From positions 1 through 64,000 of the forward strand of contig JANWVR010000103.1 in assembly GCA_025056735.1 (NCBI GenBank): a DNA stretch of 64,000 nucleotides. Reading direction: 5' to 3'. This DNA comes from Saprospiraceae bacterium (GTDB lineage: Bacteria; Bacteroidota; Bacteroidia; Chitinophagales; Saprospiraceae). The notes under the pieces were generated by a model. It saw nothing but the letters and a program-made list of their open reading frames with translations. It had not been told where the DNA came from and did no database searches. The translations under genes and the position numbers were made by a program. Positions 1 through 64,000 of the stretch are shown here, piece after piece. Numbering within the stretch: the stretch's first letter is position 1; each line of letters opens with the position of its first letter.

Positions 1-132
1 TTTTTGGAAAAACTCGAGCAAGCCGAGCAATTTCCTACGTGCTTCAAAAATGAAGACGGTCTATGGCTGGAGCTGCAGAAAAAACTGCGCGCCTGGATGA
101 AAGAGGAGCGGCAAGGCTTTGTATTGACGTAG
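1..132 (+). CDS. C-terminal fragment of an unidentified protein (runs off the left edge)
   Basis: Frame 1 is open from base 1 to TAG at 130-132: FLEKLEQAEQFPTCFKNEDGLWLELQKKLRAWMKEERQGFVLT*. Confidence 0.5.
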   Translation, partial: FLEKLEQAEQFPTCFKNEDGLWLELQKKLRAWMKEERQGFVLT

Positions 133-181
133 CAGAACCCGTACCACCGAACTCCCAGCAAGTACCAGGGTAGTACGGCAT

Positions 182-976
182 TCACACCGCCACGGGCGCT
201 TTAATAGCGGGCCAGGGGTCGTAGTTGAGCAGTTCGAAGTCTTCGTATTGGAAGGCGAACAGGTCGCGCACAGCCGGGTTCAGGCGCATTGCAGGCAGTG
301 GTCGCGGTTCACGCGAGAGCTGGAGGTTCACCTGCTCTAAGTGGTTGAGGTAGATGTGCACATCGCCAAAGGTGTGGATGAACTCGCCGGGCGCTAAGTC
401 GCACACCTGGGCCATCATGAGCGTGAGGAGGGCATAGGAAGCGATGTTGAACGGCACGCCCAGAAACACGTCGGCGCTGCGCTGGTACAGCTGGCACGAC
501 AGGCGCCCGTTGGCCACGTAAAACTGGAACAGGCAATGGCAGGGCGCGAGCGCCATGTTGGGCAGATCGGCCACGTTCCACGCCGAGACGACGATGCGCC
601 GGCTGTCGGGATTGGTTTTGAGCAGGTGTATGGCTTCGGCAATCTGGTCTATGGTGCGTCCGTCGGCGCCTTGCCAGGAGCGCCACTGTTTGCCATAGAC
701 GGGGCCCAGGTCGCCGTTGGCATCGGCCCATTCGTCCCAGATGGTAACGCCGTTTTCGTTGAGGTAGCGGATGTTGGTGTCGCCTTTGAGAAACCACAGC
801 AGTTCGTAGATGACGCTTTTGAGGTGCACTTTTTTGGTGGTTACCAAAGGGAAGCCTTTCTGGAGGTCGAAGCGCATTTGATAGCCGAACACGCTGAGGG
901 TGCCGGTTCCGGTGCGGTCGTCTTTTCGGACGCCGTTTTGCAGGATGTGTCGCAACAGATCGTGATAGGCCTGCAT
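182..976 (-). CDS. thyA: Thymidylate synthase
   Basis: 264 aa; [24 protein letters not shown]-type active site ([13 protein letters not shown]), [19 protein letters not shown]. Confidence 0.97.
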
Positions 977-982
977 GGTTAG

Positions 983-2941
983 TTATTTTTCCACGCGTTC
1001 CATGAGTCGCGCGGTGATGCGCAGGAAATCCATTTCGGTGATGATGCCCACGAGTTCTTTGCCTTTGACCACGGGCAGGCAGCCGATGCGGTGTTGTTGC
1101 ATGATTTTCATGGCCTCCATGATGGTGGTCTCTGGCGTGACGGTGATGGGTTTTTCCACCATAATTTCCTTGACGGTGGTCAGTTCGTTGTTTTTCAGCC
1201 GTCCGCTGCGGGCGAAGTAGCGCAGGAGCATGCGCGAAGAGACTAAGCCGACCAATTCGCCTTTGGAGTTTTCGACCGGCATATAGCGGATGCGGCGCCA
1301 GTTCATGATTTCAGCGACCAATTCGATGAGGTCGTCGCGCTGCACGGTGAACAGGTCGGTGGACATGAATTCTTCCACCTTCAATTTGGAGGGATGCCAG
1401 TCTATGAGGTCGTCGGCGGTGGTTTCCTTCCAGGTGTGCACGGGTTGGTTTTGTTGTTGATTTTTGATCATGGCTGCGGTGAGGCAAGATACGGCTTCGT
1501 CGTTGGTAACCTGGTGTTTGAGCGCGGTGTAGGAGCGCAAGGCCCAGCGGGCGCCGGTTTTGTGGGCTTTGGCGCGCGCTTCTATGATGCCCAGATATTT
1601 ATCAATGTCGCTTTTGTTGACTTTGCGGTGTTTGAGGCCTTCTTTGGCTAAGGGCAACAGTTCTTTCAGGATCAGTTCGGGCGCGTGTATTTTGCGGTCG
1701 CCAATCCAGTTGAAGGTGCTGTCAATGCCGAATTTGGCGGCTTTGATGAAGTTGTCGCGCACGTCGTCGAACGACAGTTCGCGTGTGATGTCGGGATAGT
1801 GCAGGCTCATGCCCACCATAGCGCCCAGCCAGAAGGCGGCATTAGCGGTGGCGTCCACCACGGTTGGCCCGGCGGGCATGACGCGGTTTTCGATGCGCAG
1901 GTGTGGCTTGCCGTTGGGCGAGATGCCGTAGCAAGGGCGGTTCCACCGATAGACGGTAGAGTTGTGTATTTGTAAGGCGCGCAGTTTGGGTACTTTGCCC
2001 TGGGCGATGGCGTTGAGCGAGTCCTCCTCTATGTTGCCCGCCAGCAGCACGCGGAAGCGACTGATGTCTTCCTTGTAAATTTCAGTGATGTCGCCCACCA
2101 GCCAGCCCGAGCCGAAGTTGACGCGCGGTAGGCGCTCGCGCATGTGGTCGGCGGTGGTGCGTGTGTCTAAGCTTTGTTGGAATAAAGCAATGCGCGTCTC
2201 GGCCCACAGGCGCCGGCCGAACACCAAGGGCGAATTGGCGGCGATGGCCACCGTAGGCCCTGCCAGCGTTTGCGCGATGTTGTACATCTTCACAAACTCT
2301 TTAGGCGCCACTTGCAGATGCACTTGAAAGCTCGTGTTGCAAGCCTCCAAAAGGGGGGACTCATGCTTCACCAACAGCTCATCTACGCCCTCAATGCGCA
2401 GCTCAAAGGCCGTCCCCAGCAGGTTCTTTTGAATGGCCGCCATGAGCGCGTAGTACCGATCCACTGGCGTCAGGTTATGCATCTCAAGATCGTGCTTGCG
2501 CAGCGTGGGCAGCACGCCACACAACACGATAGAAGCGTCAAACTCATTAAGCACCTCTTGAATGCGCGCCAGATAGCGCAGATTTTCAGCCTCCAACTGT
2601 TGCAAACAATCTCCGACAAATTCCTGAGGCGACAAGTTTGTCTCCAGATTGAACCGGGCTAACTCTGTAACGCACCAGGGCGCATCCGTCAATTTCGCCA
2701 GCACTTCCATGTTTATCGTGGCTGGCTTGTACGTCTTGTTGTGCACCAAACACATTTCTTGCTCCGCGCCGATGCGCACGATGTCGTCTTCAAACCAGCC
2801 GTTTTCCAGCATGTATTCGAAGGCCTGCACGTCGTCTAAGAGCCGACGCACAAAGAGCAGCATGTCCGTTTGATTCTCTAATATCGTTACCCGTTGAAAA
2901 CCCATGACTTTGTTCGTTTTTTGCAAAGGCAGAGGAAGCAT
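983..2941 (-). CDS. Glutamate-cysteine ligase (GCS2)-like protein with C-terminal CBS-domain pair
   Basis: 652 aa; GCS2-like core (GAEQEMCLV, RIENRVMPAGPTVVDATANAAFWLG) then two CBS motifs (EFMSTDLFTVQRDDLIELVAEIM; IMVEKPITVTPETTIMEAMKIMQQHRIGCLPVV). Confidence 0.85.
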   Translation of the reverse strand: MLPLPLQKTNKVMGFQRVTILENQTDMLLFVRRLLDDVQAFEYMLENGWFEDDIVRIGAEQEMCLVHNKTYKPATINMEVLAKLTDAPWCVTELARFNLETNLSPQEFVGDCLQQLEAENLRYLARIQEVLNEFDASIVLCGVLPTLRKHDLEMHNLTPVDRYYALMAAIQKNLLGTAFELRIEGVDELLVKHESPLLEACNTSFQVHLQVAPKEFVKMYNIAQTLAGPTVAIAANSPLVFGRRLWAETRIALFQQSLDTRTTADHMRERLPRVNFGSGWLVGDITEIYKEDISRFRVLLAGNIEEDSLNAIAQGKVPKLRALQIHNSTVYRWNRPCYGISPNGKPHLRIENRVMPAGPTVVDATANAAFWLGAMVGMSLHYPDITRELSFDDVRDNFIKAAKFGIDSTFNWIGDRKIHAPELILKELLPLAKEGLKHRKVNKSDIDKYLGIIEARAKAHKTGARWALRSYTALKHQVTNDEAVSCLTAAMIKNQQQNQPVHTWKETTADDLIDWHPSKLKVEEFMSTDLFTVQRDDLIELVAEIMNWRRIRYMPVENSKGELVGLVSSRMLLRYFARSGRLKNNELTTVKEIMVEKPITVTPETTIMEAMKIMQQHRIGCLPVVKGKELVGIITEMDFLRITARLMERVEK

Positions 2942-3248
2942 TTACCGATTAAGCCTTTTTCATCCGCAAACATCCGAAAAGTCAATCGGTATTCTAACCC
3001 ATTGATACCTACTTTTTTCATACTATAAGCGGCTCATTGCGGCTCAAATTGTAACTGCCGAGGCCACCGACGACCGCGCCGACGGAAATAAGGTTCTGCA
3101 CTTCTCTGCGGCTCTCTGCAGTTTTTCTATGAAAAATTCAAAAATCTTTACGGCCTTTCGCCGTCAGAAAAAAGTTCAGAAAGCACAGCGACCTTCCTGA
3201 AAAACGGCTTACTTATTATTTTATTAAAGGTCACAGATATCTAACTTT

Positions 3249-3451
3249 CTTTAACCGCCCGATCCATCGGATGTAGTAGGCAAAACACCTCCTTCTCTAT
3301 CTGTAACCTCTTGACAAACACCCCATCATGAATGAACATCTCATGCCGAGCGGAAAGATTTGTCGGGAGGATAGAGCGTCCAGCCAAAACGGCTTCTGAT
3401 AGAAAGCGGGTCGCCAACAAGGCACTCCATCTAAGCAGTACATAACATCAG
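3249..3451 (+). repeat. Diverged or partial copy (A) of the dispersed MITE-like element
   Basis: TAACCGCCCGATCCATCGG (3252), TAACCTCTTGACAAACACCCCATCATGAATGA (3304), ATGCCGAGCGGAAAGATTTGTCGGGAGGATAGAGCGTC (3343) and CATAACATCAG (3441-3451) match copy B at nearly identical spacing (52, 91 and 191 nt versus 52, 90 and 190). Left end not recognisable. Confidence 0.7.
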
Positions 3452-3999
3452 TTATTGCGAATAAACGCTTCGTGTCAGTAGATGAAACCCTGGAGCAGTC
3501 TGAACACTCTTTGCTATGAGTCCAAAACGCTAATTTACAAAATTTTACGAAAAAAATTACACGCACAGAAAAGCAAAGCAAGGCATAAAGACCACCCGTT
3601 CTCGCCACATTTTTTCAAAAAAAACTGTTCGATACGCATACCTATGTTTTGAGAGCGCGTATCTTTGCAGCGTATTTCCAAAACAAGAGGGCTGACGAAG
3701 CAATAAACAGCAGGTGTTTTGTTTGTTCCCTTCTTTTGAAAAGTAAGACATACTTAAACGCAGCTGTGTGCCGTTTTTGGGAAGCGTGTATGGGGACGAT
3801 GCTATCTGCCTGTAAGTGTGTCCTGATGTGGGCAGAGGTCGTTACTAACGATTGCTGCTTCGGCAGCAAAAGAGTGCTGTTTTGCCCTCTGCTAAAAGAA
3901 TGGATCAGAGTATTTCCAGCAAATATCCAATAAGCATCCAGCGCGCCAAGAAAGTAGACAGGCGCCTGGCCATTTTCGACAGCGTAAACATATACAGCA

Positions 4000-5112
4000 A
4001 TGGATATCATTAAGTCGCTAAAAAAACTGTTCCGACCGCCAAGACAAGAGGCGAAGGCCCCCGCGACTCCAAAACAAGAATCGCAACCGTCAAACCTTTC
4101 ATCAGAAGATGCTTCATCTATTTTCACCAATCATTCTGAACGCATGAAAAGCATAGATAACTTGCGCTACCCCATTGGCAAGTTTGAGTACGGAAAGACC
4201 TACTCGCTCGCGCAAACGCGCGAAAACATTCAAATCATCGAACGCTTGCCTACGGAGCTGCGAAAAGTCCTTCGCAAGATTGGCCGAAGTCACTTCGATG
4301 TATCCTATCGCCCAGGCGGATGGACTGTTCGACAGGTGGTGCATCATTTAGCGGACTCGCACATGAATGCCTTTTTGCGCTTGAAAATGGCGCTCACAGA
4401 GCCAACGCCGGTAATTAAGCCCTATGAACAAGATTTGTGGGCTCAAACAGCCGATGTTTTGGAGGTGCCTGTCAAAGTCTCTTTGCGGCTATTGACTGCC
4501 TTGCATCGGCGTGCGGTAACTTTGTTGGAGTCCTTGACAGAGGAGGACTTAGAGAAAGGCTATTTTCATCCCGAACGCAATGCCGTTATTTTCTTGCCAG
4601 AGGCTATTGCTTCCTATGCCTGGCATTGCAAGCATCATTTGGCGCATCTGAACATAGTAGCGCAGCGCGTTGCAGAGCAAAAAGCAGAGAAACATCAGAC
4701 AACATCTATCCAACCCAGTTCAACTACTCAAAAAACAACCGGAGCAAAAACAAAAGTGAAACGCGGAGAAAATTTAACTATGAATGTTGCGGCCCCGAAG
4801 ATGAGCCGCAGGGAGGCATTGGCAAAGGCCCGAGCTGCCCGCGCCGCAAAACGCGCCGAACAGGGCCTCACCACCGCCACCGCTAAAGCTGAAAAAACGG
4901 CAACAGCCGCTGAAAAACCCAAATTGAGCCGCGCCGAAGCCTTATCTATCGCTCGAGCCGCCCGAGCCGCAAAACGCGCCGAACAAGGCCTTGCGCCTGC
5001 TGCACCCACAACTCAAAAGTCGGCTAAAGCTGAAGGAGGTACAAAGATGAGCCGCGCTGAAGCCTTAGCAAAGGCTCGTGCTGCTCGCGCAGCCAAGCGC
5101 AACGAGAAATAG
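4000..5112 (+). CDS. DinB/YfiT-like putative metal-dependent hydrolase with Ala/Lys/Arg-rich repetitive C-terminal tail
   Basis: 370 aa; LRYPIGKFEYGKTYS...SYRPGGWTVRQVVHHLADSHMNAFLRLKMALTE...WHCKHHLAHL; tail with three repeats of (M/L)SRxEALxxARAARAAKRxEQG. An alternative start lies at 4144 (MKSIDNLRYPIG). Confidence 0.8.
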   Translation: MDIIKSLKKLFRPPRQEAKAPATPKQESQPSNLSSEDASSIFTNHSERMKSIDNLRYPIGKFEYGKTYSLAQTRENIQIIERLPTELRKVLRKIGRSHFDVSYRPGGWTVRQVVHHLADSHMNAFLRLKMALTEPTPVIKPYEQDLWAQTADVLEVPVKVSLRLLTALHRRAVTLLESLTEEDLEKGYFHPERNAVIFLPEAIASYAWHCKHHLAHLNIVAQRVAEQKAEKHQTTSIQPSSTTQKTTGAKTKVKRGENLTMNVAAPKMSRREALAKARAARAAKRAEQGLTTATAKAEKTATAAEKPKLSRAEALSIARAARAAKRAEQGLAPAAPTTQKSAKAEGGTKMSRAEALAKARAARAAKRNEK

Positions 5113-5140
5113 ACTGACAGCTCGCGAAGTGCGATAGTAA

Positions 5141-5184
5141 AAGCGCCACCTTTGCCTGTAGATGCAAGGTGGCGCTTATTTTTC
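5141..5184 (+). terminator. Rho-independent terminator
   Basis: AAGCGCCACCTT (5141-5152) / AAGGTGGCGCTT (5166-5177) followed by ATTTTTC. Confidence 0.85.
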
Positions 5185-5411
5185 TTTGTGCTTGAAGTAC
5201 GCTGTTTTGCGGCGCGGAAAACACCGACTGGGCCGTTCAGACCTTCCGCACTCTGCCGCCTCTTCTTACTATTGAGAAAATGCCGCTTGCAAGTGCTTGG
5301 TGTGTTCCAAACCGCATTGTAATAACTGCTCTGACCGACATAAATATCTCGCCGGGTGTAACGAAATTATGCCTATCGCGTTTTAATAACTGCTATACGA
5401 CAGCGCCAGAC

Positions 5412-6047
5412 ATGCACGCTCGACCCTTCTTCACCGCCATCCTGATGCTTGGCTGCCTGTCCATGGGCAAGGCCCAGTGGATAGCGGAAGACCCCTGGCA
5501 AGAGGCCGCACAGGCAGCGCCCAAAGGCGCCTGGGCAACCCTGGAGGTTGTCAATGGGGACTCCACTTTCCTCATGGCGTTGCCGGTGGTGCGAATATCG
5601 GCACGGCGCATCTTTAAAAGCGAGGAAGAGCGACGCCAGCATTTTCTCTACACTCGAGCCGCGCGCAAGGTGTACCCATACGCCCTGAAAGCCATCCATC
5701 TGTACGAAGAGGTGCAGGCCGAAACTCAGGACATGAACAAACGCCAGCGCCGTCGCTATTACCGGCGCGAGAAGCGCGACTTAGAAAAGGACTACGAACA
5801 ACAACTCAAAAGCCTCACCGTCACCGAGGGAAAAGTGCTGGTCAAAATGATCGAGAAGGAACTCCGTAAGCCCTTCTATGAAATCATCAAAGAAACCCGC
5901 GGTGGTCTGACGGCGGCGTACTGGCACAACTTGGGCAAAATGTGGGGCTACGACCTGAAGACCCCTTACATCCCAGGCGCAGACCCTTTGCTCGACGAAG
6001 TGCTGCTCGATTACGATTTCGGCAAAACGGACTGGTGGTGGCACTGA
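5412..6047 (+). CDS. DUF4294 domain-containing protein
   Basis: ORF 5280-6047; signal-peptide-like start at internal Met 45 (MHARPFFTAILMLGCLSMGKAQW); RKVYPYALKA...NKRQRRRYYRREKRDLEKDYEQQLKSLTVTEGKVLVKMIEKE. Confidence 0.8.
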   Translation: MHARPFFTAILMLGCLSMGKAQWIAEDPWQEAAQAAPKGAWATLEVVNGDSTFLMALPVVRISARRIFKSEEERRQHFLYTRAARKVYPYALKAIHLYEEVQAETQDMNKRQRRRYYRREKRDLEKDYEQQLKSLTVTEGKVLVKMIEKELRKPFYEIIKETRGGLTAAYWHNLGKMWGYDLKTPYIPGADPLLDEVLLDYDFGKTDWWWH

Positions 6048-6050
6048 TGC

Positions 6051-9000
6051 TTAAGGCGCCCCAATTACCGCCACCTCTAACTGGCGCACCAATTGGTTGA
6101 GCGCAGGCAGGTCTGCCTCACAAATGCGTTTCCAACGCCCTAACTCGGCGTTGATTTGCTCAAACAGCATATCCCGAACCTGTATGGCCTGCGTCGTTGG
6201 CGGAAAGTCGCCTGTGGCGGCCACTTCCATGACGTTGCCCAACTTGTCGTTGAGCCGGACGGGGAAATTGAGCGGGTCCTGCGATGAGCGGTTTTTGGTC
6301 TGGTAAAGCGCCTCCTCGATTTCCGTCATAGCCGTTTGCACCGCCTTCATCTTTTCGCCCAGCGGCTGAAGGCGCTCCTCATTGGGCAGGCGGCTTTCTA
6401 AACCTTTTATCTGGCTGCGGACGCTTCGGATTTGCTCGATGGCAGTGTGTATTTCCGATAGTTTGTCGGCGCACCCCTTGACGAACTCAAATTGAGCGGC
6501 GTAGTCTTCAGGCCGCGCTGAGGCGCGCGGGTCGGGCAAAACAGCAAAGCGCTCTTCGGCCGATTGACCATTCCACACCAAACGCACGCGGTATTCTCCT
6601 GGCGGCACCTTAGGGCCGTTGAGGCGGGTAGACCACAGCACCAGACCGTCGAATTTCCGGATGTCGGGATAGCGCAGGTTCCATACAAACCGATTACCGC
6701 CCGCTTTCAGGTCGCTCAACTTATCGGTTTTATCGTGGTAAGAGGCAAAGCGCCGGATCAGATTGCCCTGTGCGTCCAGAAATTCTAAGGCAATAGAATC
6801 CTTTTCCGAGGGCTTGTTTTTCAAATAGAAGTGTGTCATGACGCCGCCGGGGTGGTTTGTGCCCGCGGTTTTGAGGTTGCGCGCCTGGCGTCCTTCCATG
6901 CGGTAGGAGGGCATGGGCTGATACAGGTGAAAGTCCTTTTGCCCGATGTTTTCTTGCACTTGATGCAGTACCGTCAAGTCGTCTATGATCCACAGGCTGC
7001 GGCCCTGGGTGGCGGCAATGAGGTTGTCGTTTTTGAGGGCTAAGTCGGTAATAGGCACAATGGGCAGGTTGAGCTGGAAGCGCTGCCAGTTAGCGCCGTC
7101 GTCGAAGCTGATGTACATGCCCTGCTCTGTGCCGCAATAGAGGAGGCCTCGGCGCTTCGGGTCGGCGCGCACGACGCGCGTAAAGTGCTCAGCGGCAATG
7201 CCGTTAGTGATTTTACGCCAGGTTTTGCCGTAATCGGCGGTGTGGAACAGATAGGGGCTGTAGTCGCCCATTTTATAGGAAGTAGCGGCTATGTAGAGGC
7301 CGCCTTTGCGGAATGGGTCGGGTTCGACGCAGTTGATCATACACCATTTGGGTAGTTGGGGCGGCGTAACGTTTGTCCAGTTGGCGCCGCCGTCGCGGCT
7401 GACGTGGACAAGGCCGTCATCGGTGCCTACCCATAGGAGGCCAGGTTCATAAGGCGACTCGCAGGCAGCGAAGATGGTGCAGTAATACTCGACGCCGGTG
7501 TTGTCTTGCGTGATGGGCCCTCCGGAGGATTTTTGGCGTTCGCGGTCGTTGGTGGTCAGGTCAGGGCTAATGGTTGTCCAACTGTGTCCTTCGTCGGTGC
7601 TCACGTGCAGGTGATTGGAGGCAGCATACAGTTTTCGCGGGTCGTGGGGCGAGAAGAAAAGTGGAAAATTCCACTGAAAGCGATAGCGTGCGTCCTCGGC
7701 CCCATGGCCCATGTTGTCTTCAGGCCAGACGTTGATGGTGCGGACGGTTTTGTGGCGGTGATCTACGCGCGTCAGGTAGCCGTGGTACGAGCCGCCGTAG
7801 ACGATGTCGTCGTTGGTAGGGTCCACAGCGATATGGCCCGACTCACCGCCAGCGGTGGGTTCCCAGTCGCGCTCCTCAATGCTGGCGCCTTCGGTGCGGT
7901 GCCGGATGCGAAGGGTGCTGTTGTCCTGCTGGGCTACATAAATGCGATATGGGAAGGCGTTGTCGGTGGTTACGCGGTAGAACTGAGCGGTGGGCTGATT
8001 GTGATAGGTGCTCCAGGTTTCGCCGCCGTCGTAGGTGATCTGGGCGCCACCGTCGTCGGCGATGATCATGCGCCGGGGGTCTTCAGGGGCTATCCACAGG
8101 TCGTGGTGGTCGCCGTGCGGAGCCGATTTGGCCGTGAAGGTTTTGCCGCCGTCCTTGGAGATGTGGTATTGCACGTTGACCACATAGACTTTGTCGGGAT
8201 CGTAGGTATCGGCGTAGATGCGCGTATAGTACCAGGCTCGTTGGCGCAGGTTGCGGTCGTCGTTGAGTTTTGTCCAGGTTTTACCCGCGTCGTCGGAGCG
8301 GAAGACGCCGCCGTTTTGGGCTTCTAAGATGGCCCATACACGCTGAGGGTTAACGGGCGAGACAGTGACGCCAATGATGCCGATGGTGTCCTTTTGGGGT
8401 AGGCCGGGGTTGCGTGTCAGTTCCGTCCAGGTATCGCCGCCGTCGGTGCTTTTCCATAAGGCCGAGCCTTCGCCCCCGCTGCTGAGGCTGTAGGGGGTGC
8501 GGCGCACGCGCCAGGTGCTAGCATATAGGATGCGCGGGTTGGTGGGGTCGAAGCACAGGTCCACGGCGCCGGCGTTTTCGTTGGCGAAGAGGATGCGCTC
8601 CCACGTGCGCCCGCCGTCCTTAGAGCGATAAACGCCGCGCTCAGGCGTCGGCTTGAACAGGTCGCCCAACACGGCGGCATACACGAGGTCTGGGTTTTGC
8701 GGATGCACCCGTATGCGCGGAATATGGCGGCTGTTGGGCAGGCCCACGTACGTCCAGCTCTGGCCCGCGTCCACGCTCTTCCACACGCCCGTGCCGGCGC
8801 TAACGTTGCCGCGCACCGTTTTTTCGCCGCCACCTACGTACAGAACATTAGGGTCGGAAGGCGCCACCTCTACCGCTCCAATAGAGCCGCCAAAATAGCC
8901 GTCCGAAATGTTTTCCCACGTGCGGCCCCCGTCCGTGGTGCGCCAAACGCCGCCTCCCGTAGCGCCAAAATAAAACAAATTGGGCCGGCCGGCAACGCCC

Positions 9001-9167
9001 ACCACAGCCGCCGACCGACCGCCCCGAAATGGGCCGATACAGCGCCACTCGAGGGCATTGTACAAAGGTTCACCTATCCGCGGCGTCGCCGCAGGTGGGG
9101 TCTTCTGGGCAAAGGCAGGCGCAATGGCCGTCAAAGCAAACAGCAAGTAGCCAATTATCCAACGCAT
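6051..9167 (-). CDS. Secreted sortilin/VPS10-type BNR-repeat beta-propeller protein
   Basis: 1038 aa; N-terminal signal peptide; many S/T-x-D-G-G-x-T-W repeats (TTDGGRTWENIS, SVDAGQSWTYV, SKDGGRTWERI). Confidence 0.85.
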   Translation of the reverse strand: MRWIIGYLLFALTAIAPAFAQKTPPAATPRIGEPLYNALEWRCIGPFRGGRSAAVVGVAGRPNLFYFGATGGGVWRTTDGGRTWENISDGYFGGSIGAVEVAPSDPNVLYVGGGEKTVRGNVSAGTGVWKSVDAGQSWTYVGLPNSRHIPRIRVHPQNPDLVYAAVLGDLFKPTPERGVYRSKDGGRTWERILFANENAGAVDLCFDPTNPRILYASTWRVRRTPYSLSSGGEGSALWKSTDGGDTWTELTRNPGLPQKDTIGIIGVTVSPVNPQRVWAILEAQNGGVFRSDDAGKTWTKLNDDRNLRQRAWYYTRIYADTYDPDKVYVVNVQYHISKDGGKTFTAKSAPHGDHHDLWIAPEDPRRMIIADDGGAQITYDGGETWSTYHNQPTAQFYRVTTDNAFPYRIYVAQQDNSTLRIRHRTEGASIEERDWEPTAGGESGHIAVDPTNDDIVYGGSYHGYLTRVDHRHKTVRTINVWPEDNMGHGAEDARYRFQWNFPLFFSPHDPRKLYAASNHLHVSTDEGHSWTTISPDLTTNDRERQKSSGGPITQDNTGVEYYCTIFAACESPYEPGLLWVGTDDGLVHVSRDGGANWTNVTPPQLPKWCMINCVEPDPFRKGGLYIAATSYKMGDYSPYLFHTADYGKTWRKITNGIAAEHFTRVVRADPKRRGLLYCGTEQGMYISFDDGANWQRFQLNLPIVPITDLALKNDNLIAATQGRSLWIIDDLTVLHQVQENIGQKDFHLYQPMPSYRMEGRQARNLKTAGTNHPGGVMTHFYLKNKPSEKDSIALEFLDAQGNLIRRFASYHDKTDKLSDLKAGGNRFVWNLRYPDIRKFDGLVLWSTRLNGPKVPPGEYRVRLVWNGQSAEERFAVLPDPRASARPEDYAAQFEFVKGCADKLSEIHTAIEQIRSVRSQIKGLESRLPNEERLQPLGEKMKAVQTAMTEIEEALYQTKNRSSQDPLNFPVRLNDKLGNVMEVAATGDFPPTTQAIQVRDMLFEQINAELGRWKRICEADLPALNQLVRQLEVAVIGAP

Positions 9168-9389
9168 GGTCTATATGTTTTTTTATCAAAAAAATGAGGC
9201 GCAAGGCTACGAAAAACCGCTCAAACGGCGCGCTGGCAAGGCGCCAACACGGCTTTCGCGAGGCTCCCTCCGCCAACCCCTATTCTTTGGGTTCTGCCCT
9301 GCCCTCAACTTCTGTTTCTGACAAAACCCTGACAATCGCCGCTCGCAAACAGCGTAACCTTGCGGGCTTAAACACAAAAGCACGTAACT

Positions 9390-10466
9390 ATGCGCAACCT
9401 TTTCATTCTGCTAAGCTTTACGCTTTTATCCTGTGCCGCATTCACCCAAACCGAGTCTATCTCCACCTCCCCTACCGAACAAAAATATCTGCGCAACATC
9501 CGCCAACTCACCTTTGGCGGCGATAACGCCGAAGCCTACTGGAGTCCCAACGGCCAATGGCTCACCTTCCAAACCAACAACCCTGCCTGGAACCTGCAAT
9601 GCGACCACATTTACGCCATGGAGGTGGAAAAAGCCGCCGGCAACCCCAACTACCGCCCCTTGAGCATTAGCGGTGGCAAAGGCCGCACTACCTGCTCCTA
9701 CTTTATGCCTGACGGCAGGCACATTCTCTTTGCTAGCACGATGGCCGGTGGCGCCTCGTGTCCGCACGTGCCGCAGCCCTCGGGCAAGTACTTGTGGCCC
9801 ATCTACGACTCCTACGACATCTACGTTGCCGACCTGCAGGGCAACATCGTCAAACAGCTGACCAATTACCCCGGCTACGACGCCGAAGCCGTCGTCAGCC
9901 CAAAGGGCGATAAAATCCTCTTCACCAGCACCCGCTCAGGCGACCTCGACCTGTGGACGATGGACATTGACGGCTCAAACCTGCGCCAGATAACATTCGA
10001 CCTGGGCTACGACGGCGGCGCTTTCTTCAGCCCCGACGGCAGCCAGATTGTCTTCCGCGCCAGCCGACCCAAAACGGAAGAGGAAATCCGTGAATACCGC
10101 GAATTGCTGGCCCAGGGCCTAGTGGCGCCCACTCACATGGAAATCTTCGTCTGCAACGCCGACGGCTCCAACCTGCGTCAGGTAACGCGCCTTGGCAAAG
10201 CCAATTGGGCGCCTTATTTCCATCCTTCGGGTAAAAAAATCATTTTTTCCAGCAATCACCACTCTACGCGCGGCTACGATTTCCAGTTGTACCTCATCAA
10301 CGTAGACGGCACCGGACTGGAGCGCGTAACCACGGAAAGCATCTTCAACGCCTTCCCGATGTTCTCGCCCGACGGCAAACGCTTGGCCTGGAGCAGCAAC
10401 CGCAACAACGGCGGCACGCGCGAGACCAACGTCTTCGTGGCGGATTGGGTGGAGGGGGAGCAGTGA
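9390..10466 (+). CDS. TolB-like PD40 beta-propeller protein
   Basis: 358 aa; signal peptide; repeated SPDG/DGSNLRQIT motifs (FSPDGSQIVFRASRP, DADGSNLRQVT-like). Confidence 0.85.
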   Translation: MRNLFILLSFTLLSCAAFTQTESISTSPTEQKYLRNIRQLTFGGDNAEAYWSPNGQWLTFQTNNPAWNLQCDHIYAMEVEKAAGNPNYRPLSISGGKGRTTCSYFMPDGRHILFASTMAGGASCPHVPQPSGKYLWPIYDSYDIYVADLQGNIVKQLTNYPGYDAEAVVSPKGDKILFTSTRSGDLDLWTMDIDGSNLRQITFDLGYDGGAFFSPDGSQIVFRASRPKTEEEIREYRELLAQGLVAPTHMEIFVCNADGSNLRQVTRLGKANWAPYFHPSGKKIIFSSNHHSTRGYDFQLYLINVDGTGLERVTTESIFNAFPMFSPDGKRLAWSSNRNNGGTRETNVFVADWVEGEQ

Positions 10467-10481
10467 AACCGCTCACAGTGC

Positions 10482-11060
10482 TCAGCCAGCGACAGCCAGC
10501 TCGCTCGCGCGCTTTTCACACACCGCCTCCGACAGCCATAAAAAGCCGTCCATGAACTGCTGGATGTTCTTTTCAAAAGCAGCATCCAGCAATTTGCCCT
10601 GCTCATCGAAACGCTGCTGCACCTGCCCTACCGTGAGCATCTGCGGAACGGGATAGCCCGCAATGCCCAGCACCAACTGCTGCATAGCCAAAGCGGCCCG
10701 AATGCCGCCTAAGGCGCCAGCGCTTACCGACACCACGCCAATGACCTTGTGCGCAAATTCCCGCTCTTTAAGGTAATCTACAGCATTCTTCAGCGCCGCT
10801 GTGTAGCCGCCGTTGTATTCAGGCGAGACAAACAAGAAGGCGTCAGACTCCCGAACGCGCCGGGCGAAATCCGCCAGCCTATCGGGCGGGTTAGGGTGGC
10901 GGCTTAACACCTCCTCTAAAACGGGAAAGCGATACTCGGCCAAATCCAATATTTCGGCGCGATGGCTTGTATGGGCCTCTATCCACTGTTTCAAGGCCAG
11001 CGTTACACGATGCGACTGGCGGTTGAGGCGCGTGCTTGCGGAAAAGATAGCAATTTGCAT
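10482..11060 (-). CDS. NADPH-dependent FMN reductase family protein
   Basis: 192 aa; IAIFSASTRLNRQSHRVTLAL; FVSPEYNGGYTAALKNAVDYL; GVVSVSAGALGGIRAALAMQQL. Confidence 0.92.
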   Translation of the reverse strand: MQIAIFSASTRLNRQSHRVTLALKQWIEAHTSHRAEILDLAEYRFPVLEEVLSRHPNPPDRLADFARRVRESDAFLFVSPEYNGGYTAALKNAVDYLKEREFAHKVIGVVSVSAGALGGIRAALAMQQLVLGIAGYPVPQMLTVGQVQQRFDEQGKLLDAAFEKNIQQFMDGFLWLSEAVCEKRASELAVAG

Positions 11061-11164
11061 AACCGCCTAAACGCGGCAACAGGTAGATGGTTCACCACCC
11101 GTTGCATATTTTAGGGTAAATAGCGCCGTTTACTTTGACAAAGAGCACTTAACCCAGGAAAGGC

Positions 11165-11399
11165 GGCCCAAAAGGCCTCTTTGGGCCAAACAAGCAGGCC
11201 AAACAAGCAGGCCAAACAAGCAGGCCAAACAAGCAGGCCAAACAAGCAGGCCAAACGAGCAGGCCAAACAAGCAGGCCAAACAAGCAGGCCAAACAAGCA
11301 GGCCAAACAAGGCAGGTCAAACGAGCAGGCCAAACAAGGCAGGTCAAACGAGCAGGCCAAACAAGGCAGGTCAAACGAGCAGGCCAAACAAGTTTGGCC
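11165..11399. repeat. Minisatellite (16 units of 13/14 bp) capped by inverted repeats
   Basis: Units of AGGCCAAACAAGC from 11183 to 11393; the last part forms three 27-bp composite units (AGGCCAAACAAGGC + AGGTCAAACGAGC). Inverted repeats GGCCCAAA/TTTGGGCC (11165-11172/11180-11187) and GGCCAAAC/GTTTGGCC (11382-11389/11392-11399). Confidence 0.97.
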
Positions 11400-11400
11400 G

Positions 11401-13110
11401 CTACTGGTAGCGGCGTTTGCGGCGCCAGTGGAAGAAGATGCCGAACAGCGCTAAGAAGAGCAACGGAGCGCCGATGTTGAGCGCTTGCCAGAGCGGTTTT
11501 TCTTCTTTGGCGCGCACAGTGTCCAACAGGCGAAGTTTGACCTCGCGCGAGCGGGCCTCGATGACGCCTGAAGACTCGATGAGGTATTCCACCGCGTTGA
11601 TGAGCAGGTCGCGGTTGGCATAAGTGGCGTTCTCGAAGCGGTTGAAGCCCAACGGGAGCCATTCCTTTTTGGCTGGGTCGCGCACGAAGTTGGCCGCTAC
11701 ATCGCCATCGCTGATAACGATCATGCGCGTGGGCTGGCTTCGCGGTCGGAACTGCAGGCCGGCCTGGCGCAATCCTTCGGCCATTTGCTCCGACACGCGG
11801 TTTTCGTAGTTCGAAGGAAATTCCCCTTCCAGCAGCACGCCCAGCGTCTGATGGCCCTTGTTGAAGTACTCCGGCTTGAGCTCCTCGCCCATGATCTCAA
11901 AGCCTATTTCGATGGGGCTGAACTGCAGGCGGCTGTATCGGCTGCTGCGCAACAGCACAGTCTTGTTCACCGGCGTTTTGGTGCGGATGGTGTCTATGGA
12001 GGAGCAAAAGCGCAGTTCTACACGGTCTAAGTTTTTGACCACCGGATGGGCGCCTGTAGGCAGCACGGCTAAGTGATAGGGCCAGGGGAAGAGCCGGAAT
12101 TGCGGTGCATTGCCCACTACGCCCACTTGAAGCGGGATTTGCGTGCACTCCATATCGAGCACTAAATCAGGCTGAATGCGCACGCCATACTTGAAGAGCA
12201 TGTCCTCTAAGTTGAGCGGATAATCGCTGGGAATGAAGCGCTTCTGGTGGCGCAGGCTGTCTAAGCTGGCATTGAGGCGATCCACGAGCCACAGCACCTT
12301 TCCGCCGCCCATGATGTATTGATCCACGATGAACTTATCGCGCTCTGAAAAGGCCGTGCGCGGCTGGGCAATGATGAGCAGTTCGCACTTATCGGGCGGC
12401 AGGTGGATGATGGAGTCCAGCGCAATGCGGTCCGTGTCATAGAACTGCCGCAGCGAGCGCTCGAAGTCTTTGGTCTGAAGTTCGTCCAATTCTCCGTGTC
12501 CGCGCGTGAAGAGAATAATGGGCCGCCCTTTGGAGCGCAGTTTCTTGATGGCGTTGGCGAACTTGTACTCCAGCAGGCTAATGGAATTATTGATGACCTC
12601 ATCGGGCAGCAACGTGGGCGATTGGTTTTCCAAAAGGTTGACAATGACCTTGCGACTGCCGTAGTGAAAGACGGCTGTAGGATAGATAATTTGCGATTTG
12701 CTTTCGCCTTCGCCACGCACGTTGAGGTTGACCGGAGCGATGCCCTCTTCCAGCAGGGCTTTTCGGCGAGCATTGACTTCTTCCTTGCTGCCCTTGTTAG
12801 GGTCTTCAAACTGGTAGTCAATATAGCCGCTGACGCTGCGAAAGTCGTCCAGCATTTCGCGGGTAGCGGTGCGCAGGCGCTTGAAACCTGCCGGGAACTC
12901 CCCTTCGAGCAGCACGCGGACGTAGATGCGGTCGTCTATACTTTTGAGCAGCTCGCGCGTGGGCTTAGTGAGCGTGTAGCGCTTCTCCTCCGTCAAGTCT
13001 AAGTGTGTGTAGGCCTGATTGGCTAAGATGTTGATAAAAACTAAAATGCCGGCAAACAGGCCGAACTGCAACAGAGATTGCGTGCGTTGAGAACGTGGCA
13101 TAGTGTGCAA
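11401..13110 (-). CDS. gldG: Gliding-associated ABC transporter substrate-binding protein GldG
   Basis: 569 aa; FINILANQAYTHLDLTEEKRYTLTKPTRELLKSIDDRIYVRVLLEGEFPAGFKRLRTATREMLDDFRSVSG; C-terminal TM and RRKRRYQ. Confidence 0.92.
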   Translation of the reverse strand: MHTMPRSQRTQSLLQFGLFAGILVFINILANQAYTHLDLTEEKRYTLTKPTRELLKSIDDRIYVRVLLEGEFPAGFKRLRTATREMLDDFRSVSGYIDYQFEDPNKGSKEEVNARRKALLEEGIAPVNLNVRGEGESKSQIIYPTAVFHYGSRKVIVNLLENQSPTLLPDEVINNSISLLEYKFANAIKKLRSKGRPIILFTRGHGELDELQTKDFERSLRQFYDTDRIALDSIIHLPPDKCELLIIAQPRTAFSERDKFIVDQYIMGGGKVLWLVDRLNASLDSLRHQKRFIPSDYPLNLEDMLFKYGVRIQPDLVLDMECTQIPLQVGVVGNAPQFRLFPWPYHLAVLPTGAHPVVKNLDRVELRFCSSIDTIRTKTPVNKTVLLRSSRYSRLQFSPIEIGFEIMGEELKPEYFNKGHQTLGVLLEGEFPSNYENRVSEQMAEGLRQAGLQFRPRSQPTRMIVISDGDVAANFVRDPAKKEWLPLGFNRFENATYANRDLLINAVEYLIESSGVIEARSREVKLRLLDTVRAKEEKPLWQALNIGAPLLFLALFGIFFHWRRKRRYQ

Positions 13111-13120
13111 ATGTCGGCTG

Positions 13121-13128
13121 CAAAGGTA
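13121..13128 (-). promoter_or_regulatory. Bacteroidota -7 element (TACCTTTG) upstream of gldG
   Basis: CAAAGGTA on the + strand, 11 nt upstream of the ORF start; matches TAnnTTTG. Confidence 0.6.
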
Positions 13129-13159
13129 ATTTCTGTTCGGGCTGTAGGGTATTTACTCG

Positions 13160-13438
13160 CTGACCTTACGCAGACGGGGCATAATGCCGTTCGCCTAAGG
13201 TTGCATCTTCCTGTCGTGGTGGGCACATCACACATCCTGTAACCGCCCGATTTATCGGGTGGAACGGACGAAACTCTTCCACAACCACATATAACATCCT
13301 GATAAACAACACATCACGCATAGGACTGGATGCCAGAGTGGAAGATGTGTCAGAGGGATGGAACATCTAATGAAAAAGAGGATTACTAAGCAGGTGTGGC
13401 GCTGATAGGTTCTTCATTCAAGTCATGCGTAACATCAG
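13160..13438 (+). mobile_element. MITE-like element, full-length copy B (279 bp)
   Basis: TIRs CTGACCTTACGCAGAC / RC of right end CTGATGTTACGCATGAC; flanked by TTACTCG (13153-13159) and TTACTCA (13439-13445); colinear and same length as copy C. Confidence 0.8.
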
Positions 13439-13526
13439 TTACTCATTTCCTGACTCGAGACATGACAATTGCTGACGCTGTAATTCTTTTCCTGACCTTT
13501 GCTGTCCAATAAGGCACATCAGACAC

Positions 13527-14498
13527 ATGTTTGTAGTTACTGGAGCGGCAGGCTTTATCGGCTCGTGCATGGTGCGCCGGCTTGAAGACGCCGGCTACAA
13601 CGACGTAGTGGCCGTAGATGATTTCAGCCGCGCCGACAAAGAGCCCAACCTTGCTGGCAAACGCTTGCGCGAGCGCGTACACCGCGACCGCTTCCTCGCC
13701 TGGCTCGACGCACATTGGCGCGATGTGGAAGCCATCTTCCACTTGGGCGCGCGCACAGACACTACCGAAAAAGACACGACTGTCTTCGACGCGCTCAATC
13801 TGCACTATTCGCAGCAGCTATGGCAGCGCTGCGCCGAGTACAATATTCCCTTTCTTTACGCCAGCAGCGCCGCTACCTATGGCGCCGGCGAGCAGGGTTA
13901 CTCCGACGACCACGAACGCATCGCCCTGCTGCGGCCGCTCAACCCTTATGGCCAGAGCAAGCAGGACTTCGACATGTGGCTCCTGCAACAGGCGCCGCAA
14001 GCCGGCATCCCGTGGGCGGGTTTCAAATTCTTCAACGTCTATGGCCCCAACGAATACCACAAGGGCCGCATGGCGTCGGTGATCTTCCACACCGCACAGC
14101 AAATTCGCACCACAGGAAGCATGCGCCTCTTCCGCTCGCATCGGCCCGACTTCCGCGACGGTGAGCAGAGCCGCGACTTCATCTACGTCAAGGACGTCGT
14201 GGAAGTACTGCTGTTCTTTTTAGAAAAACGCCCGCCCAGCGCCATTTACAACCTCGGCACAGGCCAGGCACGCACGTTCTTAGACCTGGCACTCAACACC
14301 TTTCGAGCGATGGATGCCGAGCCGAACATCGCATTTATAGATACGCCTGCCGACATCCGCGACACCTATCAGTATTTCACAGAAGCCGATATGACAAAGC
14401 TGCGCCAGCAGGCAGGCTATAGCGCGCCTTTCTATTCCTTAGAAGACGGCACCGAGGACTATGTACGCGGCTATTTGCGCGAAAAACGATACTGGTGA
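13527..14498 (+). CDS. rfaD: ADP-L-glycero-D-manno-heptose 6-epimerase (extended SDR)
   Basis: 323 aa; VTGAAGFIGSCMVRRLEDAGYNDVVAVDDFSRADKEPNL; HLGARTDTTEKDTTVFDALN; YGQSKQDFDMW; FFNVYGPNEYHKGRMASVIFH. Confidence 0.93.
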   Translation: MFVVTGAAGFIGSCMVRRLEDAGYNDVVAVDDFSRADKEPNLAGKRLRERVHRDRFLAWLDAHWRDVEAIFHLGARTDTTEKDTTVFDALNLHYSQQLWQRCAEYNIPFLYASSAATYGAGEQGYSDDHERIALLRPLNPYGQSKQDFDMWLLQQAPQAGIPWAGFKFFNVYGPNEYHKGRMASVIFHTAQQIRTTGSMRLFRSHRPDFRDGEQSRDFIYVKDVVEVLLFFLEKRPPSAIYNLGTGQARTFLDLALNTFRAMDAEPNIAFIDTPADIRDTYQYFTEADMTKLRQQAGYSAPFYSLEDGTEDYVRGYLREKRYW

Positions 14499-14540
14499 GC
14501 GGTTTTGGCCCGCTGAAGCGCGGCACCTGGATGGGTACGC

Positions 14541-15986
14541 CTACTTGCTCGCGTCTTTTCGGAAGCGGTACGAGTACAGGTCGGGCTCGCCTTCGTAATA
14601 GCCGTCTAAGACGACGAGGTTGTAGGCGTTTCGGATACAGTCCACTGCTTCGGCCACGTTGGATATGCGATTGCCGTTGACGCTGGTGATGATGTAGCCG
14701 GGCACCATGTTGGTATCATAGACGATGCTGCCTTTGCGCACGCTGACGACCATGGCGCCTTTGATGCGCATGCGCCGTTTTTCGTCGGGGGTCAGTTCGC
14801 GCAACTCAAAGCCCAGGTCTTCGCTGAATTCCAGCCCCGTAGCGCGCGGAATAGAAGCGGTAGAGTTATTGCGGTCTTTGAGCACAGCGTCGGCGCGGCG
14901 CCGGATGCCGTGGCGCCAATACTCAATGGCTACGCGCTCACCTGGGCGCATGCGTCCGATATACTCCTGGAGTTCGGGCGTCCGGCGTGTAGGGATGCTG
15001 TTGATGCTTAAGATGACATCGCCAGGCTGGAGCCCGGCGTCTGCTGCGGCGCCGTTAGCGCTGACGCGCGTGATGCGTACACCGTCGGCATTAGGGAGGC
15101 CCAAATCGCGCGCAATTTCGCTGTCGAGGTCTTCGATACTCACCCCCAAAAAGGCGCGGTGCACTTCGCCAAACTCGCGCAGGTCACGTACGACCTTTTG
15201 AACCAGATTGGAGGGCACGGCAAAGGAATAGCCCTCGTAGCTGCCCGACTCCGTGACGATAGCCGTGTTAATGCCAATGAGCTCGCCAAAAGTGTTCACT
15301 AAGGCCCCACCGCTGTTGCCCGGATTGACGGCAGCATCGGTCTGGATAAAAGACTCGATGCTGGTAGCACCGCCTAAAATGTTGATATTACGCCCTTTAG
15401 CACTGACAATGCCCGCCGTTACGGTGCTCTCCAAATTGAAGGGATTGCCCACGGCCAGCACCCATTCGCCAACGCGCACGGAGTCGCTATTACCAAAAAC
15501 TAAGAAGGGCAACTCAACGGCTTCAATCTTGAGCAAGGCAATGTCAGTAGAAGGGTCAGAACCTACTAATCGGGCCGAGAACACGCGCTTATCGGCCAGT
15601 GTAACTTTGATATCGCGGCTGTTTTCAATAACGTGATGGTTAGTAGCGATATAGCCATCGGGCGAAAGGATGACACCCGAGCCGGAGGAATTGGTCAGCG
15701 CCCGCCCCCAAAGCCCGCGATCTGCCTCGATGAGCGCCCGGACGTTGACCACTGCAGGCGTCGAAATTTCGGCAGCGGCTGTAAAGCTGGTGGGTGCCGC
15801 CGATAACATCGAAGCGCTCGAACGCGCACTAAACAGCTTCTCGACTAACCGGGCATAGCGCACCTCGCCGTCTTGGCTAAGGTCCCATCCCGACTGAGAA
15901 TGCTTTTGCTCGCCGTACCGATACAAGAACACGGCCGCCCAGGCGCTGAGCAAACCGACAACTATCATTTGAACTACCGTGCGCAT
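14541..15986 (-). CDS. HtrA/DegQ-type S1C serine protease with PDZ domain
   Basis: 481 aa; GSGVILSPDGYIATNHHVIENS; GNPFNLESTVTAGIVSAKGRNI; FIQTDAAVNPGNSGGALVNTFGELIGINTAI; PDZ GLQPGDVILSINSIPTR. Confidence 0.95.
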   Translation of the reverse strand: MRTVVQMIVVGLLSAWAAVFLYRYGEQKHSQSGWDLSQDGEVRYARLVEKLFSARSSASMLSAAPTSFTAAAEISTPAVVNVRALIEADRGLWGRALTNSSGSGVILSPDGYIATNHHVIENSRDIKVTLADKRVFSARLVGSDPSTDIALLKIEAVELPFLVFGNSDSVRVGEWVLAVGNPFNLESTVTAGIVSAKGRNINILGGATSIESFIQTDAAVNPGNSGGALVNTFGELIGINTAIVTESGSYEGYSFAVPSNLVQKVVRDLREFGEVHRAFLGVSIEDLDSEIARDLGLPNADGVRITRVSANGAAADAGLQPGDVILSINSIPTRRTPELQEYIGRMRPGERVAIEYWRHGIRRRADAVLKDRNNSTASIPRATGLEFSEDLGFELRELTPDEKRRMRIKGAMVVSVRKGSIVYDTNMVPGYIITSVNGNRISNVAEAVDCIRNAYNLVVLDGYYEGEPDLYSYRFRKDASK

Positions 15987-16246
15987 ATCAGTTGAGTCAT
16001 TTTTCTTGTTCTATCAAACAAATGCTCGAGCAGAATGGTCAATAGCATCTTAACGCGCGCGCCCATACCCGTTGTATGTCCGATACTTGCCACAAAGGAA
16101 TGACGCAGGCAGGAGCGGCAAGAATTGCCAGAAACAAATTCAGGATTGGATAAAAATTAAAAAATTATGAATTTTGCATGCACTTGTGGCCATTTGGTTG
16201 CAAGATATGCCTGGTTTGTCATCGTTCATCAAACATTTTTTATCGT

Positions 16247-19243
16247 ATGAAGCAATTACTTACCTTATTGTGCCTGCTTTTGGGCACAACATCACTGCTG
16301 ATGGCTCAGAGCTATACCGTCAGCGGGCAGGTCAAGGACGAAGCCGGTGACCCTCTGCCTGGGGTTACGGTGGTCGTCAAAAACACCATTCGAGGCACCA
16401 CAACGGGCAACGATGGGCGGTTTAGCATTCAGGTCCCGGGGCCGGACGCTGTGCTGGTTTTCTCCTACACGGGTTACACCCAGCAGGAGGTGCCGGTGAA
16501 TGCCCAGCGCGAGCTAGACGTCGTCCTGGCGGAGAGCGGCTCTGCGCTGGGTGAGGTCGTGGTCGTGGGCTTCGGCACCGCTTATCGTCAGGACTTGACC
16601 GGCTCTATCGCCAAGTTGAACGCCCGGGAGTTTGAGTTTCAGCCGGTGCAAACGTTTGAGAACGCCATTCAGGGCCGGGCAGCCGGGGTATTTATCAACT
16701 CCGGCAGCGGCAAACTGGGTCAGGGGCTGAACATTCGCGTGCGCGGCATCTCGTCGGTGTCGGCAAGCAACCAGCCGTTGTTTGTGATTGATGGCATTCC
16801 GGTGATTTCAGAGCCAGTCGGCAGCGCCACAGAGCCAGATAACCCGCTGGCTACCATTGCACCTGAAGACATTGAGTCCATTGAAATTTTGAAAGACGCC
16901 GCCGCTGCCGCTATTTATGGTGCGCGGGCATCGAATGGCGTGGTGCTCGTTACCACCAAGAGCGGTCGTGCAGGTCGCACAAAGGTCTCCTTCGGCGTCT
17001 ACGGCGGTTGGTCGAGCCCGACGCGCAAGCGCGAATGGCTCAACGCTGCTGAATACCGGGAGTTGTTCACCTATGCGGCTCAAAACTCCGATTTTGGCGA
17101 GCTGGATGCCGCTGAGGAGTTTGCAAGCGAAACGGGCACCGACGACTGGAACAGCAACTACGACACCGACTGGGCCAGCGAAGCCTTCCAGCCCGGTAGC
17201 GTGCGCAATGCCTCGCTGAGCATTACCGGCGGCGATGCGCGCACCACCTTCTTAGTCAGCGGCACCTGGAACGACCAGGTGGGCATCCTGCGCGGCAACG
17301 CCTTAGACCGCCTGACCGGCCGCATCAACTTAGAGCACAAGGCCTCCAACCGCCTGCGCTTCGGCACTAACCTCAGCCTCATCAAGAGCCTCAACCAGCG
17401 CGTGCCCAGCGACAACGCCTTCTCTAACCCCCTTCAGCTCAACGCCTTGCCGCCTATTCAGCCTAAAATTGACCCGGCTACCGGCAAACTCAATCAGAAC
17501 ACCCTGTATTACAACAACTTGATTGATTTAGAGAACGGCTTTAACAACGCTACCACATACCGCTCCATCAGCAACGTCTATGGCCAGTGGGACATCACTG
17601 ACCGCCTGTCGTTCCGCTCGGAATACGGTATTGACTGGCTCAACCTGCAGGAAGAGCAGTTCCGAGGCCGCCAAACCTTAGATGGAGCACCCACCGGGCA
17701 GGGATACAGCAACCAGGTCAACGTCCTAAACCAGAACGTTAACAACTTCTTCCAGTACGTGCAAAAGTTTGGGAAAAACTTTGACCTGAACGCCACACTC
17801 GGTATGCAGTACCAGAGCGGCAACACGCGCTCAACCAGCAGCACCGGCGAAGGCTTGCCCAACGACCGCTTCACCAAAATCGCCTCCGCGGCCAAGATTG
17901 TACAGGCATCTTCCAACGAGTCGGCCTATGCTTTCACTTCGTACTTCGCACGCGCCAACGTGAAACTCTTCGACCGTATCTTAGTGGGCCTGAGCGGCCG
18001 CTTAGATGGCTCGTCGCGCTTCGGCAAAAACAACCGCTTCGGCTTCTTCCCAGCCGGCTCGCTGGGCTATATCCTAAGCAACGAGTCGTTCCTGCGCGAT
18101 AATAAAATTGTTAGCTTCCTCAAGGTGCGCGGTAGCTACGGGCGTACGGGTAACGCCGAAATTGGCAACTTCGCCTGGCGATCGCTTTGGGGCGCCAGCT
18201 TCGTGGGCGACCTGGCCGGCATCGTACCCACCCGCATCGGCGACGAAAACCTGACCTGGGAAACCACCGACCAGCTCAACGTCGGCCTGGACTTCGGACT
18301 CTTCAACGACCGCATCTCGGCCAGCGTGGACTACTTCGACAAACGCACCAAAGGCCTATTGCTCAACCTGCCACTGCCCGCTTCTAATGGCTTCACCACC
18401 ATTACGAAAAACATCGGCGACATGACCAATACGGGCTTCGAGTTCATCCTGACGACGCAAAACTTGGTGGGCAAATTCCGCTGGAGTACGAGCTTCAACC
18501 TCAGCACATACCGCAATAAAGTAACCAACATGAACGGCTCCACCATTGACGGAGGCTCGCGCCAGCTGGGCCGAGTATCGGAAGGTCAGCCCTTCGGCTA
18601 TTTCTGGGGACCCAAATATGCTGGCGTAAACCCCGACAATGGCAACGCTCAGTACTTCGACACCGACGGCAACATCTTAGACCAGGACGATTTCTTAGCC
18701 TTGCCCGACGAAAAGCGCAACCAAATCGTAGGTAATCCGCACCCCGACTTCTTTGGCGGCCTCAACAACCGCTTCAGCTTCATGGGCTTCTCTTTGGATG
18801 TACAACTGCAGTTCGTCTACGGCAACGACCTGTACAACATTGCCGGCTTCTTCCAATCCGTCAACGGCGACTACTTCGACAACCAGTCCAAAGATCAGCT
18901 CGACTATTGGCGCCAGCCTGGGCAAATCACAAAGATCCCAGAACCTCGCCTGTACAGCGGCAACGGCGCCATCAAGTCGAGCCGTTGGGTGCAAGACGGC
19001 TCCTACCTGCGCGTCCGCGCCCTCACGTTCGGCTACACGCTCCCGCGAAGCCTAACCTCGCGCGCTCGCATGGAAAACCTGTTCCTATACGTGTCGGCGC
19101 AGAACCTGTTCACTTTCACCAAGTACGAAGGTTATGATCCAGAGGTAAACGCCACGTACATCAGCGCCGTCAACATAGGCCACGACTTCTACACGCCACC
19201 TCAAGCGCGCATCATCACCCTGGGCCTCAACGCATCGTTCTAA
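16247..19243 (+). CDS. SusC/RagA-family TonB-linked outer membrane protein
   Basis: ORF 16178-19243 with likely start at Met 24 (MKQLLTLLCLLLGTTSLLMAQ); carboxypeptidase-like plug domain VSGQVKDEAGDPLPGVTVVVKNT; GEVVVVGFGTAYRQDLTGSIAKL; VRVRGISSVSASNQPLFVIDG. Confidence 0.96.
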   Translation: MKQLLTLLCLLLGTTSLLMAQSYTVSGQVKDEAGDPLPGVTVVVKNTIRGTTTGNDGRFSIQVPGPDAVLVFSYTGYTQQEVPVNAQRELDVVLAESGSALGEVVVVGFGTAYRQDLTGSIAKLNAREFEFQPVQTFENAIQGRAAGVFINSGSGKLGQGLNIRVRGISSVSASNQPLFVIDGIPVISEPVGSATEPDNPLATIAPEDIESIEILKDAAAAAIYGARASNGVVLVTTKSGRAGRTKVSFGVYGGWSSPTRKREWLNAAEYRELFTYAAQNSDFGELDAAEEFASETGTDDWNSNYDTDWASEAFQPGSVRNASLSITGGDARTTFLVSGTWNDQVGILRGNALDRLTGRINLEHKASNRLRFGTNLSLIKSLNQRVPSDNAFSNPLQLNALPPIQPKIDPATGKLNQNTLYYNNLIDLENGFNNATTYRSISNVYGQWDITDRLSFRSEYGIDWLNLQEEQFRGRQTLDGAPTGQGYSNQVNVLNQNVNNFFQYVQKFGKNFDLNATLGMQYQSGNTRSTSSTGEGLPNDRFTKIASAAKIVQASSNESAYAFTSYFARANVKLFDRILVGLSGRLDGSSRFGKNNRFGFFPAGSLGYILSNESFLRDNKIVSFLKVRGSYGRTGNAEIGNFAWRSLWGASFVGDLAGIVPTRIGDENLTWETTDQLNVGLDFGLFNDRISASVDYFDKRTKGLLLNLPLPASNGFTTITKNIGDMTNTGFEFILTTQNLVGKFRWSTSFNLSTYRNKVTNMNGSTIDGGSRQLGRVSEGQPFGYFWGPKYAGVNPDNGNAQYFDTDGNILDQDDFLALPDEKRNQIVGNPHPDFFGGLNNRFSFMGFSLDVQLQFVYGNDLYNIAGFFQSVNGDYFDNQSKDQLDYWRQPGQITKIPEPRLYSGNGAIKSSRWVQDGSYLRVRALTFGYTLPRSLTSRARMENLFLYVSAQNLFTFTKYEGYDPEVNATYISAVNIGHDFYTPPQARIITLGLNASF

Positions 19244-19264
19244 ACATTTCAACAATTATTCGCT

Positions 19265-20647
19265 ATGAAAAAAATACTCATCCTGATAAGTGCCATTACA
19301 GCACTCTTCTTCGCTGGCTGCATCAAGGAATTGGATATCCAGCCCTTAGATGCCATTGATGCCAGCATTGCATTGGAAACTGCCGAAGATTTAGAGTCGG
19401 CTATCGTGGGCGCATACAGCATCATGCACAGCGGAGCGCTCTACGGCACGAATCTGAACTTAGTGCCTGAATTACTCGGCTCAGCTGACTATTGCCAGTG
19501 GCGCGGCACCTTCCAGAGCTACCGGCAAATCATGAATAAAAACATGACTATTGATAACGCCGAAGCCACCCGCACCTGGATTGCTGCCTATCGCGCCATC
19601 AACGTGGCGAATAACGTGCTGGCCAATAGCGGCAAAATACAAGACGCTGCTGCTCGTGCTGCCTTAGAAGCAGAGGCCAAATTTATCCGCGGCATCCTGC
19701 ACTTCGAGTTGGTGCGCCTGTATGCCAAGCCCTGGAATGCGCCCAACACAGGCCCTAAAAGCCGTCTGGGGGTACCTATCATGCTCACGCCAGCTACAAA
19801 CGAAGCCACTGCCAGCATCAAGGTGCGTCGCAACACCATTGAGGAGGTGTATGCACAGGTCATCAAAGACCTCCGAGATGCTGAAGCCGCACTGCCAGAG
19901 GCTCGCGAAGGCAATAACCGCTTCCGCGCCACTAAATATACCGCCAAAGCCTTCCTCTCGCGTGTGTACTTGCAGCAGCAGAATTATGCACAGGCCTTGC
20001 AAAAGGCGCAAGAAGTCATTGAAAGCGGCAAGTATCGCCTCAACGCCTCTGTAACAAGCGCCTTCCGCAATAAATTTACCAGTGAAACCATCTTCGAACT
20101 GTACATGAACGAGCAGAACAACGCCGGCACAGCGAATGATGGTTTGACCACCTTCTACGCCAGCCTGCCTGGTATTGGCCGCTCTGACGTGCGTATCCTG
20201 GCGCCCTTTGTCAACCTGTACCAACCCGACGACGAGCGCCTGACTGAACTCATCTACATCGGCACGGGCCGCCGACCCGGCTCGCGCCAGACCGGCAAAT
20301 GGACTCAATTCGAGCAAAACATACCGGTCATCCGCTTAGCCGAAATGTACCTTACACGCGCCGAATGCAACTTCCGACTCGGCTCCAACGTGGGCAATAC
20401 ACCCGCCGACGACATCAATCTCCTCCGACGCCGCGCCCGCACCACCAGCCTGACCACTGTCACCCTCGACGACATCCTCAAAGAGCGCAGCCTCGAACTC
20501 TGCTTCGAAGGCCTCCGCATTCACGACCTCAAACGCACCGGGCGCAGCACCGGAACGTTCGCATTTGATAGCCCAAAACTGGTCCTGCCCATTCCTGAGC
20601 GCGAAATCCGAGCCAACAGCGAACTGGAGCAGAACGAAGGCTATTAA
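19265..20647 (+). CDS. SusD/RagB-family nutrient-binding lipoprotein
   Basis: 460 aa; lipobox FFAGCIKELDIQPLDAID; RAINVANNVLAN; EAKFIRGILHFELVRLYAKPW; C-terminal LVLPIPEREIRANSELEQNEGY. Confidence 0.96.
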   Translation: MKKILILISAITALFFAGCIKELDIQPLDAIDASIALETAEDLESAIVGAYSIMHSGALYGTNLNLVPELLGSADYCQWRGTFQSYRQIMNKNMTIDNAEATRTWIAAYRAINVANNVLANSGKIQDAAARAALEAEAKFIRGILHFELVRLYAKPWNAPNTGPKSRLGVPIMLTPATNEATASIKVRRNTIEEVYAQVIKDLRDAEAALPEAREGNNRFRATKYTAKAFLSRVYLQQQNYAQALQKAQEVIESGKYRLNASVTSAFRNKFTSETIFELYMNEQNNAGTANDGLTTFYASLPGIGRSDVRILAPFVNLYQPDDERLTELIYIGTGRRPGSRQTGKWTQFEQNIPVIRLAEMYLTRAECNFRLGSNVGNTPADDINLLRRRARTTSLTTVTLDDILKERSLELCFEGLRIHDLKRTGRSTGTFAFDSPKLVLPIPEREIRANSELEQNEGY

Positions 20648-20673
20648 CAAACAGCTTAAGTCCTGAAGTCCCA

Positions 20674-20711
20674 CGGGGCAATGGCGCTTTGCGCCGTTGC
20701 CCCGCTTTTTT
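20674..20711 (+). terminator. Rho-independent terminator after susCD
   Basis: CGGGGCAATGGCGC-TTT-GCGCCGTTGCCCCG then CTTTTTT. Confidence 0.93.
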
Positions 20712-20837
20712 GTGCCTGGCTTCCTACCCACATTTACAGCCTGCTGCTCGAGAGCATTTTGCAGTTCAGCTTGCCGTCTCTTCGCATGAAGTGCGAAAAA
20801 CTTTTAGCCTGCCTTTTTCTTTTCTAAAACGCCGCCA

Positions 20838-20845
20838 TACCTTTG
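20838..20845 (+). promoter_or_regulatory. Bacteroidota -7 element (TACCTTTG) upstream of rplY
   Basis: TACCTTTG 38 nt upstream of the ATG. Confidence 0.55.
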
Positions 20846-20882
20846 CGGGCCTTTTTTAGAAAAACAACGATCGTTTTTTGTC

Positions 20883-21452
20883 ATGGAAATTGTTGCGATA
20901 GCGGCTCAACCTCGCGAAGCAGGTGGGAAAGAAGAAGCTAAACGCCTGCGCCGCAAAGGTTTAGTGCCGGCAGTGATGTATCAAAGCGGTGGTGGTAACC
21001 CTATGCACTTTGCTGTTTCGCCAGCGTCTTTGCGCCCTTTGGTGTACACGTCGAAGTTCAAACTGGGCGAAATTGAGCTGGAAGGCGCCAAATACCGCTG
21101 CATTGTCAAGGACATTCAATTTCATCCGGTAACCGAACAAATCCTTCACATTGATTTTCTGCGGCTGGTGCCCGGCATTCCATTTAAGGCAACCGTACCG
21201 CTTCGTTTTGAGGGTCAGGCTCCGGGGGTCAAAGCCGGTGGCAAGTTTATCGCTACGCTGCGCAAGGTGAACATTCTCACCACGCCCGAACACGTTGTGG
21301 ATGAGGTAGTGGCCGATATTTCAAGTATGGAATTAGGCTCCACTATTCGGGTACGTGATATCCGCCTGTCGGAAGGTGTTAGCATCATCAACAACGGCGC
21401 CATCCCGATTGCGCTAATTGAAATCCCACGTGCCCTTCGCGGCGGCAAGTAA
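20883..21452 (+). CDS. rplY: 50S ribosomal protein L25/general stress protein Ctc
   Basis: 189 aa; REAGGKEEAKRLRRKGLVPAVMYQSGG; VKDIQFHPVTEQILHIDFLRL; Ctc-type C-terminal domain. Confidence 0.95.
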   Translation: MEIVAIAAQPREAGGKEEAKRLRRKGLVPAVMYQSGGGNPMHFAVSPASLRPLVYTSKFKLGEIELEGAKYRCIVKDIQFHPVTEQILHIDFLRLVPGIPFKATVPLRFEGQAPGVKAGGKFIATLRKVNILTTPEHVVDEVVADISSMELGSTIRVRDIRLSEGVSIINNGAIPIALIEIPRALRGGK

Positions 21453-21470
21453 GCTCAGATAGATTTACAT

Positions 21471-21526
21471 AACGGCTAACGATTGTCCCCCGACAAAGTG
21501 GGCTATCGTTAGCCGTTTAATTTTTG
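21471..21526 (+). terminator. Rho-independent terminator after rplY
   Basis: AACGGCTAACGAT (21471-21483) / ATCGTTAGCCGTT (21505-21517) then TAATTTTTGG. Confidence 0.85.
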
Positions 21527-22756
21527 GTTTTGTCTATGGCCAACGCATGTGTTCTTTACGCCTGCCCCAATTTCACGGCCAATGCGGTGCGCTTTATTGA
21601 CGCTATCAGCAGTCAGTCCGACGTTCGTCTGGGGCTGATTTCTCAGGAGCAGGTGTCCTTACTGCCGCCGCATCTCCAACAGCGCTTGGCTGCCTTTCGG
21701 CAGGTACCCGATGTGTTTCATGCCGATACGCTTACCCGCGCGGCCCTGTCTTTAGAGAAAGAATTAGGCGGCACAATTGACCGAATTATCGGCGCAGTAG
21801 AGTCGCTCCAGGTAGCCATCGCTACCGTCCGCGAGCGCATGGGCATCCCAGGAATGTTGCCTGAAACCGTGCTCAACTTTCGCGACAAGCAGCGGATGAA
21901 AGACCTGTTTCGCCAGGCGGGCATTCCCTGTGCACGCTCCAGAAAAGTAACTACGCGCCTGGAGGCGCACGAATTTGCCGAAACCTGCGGATATTTCGTC
22001 GTCGTCAAGCCGCCCGACGGCGCCGGCTCGCTGACCACGTTCCAGGTGAGCAACCCGGCTGAATTAGACGCAGCCCTGGGCCAAATGCCCGGTCAGGAGG
22101 CCCTCCTGGAGGAATTCATCATCGGTCAGGAGCATGCCTTCGACACCTTTTCATTGAATGGCCAACCGCTCTACCATTCGATTGCCTGCTACTACCCTAA
22201 CCCGTTGGAAGTCATGCGCGAGCCCTGGATTCAGTGGCAGGTCGTTACGCCCCGCGAGGTGGATGCGCCTCAGTATGACGACATCCGCGCGCTGGCTTTT
22301 CGCGCCCTCGAAGTGCTGGGCATGCAAACGGGCGTGAGCCATTTGGAGTGGTTTCGCCGACCTGATGGCAGCATCGCTATCTCCGAAGTAGCCGCCCGCC
22401 CGCCCGGCGCACAATTCATGACCCTCACTGGCCGCGCCGCCGATTTCGACGCTGTGCAGGCGTGGACGCGCTTAGTCATTTTTGGCGAGTTTACGCCGCC
22501 AAAACGCCAATACGCCGCCGGAGCAGCTTACCTGCGCGGTCAGGGCCGCGGCCGCGTGCAGGCAGTACATGGCTTGGACATCGTCGAGCGCGAGGTTGGG
22601 CATTTGATTACCGATTTTAAAATCCCGCAAATCGGCCAGGAAGCCCATGGCCATTACGAGGGCGAAGGTTTCATCATCGTACGCCACCCCGATACCGACG
22701 TGGTGCGCCAGGCCCTGTCGCGCATCGTGTCTGTCGTCCGCGTTTACTTAGGCTAA
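21524..22756 (+). CDS. ATP-grasp domain protein
   Basis: 410 aa, probable start MANACVLYACPN at 21536; FRDKQRMKDLFRQAGIPCARS; FVVVKPPDGAGSLTTFQV; EEFIIGQEHAFDTFS; AISEVAARPPGAQ. Confidence 0.88.
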   Translation: MVLSMANACVLYACPNFTANAVRFIDAISSQSDVRLGLISQEQVSLLPPHLQQRLAAFRQVPDVFHADTLTRAALSLEKELGGTIDRIIGAVESLQVAIATVRERMGIPGMLPETVLNFRDKQRMKDLFRQAGIPCARSRKVTTRLEAHEFAETCGYFVVVKPPDGAGSLTTFQVSNPAELDAALGQMPGQEALLEEFIIGQEHAFDTFSLNGQPLYHSIACYYPNPLEVMREPWIQWQVVTPREVDAPQYDDIRALAFRALEVLGMQTGVSHLEWFRRPDGSIAISEVAARPPGAQFMTLTGRAADFDAVQAWTRLVIFGEFTPPKRQYAAGAAYLRGQGRGRVQAVHGLDIVEREVGHLITDFKIPQIGQEAHGHYEGEGFIIVRHPDTDVVRQALSRIVSVVRVYLG

Positions 22757-22761
22757 CGGCC

Positions 22762-23247
22762 ATGCTCGACCAAGAAGTACTGCTGGCCAAAATCCGCCTC
22801 ATGATGGAGCGCGAGGGCCGCGCGTACCGCAAAACGACGCGCGTTTTTGCTCGCCCAGCCCGTGAGGGCGAGACGGTAAACACGGTTACTGCCGACGGCC
22901 TCGAGACCGTGAACGTCGCCAAACCCGGCGATTGGTTGGTGCGCAACCAGACCGAAGCCGGCGAAGCCTACCTGCTTCCGGAGCAAAAATTTGCCCAACG
23001 CTACCAATATCTCCGCCCTGCCGAAGGCGAGTGGGCCGAATATCAGTCCATCGGCCGCATCCGAGCGCTCGAACTCACGCCCGAACGGCTCCAAACCCTC
23101 CAACTGCCCGCCGAATTCGAATTCATCGCCGCCTGGGGCAGTCCAATGCTCGCGCGACGAGGCGATTTTTTAGCCTGCCCCGAAGATTTCAGGGAAGTGT
23201 ACCGCATTGCCCGGGCGGAGTTCGAGCAGACCTACGAACCCTGCTGA
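22762..23247 (+). CDS. PGDYG-like domain protein
   Basis: 161 aa; KPGDWLVRNQTEAGEAYLLPEQKFAQRYQYL; 5-bp gap to the ATP-grasp gene. Confidence 0.65.
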   Translation: MLDQEVLLAKIRLMMEREGRAYRKTTRVFARPAREGETVNTVTADGLETVNVAKPGDWLVRNQTEAGEAYLLPEQKFAQRYQYLRPAEGEWAEYQSIGRIRALELTPERLQTLQLPAEFEFIAAWGSPMLARRGDFLACPEDFREVYRIARAEFEQTYEPC

Positions 23248-23268
23248 ACACATCAAAAGCGCCATTTC

Positions 23269-24411
23269 TTAGCGCCAGCGCCGCCCCTTCCACCGGTAGC
23301 GCCGAACGACCAGCGCAGCCAGACCCACTACGGTCAGGTAAATAAAATGGATTGCCAATGCCGGCCAGAAGTAGCGTAGGGCTTCCTCCTGGCGAAAAAA
23401 AGCGGTCATCTCGCGCAGCAGCCTCCTGTCGGCCCAGGCTTTAGCGCCAAAAAGCAATAGCGCTATGCCGCCCAAAGGCGGATACCAGAAAGCCAATACC
23501 GCGCCGAGAACTGCTGCAAACGGCAAAGCCCATAGGAGCGCTAATGCGGACTTCAGGCGCTGGTTTGTCCAGCCAGTATTTTTGGTTCCCCACCGCAGCC
23601 GCTGGTGAAAAAAAGCCATAACGGTAGGGCAAGGCAGCGTTTGCACGGCTGCGTCCGCATTTTTCAAGAAAAAAACCTCCTTTACGGGCAGCTTAGCCAG
23701 CAGGAACATGTCGTCGCCTGAGGCGCGGTGCTCATTGCCAGCAAAGCCGCCCACGCGCTCAAACACTGCTTTGGGATAACACAGGTTGGCCCCGTTGCCC
23801 ATAGAAAACCAGCCGCTATTAATGGCGGCGCCGGTAATGCCCATGGTGGCCGCTACGTCGAGCGCCTGAAAATGCGCCCACCAGTGGTTAGGCCCTCCAA
23901 GGACGACGGGCGCGACGATGGCGCTGGGGCGTCGTATTTCGTAAGCCGCGGCTAGCAACTGCAGCCAACAGGGCGGCACATAGCAGTCGGCATCGGTGGT
24001 AACGATGAGCTCGCCACCCGCTAAGGCGATGGCCTGTGTTAACGCGCTCTTCTTGCCCGGCGGCGCCGGCGGCTGGACCTCGCTCAACCGCAACAGGCGC
24101 ACCTCACCCGGAAAAGCAGCCACCAATTCGGCGACACAACCGGCCGTGGCGTCTTCCGAGTAGTCATCCGCCACAATCACCTCGCGCAGAGACGCCGGAT
24201 AGTCGCAGGCCAGCACAGCGCGCACGCAGGCGACGATAGTTGCCGCCTCGTTGCGCGCGGCAATGACGATAGAAATACGAACGCTGGGCTGAAAGTCAAA
24301 AGGCGCTTCCCACACTGGCATGCGGCGCCAGGTTTTTCGCACGCTTTCCAAAAATAAGACATAGCCCGCTGCCAGCAGCAGGCTGCCTACAGCACAGGCG
24401 CACAGCAGCAT
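23269..24411 (-). CDS. Family 2 glycosyltransferase, membrane-associated
   Basis: 380 aa; SIVIAARNEAATIVACVRAVLACDYPASLREVIVADDYSEDAT; IVTTDADCYVPPCWL; QRLRWGTKN (QxxRW); C-terminal TM segments. Confidence 0.93.
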   Translation of the reverse strand: MLLCACAVGSLLLAAGYVLFLESVRKTWRRMPVWEAPFDFQPSVRISIVIAARNEAATIVACVRAVLACDYPASLREVIVADDYSEDATAGCVAELVAAFPGEVRLLRLSEVQPPAPPGKKSALTQAIALAGGELIVTTDADCYVPPCWLQLLAAAYEIRRPSAIVAPVVLGGPNHWWAHFQALDVAATMGITGAAINSGWFSMGNGANLCYPKAVFERVGGFAGNEHRASGDDMFLLAKLPVKEVFFLKNADAAVQTLPCPTVMAFFHQRLRWGTKNTGWTNQRLKSALALLWALPFAAVLGAVLAFWYPPLGGIALLLFGAKAWADRRLLREMTAFFRQEEALRYFWPALAIHFIYLTVVGLAALVVRRYRWKGRRWR

Positions 24412-24418
24412 ACTGCGG

Positions 24419-25498
24419 TCAGAACAGCTCGCGCACGTTTGTGCTCAGCCCAAAATGGACGATACCACCGGCAATATGGTAGGAGGCATAGCCAAAATCC
24501 ACGCGGAAGCGGCTGACGCGAAAGCCTATGCCTGCCGAGAAGCCCGCTAAGCTGCGAAAGTTGCGCACCGTTAGCTCCCGGCGGCGCAAGTGATTGTATC
24601 CCAATCGGATGCGGAAGGACTCCGTTGGGCCAATCAGGAACTCACCGTTGAAAATCAGGTGGCGGAAGAAGTTGTCTATGGCCGGGTTGCCTTCGGAGGG
24701 CTGGCCACCGCCGAAGAGGAGCGGGTTTTGAGGGCGTAGGGAGGGGTCGTCGTAGCGGATGTCCCACTGATGCAGGTGATGAGCGACGACGCTCAGGCGA
24801 AAAGGCAGATAGCGCAAGCGCTTGCTGATGGCTATCTGAAGGTCGAAGGGCAGGTCTTCGCGTGTGTCCTGGTAGCGGGCCAGCTGAGCGCCGGCATTGC
24901 GCACGACGGCTGCCATAGAGAACAGGCGAGCCGTATCCTGGTACAATACGCCCACATCGGTACTGAGCGCCGAGGCGCGGTACATGTCTAAGGCCGACAC
25001 GGCAAAACGCGCGTTGAGGCCCAGCGACCACTTCGGACTGAGCGGACGCGCGGCGCCAAGGGTGAAGGCCGTCTCAGCAGCGCGCACCTGGCCCTGGATG
25101 TTGCCAAACTCGTCGGTCATGGGAATGTCGCCATAACCTACGTGCTGAATAGAGGCGTGAAAGGTGGCATCCAACACCCGAACATGGTGCGCGTAGGCGG
25201 CGTAGCTGTGCTGGATACCCGCCATCAAGAAGTTGTGCTGAAGCGACACACCACCGCTCATGGCCGGGTTGAGGGCCGCCGGATTGAAGGCGGCCAGCGC
25301 GACATCGTTATCGCGCACCGAGAGGACGACCCCTCCCAGAGCAGTGGCGCGCGCCGAGGGCGAGAGGGTCAGGAACTTGAATACGTGTCGCCCGCCTGTA
25401 ACCTGGGCGCCAACAGGCGTTTGGAGAGCTAACAGCAAAAATAAAACCGCCCACAAGGCAGAAACGGCGGAGCGTGGCAGTAGCATTTGCATAATCAA
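24419..25498 (-). CDS. porQ: Type IX secretion system protein PorQ
   Basis: 359 aa; signal peptide; FKFLTLSPSARATALGGVVLSVRDNDVALAAFNPAALNP; beta-barrel-like ending GFSAGIGFRVSRFRVDFGYASYHIAGGIVHFGLSTN. Confidence 0.88.
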   Translation of the reverse strand: MIMQMLLPRSAVSALWAVLFLLLALQTPVGAQVTGGRHVFKFLTLSPSARATALGGVVLSVRDNDVALAAFNPAALNPAMSGGVSLQHNFLMAGIQHSYAAYAHHVRVLDATFHASIQHVGYGDIPMTDEFGNIQGQVRAAETAFTLGAARPLSPKWSLGLNARFAVSALDMYRASALSTDVGVLYQDTARLFSMAAVVRNAGAQLARYQDTREDLPFDLQIAISKRLRYLPFRLSVVAHHLHQWDIRYDDPSLRPQNPLLFGGGQPSEGNPAIDNFFRHLIFNGEFLIGPTESFRIRLGYNHLRRRELTVRNFRSLAGFSAGIGFRVSRFRVDFGYASYHIAGGIVHFGLSTNVRELF

Positions 25499-25528
25499 TC
25501 TAAGAGAGATCGGGTGCGTGAAAGGGCC

Positions 25529-26164
25529 TCACTGACGGCCAACGGCTGTGGAGTCGCGGCTCCAGAGCGTTCGGCATCTTCCTCTTTGGCACCACATTAA
25601 GCGTTCGAGTTGCCCGTTGATGTCGTATAATCGCAGCGTGTCGTGTTCGTTGTCGCCCTCTAAGTAGGTTCCCTGGGCCTTGAGGTTCCCGTTTTCGTGC
25701 CATTCGGTGAAGGGGCCGTTCTCCTCGTTGTCGCGCAGGGTAACCTTTTCGCGCAGGACGCCATTCGGATACCAGCGCGTGCTAAGGCCCTGGAGCTGGC
25801 CGTGTACGAAGGTTTGTTCTAAGTGCTTTTGCCCGTTCTCGAAGTAGAGCACCACCGGGCCGTGATGTACGCCATGTTCATAGTGCTCGACCTGTTCGGG
25901 CTGGCCATTCGGATAAAAGAGCGTGCGCGTGCCGTGCAACGAGTCGTTCTCGTAGTGCGCCTCTTCGCGCAGGCGTCCCTGGGCGTCGAAGCGCTGATAC
26001 CGGCCATGGCGGGCATAGTCCTTTTTACGGCGTTCAAAGCGCTCCCGTTCGCCGTATTCATTGCGTACCTCTACGGTTTCGATATCGCCTGCACAGGCAG
26101 ACAGGATGGCCGTCGCAAAAAGCGCGAGCAATAAATATGCAGAAGTGAGCAAAGCGCGGAACAT
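25529..26164 (-). CDS. MORN-like repeat lipoprotein (YwqK-type)
   Basis: 211 aa; lipobox ILSACAGD; repeats HYENDSLHGTRTLFYPNGQPEQVEHYEHGVHHGPVVLYFENGQ. Confidence 0.8.
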   Translation of the reverse strand: MFRALLTSAYLLLALFATAILSACAGDIETVEVRNEYGERERFERRKKDYARHGRYQRFDAQGRLREEAHYENDSLHGTRTLFYPNGQPEQVEHYEHGVHHGPVVLYFENGQKHLEQTFVHGQLQGLSTRWYPNGVLREKVTLRDNEENGPFTEWHENGNLKAQGTYLEGDNEHDTLRLYDINGQLERLMWCQRGRCRTLWSRDSTAVGRQ

Positions 26165-26266
26165 AAGACCTCAGAGCGTTTTTTCTCAGAGCAAAGGTCG
26201 CCAGAGCAAGGCGTTTAGCAGGACGCAAGACAGGCATTAACGCCGAAGGCCTGATACACGACTTTG

Positions 26267-27265
26267 TCAGAACCGACCTTCTATGAACGCTTGCACATCG
26301 GCGGCGGATTGCTCGGCATTTTCCTCTTGCGGCCAATGGCCAGTGTTTTGGTATATGCGCAGCAGAGCCTTTCGGATGCGGCGATGGAATTCGTAGGCGT
26401 ATTCGGGCGAGAGGACGGCATCTTCAGCGCCCCAGACGACGAGCGTTGGCGCGGTGATTTTCTCTACCAAATCGGCGGGCGGGCGATTGTCGCCGGTAGC
26501 GGCGCGGTCGGTAAAGGCTTTTCGGTTGCCGGCGCGGCGCAACAGGTCGTGATGGCGGCGCACTAAGGCGCTGTTAACGCGGCTATCGTCGGCATACACC
26601 TCCTCTAAGAACGCCCGCACGGCGGCGCGCGGCGTAATGCGCCACAGGATGCGGTTGATAACAGGGGTCTTAGCGAGCCCGTTGACCAGCGAGGTGTGTT
26701 TGGGCTCGAAGCCCGGAGCGTTGCTCAGGACGAGTTTGCGCAATCGCTGAGGGCGCTGGCTGGCGTACACCCAGGCGATTTGCGCGCCCAGACCATTGCC
26801 CACCAAATGAAAGCGCCGCAATTGGAGCGCCTGCGTAAAGCGCTCCAGGAAATCGGCGTACATAAAGGCACTATAGCTGCGCTGCGGGTGAGGCCCGGTG
26901 AGCCCAAATCCCGGCAGGTCGAGGCTGATGATTTGATAGTTTTTTGACAGCACCTCTGTCCACGCGACCCAGGTATGCAGGCTGCTGTTGGCGTCGTGCA
27001 GCAAAATGATCGGCTCGCCGCGTCCGCACATGCGATAGTGCACGATCATGCCGTCCATCTCCATAAAATGCGAGTCCGGAAAAGCATAGCGCGCAGCCAG
27101 CTCGTGTGGCGGCAGATCGCTGTACCAGTTGAACGCCAGCCATCCCAATCCTACAAGCAGCAACGCCCAGCGCAACAGCCGCCAGAGAGACACTCGTCGG
27201 GCACCGCTTTTGGTTACAGTAGTCCAAAGATTAGTCAGAAAGGGTAGCCGTTTCTCCATAGGCAT
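26267..27265 (-). CDS. Alpha/beta hydrolase
   Basis: 332 aa; EPIILLHDANSSLHTWVAWTEVLSKNYQIISLDLPGFGLT; LVGNGLGAQIAWVYA; PTLVVWGAEDAVLS. Confidence 0.9.
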   Translation of the reverse strand: MPMEKRLPFLTNLWTTVTKSGARRVSLWRLLRWALLLVGLGWLAFNWYSDLPPHELAARYAFPDSHFMEMDGMIVHYRMCGRGEPIILLHDANSSLHTWVAWTEVLSKNYQIISLDLPGFGLTGPHPQRSYSAFMYADFLERFTQALQLRRFHLVGNGLGAQIAWVYASQRPQRLRKLVLSNAPGFEPKHTSLVNGLAKTPVINRILWRITPRAAVRAFLEEVYADDSRVNSALVRRHHDLLRRAGNRKAFTDRAATGDNRPPADLVEKITAPTLVVWGAEDAVLSPEYAYEFHRRIRKALLRIYQNTGHWPQEENAEQSAADVQAFIEGRF

Positions 27266-27787
27266 CTACCGGGAGGCGCGCCGCGCCAATACGATGAAAG
27301 CTGCCAACACAAAACCGCCTATGGCGCCCACGCCGAAACGCATAAGCACCGGCCCAAGCGGTTGCACCGGGTTTTCTATGGCTTTGTTTACCTCTGCCAA
27401 TCCCTCGCGCAACTGGCTGGCCCACTGGGGATCGCCAGCGCCGCGACTCAGCTGCGCTTCGATGCTCGCTTTCTGCAGGAGCAGCTCCTGACGCACCAGC
27501 TCCGGATCGGCCAGATGCAGGCCGTAGTAAAAAAGCCAGTACGCCAGATTGATGAGAATAAACACCGCAAAAGGCGCACGCACCTGATGCCGGAATTCAC
27601 GCTCGGAGCCGTTCTGGGCATCGTCGGCCTTAGCAGCGCGATACATGAAGAGGAGATAGAACGCCAAAGACGCCCATTGCAGGGCCGTATGGAGGAAGGT
27701 CTCCCGCCCCAGACCGTACAGCAGAGCAAAATAGAGGACGACCACCAATCCGCCCAGCAGGCCGTTTTGCAGAATGTGGTTTCTCAT
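27266..27787 (-). CDS. DUF4199-like integral membrane protein
   Basis: 173 aa; several TM segments; family call from overall layout only; CAAAGGTA promoter at 27828-27835. Confidence 0.6.
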   Translation of the reverse strand: MRNHILQNGLLGGLVVVLYFALLYGLGRETFLHTALQWASLAFYLLFMYRAAKADDAQNGSEREFRHQVRAPFAVFILINLAYWLFYYGLHLADPELVRQELLLQKASIEAQLSRGAGDPQWASQLREGLAEVNKAIENPVQPLGPVLMRFGVGAIGGFVLAAFIVLARRASR

Positions 27788-27908
27788 GTAAAAAGAGCCA
27801 TCGAATGTTCAAAGTCGCTGCCAGGCGCAAAGGTATAGGCGTTTTGGGCAAGTTGTTGTTTTTCAGGCAACAACCCTGCTGGAAGAGCGTGGGCACGCCC
27901 AGAGATCT

Positions 27909-28904
27909 TCAGGGAGTCTCTATTGTGCCCAGGATTTTCTGGATGATTGCCTCCTGCTGGATGTTCTCCGCTTCGGCTTCGTAGGTGAGTCCGATGCGGT
28001 GACGCAGGGCATCGTAGCTGACGGCGCGCACATCCTCTGGCGTAACGTAGCCGCGCCGACGCAAAAAGGCCATAGCGCGCGCAGCCTGCGCCAAGGCAAT
28101 GCTGGCGCGCGGGGAGGCGCCGTATGCAATGAGCGGCGCCAGGCTTTTCAAGCCATGTGCCGCTGGAGCGCGCGTGGCTGCTACAATGCTGAGGATATAG
28201 TCCTCAATCTTGGGGTCCATATAAATGCGGTGCAACGCTTCGCGCGCCTTCAACAGCGCGCCGCGCGACACTACAGGCTGCACGCGCGGCATCTCCTGGC
28301 CCAAATTGAGGCGCACGATTTGCCGCTCTTCCTCTCTGTCCGGATAACCGATTTTGACCTTCAGTAAAAAGCGATCCACCTGCGCTTCTGGCAGGGGGTA
28401 CGTCCCTTCCTGCTCAATGGGGTTTTGCGTGGCCAGTACCAGGAATGGCTCTTCGAGTACAAACGTCTCGTCCCCGATGGTTACCTGGCGCTCCTGCATG
28501 GCCTCCAGCAAGGCGCTTTGCACTTTGGCCGGAGAGCGATTGATCTCGTCGGCCAGTACGAAGTGAGCAAAAATAGGGCCCTTGCGCACACTGAACTCGG
28601 CGCGGGCCGGGTTGTACACTTGCGTACCCACGATGTCGGCCGGCAGCAGGTCGGGCGTAAATTGAATGCGACTGAAGCGCGCGTCCACCGCCTGAGACAA
28701 AGCCTTGATAGCCAGCGTTTTAGCCAGACCAGGCATGCCTTCCAGCAGAATGTGTCCGCGCGTAAGCAGGCCAATGAGCAGGCGATCCATCATCTCACGC
28801 TGGCCGATGATGACTTTGCTGGTCTCGGCATGTAGCCTGTCCAAAAAAGCGCCTTCTTCTTGTATATGGCGATTGAGCGCCTCGATGTCGGTCGGTGGTT
28901 GCAT
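27909..28904 (-). CDS. MoxR-family AAA+ ATPase
   Basis: GHILLEGMPGLAKTLAIKALSQ; FTPDLLPADIVGTQVYNP; VLADEINRSPAKVQSALLEAMQERQVTIG; LVLATQNPIEQEGTYPLPEAQVDRFLLK. Start placed at MQPPTD (28904) because a TACCTTTG element (28932-28939) lies inside the longer ORF (28946). Confidence 0.94.
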   Translation of the reverse strand: MQPPTDIEALNRHIQEEGAFLDRLHAETSKVIIGQREMMDRLLIGLLTRGHILLEGMPGLAKTLAIKALSQAVDARFSRIQFTPDLLPADIVGTQVYNPARAEFSVRKGPIFAHFVLADEINRSPAKVQSALLEAMQERQVTIGDETFVLEEPFLVLATQNPIEQEGTYPLPEAQVDRFLLKVKIGYPDREEERQIVRLNLGQEMPRVQPVVSRGALLKAREALHRIYMDPKIEDYILSIVAATRAPAAHGLKSLAPLIAYGASPRASIALAQAARAMAFLRRRGYVTPEDVRAVSYDALRHRIGLTYEAEAENIQQEAIIQKILGTIETP

Positions 28905-28931
28905 ATGGCAGGCATGTGCATCTTTGCCCGG

Positions 28932-28939
28932 CAAAGGTA
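28932..28939 (-). promoter_or_regulatory. Bacteroidota -7 element (TACCTTTG) upstream of moxR
   Basis: CAAAGGTA on + strand, 28 nt upstream of the ATG at 28904. Confidence 0.6.
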
Positions 28940-28994
28940 AAGCCAAAGAAATCCGGCCCTCAACGCAACAGGTACCTGGAAGCCGTTTTTTTAA

Positions 28995-29273
28995 CTGACG
29001 CTACGCACGAGCGGCATGGAGCGTCCTGTCAGCGTCTAACCTGCTCGGTGAAAGCTTTGGCCGCCAAAGTCTGTATTCCTCTGAAAACCTCCCCCCAGCA
29101 CGACACATTCCTCCATGATGTGATGTCTGTCAGGATGTTAGATGAGGTGCAGGGATTGTCCTCCCCTATCCCACCCGATAAATCGGGCGGTTACAGGATG
29201 CTCGATGTGCTCGCCTCAACCGAACGACAATCCCAAGGGAGAACGGCATTCCGCCTCGCCTGCTTAAGGTCTG
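28995..29273 (-). mobile_element. MITE-like element, full-length copy C (279 bp, inverted relative to B)
   Basis: Flanked by TTTTTAA at 28988-28994 and 29274-29280 (TTAAAAA in element sense); termini CAGACCTTAAGCAGG... and ...GTGCGTAGCGTCAG; contains CATCCTGTAACCGCCCGATTTATCGGGTGG identical to copy B. Confidence 0.82.
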
Positions 29274-29545
29274 TTTTTAATTTTAAAACACGCCATAAAA
29301 GGTCATAAAAAGAACGGGAAGCGGTGTAAAAGACGACAACATCAGCCTGAAAAGAAACTTCACGACGGCTGCCACTACGCTCAAACACAAGCACAGGCAA
29401 TACCCAGGCGTACCTTCGCGTGCTGCATCGGTCGGATTTTTTTTTGAAAAAACAGCGTCTGTGGAACTAAGACCGATACCTTGAAAGTTTATACCAGTGA
29501 ATAGGCCGCAAAAAACCTGCTCAGCAACCAAACTGGCCTTTCAAT

Positions 29546-30130
29546 ATGGAAGACTGCACTGCTACCCACCTGGATTTCACAGCACTCTTCACCCGCGAAT
29601 TCGCGCCGTTAGCGGACGATTTATTTCGCTACGCTTTTTGGCTGACGGGTGACTACACGCGCGCTGAAGACTTAGTGCAGGAAACTTACCTGCGCGTGTG
29701 GCGCTACATTGACCGTTACCGCCCGGGCACTTATGCGAAAGCCTGGTTATTTCGCATTTGCAAAAACCTGTTCGTCAATGACTACCGCAAAAACGGGCGA
29801 CAGATGAATATCGAGAGCTATGAGGATTGGATAGGCTCCCCAGAGAGCAAAAACTTGCTCGCACAAGACCCGAACTACGCCGCCATCAGCGAAGAGGTGA
29901 TGCTTGCTATCAACACCCTGCCCGATCGGACGCGCACTATGGTGCTGCTCGATGCCCAGGGCTTTAGCTATCAGGAAATCGCCGACATAATGGAAATACC
30001 GATCGGTACCGTTCGCTCTACCCTGCACCGCGCGCGTATCCGCTTAGCCCCTCTGCTTGCCGACTACGCTCACGAAAAAGGGTATAACATCGGTGGAGAA
30101 GACATCCAGCTCGATAAGCGGCATGGCTAA
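29546..30130 (+). CDS. ECF RNA polymerase sigma factor
   Basis: 194 aa; YAFWLTGDYTRAEDLVQETYLRVWRYIDRY; FSYQEIADIMEIPIGTVRSTLHRARIRL. Confidence 0.95.
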   Translation: MEDCTATHLDFTALFTREFAPLADDLFRYAFWLTGDYTRAEDLVQETYLRVWRYIDRYRPGTYAKAWLFRICKNLFVNDYRKNGRQMNIESYEDWIGSPESKNLLAQDPNYAAISEEVMLAINTLPDRTRTMVLLDAQGFSYQEIADIMEIPIGTVRSTLHRARIRLAPLLADYAHEKGYNIGGEDIQLDKRHG

Positions 30131-30133
30131 TCG

Positions 30134-30173
30134 AAAACGGGGTTTGCTGCACGTGCAGTTGACCCCGTTTTTT
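30134..30173 (+). terminator. Rho-independent terminator after the sigma factor
   Basis: AAAACGGGGT (30134-30143) / ACCCCGTTTT (30162-30171) with internal CTGCAC/GTGCAG, U-run overlapping the right arm. Confidence 0.85.
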
Positions 30174-30288
30174 CGCCCTCTCCGCCGCATTTTATTGCGT
30201 TTGTCGCCCGTATCCGAATTGTTTTTCAGGACTTTTACTCGTAAAAAAATAGTTACGTAAACGCTTTACCATTCGTTAACTCGCCGCT

Positions 30289-30705
30289 GTGCGTTTGCAA
30301 CACCATCTCCGCCATGCCTATCGCTCTGCCTTTTCTTGTTTTTTCCATCCTGACGCCCTTTGGGGAGTTGCTGTGAGAATAGGCAAGGCTTTCGGTATGG
30401 TGGTAGGACGTCCAGTCGGCCTAAACATCGCAGTTTGTATGAAAAATGCAGTCAAACCGTCGAAGCCTACTCCAGCAGATGTGGACAACCCGACCTATGC
30501 GTCGCCCGCTTATCGGGCAAACCACTTAAAACCCTCTGTTCCCAAAACGCCCGGGGCGCTTTCGCCCGAAGAAGAATTCCACAATGAACCAGACCCGGAT
30601 GCCTTTCGCGCCTTTTTGCGCGATTACCTGCCCAACCCAAAAGCGCCCAAGCGGCTCAAAGCCTGGATTCGCGAACTTCCTTACCGCGAGCCGAAGTCGA
30701 AGTAA
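30289..30705 (+). CDS. Small hypothetical protein
   Basis: 138 aa; no recognised domain; a shorter start (MKNAVKPSKP) is plausible. Confidence 0.4.
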   Translation: MRLQHHLRHAYRSAFSCFFHPDALWGVAVRIGKAFGMVVGRPVGLNIAVCMKNAVKPSKPTPADVDNPTYASPAYRANHLKPSVPKTPGALSPEEEFHNEPDPDAFRAFLRDYLPNPKAPKRLKAWIRELPYREPKSK

Positions 30706-30737
30706 GCCCGGAGGTGGCATCCTTGTTAAAAAACACT

Positions 30738-30773
30738 CTCCCCACTTGCTCGTGCATGCACACAAGTGGGGAG
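30738..30773. terminator. Terminator hairpin between convergent genes
   Basis: CTCCCCACTTG (30738-30748) / CAAGTGGGGAG (30763-30773); on the - strand followed by AGTGTTTTTT. Confidence 0.8.
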
Positions 30774-30858
30774 AATACTTGCGACTCTCGACTTTCGAGC
30801 GGGCAGCGATTGTAAAAGCAGCTCTTAGCAGTACTCCGCTGCTGCTAAGTCTTTCGCA

Positions 30859-32022
30859 TTACCGGAAAGGATTTTGGATATCCGGATTTTGAATGAACGC
30901 TGTGTCGGTCAGTGTGTGCAAAAATTTGATGATGGCCCGCTTATGATACGGCGTCAGCCCGGTGTATTGAGGCGGAACGACGCCAGGGATTTGAAAGCCA
31001 ATCTGATCAATCAGCGGGTCTTTGTTAGGTGAGTTCTTGCCGTGGCTGCTGTAATGGTCGAGCACTTCCTCCAGCGTTTGGAAGCGTCCGTCGTGCATGT
31101 AGGGCGCCGTTAGGGCGATGTTGCGCAGCGTAGGCGTTCGGAATTTGCCGTTGTCCGTGCGCCGGCCGTTAGCAGCGCCTCGGCCTTTGTCCTTGAAGTC
31201 GTCGAGCGTATTTGCCTCGTCTATGCCGTTGTTGAAATACTGGTTGCCTGTCAGCGTGAAACCGCCATGACAGTGGAAGCACTGAGCATCCGGCAGACCT
31301 AAGCGCGCGCCCTCCTCGAAGTACATCAGCTTGCCGTCGAGTTCTTCGTCGTCCAAAGCATCTAAGTCGCCCTGCAGGAAGCGGTCGAATTTAGAGGTAC
31401 CGCTGCTGATGAGGATGCGCTCAAATTGAGCAATGGCTTTGGCAGCCAGTTCTTTAGTGATTTGCTCGCGGTCGCGGATGCCGAATGCTTTGCGAAAGAG
31501 TTCCGGATAGGTAGGGTGATTTCTCAGCTTCTTGATGACGTTGGGCCAGGTGTTGTGCATCTCGATGGGGTCTTCTACGGGCAGCAAGGCTTGTTCCTCC
31601 AGCGTACGTACCCGCCCGTCCCAGAACAGGCCGTTAGTGGCATATGCAATGTTGAGCAGACTCATAGAGCTGCGCCGCCCGGCAATGCCGTCAATGCCCA
31701 CTGAAACGGGTAGGCCATCGGTAAAGCTCAGGTTCGGCAGGTGGCACGAAGCACACGACTGCGTGCTGTCGCCTGAAAGGATAGGGTCGTAAAACAGCCG
31801 CCGGCCCAATTGCACGCCATCCACCGTCATTGGGTTATCGGGTGGAATGGGCACCTCCGGGAAATGCGGCGGTTTGATGACTTTGTAGGGCTGCGGGTTG
31901 TAAGGAATATGCAGCAGGTCGCCACCTTCGGGTTCGGGCACGTCCTTTTTACAGCTCTGCCATACAACGAGGCTGCCTATCGCGGCAGCGACGAACCAGA
32001 GGCGCCAGGTAAAGTTTTTCAT
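30859..32022 (-). CDS. Di-heme cytochrome-c peroxidase / MauG-MbnH-like lipoprotein
   Basis: 387 aa; lipobox VVWQSCKKD; two heme sites CASCH and CFHCH; LGRRLFYDPILSGDSTQSCASCHLPNLSFTDG; FRTPTLRNIALTAPYMHDGRFQTLEEVLDHY. Confidence 0.93.
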   Translation of the reverse strand: MKNFTWRLWFVAAAIGSLVVWQSCKKDVPEPEGGDLLHIPYNPQPYKVIKPPHFPEVPIPPDNPMTVDGVQLGRRLFYDPILSGDSTQSCASCHLPNLSFTDGLPVSVGIDGIAGRRSSMSLLNIAYATNGLFWDGRVRTLEEQALLPVEDPIEMHNTWPNVIKKLRNHPTYPELFRKAFGIRDREQITKELAAKAIAQFERILISSGTSKFDRFLQGDLDALDDEELDGKLMYFEEGARLGLPDAQCFHCHGGFTLTGNQYFNNGIDEANTLDDFKDKGRGAANGRRTDNGKFRTPTLRNIALTAPYMHDGRFQTLEEVLDHYSSHGKNSPNKDPLIDQIGFQIPGVVPPQYTGLTPYHKRAIIKFLHTLTDTAFIQNPDIQNPFR

Positions 32023-32034
32023 AGCAGGCGAAAT

Positions 32035-32808
32035 TTATTGGGTTACAGAAGTAGCGCTCCGAAAGTTGTCCATCAGTTTTCTAGCGATAACCACGTCGTT
32101 GAAGTCATTAGAGGTGATGTGGTTGTAGGGGTCTTTCAAATCGAGCCATTGGCCGTTGATGCGGAAAAGTTTCTTCAGGTCAAACTCCACGACGATTGCT
32201 GGCGCGCCTTCCCCTACCCGTATGGGCAGGTCGAACGTGTACTCACGGAAAACGGCGTTAGAGCCGCAGTGATAGATAAGACCGCCGTCGGATCGGCCGT
32301 CTTTGTCCAGGTCCACGCGGCCTTCTATCTTGTTGAAAATGTAGCTTTTCCACCCGATCCAGTACTCGTTTTCGCGGCTGAGCGGATGACCAGCGGCAAA
32401 ATCTTTAGGCTGCTTAGCGTTGAGCACAGGCGGTACGCCATACCCCAGTCGAATACCGCTGTATTGGCCTTCAGACGCCCGCAGGGTCAGCATTACGTCT
32501 ACCATAGTGTCTGTCCTGGCATCGTCAGGCGTGAAGTCCACCCATTCAATGCTGCTGAGGTGCTCCACCGTACCGTCGCTTTTGAGCAGGGCTAAGTTGC
32601 TCATGTATGTGTTGAAGCGGAAGAAGTCCACCCAATAGGTGTCGTAGTCAAGCTTTTTGTAGCGAACCATGGGCTGGCCGTCGTAAAGCGCCCGGAAGGT
32701 GATCTTCACCTCTGTCTTTGGCCCGGAGTTCTCTTTCGTTCCATCACAGCCCGTCCATAACAACAGGCTGCCGAAGGCAAAGGCCGATAAAAAAATCCAT
32801 CGCACCAT
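32035..32808 (-). CDS. MbnP-like (copper-binding family) lipoprotein
   Basis: 257 aa; lipobox LLLWTGCDG; VDFFRFNTYMSNLALL; SRENEYWIGWKSYIFNKIEGRVD; LIYHCGSNAVFREYTFDLPI. Confidence 0.75.
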   Translation of the reverse strand: MVRWIFLSAFAFGSLLLWTGCDGTKENSGPKTEVKITFRALYDGQPMVRYKKLDYDTYWVDFFRFNTYMSNLALLKSDGTVEHLSSIEWVDFTPDDARTDTMVDVMLTLRASEGQYSGIRLGYGVPPVLNAKQPKDFAAGHPLSRENEYWIGWKSYIFNKIEGRVDLDKDGRSDGGLIYHCGSNAVFREYTFDLPIRVGEGAPAIVVEFDLKKLFRINGQWLDLKDPYNHITSNDFNDVVIARKLMDNFRSATSVTQ

Positions 32809-32896
32809 GTCTAAAGTATTTTTGTGTTTGAGGATAGGATTGGGAAGGGCTTAACACGGCATGAGGCATGTCACTTGTACAAGCGGATGTGCAAAT

Positions 32897-33727
32897 TTAC
32901 TCAGGAAGAACCAATAGTGCGCTATTGAGGTTAGCCCAAATTCGCGTTTTCCACGCCGAAATGTCGCCGGTTGTCAAATCCACGCCTCGAAACAGCTCGC
33001 GATAGTTCACAGCCAGCTGGAGCCGGAAGTCGTAGCCGCTTTCGCGCAGGAAAGGCCCCGGGCTTTGGAGTACTTTGGAAGGGAAATCGGGCGCCCCGAA
33101 CGTTAGCGTGTCGGGGATCGTGTTGGGCAGGGTATCGCGCGTAATGACTAACCGAAATGCAGCAAAGCCGCGGTCGGGCCCGAGCCACAGGTTTTCGGGT
33201 TGCGGGCGCAAGGGGTGCCCTTCTGGGGCCAACGCCGGGATGACGCGCTGGGCGGCATCGGGCACGCCCACGCGGAAACGCATGCCCGAAAACGTACCTG
33301 CTGCCCGAAACTCGCCCACCGTGTAGTCCACTACCGTGCGGCGCAGGACCAAAAAATCGTTAGTGAACGTCTGGCGCGCCGTATCGCCCGCAGGCGTTCG
33401 CACGGCTAAGCGCAACGTGTCGGCTATCGGAAACGCCTGACCATTCTGGATGCCCTGAACGTCTGAGAGATAAAAAACAGCCTCTCGGATGCGAAACCAA
33501 CGCCCTGGCGCATACTCGTAGGCGGCATTAGGCAGCCACGTGGCCGTGTCGAATAGCGGTACATGGCGCAAGCGCAATTTCGGGTAGTTGCAACAGCAGC
33601 AGCACGCCTTGTCGGCAGCAGCATCAAAATTGACGGCTTCAATATCCAGACAGCCCTCCCGCGGCTGGAAGCAGCCCGCTATGCCCAGCAGGCCACCCAT
33701 CAACAGTAGCACTATCCTTTGCATCAT
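32897..33727 (-). CDS. Second MbnP-like lipoprotein with a CCCCC cluster
   Basis: 276 aa; lipobox GIAGCFQ; EGCLDIEAVNFDAAADKACCCCCNYPKLRLRHVPLFDTATW; WFRIREAVFYLSDVQ; FSGMRFRVGVP. Confidence 0.65.
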   Translation of the reverse strand: MMQRIVLLLMGGLLGIAGCFQPREGCLDIEAVNFDAAADKACCCCCNYPKLRLRHVPLFDTATWLPNAAYEYAPGRWFRIREAVFYLSDVQGIQNGQAFPIADTLRLAVRTPAGDTARQTFTNDFLVLRRTVVDYTVGEFRAAGTFSGMRFRVGVPDAAQRVIPALAPEGHPLRPQPENLWLGPDRGFAAFRLVITRDTLPNTIPDTLTFGAPDFPSKVLQSPGPFLRESGYDFRLQLAVNYRELFRGVDLTTGDISAWKTRIWANLNSALLVLPE

Positions 33728-33773
33728 CTCACTCGCTTTGGCGATTCAAACAAACACGGCGCTGCCTGAGGCC

Positions 33774-34592
33774 TTACTTTCCCGACTCTAACTCACGCAT
33801 GATTTGCCGCACCACCTGCTTGACCTGCGAAGAGAACTCCTTTTCCAGAATCCAATGGTAGTAATTTTTATCTCGGGCAAACACTTCTTTGACTGGCTGG
33901 CCAATGTATTTGCCGAAATTAAAGACCGGCGTGCCGTCGGGCGCCAGCCGAATGCGCTGCGTTACATCTAAAAAACTGTTGTCGTTGGTAAAATCGTGCA
34001 GCACCTGGATGTCGTTTTGGATAGGCGCTTCGATGCGATTGCCGTCTTCGTCAATGAGGTCCTTGCCCTCGTAACGGGCGATTTGCCCTTGCAGCACCTC
34101 TAGCGTAGCGCGTACGTCCGACAAGGCGTCGTGCGCGTCGGCAAGTTCCTTGTTGCAGTAAAAGCGATAGGCGGCCTTCAGCGTGCGCGGTTCCATTTTA
34201 TAAAAAATGCGCTGAACGTCCACTAATCGGCGTTTACTGACGTCAAAGTCCATGCCCGCGCGGGAAAACTCCTCTATGAGCATGGGAATATCGAAGCGGT
34301 TGGAGTTGTAGCCCGCCAGGTCGGCGTCGCCGATAAAATCCCAGATTTTCTGAGCCAGCTGCAAAAAGGTAGGCTTATTGGCTAAGTCTTTTGGCGTAAT
34401 GCCGTGCACGGCCATAGCCTCGGCGGAAATAGGGATACCCGGGTTGACTAATGTGCTGAACTCTGCTGGCGCGCGCCCGTCTTTGAACACCTTGATCATC
34501 GCGATCTGCACAATGCGGTCGCGGATGACGTTGAGGCCCGTGGTCTCGACGTCAAGTACGACTAAGTCGCGCGTCAGGTTGAGTTGCACCAT
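33774..34592 (-). CDS. 3'-5' exonuclease, DnaQ/PolIII-epsilon family
   Basis: 272 aa; LVVLDVETTGLNVIRDRIVQIAMIKV; AGYNSNRFDIPMLIEEF; DAHDALSDVRATLEVL. Confidence 0.94.
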   Translation of the reverse strand: MVQLNLTRDLVVLDVETTGLNVIRDRIVQIAMIKVFKDGRAPAEFSTLVNPGIPISAEAMAVHGITPKDLANKPTFLQLAQKIWDFIGDADLAGYNSNRFDIPMLIEEFSRAGMDFDVSKRRLVDVQRIFYKMEPRTLKAAYRFYCNKELADAHDALSDVRATLEVLQGQIARYEGKDLIDEDGNRIEAPIQNDIQVLHDFTNDNSFLDVTQRIRLAPDGTPVFNFGKYIGQPVKEVFARDKNYYHWILEKEFSSQVKQVVRQIMRELESGK

Positions 34593-34634
34593 GAAAAGTA
34601 GGCGGTTTTGCGCATTTCATAAATTTCGCCGGCG

Positions 34635-35471
34635 CTATTCAGCCGAGTTCTCGCCGTCGAGCAGTCCTTGCTTGCGCGCTGTTTCCGCGTAGCCGTGCAG
34701 CTGGATGGGTTCGCGCACCTTGCGCAGGCGCAGGTTGAGCATCTCCACAAACAGCGAGAAGAAAATGGCGAAGTAAAGGTAGCCTTTCGGAATAGAACCC
34801 TCGATAAAATGCCCCTGATGGGCGGCTTCGCCAATGAGCGAAAAGCCAATCAAGAGCAGGAACGCCAGCCCAAGCATCTGCACCGTCGGGTGCTGATTGA
34901 CAAACCGACTCACCGGCGCAGCAAAGGCCATCATCACCAACACTGAGGCCACCACGGCAATGACCATGATGGTCAAGTCCTTTGTCAGGCCCACGGCTGT
35001 CAGAATGGAGTCAAACGAGAAAACGATGTTGATGAGCGTAATCTGAACAATGGCGGAGCTCAACGCCCGTGCACCCGGCTTGACCTGAGGGTCGTCTCCT
35101 GCGCGGGGGCTTTCCAGTTTGTGGTGGATCTCCGTCGTCGCCTTGTATAACAGGAAGGCGCCACCCAAGAATAGTATCAGGCTTTGGCCCGTAACCATGC
35201 CGTGCAGGCCAGGCAAGTCAATGTGAAAGAGCGGCTTCGTCATGCCGATGATCCATACCAGCACAAACAGCAGGGCAATGCGAAGGCCCATGGCCAGCGT
35301 CAGGCCAATGCTACGGGCCTTTCCCTGATCTTCCGGGCGCAACTTGGCAGAGATGATGGAAAGAAAAATGATGTTGTCCACGCCCAAGACGATCTCCAAA
35401 AACGTCAGCGTCAGCAGGCTAATCCACACGCCGCCAGAAGTGAAGTCGGGTAGGGTCAGCAAAGTCAGCAT
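34635..35471 (-). CDS. TerC-family integral membrane protein
   Basis: 278 aa; LTFLEIVLGVDNIIFLSIISAKL; FLGGAFLLYKATTEIHHKLE; NIVFSFDSILTAVGL. Confidence 0.93.
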   Translation of the reverse strand: MLTLLTLPDFTSGGVWISLLTLTFLEIVLGVDNIIFLSIISAKLRPEDQGKARSIGLTLAMGLRIALLFVLVWIIGMTKPLFHIDLPGLHGMVTGQSLILFLGGAFLLYKATTEIHHKLESPRAGDDPQVKPGARALSSAIVQITLINIVFSFDSILTAVGLTKDLTIMVIAVVASVLVMMAFAAPVSRFVNQHPTVQMLGLAFLLLIGFSLIGEAAHQGHFIEGSIPKGYLYFAIFFSLFVEMLNLRLRKVREPIQLHGYAETARKQGLLDGENSAE

Positions 35472-35692
35472 ATCAAAAGAATGGATTTGTTTGCAAAATA
35501 GACCGCAATGTTACGAGCGCTTAGCGGGGTTGTGGCACGTCAGCGCAAAAGAGTTTTGCAAAAGCACAACCTCAACACGCTGGAAAGATTTCCGCCCAGG
35601 ATGCGCATTACAAAATGTTAAGAAAAAGTTATAAAAATGTTAAGGGCCCTCGCTCGAGACATTCATTGTTAAACTACACAAACAGCATTCGT

Positions 35693-36544
35693 ATGAAACA
35701 CCTTGCATTAGCCTTCGTGGCCCTCGTTTCTATGTCTTTCTGGGCGGAAGAATGCGAAACCGTCTATTTCCCTCAGCCTATGCCACAAGGCGGGGAGTTG
35801 CTGGAGCAGTTTCCTTCGGATATCGCCGGTGTTTATTGCGAAAAGACACCAGACGAAGACGGCATTGAGACTACTGTGAGTATCCTGCGCATCGAATTTC
35901 CAGAGCCGTGGCAGATGAAGTGCTCCTCCGAGCGCTATGCCCACCTGAAGACTCCAGATCGGTACATCGCTCAGCAGTTACAACGCGAAGAGGGCCAGGA
36001 ACTGCGAATACGCTACACGGATAGCCTGATAACTATTTGCTTCTCGCAGCCCGGAGTGGAGTGCATCCGCATAGAGCGCGTCGGCGAATACTGGAAGGTG
36101 CTGGAAGAATACTCGCAGCAGCTGTATGACCTGCGCGCCAATACCTGCCAGTTTACAGGCAAGGGTGCGCCGTATCTTTCCCATTGCGTCGTTTTGCAGA
36201 AAGGGCCGCGTCTGTACATGAATCACTTAATGGACCCAGAGGCAAAGGGCTGGCTCTTTGAGTGTTATGATTTCTCCCAGAAGGGGCATATAAAATACGG
36301 CATGCCAAATCCCAATTTGTTCTTAGACATGGTGCGCAACGGCGACGCGAGGGCCTCCATGATCCGTATAGACTCCACGTGGGTGTGGAACGAGGATGAG
36401 AGTACGGATAGAGGCGACAGTTCCCGGGTTTACTTCGTGCTGCCTACTGACCCATGTTTGGAAGAGACCTGGGATGTCCAGAAAGAATGGTGGACTGGGG
36501 TATTCCAGCGCACGAAAGGCGACCCATTTTTAGAAGACCGATAA
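35693..36544 (+). CDS. Hypothetical protein with signal peptide
   Basis: ORF 35615-36544; probable start MKHLALAFVALVSMSFWAEE at 35693; no domain recognised. Confidence 0.6.
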   Translation: MKHLALAFVALVSMSFWAEECETVYFPQPMPQGGELLEQFPSDIAGVYCEKTPDEDGIETTVSILRIEFPEPWQMKCSSERYAHLKTPDRYIAQQLQREEGQELRIRYTDSLITICFSQPGVECIRIERVGEYWKVLEEYSQQLYDLRANTCQFTGKGAPYLSHCVVLQKGPRLYMNHLMDPEAKGWLFECYDFSQKGHIKYGMPNPNLFLDMVRNGDARASMIRIDSTWVWNEDESTDRGDSSRVYFVLPTDPCLEETWDVQKEWWTGVFQRTKGDPFLEDR

Positions 36545-36612
36545 AGAACACCTGACAACTATGCCTTTCGGCAAAGACGTCCGGGCAGCGCCTCCCGTGG
36601 GCCTGCCCTTTT

Positions 36613-37287
36613 TCATTTTCTTTTGCCTTTGGGCGGCGCCATTTGCCAGCGCAAGGTCTCGATTAGGCGGTTTACATCTTGCCGCATGAAATCGAGCACG
36701 GGTGCCAAGGAGTCAGGGCGGGCCTGCGTTTTAAAGTAAAGCGCCCCGCGCAGAAAATGTCGAGTGGAGTCGGTTAGAAAAAACTGATACGAAGAAGCTG
36801 TGGCACCTTCCAAATTGAAGACGACGCCGTGTACGCGGTCAGCCGTGCGGTGCACCGGTATTTCCTCGATGTAGCTGGCTTTTATGTTGTGCTTTTGGGC
36901 CATCGTGAAGGCGTCCTGCACCAACTCATCGAAGCGCGCGCGGCTGTTGATGGGGTAATAGCTGCAATGAATCTGGGCATTCAGCGGCCGCACGTGCAGG
37001 GTGAACCAGCAGTCGCTTTTGGGCCCTTCGTCAAAGAAGGAGACATCCTGCTCTATCTCAGCATAGACAGGCATATCAAAGGTAAACGGGCACCCGCCAG
37101 CCTCGAAGGGCTTGTACGCCTTTTCGGGATAGATAACGCGCGGATAGGCGCGCGGCTTAGGTATGGGCACAGTATCGGAGCACGCCGCCCACATTAGGGC
37201 GGTTAGCCATGACCATACAAAGAGCGGCGAGATGCGCATGATGAGCAGGCTTGAGTAGTTTCGTGCCGGGCCAGCCGCTTCAGGCAA
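36613..37287 (-). CDS. gldD: Gliding motility lipoprotein GldD
   Basis: CSDTVPIPKPRAYPRVIYPEKAYKPFEAGGCPFTFDMPVYAEIEQD; IHCSYYPINSRARFDELVQDAFTMAQKHNIKASYIEE; probable start MRISPLF. Confidence 0.88.
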   Translation of the reverse strand: MPEAAGPARNYSSLLIMRISPLFVWSWLTALMWAACSDTVPIPKPRAYPRVIYPEKAYKPFEAGGCPFTFDMPVYAEIEQDVSFFDEGPKSDCWFTLHVRPLNAQIHCSYYPINSRARFDELVQDAFTMAQKHNIKASYIEEIPVHRTADRVHGVVFNLEGATASSYQFFLTDSTRHFLRGALYFKTQARPDSLAPVLDFMRQDVNRLIETLRWQMAPPKGKRK

Positions 37288-37319
37288 TGCAGGAGCAACT
37301 CTCTCCCGCCTGTGATTTA

Positions 37320-38021
37320 TTACCAGGAGAGATCGTCTTCTGGCGGAAGTTTGCGTTCAGATGATTTGCTACGCGGCCGATCGTCGTCCTCCTCATCGAG
37401 GTCTTCATCCTCGAAGTCTTCTTCTTCAAAGTCCTCCTCCTCGAAGTCCTCCTCGAAGTCATCCATCGGTTCGGGACGCTCGTCGTCAAAAGTTTGGTTT
37501 TGTTGTTGCGCCTCCCACTCGGCCTGACGACGGTCAAACTCTTCGTAGTCGAAGTCAGGCATGAGATGGGTCTTCACGTGTTCCACCACCTCGTTAAGCG
37601 AGGCAACGAAGCGGTTAAAATCTTCTTTGTAAAGAAAGATTTTATGGCGCCGATAGCCGCCATAGCCGTCTTCGCGTCGGGTGCTTTCCGTGATGGTGAT
37701 GAAAAAATCGTCGCCGCGCGTTTTGCGCACATCGAAGAAATAAGTGCGGCGCTTGCCGGCTCGTACGCGCTTGGAGAATACGCTCTCCTCTCCTACTCCA
37801 TCGAAGCTGCGTTGCTGGTCGTTTCCGCCTCGTTCCCGGTATCCGCCGCGCTCCCGCTCCCTGTTCCATTCGCGGTCTCGGTTGTCGTTTCGTTCGCGGT
37901 ACCCACCGCGGTCTCGATCGCGGTAATCGTTTCGTTCGCGGTATCCCCCTCGCTCGCGGCGCTCGGAGTTACGCTGTTGGTTGTTTCCGGAATTGCGCCG
38001 CTTAAAAAACCCGTATTCCAC
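37320..38021 (-). CDS. DUF3276/PUR-like nucleic acid-binding protein with RGG/RD-rich N-terminus and acidic C-terminus
   Basis: Core SVFSKRVRAGKRRTYFFDVRKTRGDDFFITITESTRRE...HKIFLYKEDFNRFVASLNEVVEHVK; N-term RERGGYRERNDYRDRDRGGYRERND repeats; C-term DDFEEDFEEEDFEEEDFEDEDLDEEDDD. Confidence 0.88.
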   Translation of the reverse strand: MEYGFFKRRNSGNNQQRNSERRERGGYRERNDYRDRDRGGYRERNDNRDREWNRERERGGYRERGGNDQQRSFDGVGEESVFSKRVRAGKRRTYFFDVRKTRGDDFFITITESTRREDGYGGYRRHKIFLYKEDFNRFVASLNEVVEHVKTHLMPDFDYEEFDRRQAEWEAQQQNQTFDDERPEPMDDFEEDFEEEDFEEEDFEDEDLDEEDDDRPRSKSSERKLPPEDDLSW

Positions 38022-38068
38022 TGCGTTGCGTTTTGTGAAAAAATCAAGTTACCTCTCGTAAGTGCGAG

Positions 38069-38076
38069 CAAAGGTA
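38069..38076 (-). promoter_or_regulatory. Bacteroidota -7 element (TACCTTTG) upstream of the DUF3276 gene
   Basis: CAAAGGTA on + strand, 48 nt upstream of the ORF start. Confidence 0.55.
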
Positions 38077-38216
38077 GGCGTTCCGAACAATCTGCATCTT
38101 TTTTTCATCGCTATTCTTTTGCCGATAAAACGCTGTTTCATCGGTGCTTTTACGTCTTACACCAAATGACATCTAACATACAAGAGGCCAACTCTTCCCT
38201 TTACAGGGAGGTTTGG

Positions 38217-39983
38217 TTATTGCGCCGACCATGCCCGCCGGCCAGCCACAATCGTGTGCAAGACGCGCGCTCGGAGGATGTTTTCCTCTGGGCATTCGAG
38301 CAAGTTTTCAGAGAGCACGACCACGTCGGCGCGTCTTCCGGGCGCCAGCATGCCTTTTTCATTCTCTTCAAAAGCGGCGTAAGCGTTCCAAAGCGTATAG
38401 GAGAGGAGGGCCTCCTGTCGGGTCATGCGCTGTTCGGGGAAGAACGGCTCGCCGGTATCGGGCCGCTTGCGCGTGACGGCGGCGTAGATGCAGGCCAGCG
38501 GGCTGATGTCCTCCACGGGCGTGTCGGTGCCGTTGGCCAAGCGCGCACCGGAGTCCAGCAAGCTGCGCCACGGGTAGGCGCCTGTGCGGGCGCGTTCGAC
38601 GCCGAGGCGCTTGACCACAAACGGCGCGTCGCTGGTGCAGTGCACGGCCTGCACAGAGGCAATGACGCCCAGCTGGCCAAAGCGCGGAATATCTTTTGGA
38701 TCAACATGTTGTGCATGTTCAATTCGCCAGCGCAGGTCTTTGTCTGGCCCGACAAATGCGCTGTACAAGTCCAAAAGTTCGCGGTTAGCGCGGTCGCCAA
38801 TCGCATGCACACACAACTGAAGACCGTGCCTATGGCAGGCTTCTGCTATTCGGCGGATGGTGTCCAATGGCGTTACATTCTGCCCTACATGCCCGGGTTT
38901 ATCGGCATAGGGCTGAAGAAGCCATGCACCGTAGGCTCCGAGTGCGCCGTCTAAGTAGGCCTTCACAGCGCGCACCGTCAGGAAGCCCTTACCTGAGTTT
39001 ACTTGCGGAAAATCTGCCAGCTTCGGCAGGTCGGCGGCGCCGGGACGCGCGATCATAACCCACAGCCGTACGGGCAGTTGGCCGCTTTCGGCCAGTCGGC
39101 GAAATTGCGCTATTTCCCACAGGCTGCTGCCAGCGTCCTGGAAGGAAGTAACACCGTTGCGCAAGCAGGCTTCAGCGGCTAGGGCGGCGCTGCGTTCGAG
39201 CACAGCCTGTTTCTCTGCTTCGCTGCGCAGGTTTTTGTGTGCTGCCAGAGGGTTCAGGATGAGGTCCATCGCGTTTTCCTCAAACACGCCGGTGAGGTTG
39301 CCGCGCGCATCGCGTACGATGCGGCCACCTACCGGGTCGGGCGTTTCGCGGCTGATGCCGGCCAGTTGCATGGCCTTAGCGTTGGCCAATAGAGCATGGC
39401 CACTGGCATGGCGCAACACCACTGGGTGGTCGGGCGTACGGGCACTCAGGTCGTCGTGGTAGGGGTATCCGTTGACGGAGCGCCCTGGCGGTGCTGTCCA
39501 CTTTTCCTGGTGCCAGCCGCGGCCTTCTATCCATTCGCCCGGTGGCGTGTTCGAAGCCTGTTGCGCTACGCGCTCTACTACCTCTGACCAGTCGGTGACG
39601 CCGCCAAGCGCGACAATTTGCAGACTTTGGCCCAGCCCCAGAAAATGCCCATGTCCTTCGATAAAGCCCGGCATGGCGAACGCGCCCCGAAGGTCGAGCA
39701 GTTCCGTTTGCGGGCCGGCCAAGGCGCGCGCCGTAGCATCGTCGCCTACGTACAGGATCGTGTCGCCGCGCATGGCGATGGCCGTAGCTTCCGGGTGGGT
39801 GCTGTCGGCGGTGAATAGGCGTCCGTTGTACAGGATCAGGGTGGCCGGCGCTTTTTTCTCGGCGCTGGAGCAGCCCGCCAAGGCCAGAATGGCCAATAGG
39901 CAGCTGAGAGTCGGTATTGTTTTCATGAGAATAAGGTGAACAAAAGCGCTCAGGCTCCAGGAAGCAAGTGTGGTGTAGCCCAC
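38217..39983 (-). CDS. Amidohydrolase family 3 (YtcJ-like) lipoprotein
   Basis: 588 aa, probable start MKTIPTLSCLLAILALAGCSS; ILYNGRLFTADSTHPEATAIAMRGDTILYVG; MPGFIEGHGHFLGLG; RIEHAQHVDPKDIPRFGQLGVIASVQAVH. Confidence 0.93.
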   Translation of the reverse strand: MGYTTLASWSLSAFVHLILMKTIPTLSCLLAILALAGCSSAEKKAPATLILYNGRLFTADSTHPEATAIAMRGDTILYVGDDATARALAGPQTELLDLRGAFAMPGFIEGHGHFLGLGQSLQIVALGGVTDWSEVVERVAQQASNTPPGEWIEGRGWHQEKWTAPPGRSVNGYPYHDDLSARTPDHPVVLRHASGHALLANAKAMQLAGISRETPDPVGGRIVRDARGNLTGVFEENAMDLILNPLAAHKNLRSEAEKQAVLERSAALAAEACLRNGVTSFQDAGSSLWEIAQFRRLAESGQLPVRLWVMIARPGAADLPKLADFPQVNSGKGFLTVRAVKAYLDGALGAYGAWLLQPYADKPGHVGQNVTPLDTIRRIAEACHRHGLQLCVHAIGDRANRELLDLYSAFVGPDKDLRWRIEHAQHVDPKDIPRFGQLGVIASVQAVHCTSDAPFVVKRLGVERARTGAYPWRSLLDSGARLANGTDTPVEDISPLACIYAAVTRKRPDTGEPFFPEQRMTRQEALLSYTLWNAYAAFEENEKGMLAPGRRADVVVLSENLLECPEENILRARVLHTIVAGRRAWSAQ

Positions 39984-40143
39984 GAGCGCCTACAATGATG
40001 AAATCGGAAGAAATCGTCGGCAAAGGTAGCTGCATTTCTGGCGGAATGCTCCGCTGACTGGCGTGCGGTGCACAAATAGCAAGCAACCCTGAACGGGCTC
40101 AGAACGTTTGAAAATGCGTACCAACAAATAAGCACAATTTTTC

Positions 40144-41184
40144 ATGGCACCTCGTTTATCCGACCGTGCATGGTGGCTTGCACTTGCGTTGGGTTTTGGT
40201 CTTGGCATGCTTTTTTACGCCTGGTTAACGTATCTGCGAAGGGCCGATGACCCTAGCCGATGCGACTATCGGATCGCTCGCGTAAGCGGTTACAAGTGGA
40301 TAGGGCCGCTACTCTCGGCGGAAGAGGAGTGTGAGGCGGAAACTTATTTGCCGCTCAGAAGGACGCTTCTGCGGCAGCTAGATAGTCTTCGAGCAACGGG
40401 CCAACTAACGGCAGCCTCGTTATACCTGCGCGACTTTGGACGCGGTCAATGGATGTCGATCAATGGCGAAGAGCGCTATCACCCGGGGTCTCTGATGAAA
40501 GTGGCCCTGCTTATCTCAATTTTGAAAGCGGCAGAGATGCAGCCCGGTTTGTTGCAGCAGCGCATCCGATATGTATCACCACCTGAGGACGGCATTCAGG
40601 CACAATATTATGCCTTTCCTACTATTAGGGTTGGGAAGGAATACACTGTAGCTGAGTTGCTGGAATACATGATCGCATATTCTGATAACCACGCTACATG
40701 GTTGTTGGCCAGCCACCTCGATCCGAGGGGCGCGCCTAAGCTCTTTGACGATATTGGGCTGAAGGTTTCCTGGGACTCAATAGACCAGCTCACCCTGTCG
40801 GCGCCCGAGGTAGCCGTGTTATTTAAGGCCATTTTCAATTCCTCATACTTAAGCCCAGAGTCCTCTGATTACGCTGCCCAGGTTCTCTCTAAGTGCGCGT
40901 TTTCGGAGGGCTTCAAAAAAGGGCTTCCCGCAGGGGTGCATATGTGGCATAAATTCGGTGGTTGGGGGCATGCTGGCCGCACCCATGAGTTGCATGAGGC
41001 CGGCGTTATTTATGTGGAGGGCGTTCCTTATTTGCTTGTCATCATGACGCGCGGGGCCGACACCCCACGCCAGGCGCAGAGCATTGCCTGGCTTACCCGG
41101 TCGATCTACCATTATATGATCCAACGAGAGCCCACAGGCGGATTGGGCGCAGTTGAGGCCCCACAGGATGCTTTTGCTCCTTGA
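40144..41184 (+). CDS. Class A beta-lactamase-fold serine hydrolase
   Basis: 346 aa; YHPGSLMKVALLISIL (SxxK), IAYSDNHATWLLASHLD (SDN), HKFGGWGHAGRTHELHEAGVIYVEGVPYLLVIMTRG. Confidence 0.85.
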   Translation: MAPRLSDRAWWLALALGFGLGMLFYAWLTYLRRADDPSRCDYRIARVSGYKWIGPLLSAEEECEAETYLPLRRTLLRQLDSLRATGQLTAASLYLRDFGRGQWMSINGEERYHPGSLMKVALLISILKAAEMQPGLLQQRIRYVSPPEDGIQAQYYAFPTIRVGKEYTVAELLEYMIAYSDNHATWLLASHLDPRGAPKLFDDIGLKVSWDSIDQLTLSAPEVAVLFKAIFNSSYLSPESSDYAAQVLSKCAFSEGFKKGLPAGVHMWHKFGGWGHAGRTHELHEAGVIYVEGVPYLLVIMTRGADTPRQAQSIAWLTRSIYHYMIQREPTGGLGAVEAPQDAFAP

Positions 41185-41188
41185 GTGG

Positions 41189-41857
41189 CTACGCCTCGGG
41201 AAGGATACGGGCCGGGACCCACTCGCCGCGTTCGACGGCGGGCAGTGGCAATGCCTCATCTTCTTCCGGAGCGGGCGGCACTGCTGTGCGCGCAGAAGCA
41301 GCATCTGGACGATGGCGCTCGACCATGCGTACTACTTTAGACAACAGATCGAAATAATTCGGATCGGTCGCGTAGCCGGCACGCGCCACTTCGCGCAGGA
41401 AGGCCATCGGGTCGGAGCCCACGCGCACAGCCTCCGCATAGCGAGGGTTGGTCAGGAAAAACTGCGCGTGATCCTGGAAGGAACCCTTAGCCGTACGGTA
41501 GCGGCGAAACCAGTCCTTCACTCGATATTTCCACAATCCCGGCTTCACCTCCGTGATGGAAAGGAGTTTTGGGAAGCGATGCCCCTCGTTAGGGCTTTTC
41601 AGGTACTCGGTTGTTGTCAGCAGTTGGCGTTTGCGCGGCGGGTCTGTTGCTTTGGCCTTAATGCCAAAAAACATGTTGCTTAGTGCGTGTTCGCCCCATC
41701 CGCTCTCTATGGCGGCCTGGGCCAGAATGGCGAGGGCGCTGATGCCGTTCTTTTCCGCGTTTGCTGGGTGTAGCGCCAGTATTGGTGGGTGCACAAAATC
41801 GGGAGGCGGGGTCTTCACTCCGCGTGTTTCAGGTGAAAAAGCAGGCCATTTTGGCAC
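41189..41857 (-). CDS. Glucosaminidase-domain (FlgJ-like) protein
   Basis: 222 aa; ALAILAQAAIESGWGEHALSNMFFGIKAK; FRRYRTAKGSFQDHAQFFLTNPRYAEAV; GYATDPNYFDLLSKVV. Confidence 0.92.
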   Translation of the reverse strand: MPKWPAFSPETRGVKTPPPDFVHPPILALHPANAEKNGISALAILAQAAIESGWGEHALSNMFFGIKAKATDPPRKRQLLTTTEYLKSPNEGHRFPKLLSITEVKPGLWKYRVKDWFRRYRTAKGSFQDHAQFFLTNPRYAEAVRVGSDPMAFLREVARAGYATDPNYFDLLSKVVRMVERHRPDAASARTAVPPAPEEDEALPLPAVERGEWVPARILPEA

Positions 41858-41953
41858 CTAAACTAAGTTTTTTTGCAGGATGACCGATATTTCCGAGAGA
41901 ATGAATTACATTTGCCCAGACATCACCGTGCAAAATTTAAAACCGCTCCACCT

Positions 41954-42757
41954 ATGAGTAAAATTCCACTCTGGCTCGTGTTGCTGGTGTTTGGGGGATA
42001 TTCGGTGTGGGCTGTCCGTTTCTGGCATTGCCATGTGTGCAAGTGCTGCGATGGGCAGGCGCCTACTACGGAAGCATCCGCCAAGACGACCGGCGAACCC
42101 CTATTCAAATGGATGGCCAATGTGCCGGAACCCGACGCCAACTTTGCGGCCTGGAAAAAGGCTCTGCTGGCGCGAGGCGGCCAGGGCGATACGCTCCTGA
42201 TCACCGGCTGGCAACGCCCTGGCGAACCTGACGGCATCGGCCTGGCGCGCGCAGAGGCCATCAAGCGCTTGATGATGCCCGAAGTGCCTGAAAGCCGCAT
42301 CCGTTTGGCTTCTAAGACCGTTCAGGACGGGCTGACCCAAGGTGGCCCGCCTATGGGCTCAGCCGACTACAGCTGGCTCAAAATGGTACTGCCTATGGAA
42401 GAAGGTGCCATCATCGAAGCTGACCAGGATGTTATCCTATTGTTCCCCTTCCGTTCCACCGAGTATGACAAAGACCCGAAAGTGGAGGAGTACTTGAAGA
42501 AGTTGGTGGAAAAGCACAAGACAACCTCAGCCACCTTCCTCATTGTGGGTCATACCGACGATGTAGGTACTGACGAGTATAACCTCAATCTGGGCCGTGC
42601 TCGCGCCCAATCCATCGCTAACGTACTCATCAAGCGAGGCATCGCCGCTAACCGCATCCAAGTAGACTCGCGTGGTAAACGCGAACCCGTGGCCGATAAT
42701 ACCACTGAAGATGGCCGCCATCGCAACCGCCGCGTCGTTATCACCGTCAAACCATAA
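41954..42757 (+). CDS. OmpA-family protein with N-terminal membrane anchor
   Basis: ORF 41873-42757, probable start MSKIPLWLVLLVFGG; OmpA domain TTSATFLIVGHTDDVGTDEYNLNLGRARAQSIANVLIKRGIAANRIQVDSRGKREPVADNTTEDGRHRNRRVVITV. Confidence 0.92.
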   Translation: MSKIPLWLVLLVFGGYSVWAVRFWHCHVCKCCDGQAPTTEASAKTTGEPLFKWMANVPEPDANFAAWKKALLARGGQGDTLLITGWQRPGEPDGIGLARAEAIKRLMMPEVPESRIRLASKTVQDGLTQGGPPMGSADYSWLKMVLPMEEGAIIEADQDVILLFPFRSTEYDKDPKVEEYLKKLVEKHKTTSATFLIVGHTDDVGTDEYNLNLGRARAQSIANVLIKRGIAANRIQVDSRGKREPVADNTTEDGRHRNRRVVITVKP

Positions 42758-42786
42758 TTGTACACCATCAAAACAAATTCAACGCC

Positions 42787-43434
42787 ATGTTCCTCTCATA
42801 CATCTTGCTCAACAGCTTCACCGAAAACCTGCCTGTAGCGCTCGCCCTGTGCATCGTTCCCTTCATCTTGGGATGGATTGCTGCTTACATCTACTACAAA
42901 GTCAGCAAGTTGCAAAGCGACAACGCTGAACTCAAACTCAAGGTCGAGGAGCAAACCCAGGCCATCACCGACCTGCGGATGAATGTCGCCAAATTGGAAG
43001 CTGACCTTGAGACGCGCTCCAAGGAGTTGCATAAAGTCAAGGATGCCCTTATCTTGTGTGAAAGCGAGCGCAACGCTTTGCGCGAACAGCTCGGCCCTGA
43101 GGCTTTAAAGGCGTTTGAGGCCGCTCGAGTCCGCGAAGCAGAAGGGCGTACCGTTGCATTTGCCGGCAAACAATACAAATGGGACGACTTGCAGATTATT
43201 GAAGGCATTGGCCCCAAAATTGCCGAATTGCTCCGCAACGCCGGCATTGAGACGTGGCAACAGCTTTCCATGACCTCGCCCTATCGTTTGCGCGAAATCC
43301 TCGATGCTGCAGGGCCTCAGTTCAACGCTCACGATCCAGAGAGCTGGCCTCATCAAGCCGCGTTGGCTGCCGACGAAAAGTGGGATGAACTGAAAGCCCT
43401 TCAGGACGAATTAGTCGGCGGACGTTCTGCTTGA
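42787..43434 (+). CDS. Membrane-anchored coiled-coil protein with helix-hairpin-helix motif
   Basis: 215 aa; N-terminal TM; heptad-like region LKLKVEEQTQAITDLRMNVAKLEADLETRSKEL; WDDLQIIEGIGPKIAELLRNAGIETWQQL. Confidence 0.8.
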   Translation: MFLSYILLNSFTENLPVALALCIVPFILGWIAAYIYYKVSKLQSDNAELKLKVEEQTQAITDLRMNVAKLEADLETRSKELHKVKDALILCESERNALREQLGPEALKAFEAARVREAEGRTVAFAGKQYKWDDLQIIEGIGPKIAELLRNAGIETWQQLSMTSPYRLREILDAAGPQFNAHDPESWPHQAALAADEKWDELKALQDELVGGRSA

Positions 43435-43498
43435 CAGCAGTCCGTTCAATGCCCTGGGCCGGTGGCGTAAAGCGGAGCCGCTTTGGCCTTTTTATATG

Positions 43499-43535
43499 AA
43501 ATGTCCGGACGAGGAATCCTCGTCCGGACATTTTT
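43499..43535. terminator. Bidirectional terminator (perfect 16-bp stem)
   Basis: AAATGTCCGGACGAGG (43499-43514) / CCTCGTCCGGACATTT (43518-43533) between convergent genes. Confidence 0.95.
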
Positions 43536-43606
43536 GTGCTCAGCCGGCAGACGCGCCAGCCGGAGTAGCAAGTACCCCCTCTGGAGCAACACCCAGCAGC
43601 GAGCGC

Positions 43607-45010
43607 CTACAAATGAATAGGCCGATTGGCCGTTGCTGCCAGCGCCGCCTCTCGGAAGGCTTCCGTGTAAGTGGGGTGAGCATGGCTCATACGGGCAGCG
43701 TCTTCGGCAGAGGCGCGGAATTCCATGAGAGCCACTGCCTCGGCAATCATGTCGGCAGCGCGCGCACCAACGATGTGGACTCCGAGAATTTCATCGGTTT
43801 CGGCATGGGCAATCACCTTGGCCATACCGTCTAAGTCCATACTGGCGCGAGCGCGGCCCAAAGCGCGGAAAGGGAACTTACCTACTTTGTACGGTACACC
43901 TCTTTCTTTGAGCTCCTCTTCGGTGTAGCCCACTCCTGCCACTTCCGGCCAGGTGTAAACGACGTTCGGAATGAGATGATAATGGATGTGCGGCTTTTGA
44001 CCCGCCAACCATTCGGCCACGAAGACCCCTTCCTCCTCGGCTTTATGGGCCAGCATGGGCCCCCGAACCACGTCACCAATAGCATAGACGCCGGGTACCG
44101 CCGTTTCTAAATGGTCGTTGACCGGAATGCGGCCCTTCTCGTCTAATGTAAGGCCGATGTTTTCTAAACCCAGGCCATCGGTATAAGGGCGACGACCAAT
44201 GGAGACTAAGCAATAATCTACCTCGAAGTGCAGGGTTTTAGACTCGTCATCTCGGCTTTGGGCGACGACTTTGACCTGCTTCTCAGAGGGCTTTACCTGC
44301 GTAACGGCATGGCGCACATAAAACTGGATGCCCAGCGCTTTGAGGCTTTTGCTCAGTTCGCGGCTACAATCGGCATCCATCGTAGGCAGAATGCGATCCA
44401 TGTACTCGACGACGCTGACTTCTGTGCCCAAACGAGCATAGACGCTGCCCAGCTCGAGGCCAATGACGCCGCCGCCGATGATGAGCATTTTGCCCGGCAC
44501 TTGTTCAAGATTGAGGGCCTCTGTACTGGTAATGACGCGCTTTTTATCGTAATTAAAGGAGGCTGGCACGATGGGTTTGGAGCCGGTAGCAATAATGACG
44601 TTTTGCGCAGCAAGTTGCAACTTACCTTCTTCCTGACTCACCTGTATGGCTTGGGGAGTCAGGAAGGAAGCGTGCCCGTGATAGACATCTACTTTGTTTT
44701 TTTTCATTAAAAACTCGACACCTTTGTTGTTTTCGAGCACGACCTGGTTTTTGCGCCGAATCATCTGGGGCATGTTGACCTTGAGGTCTTTGAGGTCAAT
44801 GCCGTGGGTTTTGAAGTGATGTTTGGCGGCGTGGTAATGCTCAGAGGAGTCGAGCAGAGCTTTGGAGGGGATGCAGCCCACGTTGAGACAGGTACCGCCG
44901 AGTGTGGAATAGCGCTCTATGATGGCGGTACGCATGCCCAGCTGGGCGCAGCGGATGGCGGCCACGTAGCCGCCGGGGCCGGAGCCAATGACGATAACGT
45001 CGTACTGCAT
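43607..45010 (-). CDS. lpdA: Dihydrolipoyl dehydrogenase
   Basis: 467 aa; YDVIVIGSGPGGYVAAIRCAQLGMRTAIIE; GGTCLNVGCIPSKALLDSSEHYH; C-terminal HAHPTYTEAFREAALAA. Confidence 0.96.
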   Translation of the reverse strand: MQYDVIVIGSGPGGYVAAIRCAQLGMRTAIIERYSTLGGTCLNVGCIPSKALLDSSEHYHAAKHHFKTHGIDLKDLKVNMPQMIRRKNQVVLENNKGVEFLMKKNKVDVYHGHASFLTPQAIQVSQEEGKLQLAAQNVIIATGSKPIVPASFNYDKKRVITSTEALNLEQVPGKMLIIGGGVIGLELGSVYARLGTEVSVVEYMDRILPTMDADCSRELSKSLKALGIQFYVRHAVTQVKPSEKQVKVVAQSRDDESKTLHFEVDYCLVSIGRRPYTDGLGLENIGLTLDEKGRIPVNDHLETAVPGVYAIGDVVRGPMLAHKAEEEGVFVAEWLAGQKPHIHYHLIPNVVYTWPEVAGVGYTEEELKERGVPYKVGKFPFRALGRARASMDLDGMAKVIAHAETDEILGVHIVGARAADMIAEAVALMEFRASAEDAARMSHAHPTYTEAFREAALAATANRPIHL

Positions 45011-45067
45011 GGGAAGAGGTAAGTGCTGTTATGAGGCGAAAGGAGCGATTTGCTGTGGGGAAGGTCT

Positions 45068-46492
45068 TCAGACTGCAGGTGGCGGACTGCCGTCAGGCCC
45101 GCCGGGACGGTTGGGATTTGGGCGGTTTTTCTTTTTTTTCTTCTTTTTCCGCTCGCCACTATCAGGTGCGGTTTGTCCAGAGGGCGCCGTTGGCGCAGAT
45201 TTGAGCTGAGGTGGTTTAGGCGCCTCTTTGGACTGCAGCGGCTTAGGCGCATCTTTCTGAGGCGGCTTTTGCTGATCGGGTTGTTGTGCGAGCGGCTCTT
45301 CGGCCTGCTCTAAGGCGGAGGCGAGACTTTGGCCAGCGCGTTTTTTGCGCTTTTTCTTGCGCTTCTTTTTCCGTTTTTCGATAGGCAACTCGAGCACGTT
45401 TCCGACGCTCTCGAAGTCGTGTACGGGTTCTTCCTCGTCGTCGGCTTCGTCTGGCATGGGAGGCGGGGCAAGGGCCAGAGTCTCCTCTAAGCTGGCGGGC
45501 AATTCGCCGTTTTTAATGCGTTCGAGGGCTTCCCACACCTGATCTACGTGGAGGGCGAAGAGTTTTCCTCGGTCATCGGCATAGGTGTAATACATGAGTC
45601 GTTTGAAGACATCGGTTTTGACCAAGATGGCCAGCCCAGCCTGCGTTTTAAGGCGCTCGGCCTTGTCCGGGAAGTCTTCTAAGGCATCAATGTAGGTGTC
45701 AAGTTCGTAGTTGAGGCAGCACTTGAGGCGGCCGCACATGCCGGATAGTTTTGTCTGGTTGATGGCTAAGTTTTGGTATCGGGCGGCAGCAGTGTTGACG
45801 CTTTTGAACTCGGCCAGCCAGGTAGCGCAGCAGAGCTCGCGTCCGCAATTGCCTAAGCCCCCCAGACGTGCCGACTCCTGACGGGCGCCTATTTGACGCA
45901 TTTCAACGCGGACGTTGAACTCGCGGGCATAGTGTCGGATAAGTTCGCGGAAGTCTACGCGCCCATCAGCGGTATAGTAGAAGGTGCATTTGCGCCCGTC
46001 GCCCTGAAACTCGACATCGCCAATTTTCATGCGCAGGTCGAGGCTTCGGGCAATGACGCGGGCGCGGATCATGACGTCGCGCTCCGTTTTGCGCAGTTGA
46101 TCTAAGCGCTCCAGGTCGCGCTCATGTGCTTTTCGGATGACGCTCTGCTGGCGGCTATCGGGTCGCACGCGCTTGCGTTTCATTTGCAAGCGAACCAGCT
46201 CGCCCGACAGGGAGATGACACCAACATCGTAGCCGCCTGAGGCGGACTCAACCAGCACCCAGTCGCCCGTTGTCGCGCGGGTGTGCGGTGGATTTTTGAA
46301 GAAATCTTTGCGCGCGCCATTTTTAAAGCTAACCTCAACAAAGTCAAAGGGCTCCGGGTCTTGAATGCCCATTGCCGTCAGCCAGTCGTACGTATTGTGT
46401 CGGTTGCAGCCACCGGTGGCGCATCCGCCGTTGGAGCGGCATCCTTTTACGCTATCTTTTCCAGTAGAACAGGAACATCCTAAACAACCCAT
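45068..46492 (-). CDS. ricT: PSP1/RicT-family protein with Cys-rich N-terminus and Lys/Pro-rich C-terminal tail
   Basis: Probable start MGCLGCSCSTGKDSVKGCRSNGGCATGGC at 46492 (longer ORF to 46879 overlaps holB); LGGLGNCGRELCCATWL; KLSGMCGRLKCCLNYE; tail KKRKKKRKKKRKKR...ERKKKKKKKNRPN. Confidence 0.92.
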   Translation of the reverse strand: MGCLGCSCSTGKDSVKGCRSNGGCATGGCNRHNTYDWLTAMGIQDPEPFDFVEVSFKNGARKDFFKNPPHTRATTGDWVLVESASGGYDVGVISLSGELVRLQMKRKRVRPDSRQQSVIRKAHERDLERLDQLRKTERDVMIRARVIARSLDLRMKIGDVEFQGDGRKCTFYYTADGRVDFRELIRHYAREFNVRVEMRQIGARQESARLGGLGNCGRELCCATWLAEFKSVNTAAARYQNLAINQTKLSGMCGRLKCCLNYELDTYIDALEDFPDKAERLKTQAGLAILVKTDVFKRLMYYTYADDRGKLFALHVDQVWEALERIKNGELPASLEETLALAPPPMPDEADDEEEPVHDFESVGNVLELPIEKRKKKRKKKRKKRAGQSLASALEQAEEPLAQQPDQQKPPQKDAPKPLQSKEAPKPPQLKSAPTAPSGQTAPDSGERKKKKKKKNRPNPNRPGGPDGSPPPAV

Positions 46493-46533
46493 GACTTTCT
46501 TCGTAACTCGTTTGGGTAAAACAATGCGGTGGA

Positions 46534-47634
46534 TTACTGCGGTTTTTTGATTAGCCGATGAATGCCTAAGGAGGCGTCTAAAATGAGGGCCTTGGGGTTG
46601 GCGTTTCGCTCGATATAGAAGATGTTGTCGTTGATGCGGGCGGCCAATTGGGTGATGTGCTCTAATGAGAAGACGGTTGCCATTTTTCGAGCAGTTTCTA
46701 ATTCCATTGGACGTAGGCGCGCCGGCAATTGGGGATTGACCTTGATGGCGAGCAGCTCGCGTAAAAAGTGAAGGGCGTATGTGAAAAACCTCTTCTGGTT
46801 TTCGCGGCCCAATTGAGCGAATTGCTCGGCCCAGCGCACCAATTCGACGCCGTTGCCGCGCCAACAATGGCGCAGCCATTCGACGAGCAGGCGGGCGTCA
46901 TCGCTTTCTAATGTTTGAGCCATTTGCAGGGCCTGGTTGTAGTCCCCGTCAGCCAGAAAGGCAATTTGCCGCGCCCGTTCGGCGTCAAGGCCCTGGCGGT
47001 TCTGCAGCGCTTTCGCCACGACTTCATCAGGCAGCGGATAAGTCTTGACCATCTGGCAGCGCGACAGGATGGTGGGTAAAATGGCGTCCGTATTTTCGGC
47101 AGCCAGCAAAAAGACCGTCTGGTCAGGTGGTTCCTCAATGAGCTTAAGCAGGCGGTTACCTTCTTTGCCCAGATACTCGGGCAACCACATTAGGAGCACC
47201 TTGTAACGGCCCTCAAAGGTCTTCAGGCTCAGTTTTCGCACGATGGCAACACATTCTTCCTTAGTGATGTTGCCTTGCTTGTTTTCAGCACCAATTCGTT
47301 GGAACCAGTCATTCGCGCTAAGCCACGGGTTTTCGGCGATGGCTTTGCGCCATTCGGCCAGATAGTCGGTGCTCACAGCGTTGGTCCCGACAACCGGGTA
47401 GGAGAAGTGGATGTCAGGGTGGGCCAATTGCCGGCTTTTTTCGCAGGCCGCGCAAGCACAGTCGGCAGGAGCATGAGGTATGTTGCGGCATTGCAGCTGA
47501 CGAGCAAAATCGAGCGCCAGCGCAAGCGTACCCCAGCCGGTCTTACCAGCCAGAAGCAAAGCGTGAGGAATGCGCTCCTGCTGGAGGAGCTGCCTCAGAT
47601 ACGCCTGTGCACTGTCTTGTCCGAATACGATCAT
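46534..47634 (-). CDS. holB: DNA polymerase III subunit delta' / gamma-tau-like
   Basis: 366 aa; GQDSAQAYLRQLLQQERIPHALLLAGKTGWGTLALALDFARQL; LLKLIEEPPDQTVFLLAAENTDAILPTILSRCQ. Confidence 0.92.
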   Translation of the reverse strand: MIVFGQDSAQAYLRQLLQQERIPHALLLAGKTGWGTLALALDFARQLQCRNIPHAPADCACAACEKSRQLAHPDIHFSYPVVGTNAVSTDYLAEWRKAIAENPWLSANDWFQRIGAENKQGNITKEECVAIVRKLSLKTFEGRYKVLLMWLPEYLGKEGNRLLKLIEEPPDQTVFLLAAENTDAILPTILSRCQMVKTYPLPDEVVAKALQNRQGLDAERARQIAFLADGDYNQALQMAQTLESDDARLLVEWLRHCWRGNGVELVRWAEQFAQLGRENQKRFFTYALHFLRELLAIKVNPQLPARLRPMELETARKMATVFSLEHITQLAARINDNIFYIERNANPKALILDASLGIHRLIKKPQ

Positions 47635-47721
47635 GGCCTTAGTCCTGCTCGTGAGACTCTCGCTGAGGGCTACGCCGTAGTCGGCCCCTGACCAACTACA
47701 TCTGCGCTCCCTAGCACGTGT

Positions 47722-48195
47722 TCAAGAAAGGTGCGCGAGAATAGACGGGTCGAGTGGCTCGCAGGCGGGTGGGAAAACGGCCACAAGGCGTCCGCTTTCG
47801 TCGAGCAGGTATTTCTGAAAATTCCAGGAAACAGTGCTGTCTGAATGGCCGTTTTCAGCGGCATTGGTCAGCCAGCGATACACCGGATGCGTATTCGGCG
47901 CTTTTATGCTGACTTTGGCGGCCATCGGAAACGTTACGCCATAGCGCACACTGCAGAACCGACGTATTTCAGAAGCGTCGCCCGGCTCTTGCCCTCCAAA
48001 GTCATTACATGGAAACCCTACCACAACTAACGTATCGCCAAAATGCGTGTACAATTCCTGAAGTTGTTGATATTGAGGCGTGTAGCCACATTCGGAGGCT
48101 ACGTTGACGACCAATATCTTTTTACCCGCAAACGCCGCGAAGTCTATCTCGGCTCCGTCGAGTCCTTCCACGCGAAACTGATGAATGGTACTCAT
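47722..48195 (-). CDS. Glutathione peroxidase family protein
   Basis: Start MSTIHQFRVEGLDGAEIDF at 48195; KKILVVNVASECGYTPQYQQLQELY; VVGFPCNDFGGQEPG; TVSWNFQKYLLDESGRLV. Confidence 0.93.
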   Translation of the reverse strand: MSTIHQFRVEGLDGAEIDFAAFAGKKILVVNVASECGYTPQYQQLQELYTHFGDTLVVVGFPCNDFGGQEPGDASEIRRFCSVRYGVTFPMAAKVSIKAPNTHPVYRWLTNAAENGHSDSTVSWNFQKYLLDESGRLVAVFPPACEPLDPSILAHLS

Positions 48196-48259
48196 GTTTG
48201 CTTTGGCGGCGAAGGTATGACGAAAGTTTGAATGTGCAAGCCTGGGAATATTGCGTAGG

Positions 48260-48677
48260 CCCATACGCGATATTTTTGCCTTCTGCCGCTCCTCCGGGTT
48301 GAAACGCGCTATCTCCGCCGCCTTAAAGAAGCGCTGAAAAACCCGCTTTTGCAGCGTCCGCGGGCGGTCTTGCAGGTTAGGCAAATGCTTGAGCACGTAC
48401 AAGCCCACTTATCGGACGTCGTCTCTAACGCCTCTTCGCGCTTATTGAACTTGGGCAACTCGATGTAAAGGAGCGTCAACTTGTCAAAAAACACCCGACA
48501 AGTCTGGTCTTTTAGTTGAATGCTGCACAGCACCTGCGAGTCGTTGCGATCTTCGTCGAGGACAAAATCCACGATAGCCACCAAGTACACAGGGTCCAAG
48601 TAGAAATTCCATTCGCCTTTTTTGACCTGCTGCTGGATGGGAAGGGTGGTTTCAGGACAAAAACACGGCGTTTTCAA
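48260..48677 (-). pseudogene. Frameshifted and truncated Rpn/PD-(D/E)XK nuclease-family transposase-like gene
   Basis: Frame 1: LPIQQQVKKGEWNFYLDPVYLVAIVDFVLDEDRNDSQVLCSIQLKDQTCRVFFDKLTLLYIELPKFNKREEALETTSDKW; continues in another frame as GLYVLKHLPNLQDRPRTLQKRVFQRFFKAAEIARFNPEERQKA (within ORF 47722-48408). N-terminus and C-terminus missing. Confidence 0.85.
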
Positions 48678-48759
48678 ACCGCATTTGCTGCAAACCTTTC
48701 GCCTCCATCCCTCAAATCACCCAACTCCACCATTTTCCACTTTTCATTTTCCACTTTCC

Positions 48760-49371
48760 TCATTCCATCTCCTGAATGACCTCCGTAACTTCCGGCACCA
48801 TGCGTTTGAGCATGCCCTCGATGCCGGCCTTGAGTGTAACGGTGGAGGAAGGACAGCCGCTGCACGAGCCTTGCATGGTTACATAAACGCGGCCCTTTTC
48901 GAAGGCTTTAAATTCGATGTTGCCACCATCCATCTCTACAGCGGGTTTGACGTAGGTATCAATGAGTTCCTTGACGCGGCGGGCGATTTCGCCCTCTTCG
49001 CCGGCGAACTGAACGGCGTTTTGCTCGGCTAAATATTTGTCCCAGAATTCGGCAAAGCCCTCGCGGATCACTTCGCCGCCTTTTTCTAAGTAATCTTTAA
49101 TGAACTCCTTGAGCCTCAGCATAATATCGGCCCATTCATAGTTCATTTCTTTCGTGATGGTGATGTAGTTGTTATTAAAGTAGACGCTCTTCACGTAAGG
49201 GAGTTCCATCAGCGAGTGGGCCATAGGGCTCCACTGGGCAGCTAAATCTTTGTCTTTAAAATCAGCGATGCCCCGATGTAGCAGGCGATTTGTGACGTAT
49301 TTGAGGGCTTCCGGGTTAGGTGTTTGCTCGGTATAAAGCATGACGGGGCCTTTGGCGACAGTGTTTTCCAT
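48760..49371 (-). CDS. NifU/Nfu-family Fe-S scaffold protein
   Basis: Start MENTVAKGPVMLYTEQTPNPEALKYVTNRLL; C-terminal domain VKELIDTYVKPAVEMDGGNIEFKAFEKGRVYVTMQGSCSGCPSSTVTLKAGIEGMLKRMVPEV. Confidence 0.95.
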   Translation of the reverse strand: MENTVAKGPVMLYTEQTPNPEALKYVTNRLLHRGIADFKDKDLAAQWSPMAHSLMELPYVKSVYFNNNYITITKEMNYEWADIMLRLKEFIKDYLEKGGEVIREGFAEFWDKYLAEQNAVQFAGEEGEIARRVKELIDTYVKPAVEMDGGNIEFKAFEKGRVYVTMQGSCSGCPSSTVTLKAGIEGMLKRMVPEVTEVIQEME

Positions 49372-49426
49372 GTGAATATGCGTTTTAAATGCTGCTTTAA
49401 AACAAGATTGGCAGCATTTGGTTCGC

Positions 49427-49729
49427 CTACATTTGGAAGAAGAAGGAGCCGTCGGGCAGCTCGAACATGCGCACCGTAGGGTACCGAATGAGGATATGTG
49501 GAAAGACGACGTGGTAATCTTCGGCATATATGTTGGGAGCGTCGTCGGGGTCTCGGTGCAGATTGCGCAATCGCGCTAGGACGCGCTCTGGGATTTGGGT
49601 GTCGTAGCTCAGTGCTTTGGGCCGGACCTGGAGGGGGCTGTCCTCTAAGGCTTGCAACAACGCATCGAACAGGCGAGAGAGGTAAAATTTATCCTGTATC
49701 TGCCGAGGATATATCCGCTTAAGTTTCAT
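49427..49729 (-). CDS. Conserved-looking small hypothetical protein
   Basis: 100 aa ORF MKLKRIYPRQIQDKFYLSRLFDALLQAL; codon pattern and intergenic fit only. Confidence 0.5.
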   Translation of the reverse strand: MKLKRIYPRQIQDKFYLSRLFDALLQALEDSPLQVRPKALSYDTQIPERVLARLRNLHRDPDDAPNIYAEDYHVVFPHILIRYPTVRMFELPDGSFFFQM

Positions 49730-49865
49730 GGTGTTGGCGCTTTTGCCAACAAAAGTACGATTTTCTATTGAAAAAAGCAGGTATTGGCGGGTAAGGCCCG
49801 CGGAATAGGGGGTAGCAAGGCAGGCATCTTGCTTAGTCTATTTCAAGAATTGCAGTAGTTTTCGT

Positions 49866-50387
49866 CTATCGGGGTCCGATGACGTTGCGGGCCTCCAGGA
49901 TGCGTGGCTTCCAGTAGGAGGAGGTGGTAATGTTTTCAGAGACGACTCCGCGTGTGCTGGTGCTGTGGACGACGATAATGCCTTCGGGACGGTTTTCGAC
50001 GACTAAGGCGACGTGCTGGATGTGGCGCGCATTTTTGCCGAAAACGATGATATCGCCTGGCTGTACCTGGTTTAGCGGTACGGGCGAGCCCTCTCGTGCC
50101 TGGAGGGCGGAGGCAGGAGAGACCGTGATGTTGAACTGGCGCAGGACGTGGCTGGTGAAACCGGAACAATCGAAACCGGTCGAGGGCTCTCGGCCAGCGT
50201 AGCGGTACGATATGCCGCGCAATTGGAGGGCGTAGCGCACGATTTCTTGGCGCAAGCGAGCTTCGGAGGCATTAGACGGTGGCACGCGGCTCGGGCTAAC
50301 GGCTTTGCGCGCAGGAGTGCAGGCAAGTGCAAGCAGGCCCAACAACAGACCGCCTGCGCATAAGCGGAGAACACGGGAGTGAGGCAT
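49866..50387 (-). CDS. C40-family NlpC/P60 peptidase (copy 1)
   Basis: Probable start MPHSRVLRLCAGG; GISYRYAGREPSTGFDCSGFTSHVLRQF; GDIIVFGKNARHIQHVALVVENRPEGIIVVHSTSTRGVV. Confidence 0.94.
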   Translation of the reverse strand: MPHSRVLRLCAGGLLLGLLALACTPARKAVSPSRVPPSNASEARLRQEIVRYALQLRGISYRYAGREPSTGFDCSGFTSHVLRQFNITVSPASALQAREGSPVPLNQVQPGDIIVFGKNARHIQHVALVVENRPEGIIVVHSTSTRGVVSENITTSSYWKPRILEARNVIGPR

Positions 50388-50492
50388 CGGCGAGGGCAAT
50401 TTTTTAAGGAAAATTATGAAACGCTTGTGGAACTGCTGGAAGTGTCTGAGGTGGGTAGCGGTCGGAATGACTAATTCGAATTTATAAAAAAA

Positions 50493-50519
50493 CGGTTGTC
50501 GGAGGATATCCAACAACCG
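50493..50519 (-). terminator. Rho-independent terminator for the second NlpC/P60 gene
   Basis: On - strand CGGTTGT...ACAACCG then TTTTTTT. Confidence 0.85.
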
Positions 50520-50625
50520 CTTCATTTTTCGCTTTGTAAGCAGTGCGTTTCCGTCAGGGTAGTGTTTTCCTTGCGTCGGCTGTTGGACCCTGATGGGTTG
50601 CAGCCGAGAGTGCCTCAAACGGCGA

Positions 50626-51141
50626 TTACCGCTCACCCAGCACGTCGCGAGCGAAAAGCACGCGCGGGCGCCAGTACGAGGAGGCGTGTACGTTTTCCAG
50701 CACCACGCCACGGCGTGTGCTGTGGATACAAACGATGCCGCCCGGCGTGTTCTCTACCACCAAAGCCACGTGATGAATATAGCCCCTGTGGCCAAAAAAC
50801 AGCAGATCGCCGGGCGCCACTTCGCTCAACGGCACACGCTTACCCTGGAGGGCTTGCGTACGCGAGCTGGGCGACAACGGAACATCGTACTTGGAAAGGA
50901 TGTAGCTGGTAAACCCTGAACAATCGAAGCCTCTTTCAGGGCTGCGGCTGGCATAGCGGTAAGGCAAACCAATAAATGTCTGGGCGAACTGCACGATTTC
51001 CTCGCGCATTTGAAGCATCTCAGGGTCCAGCACACGGGCTGGACGGAAAGAGACTCCCCAAACAGCAACCAGCAAAAGAAGGAACGAGAAGAGGAAAAGA
51101 GAGCATTTGGTGGGGCGCCTACTACTGCAAGAGTCGTTCAT
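50626..51141 (-). CDS. C40-family NlpC/P60 peptidase (copy 2)
   Basis: Probable start MNDSCSSRRPTKCSLFLFSF; GLPYRYASRSPERGFDCSGFTSYILSKY; GDLLFFGHRGYIHHVALVVENTPGGIVCIHSTRRGVV. Confidence 0.93.
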   Translation of the reverse strand: MNDSCSSRRPTKCSLFLFSFLLLLVAVWGVSFRPARVLDPEMLQMREEIVQFAQTFIGLPYRYASRSPERGFDCSGFTSYILSKYDVPLSPSSRTQALQGKRVPLSEVAPGDLLFFGHRGYIHHVALVVENTPGGIVCIHSTRRGVVLENVHASSYWRPRVLFARDVLGER

Positions 51142-51409
51142 AAAAAGAAACGGATTTTTCGTCAGCCTTCCTGCGGAGGAAGAACGGAAAGCATTTGACG
51201 GCAGTGAAAGAGTGAGGGGGATTAAAGAAAAAGGCGCAAATACGGAGCGCACCAGCGCTTTTATCGAAGGCAAAGGTATAAAAACCAGCAGATTAACCAA
51301 TGCTGTTAAAAAAAGTGAAAATTCTTGTAGTCCCTGAGGTATGGATTACCCTGAAATAGGGGCAGTCGGGAAGGCCATCGGCCGGAATACCAACGGTAGT
51401 TCAAGAAGT

Positions 51410-51445
51410 GCGGGCGGCAGCCGACGCCATCGGTCTGCCGCCCGC
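51410..51445 (-). terminator. Hairpin downstream of the tail-specific protease
   Basis: GCGGGCGGCAG (51410-51420) / CTGCCGCCCGC (51435-51445) with inner CCGA/TCGG; no U-run. Confidence 0.55.
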
Positions 51446-51465
51446 GGTAGGCATATGGGAGTAGC

Positions 51466-53658
51466 CTATTTTCTGGCGGCCAGCACATTGAGGCGGATCA
51501 TGTCTTGCATGATACGAAGCGTTTCGTAGAGCTGAATGTCCTTCTGGCGTTCGTTGAGCCAGCTTTCGTTGCGTGCCGTGCGGGAGGTGTCACTTTGAAT
51601 ATGCGGCAAGTCGGCAGCCAGGTTAGCAACAACGAAATCTTCGATGGGCGTTAGCATGTTTTCAAATCGCTTAGCCTCTTCTTCGTTTTTCTTTTGCTGA
51701 CGGAAGAAGGCATCCCATTGCACTGGCATGCGGGTCTGTTCTTTTTGCCGGCGAAAGCGCTGGGCGTTTTCCTCGATCTTTTGGAAGGTAGGATCGGCTT
51801 TAACGCGCTGGGCGCTCTCTTTTTTTAATTGCTGAAGTATGGGCCCTACGTTGTAAACCTTTTGAGAAAAGGTCAGCGGTTCGATGCTGGTGGCAGGTAG
51901 TGAATATTCGTTTTCTCGCTCGCCATAATCGTAATAGTTATAAGTGTCGGGCAGCACAATATCTGGTTTGACGCCGTCGAGTTGCGTTGTCTGACCAGTG
52001 ATGCGGTAAAACTTCTGGATAGTGATCTTCATCTGCCCCAGTGGCTTAACGCTGGCGTCGTTGGTGGAGTAATCTAAGTCCCAGAAGCGTTGTACCGTTC
52101 CCTTTCCATAGGTGTATGCGGCCCCTACGATGAGCGCGCGGCCGTAATCTTGCAGGGCAGCGGCAATGATTTCAGAGGCCGAGGCGCTGGCGCCGTTGAC
52201 CATGACGATAAGTGGGCCGCCGTACTGTACACGAGGGTCAGAGTCATCATTGATTTCAGGTGCGCGGTTGCGGCTTTTGACCTGGACGATAGGGCCGCTT
52301 TCGATAAAGAAGCCCGACATGCGCACGACGTCGCGCAGCGAGCCGCCGCCATTATTGCGCAAATCCAGGATGATACCTTTAACGTTCTCGCGCTTGAGTT
52401 TCTCGATTTCTTTGGCTACATCTTCGGCGCAAGAGGTTACGCCCTGAGGCGTAAAGTCGGCGTAAAACTTAGGTAGGAAGATGTATCCAATTTTATCTGC
52501 GCTCCCCTTAGTGCTGAGGAGCAATGATTTGGCCATCGCTTCTTCGGTGATGACCACATCGCGAACGATGGAAATAACCCGAATAGAGCCATCAGGTTTT
52601 TGTACCGTAAGGCGGACAGTAGTGCCTTTGGGGCCGCGGATTTTGGCTACCACATCGCCGATTTCCATGCCCATGACGTCTACGGGCTCGTCATCGCCCT
52701 GGGCCACTTTTAAAATGACATCTTTGACTTCCAGTTGTTTTTGCTTCCAGGCCGGGCCGCCCGGGACAATTTCAATGACCGTGGTCTTTTCGCCATCGCT
52801 TTGCAGGCGGGCGCCAATACCCTCTAATTTGCCCGACATGCTGACGTCGAAGTCGGCTTTTTCTTGCGGCGAGAAATAGCCGGAGTGCGGGTCGAAGACG
52901 CCAATAAAAGCATTCAGATAGCCTTCCATACGGCGGTCGCGATCGCGGCGTTGCAAGCGCTTGAACCAGCGGTCATAGACTTCGAGGGTTTTCTGACGCG
53001 CTTCGGCTTCGAGTGCATCTCGGCTCTTTTTTTCTCCGGTGAACTCGGGTTTCTCCTGCTCCTTAAGGGCGTTGTGGATGCGTTCGAGCACTTCGTATTT
53101 GAGCCAAAGTTCCCAGCGACGGCGCAGTTCATCGTCATTGCGCGTCCATTGGGCCTTTTCCCCGTCCAACTCGATGTAAGCTTCAGCAGAGAAGTTCATC
53201 GGTTTAGCCAGTATCTCGCGATACCACTGTTGGGTTTTCTGCAGCGCCTGGTCATACAGTTCCATCGTTCGGTCGAAAAAAGGGAAAATGCCGGCGCGGG
53301 CCTGGTCGTCCAAAGCAGTCTCGTAGATACGCAATTGCTTGAGATCTTCCTGAGTGAAGAAGCGTTTTCCGCCGTCTATTTGCTTCAAATAAAAGTGAAA
53401 AACCTGACGCGAAAGGCTGTCGTCCACTGCTTTGGGTTCATAGTGAAACCGTTCCAGACCGTTCAGGATGCCTTGCATCAGCCGGGCCTCTTTCTGTGGG
53501 TTTGGCGCAAGGGTGGGCCATATTTCCTGGCGATTGAGCCACAAGGCGGTACCTAACAGGCCCAGAAAGGAGAAGAGCAGCAGGGTGGGTTTCCATTTCA
53601 TGTCAGCGTGCGCAGGTTGAAAGCCGCCGTGTCCGACGGCTGTGGGAAAGCGTGTCAT
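51466..53658 (-). CDS. Tail-specific (Prc/CtpA-like) carboxy-terminal processing protease with PDZ
   Basis: 730 aa; FDPHSGYFSPQEKADFDVSMSGKLEGIGARLQ; VKGIILDLRNNGGGSLRDVVRMSGFFI; VMVNGASASASEIIAAALQDYGRALIVG. Confidence 0.95.
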   Translation of the reverse strand: MTRFPTAVGHGGFQPAHADMKWKPTLLLFSFLGLLGTALWLNRQEIWPTLAPNPQKEARLMQGILNGLERFHYEPKAVDDSLSRQVFHFYLKQIDGGKRFFTQEDLKQLRIYETALDDQARAGIFPFFDRTMELYDQALQKTQQWYREILAKPMNFSAEAYIELDGEKAQWTRNDDELRRRWELWLKYEVLERIHNALKEQEKPEFTGEKKSRDALEAEARQKTLEVYDRWFKRLQRRDRDRRMEGYLNAFIGVFDPHSGYFSPQEKADFDVSMSGKLEGIGARLQSDGEKTTVIEIVPGGPAWKQKQLEVKDVILKVAQGDDEPVDVMGMEIGDVVAKIRGPKGTTVRLTVQKPDGSIRVISIVRDVVITEEAMAKSLLLSTKGSADKIGYIFLPKFYADFTPQGVTSCAEDVAKEIEKLKRENVKGIILDLRNNGGGSLRDVVRMSGFFIESGPIVQVKSRNRAPEINDDSDPRVQYGGPLIVMVNGASASASEIIAAALQDYGRALIVGAAYTYGKGTVQRFWDLDYSTNDASVKPLGQMKITIQKFYRITGQTTQLDGVKPDIVLPDTYNYYDYGERENEYSLPATSIEPLTFSQKVYNVGPILQQLKKESAQRVKADPTFQKIEENAQRFRRQKEQTRMPVQWDAFFRQQKKNEEEAKRFENMLTPIEDFVVANLAADLPHIQSDTSRTARNESWLNERQKDIQLYETLRIMQDMIRLNVLAARK

Positions 53659-53970
53659 AGGCTAAATAAAAGCGATTTAAAAAGCGATAACAAAGGTACG
53701 GTCTGTCGGGTTTTGCCACTGGCTTGCGGGAGCAGTTTGCTCGCACAGGCCGTAAACACAAAAACGCAGCGAAGGCCTTTTTTGTGACGCTCGAGCAGGG
53801 GGTATTTTTCGCAGCCAGCATTTCATGAAAGGAAGAACACCCCGAAGCCCAGGCTAGCCACGAAAATAGAAAAACAACAAACTCAGCTACGAGGCAACTT
53901 CTCCCTAAACGGCAGTGCAAACCTCATCGGAGTGTCGTTGTATCGCCTGAGTGAAAAAATCCTCCCCGCC

Positions 53971-55485
53971 TCACCACTTCTCCTCGTCGTACTCCACCAA
54001 ATACGTCCGAACCTCCACACCCTCCAGCTCCTCCACGCCCTCCTTTACCACCTCCGGGTAGCGGACGTTGTTCGGACAAAAAACCAAGTAAATACCCACC
54101 CGCTGACCCAAACTGCGGCAGTAGTACGCCAACTGACGCTTGCCCTCCACAAACTGACGCTCGTAGTAGTAAATCTTTGTCTCAATCAGGTATTCCTCAC
54201 CTTTGACGTTGATAATCAAATCACTGCGGCCCAAACCCGTATGCGCCTCCCGATAACTCTTACCGCCCACCGCCTGCAAAAACGCCTGGACGTAGGTCTC
54301 AAAACTGTACACCAACGCGCTCTCCGGGATGGATACATACCGACCTTCAGCATCCTTCTCCCGAAAAGCATGAAAACCTCGGCGCTTCACATACGCCTTG
54401 TAGCCTTCGATGAGATTGTCCAACCGCAAACGCCCGCCGGCATCGAACAACTCGCTCAGCGCCAAACTGCGCAAAATGCCCTCCTTCTCGCCGTTGGTGT
54501 ACGGGTAAAAAGCATCGTACAGCCGCTTCTGGTAAAACGGCACCCAAAAGGTTACGTTCCCTTCGTCATCTTTCTTGATCAAACCGTTGGTATGCAGCAA
54601 CTTGATGGCTGGCCGGTCTATCCGAAACGGAATCTTATCCTCCGTAAACAGCAAGCGCTCCACAAACGCCCGCTCTTCTCTGGCCTTGTTGAGGATGTTC
54701 TCAAAGTTCTTGTCTATGGCCTCCGTCAGATACCACTCCTCCACCTTTAGGTAGTGCTCTATCGTCAGCGGAGACACGTTTGCATAGCGCCGCACCAACT
54801 GATAAGCAAAGCCATTGACCAAACCCGGCTGACCAGCTGTAACCTGGTAAATCTTCTCCTTCACCGCCGCGTCGAACAACTGGCCCGTCTCTGCCTCGTG
54901 CTGGCCCAGCAGTTCAAACACCTCTTCCTCAGTGAAATAGGGCAAATCCAGGTTGTCCGCGATGTTGAACGGACTGGCGTTGTCGCTCACCACGCCCAAA
55001 ATGTTCGTTACGCCCACCAAAATGACGCTCTTTAAGGCATGCTGCTGACGCGAGTGATACGCATTGCGAATGGAATGCAGAAAAACGCCAAAATAATCCG
55101 GATTGATGCCCTCTACCTCGTCCACAATGAGCACCCACTTCTGGCCTCGCGTCCGCTCTATTTTCAAAAAAATATCGGCTAAATTAAGGCCCTCAAAGTT
55201 TTCGCCCCAACCATCCTGTAGCGCAAAGACCATTCGTCTCAGAAACGACTCAATGGGAAACGCGCCGTAATTCTCAAAATTAACATGAGCAACCTTATGG
55301 CCACCCGCTGCTAAGTGTCCGGCTAATTGCAAGAAATACGTGCTCTTGCCCGTCTGCCGAGGCGCCCAAATGGTGAAATACCGCTCCTGCTCCACCATGC
55401 GCAAGCCCTCCGCTATCTGCGGACGACGCTCAATGGTGTAGTGCCGCTCCGGTATGTTCGGGCCCGATGTATTGAACTCCCTCAT
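53971..55485 (-). CDS. AAA-like ATPase with C-terminal PD-(D/E)XK-like nuclease region
   Basis: 504 aa; Walker A IWAPRQTGKSTYFLQLAG; Walker B-like KWVLIVDEVEGI; C-terminal GRSDLIINVKGEEYLIETKIYYYE (D-xn-ExK). Confidence 0.82.
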   Translation of the reverse strand: MREFNTSGPNIPERHYTIERRPQIAEGLRMVEQERYFTIWAPRQTGKSTYFLQLAGHLAAGGHKVAHVNFENYGAFPIESFLRRMVFALQDGWGENFEGLNLADIFLKIERTRGQKWVLIVDEVEGINPDYFGVFLHSIRNAYHSRQQHALKSVILVGVTNILGVVSDNASPFNIADNLDLPYFTEEEVFELLGQHEAETGQLFDAAVKEKIYQVTAGQPGLVNGFAYQLVRRYANVSPLTIEHYLKVEEWYLTEAIDKNFENILNKAREERAFVERLLFTEDKIPFRIDRPAIKLLHTNGLIKKDDEGNVTFWVPFYQKRLYDAFYPYTNGEKEGILRSLALSELFDAGGRLRLDNLIEGYKAYVKRRGFHAFREKDAEGRYVSIPESALVYSFETYVQAFLQAVGGKSYREAHTGLGRSDLIINVKGEEYLIETKIYYYERQFVEGKRQLAYYCRSLGQRVGIYLVFCPNNVRYPEVVKEGVEELEGVEVRTYLVEYDEEKW

Positions 55486-55502
55486 TACCTTGCCTTTGCG
55501 CT

Positions 55503-55510
55503 CAAAGGTA
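55503..55510 (-). promoter_or_regulatory. Bacteroidota -7 element (TACCTTTG) upstream of the AAA/PD-(D/E)XK gene
   Basis: CAAAGGTA on + strand, 18 nt upstream of the ATG. Confidence 0.55.
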
Positions 55511-55525
55511 CGTTGAGGCCGTAAA

Positions 55526-55921
55526 ATGGTAGCGTATCGAGCAGCGCCCCGCAGAGATGTCGCCTTAGCTGAAAACGCTCGGCGGCTTACTTTTGCCGAT
55601 GTGAAACCGGTAGCGTTGCTTTTTTGTCTCCATTTTTATGGCATTTTAAGCGTAGGTCTGGCGCAGCCCATGCCTGCGGATGTCAAGCAGGTGATGGGCA
55701 GATATGCCTGCACGACCTGCCATGCTTTTGAGGTGCGCTTAGTTGGCCCCAGCTGGCGGGAACTGGCCAAGCGCAACTACACGCCTAAGCAGTTGGCCGC
55801 GCTTATGCGCAAACCGCAGCCCGAGAACTGGCCCAATTACCCGCCCATGGAACCCGTTCCAACATTCACGAATGCCGACGCTAAAATCATTGCCGACTGG
55901 CTCAAACAGCTTAAAAACTGA
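55526..55921 (+). CDS. Mono-heme c-type cytochrome
   Basis: PMPADVKQVMGRYACTTCHAFEVRLVGPSWRELAKRNY; the start may be the internal GTG before KPVALLFCLHFYGILSVGLAQ. Confidence 0.85.
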   Translation: MVAYRAAPRRDVALAENARRLTFADVKPVALLFCLHFYGILSVGLAQPMPADVKQVMGRYACTTCHAFEVRLVGPSWRELAKRNYTPKQLAALMRKPQPENWPNYPPMEPVPTFTNADAKIIADWLKQLKN

Positions 55922-55928
55922 CATAATT

Positions 55929-57488
55929 ATGCAACGAAAAGAAACCTTCAGCGCCGAAATAGTCAAAGGATACACCTTTAGCGGACCCTCCTTTGTGTTG
56001 GGCGGCGCCATGCTCGACGGCGAAGCCATCCCGGGCGTCCAGGTAAAAATACCCTTGCGCACCATGAACCGCCACGGCCTCATTGCGGGCGCTACGGGAA
56101 CGGGTAAGACCAAAACCCTGCAGGCCATTGCCGAACAGTTAGCGGCCCACGGTGTGCCTTCCTTGCTCATGGACATCAAGGGCGACCTCTCTGGGATTGC
56201 CATGCCCGGCACAGAGAACCCGAAGATTGCCGAGCGCGTCGCCAAAATCGGTATTGACTGGAAACCATCGCGCAATACGGTGGAGTTCCTTACGCTATCC
56301 GAAGAAAAGGGCGCTCGCCTGCGCGCTACGGTGAGCGAGTTTGGCCCGGTGCTCTTCAGCCGCATCCTGGGCCTCAACGACACCCAGGGAGGCGTGGTAG
56401 CCGTTATCTTCAAATTCTGCGACGACCACGGGCTGCCCTTGCTCGACCTCAAGGACTTCAAAAAAGTGCTCCAGTATCTGGGCAACGAAGGTAAAGAGGC
56501 CATTGAGGCCGAGTACGGACAGTTCAGCGCCGCCAGCGCCGCCACTATCTTGCGCAAGGTCATCGAACTGGAGCAGCAGGGGGCAGACCGCTTCTTTGGC
56601 GAACTGTCCTTCGACGTGCAAGACCTCTGCCGCACCGATGAAAACGGCCGCGGAGTGATGCACATCGTCCGCCTGACCGACATCCAGGACCGGCCCAAGC
56701 TATTCAGCACCTTTATGCTCCAGATGCTGGCTGAGATTTACGCCTCCTTCCCCGAAGAAGGCGACCTCGACCAGCCGAAGTTGTGCATTTTTATTGATGA
56801 AGCGCACTTAGTCTTCCAGGAAGCCACGCCAGCGCTGATGCAACAAATGGAGGCCATCATCAAACTTATCCGCTCCAAAGGGGTAGGTATCTTTTTCATC
56901 ACGCAAAACCCGGTGGACATTCCGGAAAGCATCCTGGCCCAATTGGGCCTCAAGGTGCAACACGCCCTGCGCGCTTTTACCGCTAAAGACCGCAAAGCCA
57001 TCAAATTAGCCGCCGAAAACTACCCCATTACGCAATGGTACAAAACAGAAGACGTGCTGACGCATCTGGGTATTGGCGAAGCGTTGGTGAGCGCCCTGAA
57101 CGAAAAGGGCATCCCTACGCCACTGGCCCACGTGCTGGTGCGCCCGCCCGAAACGCGCATGGACGTACTGACGCCCGCGGAGATTGATCAGATTATTGCC
57201 CAGTCGAAACTGGTACGCAAGTACAACCAGGAGATTGACCGCCAAAGCGCATACGAAATCTTGTCAGAGAAAATACAGGAGGCGCAGGAGCGCACGCCGC
57301 AAAAGGAGACGCCCGCCTCGCGCCCGGCGCGGCAGGAGAAGAGCGTGTTTGAGCAGGTGCTCGACAGCCCCACGACGCGCCAGATAGGCAACACCATCGT
57401 GCGCGAGCTGACGCGCGGCCTGCTGGGCGTCCTGGGCGTAGGCGGCAACAGTACCCGCCGGCGCAAGAGCAGTAGAGGATGGCTGTAG
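55929..57488 (+). CDS. HerA-like/DUF853 ATPase
   Basis: Start MQRKETFSAEIVKGYTFSGPSF; RHGLIAGATGTGKTKTLQAIAEQL; LLMDIKGDLSGIA; LCIFIDEAHLVFQEA; GVGIFFITQNPVDIPESILAQLGLKVQHALRAFTAKDRKAIK. Confidence 0.94.
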   Translation: MQRKETFSAEIVKGYTFSGPSFVLGGAMLDGEAIPGVQVKIPLRTMNRHGLIAGATGTGKTKTLQAIAEQLAAHGVPSLLMDIKGDLSGIAMPGTENPKIAERVAKIGIDWKPSRNTVEFLTLSEEKGARLRATVSEFGPVLFSRILGLNDTQGGVVAVIFKFCDDHGLPLLDLKDFKKVLQYLGNEGKEAIEAEYGQFSAASAATILRKVIELEQQGADRFFGELSFDVQDLCRTDENGRGVMHIVRLTDIQDRPKLFSTFMLQMLAEIYASFPEEGDLDQPKLCIFIDEAHLVFQEATPALMQQMEAIIKLIRSKGVGIFFITQNPVDIPESILAQLGLKVQHALRAFTAKDRKAIKLAAENYPITQWYKTEDVLTHLGIGEALVSALNEKGIPTPLAHVLVRPPETRMDVLTPAEIDQIIAQSKLVRKYNQEIDRQSAYEILSEKIQEAQERTPQKETPASRPARQEKSVFEQVLDSPTTRQIGNTIVRELTRGLLGVLGVGGNSTRRRKSSRGWL

Positions 57489-57605
57489 GTCAGCCATTGA
57501 AGGCCTCATCTTCCTTCACATTGCGTATATCGCCGATTTAGAGGCAAGGCGAGGCTACGAAATTACGCCATCCTTGTTTATTGGTAAGACAAAACGAAAC
57601 CACGC

Positions 57606-58910
57606 ATGCCCGACACCCATCCATCCTCTGCATTTGCGAAAAACGACCGCCGCCTCATCAACGGCTGGGCGTTTTTTGACTGGGCCAACAGCGCCTACGC
57701 TTTAGTCATCACGGTAGCCATTTTCCCGCCCTATTTCTTAGCCTTAGCACCTGACCGCGTGAACATCGGCGGGGCAAGCATCCGCGACGAGTCGCTCATG
57801 GCCTGGTGCATATCGCTGGCCTATTTAGTCATTGCGGCGGTATCGCCTATTCTCTCGGGCATCGCGGACTACGGCGGACGCAAGATGCGCTTCATGCGCT
57901 CGTTTACGCTGTTGGGGTCGCTGGCGTGTATGAGCCTCTTTTTTTTCAGCAGCCCAGAGAGCCTTTGGGTAGGCGTGCTTGGCTTTGTGCTGGCGACGGT
58001 GGGCTTTGCCGGCGGCATCGTGTTTTATAATGCCTATCTGCCCGATATTGCCACGGAAGACCGCTATGATGCCGTCAGCGCTCGCGGGTTCATCTTCGGC
58101 TTTGCGGGCAGTGTGTTGCTCTTGCTGGCCAATCTGGCCATGGTTCTTCAGTATCAGGCCCTGGGCTTTCCTTCCGAAACGGCAGCCATTCGCTGGGCCT
58201 TTGTGAGCGTGGGTGTATGGTGGTTGGGCTTTGCCCAAATCCCGTTTCGGCGCCTGCCGCCCGACCGCCCCGGCATTATGCCGGCGGGCGTGCTAAAAAA
58301 GGGCTATGAGGAAATCCGAAAAGCCTTCGGCATCCTGCGCCAGAGCGGCAACACAACGCGCTTTCTGGTCAGCTTCTTTTGCTACAACGCCGGCGTGCAG
58401 GCCATCCTTTTTCTGGCCTCCAGCTTTGCTGACAAGGAGATGCGGATGGAAAAATCACGCCTCATTGCGCTGGTGCTGATCCTGCAGTTGGTCGCCATTG
58501 CCGGCGCCCATTTGTCTGCGCGGCTGTCGGCCTGGAAGGGCAATCGCGCCTCGCTGCTGACGATGCTGGCCGTTTGGACGGTCATTTGCCTGCTCGGCTA
58601 CGACGTGCGCACCGAAACAGAGGTCTTTTTGCTGGGCGGAGCCATCGGCTTAGTCATGGGCGGCACGCAGGCGCTTTCGCGGAGCACCTATGCCAAGTTC
58701 CTGCCGGAGGAAACTGCGGAAACAACTTCGTTTTTCAGCTTTTACGACGTCATGGATAAAGTGTCTACCGTTTTTGGGACGCTGGTCTTTGGCTTGGTGG
58801 CGCAACTGTTCGGAGGCATGCGCGCCAGCGTGTTGGTGCTGAGCGGGCTTTTTGTGATTAGCATTGCGCTGATGCTCGCTGTGCGCGTGCGCCGCATGAG
58901 CGCTCCCTGA
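57606..58910 (+). CDS. MFS transporter (UMF1/Atg22-like)
   Basis: 434 aa; INGWAFFDWANSAYALVITVAIFPPYF; PILSGIADYGGRKMRFM; GLVMGGTQALSRSTYAKFLPEE. Confidence 0.93.
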   Translation: MPDTHPSSAFAKNDRRLINGWAFFDWANSAYALVITVAIFPPYFLALAPDRVNIGGASIRDESLMAWCISLAYLVIAAVSPILSGIADYGGRKMRFMRSFTLLGSLACMSLFFFSSPESLWVGVLGFVLATVGFAGGIVFYNAYLPDIATEDRYDAVSARGFIFGFAGSVLLLLANLAMVLQYQALGFPSETAAIRWAFVSVGVWWLGFAQIPFRRLPPDRPGIMPAGVLKKGYEEIRKAFGILRQSGNTTRFLVSFFCYNAGVQAILFLASSFADKEMRMEKSRLIALVLILQLVAIAGAHLSARLSAWKGNRASLLTMLAVWTVICLLGYDVRTETEVFLLGGAIGLVMGGTQALSRSTYAKFLPEETAETTSFFSFYDVMDKVSTVFGTLVFGLVAQLFGGMRASVLVLSGLFVISIALMLAVRVRRMSAP

Positions 58911-58928
58911 GGCTTATACAAAAAAAAA

Positions 58929-58952
58929 CCGCGGCGCTCGTTTGCGCCGCGG
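58929..58952. terminator. Terminator hairpin between convergent genes
   Basis: CCGCGGCGC-TCGTTT-GCGCCGCGG; long U-run on the - strand (AAAAAAAA at 58920-58928 on +). Confidence 0.85.
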
Positions 58953-59266
58953 CGGTTTCCCGTATAATCTCATGAAAAGTCGCAAATCTGTGGGTCAACG
59001 ATCACCGCTTCTTGTCTCTCAGCCGCCGTTCCTCTTCATTGACGATACAAAAGTGCGGCGGTAACAACCGGTGGTAAAGAACAAAAAAAAGCGTTTGTTT
59101 TGGAATTATTTAAAGACCTTCTCGACTCATTTTTTCTTAAATATCAGAAAAACAAGCTGTTATGCCTTTTTATAGAAGCGGAAATGGCGACGGTTTGTTG
59201 ATGAAAAAGCCCGGAAAGGGCATAAATTTTTTTAAAAAAAATCTTTCAGAGGGGTTTTAGCCGCCT

Positions 59267-60823
59267 TTATTGAGTGTGTCCGACCTCCTTGTGCCTTACC
59301 TCGGGCCGCATTTGCGGGAAGAAGAGCACTTCCTGGATGGTGGTTTGGCCGGTGAAGATCATGGCTAAGCGGTCAATGCCGAAGCCGATGCCGGCGGTGG
59401 GGGGCATGCCGTATTCTAAGGCACGGAGGAAGTCTTCGTCCATGGCCATGGCTTCTTCGTCGCCGCGTTCGGCCCAGCGGCGTTGTTCTTCGAAGCGTTG
59501 GCGCTGGTCTAAGGGGTCGTTGAGCTCTGAGTAGGCGTTGGCTACTTCTTTGCCGTTGACGTAGAGTTCGAAGCGCTCCACTAAGCCGGGTTTGCTGCGG
59601 TGCTTTTTGGTCAGGGGCGACATTTCGATAGGGTAATCTAAGATAAAGGTGGGCTGGATAAGGTGTTTTTCCACCTTTTCGCTGAAGATTTCATCCAAAA
59701 GTTGGGCGGCGCCCATGCTGGCGTCGGTTTCGATGTTGTGCTGGTCGCAGTAGGCGCGCAGGTCGCGTTCGCTGGCGGTTTCGATGTCTAAGCCGGTGTA
59801 TTGGCGGATGGCCTCGGCCATGGTGAAGCGCGCATAGGGGCCGGCGAAGTTGAGCCGGTGCTCGCCGTAGGGGATGATGGCCGAGTGGTCTTCGTTCAGG
59901 GCGCGGGCAACGCGCTCGAGCATTTGCTCGGTTACGCCCATGAGCCAATGGTAGTCTTTGTAGGCCACATAAAACTCCATGAGTGTGAACTCGGGGTTGT
60001 GCGTGCGGTCAATGCCTTCGTTTCGGAAAACTTTGGCGAACTCATAGACGCCATCGAAACCGCCGACGATGAGGCGCTTGAGATACAGCTCGTTGGAGAT
60101 GCGCAGGTACAGCGGCATGTCCAGCGCATTGTGGTGCGTGACGAAGGGCCGTGCCAGCGCGCCGCCATAGACGGGCTGCAGGATGGGCGTTTCTACTTCA
60201 AGCAGGCCCAGTTCGTCCAAGTAGGCCCGCATGGTGCGGATCATCTTGCTGCGTTTGATGAAAATCTGGCGGTATTCGGGGTTGACCGTCAGGTCCACAT
60301 AGCGCATGCGGTGGCGCAGCTCCGGATCGGTGAAGGCGTCGTGGACGTTGCCCTCGGCGTCGCGCTTAACGATGGGCAGGGGGCGCAAGCTTTTGGAGAG
60401 CAACTTCAGCTCCTGGACGTGTACCGTTACTTCGCCAGTGCGAGTTTTGAAGGCGAAGCCGCGCACGCCGATGTAGTCGCCCAAATCGAGCAGTTTTTTG
60501 ATGACGATATCGAAGAAGGGGGCTTCGTCGCCCTGCACAAATTCGTCGCGGCGCACGTAGAGTTGGATGCGTCCGCTGCTGTCTTGCAGATTCATGAACA
60601 GGGCCTTGCCGGCTTCGCGCACAGCCATTAGGCGCCCAGCCAGCGAGACATCCTGGTAGTTCAGGCGGTTTTTGGTACCATCTTCCAAAATCTCCTCCTG
60701 GTAGTTGGCAGCGATGTCGGCGGCGAAGGCCGTTACCTCAAAGGCTTCTGCCGGGTAGGGGTCAATGCCCATGTCGCGCAATTTGTGCAGCGCTTCGCGT
60801 CGGATGAGTTCTTGATCGGTCAT
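59267..60823 (-). CDS. lysS: Lysyl-tRNA synthetase, class II
   Basis: 518 aa; MRYVDLTVNPEYRQIFIKRSKMIRTMRAYLDELGLLEVETPILQPVYGGALARPFVTHHNALDMPLYLRISNELYLKRLIVGGFDGVYE; GIGFGIDRLAMIFT. Confidence 0.97.
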   Translation of the reverse strand: MTDQELIRREALHKLRDMGIDPYPAEAFEVTAFAADIAANYQEEILEDGTKNRLNYQDVSLAGRLMAVREAGKALFMNLQDSSGRIQLYVRRDEFVQGDEAPFFDIVIKKLLDLGDYIGVRGFAFKTRTGEVTVHVQELKLLSKSLRPLPIVKRDAEGNVHDAFTDPELRHRMRYVDLTVNPEYRQIFIKRSKMIRTMRAYLDELGLLEVETPILQPVYGGALARPFVTHHNALDMPLYLRISNELYLKRLIVGGFDGVYEFAKVFRNEGIDRTHNPEFTLMEFYVAYKDYHWLMGVTEQMLERVARALNEDHSAIIPYGEHRLNFAGPYARFTMAEAIRQYTGLDIETASERDLRAYCDQHNIETDASMGAAQLLDEIFSEKVEKHLIQPTFILDYPIEMSPLTKKHRSKPGLVERFELYVNGKEVANAYSELNDPLDQRQRFEEQRRWAERGDEEAMAMDEDFLRALEYGMPPTAGIGFGIDRLAMIFTGQTTIQEVLFFPQMRPEVRHKEVGHTQ

Positions 60824-60849
60824 GTTGTGAGCGATGTCTCAGCAGTTTG

Positions 60850-61518
60850 TTATTCAGGTAGATAAGCAATGATGTCGCGGTTGCCGCGCACGGTTTGATC
60901 CATAGTTATGTTCAATCGGGCATTGAGCGGGAGGAACAGGTCCACGCGCGAACCGAATTTGATAAAGCCCATGTCGTCGCCCTGGCGGACTGTCTGGCCT
61001 TCGGTCACGTACCATTTAATGCGTCGGGCTACGGCGCCGGCTATCTGACGCATGAGGATCTGGTGCTCGCCGGTGTCGTACACCACCGTGGTGTGTTCGT
61101 TTTCGGTGCTGCTTTTGGGGTGCCAGGCCACCAGGTATTTGCCCGGGTGGTAGCGGAAGTAGCGCACCACACCGCCCACAGGATTGCGGTTGACGTGCAC
61201 GTTGAGCGGCGACATGAAGATGGAGACCTGGAGGCGTTTTTCGCCAAAATACTCCGTCTCGATGACCTCTTCGATAGCGCAAATGCGCCCATCTGCAGGC
61301 GCGTACACAAGGCGGTTGTCGGCCCGCTCAAGGGTGCGCACCGGGTTGCGGAAAAACTGCACGAAAAAACCGTAAACGATCAGCGACAGCGCAAGCACGG
61401 GCCAGAAATAGGCCGAGCCAGCAACGCGCAATGCGATATTGAGAAGCAAAAGAAAAAGCCCGACTGCTGTCAGGATGGCGAAGCCCTCTCGGTGGAGGCG
61501 TATGAACATGTCCATCAT
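60850..61518 (-). CDS. Phosphatidylserine decarboxylase family protein
   Basis: Probable start MMDMFIRLHREGF; FFRNPVRTLERADNRLVYAPADGRICAIEEVIETEYFGEKRLQVSIFMSPLNVHVNRNPVGG; C-terminal MGFIKFGSRVDLFLP. Confidence 0.92.
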   Translation of the reverse strand: MMDMFIRLHREGFAILTAVGLFLLLLNIALRVAGSAYFWPVLALSLIVYGFFVQFFRNPVRTLERADNRLVYAPADGRICAIEEVIETEYFGEKRLQVSIFMSPLNVHVNRNPVGGVVRYFRYHPGKYLVAWHPKSSTENEHTTVVYDTGEHQILMRQIAGAVARRIKWYVTEGQTVRQGDDMGFIKFGSRVDLFLPLNARLNITMDQTVRGNRDIIAYLPE

Positions 61519-61799
61519 TTTCGGGCGCGAAGGTCGGCAATTCGCGGGATAGGGCAATTGGATGCCTGTTTTTCCATGAGCAGAAGCTCCAGAGACGCAA
61601 CAGGGTTTCAGCAGTATGCAGGGCAATAGGTTGGCGCCTATGTTTCACTTTTGAAGATTTGCCATTCCATAAAAAATACGCATTTTTCTTTTTTAATGCC
61701 TGTAAAATGCGCCCAATGACCAAGATCACAGTACGGTATAACGCAGGTCAATAGGCGCTCTTTTTTCATGCCGGTACATTTGTTCCAAAATAATTCGAA

Positions 61800-62369
61800 G
61801 TGAGAGGAAAAATAGCCATCTTATTTGCGTTTGCCTGCTCGCATGTTTTTGCTCAGGGGCGGTTTGAAGCGGTCAGTTTTGCGATGACGATTAAGGGCAC
61901 CTCTAACTTGCACGATTGGGAGTCGAGCGTCAAAGAGCTAAAAGCCAACGGTTTAATGAAGACCGATGCCTCGGGGCTTCAGTCCATTCAATCGCTCACT
62001 GTGGAAATCCCAGTGAAGTCTATCAAAAGTACAAAGGGTACAGTGATGGACAATAAGACCTACGATGCTTTCAATGCCAACGAAAACCCATTTATCACCT
62101 ATAAATTAGAGCAAGCCACAGTAAGTAAGAGAGGCGACGGTTACGAGGTGGTCGCCTCAGGTAAGCTGAGCATGGCCGGCGTGACGAACAAAATTGACCT
62201 GAGCGTGCGCGGCAAGAGCGAAGGCGATGGTAGCCTTACGTTCAGCGGCTCGAAAAAACTAAAGCTTTCCGATTTCAAGATGAAGCGCCCGTCTGCATTG
62301 ATGGGTACTATCACTGTAGGCGATGAGGTAGAGGTCATTTTTAGAGTGACGCTGAAGTCTACGGGATAA
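61800..62369 (+). CDS. YceI-like domain protein
   Basis: 189 aa, GTG start; signal peptide; FAMTIKGTSNLHDWESSVKELKANG; FITYKLEQATVSKRGDGYEVVASGKLSMAGVTNKIDL. Confidence 0.88.
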   Translation: MRGKIAILFAFACSHVFAQGRFEAVSFAMTIKGTSNLHDWESSVKELKANGLMKTDASGLQSIQSLTVEIPVKSIKSTKGTVMDNKTYDAFNANENPFITYKLEQATVSKRGDGYEVVASGKLSMAGVTNKIDLSVRGKSEGDGSLTFSGSKKLKLSDFKMKRPSALMGTITVGDEVEVIFRVTLKSTG

Positions 62370-62433
62370 AACACAATGCTTTCTCTTCTGAAGTCTTAAC
62401 CACTTATTTCACAACAAACCAACTTCCACTTCT

Positions 62434-63897
62434 ATGAAAAACAACTTGACACTCTCGGCACTGGCACTTTTACTGAGTGCTACCTGGGCACTGGCCCAAC
62501 AACCACAACTCCAATACTACCGGGGATGGGACAAAGAGGCCATTAACATCTTTGAGCCGTCTAAAAAGGCAGAACAGCCGGAATACACAGGCTTCAAGAT
62601 TCGCATTGGAGGCGCATTTACGCAGGATTTTCAGCGATTTAAAAATGAGAATGCGGCCTTCTATGTGCCTACTTCGGCCACCAACCCGGAAAACAAGAAC
62701 TTCTTGTATGGTTCTATCAAGGCTGAGGACTCAACGTCGTCTATCTTGTCCGGCTTCAACCTCGCGATGGCCAACCTGAACCTTGACATGCAAATTGGCG
62801 ACGGTATTCGGGTCTGTTTGGAGAACTACATGTCGTCGCGCCACCATTTAGAGTTTTGGGTAAAAGGGGGCTACATTCAGATTGACAAGCTGCCGATGTT
62901 CAACAACCCGAAGTGGTTCACCGACTATCTGCGCGTCAAAATCGGGCACTTCCAGCCGAATTTTGGCGACATGCAGTTCCGCCGCTCCGACGGGGGCAAT
63001 ACGATGTTCAATCCCTTTGTAGAGAATGGTATCCTCGATGCTTTCACGACGGAGATTGGAGGTGAAGTATATGTCTTCCCCGTGGATGGTTTCATGGTCA
63101 TGGGCGGTATCACCTCTGGCTTTATCAACGGCAACATCCTGAAAACACCGGATGCCATCAACAACTTTGGCGTGGTACCCACCAAGCGCTCGCCTTCTAT
63201 TTTTGGTAAAGTGGCCTACGACAAGCAGCTGAACGACGACCTCCGCCTTCGCTTGTCGGCATCGTTCTACAACAACCCTAACTCGTCGCGCAACACACTG
63301 TTTGCGGGCGACCGCACGGGTTCGCACTACTTTGGCATCATGGAGCCGGCCAAAATCAACGGCATACCGATTTCTATCGGCACCACGCCCTCGAACCCTG
63401 CCGTGCAAAGCGGCCCGAACTTCACTTCTGGCCGCTTCGACCCGGGCTTCGCCAACCGCATCAGCGCCATCTCCATCAGCCCCTTCATCAAGTTTAAGGG
63501 CTTAGAGATTTTCGGTTCGTACGACATTGCTAACGGCGCTGTATATGCCGACACGGTGCGCGGCGAATGGAAAAACCGCTCCTTCAATCAGCTGATCGGC
63601 GAAGTGGTGTATCGCTTCCTGCCCAACGAGCAGATGTACGTAGGCAGCCGATACATCCGAGTAACCGGCGAACCCAACGGCATTCGTTACAGCGCCGCCG
63701 ACACCGACAAGACTGCAGGCGCTCAGGCAGAGGTCACCATTGACCGCTTGGCCTTCGTAGCCGGCTGGTTCCCGACCAAAAATTTGCTTCTTAAGTTTGA
63801 ATACATGATTCAGAACTACAAAGACTTCCCCAAACGCGACTATCGCTATGAGGGCAAAGTCAGTGGCTTCGTCATTGAAGCCGTGATCGGGTTCTGA
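62434..63897 (+). CDS. Outer-membrane porin-like beta-barrel protein
   Basis: 487 aa; signal peptide MKNNLTLSALALLLSATWALAQ; GFKIRIGGAFTQDFQRF; WFTDYLRVKIGHFQPNFGDMQFRRSDGGN; C-terminal aromatic end GFVIEAVIGF. Confidence 0.7.
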   Translation: MKNNLTLSALALLLSATWALAQQPQLQYYRGWDKEAINIFEPSKKAEQPEYTGFKIRIGGAFTQDFQRFKNENAAFYVPTSATNPENKNFLYGSIKAEDSTSSILSGFNLAMANLNLDMQIGDGIRVCLENYMSSRHHLEFWVKGGYIQIDKLPMFNNPKWFTDYLRVKIGHFQPNFGDMQFRRSDGGNTMFNPFVENGILDAFTTEIGGEVYVFPVDGFMVMGGITSGFINGNILKTPDAINNFGVVPTKRSPSIFGKVAYDKQLNDDLRLRLSASFYNNPNSSRNTLFAGDRTGSHYFGIMEPAKINGIPISIGTTPSNPAVQSGPNFTSGRFDPGFANRISAISISPFIKFKGLEIFGSYDIANGAVYADTVRGEWKNRSFNQLIGEVVYRFLPNEQMYVGSRYIRVTGEPNGIRYSAADTDKTAGAQAEVTIDRLAFVAGWFPTKNLLLKFEYMIQNYKDFPKRDYRYEGKVSGFVIEAVIGF

Positions 63898-63913
63898 TAC
63901 GGTTTCGGAGGAT

Positions 63914-63953
63914 GGGAAGGTTTCGATGTGAGACGCCGCCTCGAAACCTTCCC
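63914..63953 (+). terminator. Terminator-like hairpin after the porin-like gene
   Basis: GGGAAGGTTTCGA (63914-63926) / TCGAAACCTTCCC (63941-63953); no U-run. Confidence 0.5.
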
Positions 63954-64000
63954 CCCCAAAAGCCTCGACCCCTACACTCTTTCAAAAGCGATGAAAAGGC

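Follow-up and report, generated by a model that had tools for sequence, protein, structure and literature searches.

The window, the whole 64,000-nucleotide stretch of Saprospiraceae DNA that was analyzed, carries a 279-bp segment (copy A) with gldG on one side and the ADP-heptose epimerase gene (rfaD) on the other, a second segment of exactly the same length in the opposite orientation (copy B), and the remains of a third. Copy A starts with CTGACCTTACGCAGAC at position 13160 and terminates with GCGTAACATCAG at position 13438, and re-inspection of the sequence gave the same coordinates, ends, and TTACTCG/TTACTCA flanks as the first-pass annotation of this DNA. The imperfect terminal inverted repeat (TIR) that it had described matches at 11 of 17 positions, its internal hairpin was located at 13243-13262, and the ORFs overlapping the segment are of 38 to 66 aa, three of the four extending beyond it, in line with the claim that no plausible ORF is present. 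The features are as follows:

13160..13438, plus strand: MITE copy A, 279 bp
13153..13159, no strand: left target duplication TTACTCG
13439..13445, no strand: right target duplication TTACTCA, 6 of 7 identical
13160..13175, plus strand: left TIR CTGACCTTACGCAGAC, of ISAba11-group type
13423..13438, minus strand: right TIR, reverse complement CTGATGTTACGCATGA, the initial 13 nt being CTGATGTTACGCA
13224..13315, plus strand: embedded two-part REP-like unit (the core), 92 nt, model R1 match of 95.8 bits
13224..13239, plus strand: first direct motif CACATCACACATCCTG, 5' of the hairpin
13243..13262, plus strand: core hairpin CCGCCCGAT-TT-ATCGGGTGG, from covariation and DNA folding
13286..13301, plus strand: second direct motif CACATATAACATCCTG, with no hairpin after it
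28995..29273, minus strand: MITE copy B, 279 bp, intergenic, with a MoxR-type ATPase gene on one side and a sigma-factor gene on the other
28988..28994, no strand: copy B target duplication TTTTTAA
29274..29280, no strand: copy B target duplication TTTTTAA, 7 of 7 identical
29117..29209, minus strand: core within copy B, model match
3231..3451 (approximate), plus strand: decayed third copy, core plus right arm, end ACATAACATCAG; right-arm model match at 3329-3451

Copies A and B are 71.5% identical over aligned positions, so that their earlier description as matching is to be taken as clearly homologous, not near-identical; the alignment score was 174, compared with a mean of -62 and a maximum of -26 for shuffled sequence. 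The TIR of copy B also matches at 11 of 17 positions. The third copy, overlooked in the first pass, has lost its left arm beyond recognition, and TTATTGC adjoins its ACATAACATCAG end. In the genome to which the window belongs (G000; 3.74 Mb in 152 contigs), a blastn search returned 43 matches for the element at 69 to 88% identity, indicating old, diverged copies, and profile models of the arms found 39 left-arm and 30 right-arm matches. The arm models placed the family in two further genomes, G011 and G055, as well as in G000. The family consensus ends are CTGACCTTACGCAGGC and TGCGTARCATCAG, and 17 of 23 copies did not overlap any ORF of at least 150 aa. Two loci in G000, L004 (1455-1784, contig C96) and L023 (1340-1975, contig C126), contain truncated head-to-tail units, consisting of left arm and core with no right arm, within AAGTGAAAAATGAAAAG-like simple repeats.

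Among the 14 two-ended copies, flank agreement at 7 bp was 0.54, compared with 0.37 for shuffled pairings (0 of 2000 shuffles); duplication lengths of 4 to 6 and 8 to 10 bp scored lower, and an end shift of 0,0 was the best of all shifts tested. Copy ends were placed by the best consensus match and are approximate for decayed copies, a procedure that should not produce a peak at 7 bp. This peak, together with the perfect TTTTTAA pair at copy B, bears out the 7-bp target-site-like repeats originally proposed. In addition to TTAAAAA/TTAAAAA (copy B, in element orientation) and TTACTCG/TTACTCA (copy A), the flank pairs included TCAATAA/TCAATGA, TTAATAA/TTAGTAA, and TTAATAA/TCAATAA; some copies had no clear duplication. 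Because A and T predominate next to the ends, a duplication of 5 bp could look like one of 7 bp, and a 5-bp reading that assigns one more terminal A/T to the element, in the way published for ISAba11, is possible; the duplication of an Acinetobacter IS (L159) can likewise be read as 5 or 7 bp.

An empty site for copy B was found in G055: two contigs, C31 and C9, contain the corresponding intergenic region, recognized by its MoxR-type gene (82%) and its sigma-factor gene (70%), and lack the element. The two contigs read CGGCAAAGGTAAAG, 43 nt, and TTTTTTAAC, and the window reads CGGCAAAGGTAAAG, 43 nt, TTTTTTTAA, the element, and TTTTTAA. An identical 43 nt separate the conserved CGGCAAAGGTAAAG from TTTTTTAA in both contigs, which have a common 115-nt end, probably an assembly branch, and thus represent one or two observations. 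Copy A has no clean empty site because the gldG/rfaD junction around it is absent from G055, G011, and G002 and is unique to this genome; in those three relatives the element was found upstream of neither gene. The genes that border window positions 13110-13527 are separate in all three, and copy A therefore marks a rearrangement point. Three element loci are common to G000 and G011 (for example, L003/L089 and L039/L090), and the flanks of the remaining G000 loci examined were unmatched in G011 over the few hundred bases of flank compared.

The age and divergence of the copies and the few insertions common to G000 and G011 could fit ordinary conserved intergenic sequence, or a chance resemblance, that never moved. 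Dozens of copies at nonorthologous sites, the target duplications, and the empty site speak against this reading; the number of copies and the empty site suffice to refute it, and we assign it a negligible probability. The first-pass annotation had called for a BLASTn search for further copies and for empty sites in relatives, and both were found. On the basis of the copy family, the 7-bp flank peak, the copy B duplication, and the G055 empty site, the 279-base segment is a real MITE, combining a TIR, a target duplication, the lack of an ORF, small size, and dispersed copies.

The first-pass annotation had not recognized a described family for the ends; they match the ISAba11 group of the IS701 family. 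The right end of copy A, CTGATGTTACGCA, is identical to the ends of named ISAba11-group IS and is the TIR in ISAba11-group IS of Cyanobacterium, Acinetobacter, Stanieria, and Thiothrix. Four of five plasmid homologues checked terminate in CTGATGTTACGCA; for the remaining homologue, from Piscirickettsia, the same end test gave no TIR. A transposase gene with matching ends, as the first pass had suggested looking for, was present in a relative of the same genus:

G022, locus L147, 770-1975: intact IS, 1206 bp, TIR CTGACATTACGCACCC (16 of 16), duplication TTGGTAA (7 of 7)

Its 370-aa protein (P0002) matched the NCBIfam model transpos_IS701_2 with 272 bits (cutoff, 250), and its best plasmid match is annotated "group ISAba11 transposase." PF01609 loci were screened in six genomes, and the G022 element alone had matching ends. 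Among the 42 genus genomes searched, the ISAba11-type transposase was intact only in G022, fragmented in G019, and a broken relic in G002, and it was undetected in G000, G011, and G055, so that the match of enzyme to element rests on the likeness of its ends to those of elements in other genomes. Since the element is nonautonomous and no transposase of the group was detected in G000, it is described here as having ends of ISAba11 type, not as a member IS. A single IS copy was available in the genus for comparison of the duplication.

Ends of this type also bound elements with other contents. In G055, CTGACCTTACGCAGGC ends were enriched (33 matches, compared with 2 for a reversed-pattern control) and bound a 300-bp MITE with other cargo, one copy of which (L123) has a perfect TCAGTAA duplication; this family, with the interior sequences CACGAATGCACGAATG and ATTCGTGCATTCGTGG, was seen at L095, L099, L101, L105, L121, L123, L124, and L128. 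In G022, CTGATGTTACGCAGGC ends bound a 486-bp element (L115, 1137-1622) and a 143-bp element (L116, 1980-2122), the latter flanked by TTTACAA/TTTACAG, and both MITEs co-occur with the intact IS701-type element.

The element resembles ISAba11-group IS in its CTGA-Y/T-n-TTACGCA end and short AT-rich target duplication, and the intact IS of the genus encodes an IS701-type transposase; it differs in having no coding sequence, imperfect TIRs, a 7-bp duplication, and a REP-like passenger. The published duplications are 5 bp for ISAba11 (PMC7885321) and 4 bp for IS701 (PMC2266710). No MITE of the ISAba11 group was found in the open-licence literature searched. MITEAba12 of Acinetobacter (PMC6382973) is similarly nonautonomous, resembles its parent IS only in the TIRs, and has spread in intergenic regions, but it is 113 bp long, with IS5-like ISAba12 ends, a 9-bp duplication, and no embedded repeat (PMC6382973). 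BrickBuilt of Porphyromonas gingivalis (PMC4596501) is likewise a composite MITE of the Bacteroidota with another kind of repeat inside; in that case, however, the internal repeat is a tandem minisatellite of 23 nt instead of a hairpin unit associated with another transposase (PMC4596501). The end type is already known, and within the open-licence literature searched, the composite build and the repeat with a Y1 partner are the new part.

The internal hairpin was not recognized in the first pass as part of a separate, widespread, Y1-linked repeat. The core, of about 92 nt, consists of CACATCnnnCATCCTGTAAC, the hairpin, about 25 variable nt, and CACATCTAnCATCCTGACAAACATCACATC; the 14-nt motif CATCTAnCATCCTG occurs in direct repeat, with the hairpin after the first copy only. 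Among 47 sequences, 96.3% of the cells of the 8-bp hairpin were paired, with 54 doubly changed cells compared with 14.6 after shuffling and a covariation of 0.491 compared with 0.178; relatedness of the sequences inflates the contrast with shuffling, and slid controls, which retain that relatedness, also collapse. The copy A hairpin has G-U and A-U pairs on the plus strand, and the G-U pairs point to that strand. GTAA precedes the stem in nearly all copies, and a test for a GT[AG]G stem foot was negative. Left-arm covariation was not predicted, and none of eight loci had an Rfam match up to an E value of 1.

Model R1 detected the core in 18 of the 42 genus genomes, including G000 (51 matches) and G020 (69 matches), and many of the matches form inverted pairs 14 to 19 nt apart; the core therefore exists outside the MITE. 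In an exact-match scan of named genomes, which may miss variants and left out the genome of the window, the hairpin unit occurred only in Saprospiraceae bacterium SKYG46 (the genome here termed G011). Inverted pairs in G000 (L037, 3290-3960, on contig C70, and also on C2, C125, C101, and C56) contain two hairpin types, beginning with CCGCCCGAT and with CCCTCCGG or CCCTCTGA, and are flanked by GGAAACTGGAGTTTCC-like palindromes.

In G012, cores cluster around the gene for a 145-aa Y1 transposase (P0001; PF01797, 85 bits; motifs DHVH and YLKKQEIHH) that is similar to TnpA chains of known structure, 2xm3 among them. Among Y1 genes of at least 63% identity, cores lie on both sides, facing inward, in G012 (two loci), G020, G046, and G017, often a few bases from the Y1 stop codon, and on at least one side of or near the gene in G023, G008, and G005. 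The repeat variant shifts together with the Y1 protein clade: G020, G046, and G017 have CATCTTG with CATCTTTACAAAACATCAGCATC, and G012 has CATCCTG with CATCCTGACAAACATCACATC. The Y1 proteins beside cores carry DHVH and Y---Q--HH and thereby the signature of TnpA-Y1 subclass 1.2, described in a 2018 survey with DH[IV]H, Y---Q--HH, and a length of about 148 aa (PMC6006769). They agree with that subclass in both motifs, in their 145-aa length, in their occurrence in Bacteroidota, and in low gene copy number; the survey describes terminal structures as generally missing and lists no REP or secondary structures, and in this respect the genes found here differ, being flanked by a multicopy structured repeat (PMC6006769). 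The repeats of REP/REPIN-RAYT systems (PMC3116915, PMC6006769, PMC8266576) resemble the core in having a hairpin with a short 5' motif, dispersal, inverted pairs, and a flanked Y1 (HUH) gene. The core differs in being a two-part unit of about 92 nt with CATCTAnCATCCTG repeated and one hairpin, in having GTAA and not GTAG or GTGG before the stem, and in a partner protein with the subclass 1.2 signature in place of a classical TnpA-REP.

In all full MITE copies the core has an identical place and orientation, which argues for a single acquisition before amplification, and a variable triplet, AAA/GAG-like in MITE-borne cores and TAC in paired cores, fits separate lineages. Neither G000 nor G011 yielded a version of this MITE backbone that lacks the core. 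Two shorter G011 loci, L080 and L085, were considered as coreless MITEs; L080 keeps core remnants, and the two therefore look like internal deletions. In the G000 copies, the core halves were 0.82 and 0.79 identical, compared with 0.57 to 0.64 for the arms and 0.55 for the 25-nt spacer between the halves. Because these copies were found largely via the core, the excess is no proof of selection; in G011 copies located by their arms, the core halves were 0.63 and 0.61 identical, compared with 0.53 to 0.57, implying that ascertainment accounts for some of the G000 signal.

The compensatory hairpin changes and the conservation of both core halves around a divergent spacer could also indicate that the core is kept in the MITE as a host-functional element (an RNA structure, an mRNA end, or a protein-binding site) and not as a passenger. 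We consider this unlikely, given the small core excess in arm-found G011 copies, the lack of an Rfam match, and promoter- and terminator-like sites inside the element that were not above expectation; moreover, selection by a Y1 transposase would give the same covariation.

Alternatively, a Y1/HUH transposase might have moved the whole 279-bp element via the core, the TIRs being incidental: the core is clearly a Y1-associated repeat and the best-conserved part of the G000 copies, and the truncated tandem units on C96 and C126 stop at its 3' boundary. Target duplications and TIRs, however, are DDE hallmarks and are not known to arise by IS200/IS605-type transposition, the 7-bp duplication is statistically firm, and G055 and G022 contain coreless MITEs that share these ends and the duplication; mobilization of the whole element by Y1/HUH is accordingly disfavored and appears quite improbable.

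The best explanation, and on the sequence comparisons very likely the correct one, is an ISAba11-group MITE that carries a Y1-linked REP-like passenger. The element would be a nonautonomous DDE transposon of the ISAba11 group, IS701 family, on whose CTGA..TTACGCA ends an ISAba11-type transposase would act in trans, excising it and inserting it at AT-rich, TTA-n-TAA-like targets with a short duplication of 7 bp, or of 5 bp by the published convention. An ancestor of the MITE would have gained one 92-nt REP-like unit of a subclass 1.2 Y1 (HUH) transposase and then spread with that unit as a passenger, and independently the Y1 transposase would spread the same unit through the genus as inverted, REPIN-like pairs. 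The ends, the duplications, the empty site, the copy family, the covariation of the hairpin, and the association of gene and repeat are seen in the sequences themselves; the assignment of movements to enzymes, the single acquisition, and the present immobility are inferred. Against this explanation, the two TIRs of copy A agree at no more than 11 of 17 positions, several copies have no clear duplication, ISAba11 duplications have been published as 5 bp and not 7 bp, no coreless backbone in G000 or G011 shows the core as an insertion, and the ISAba11-type transposase was undetected in G000, G011, and G055, as was the Y1 transposase in G000. With no Y1_Tnp gene, and thus neither transposase, detected in the G000 assembly, the family there is probably a relic, as far as draft assemblies can show, and it probably is one in G011 and G055 with regard to the ISAba11-type enzyme, and the element would now be mostly immobile.

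It also seems reasonably probable that subclass 1.2 Y1 transposases have a cognate 92-nt two-part repeat, with a duplicated recognition motif and one hairpin, that makes up the inverted termini of the gene unit and of REPIN-like pairs and that was captured, in addition, by a DDE MITE; two unrelated transposition systems would then act on a single repeat. The repeat would then be a likely DNA partner for an HUH transposase subclass for which the 2018 survey reports none, and its spread by two unrelated mechanisms would bear on the persistence of REP-like sequences after transposase loss. The pairs of repeat variant and transposase clade constitute ready cognate pairs whose recognition is testable in vitro. 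In G023 (L058, 2233-2420), a tandem array of hairpin halves lies beside the Y1 gene and merges into a GTGAGTGCGGGG repeat. More distant Y1 genes of the genus (50 to 56%) have different palindromes nearby; those at L061, L063, and L064 lie between palindromes resembling CCCCGGCTTCAGCCGGGG or GCCCCGCCCTTCAGGGCGAGG, which may be additional cognate repeats.
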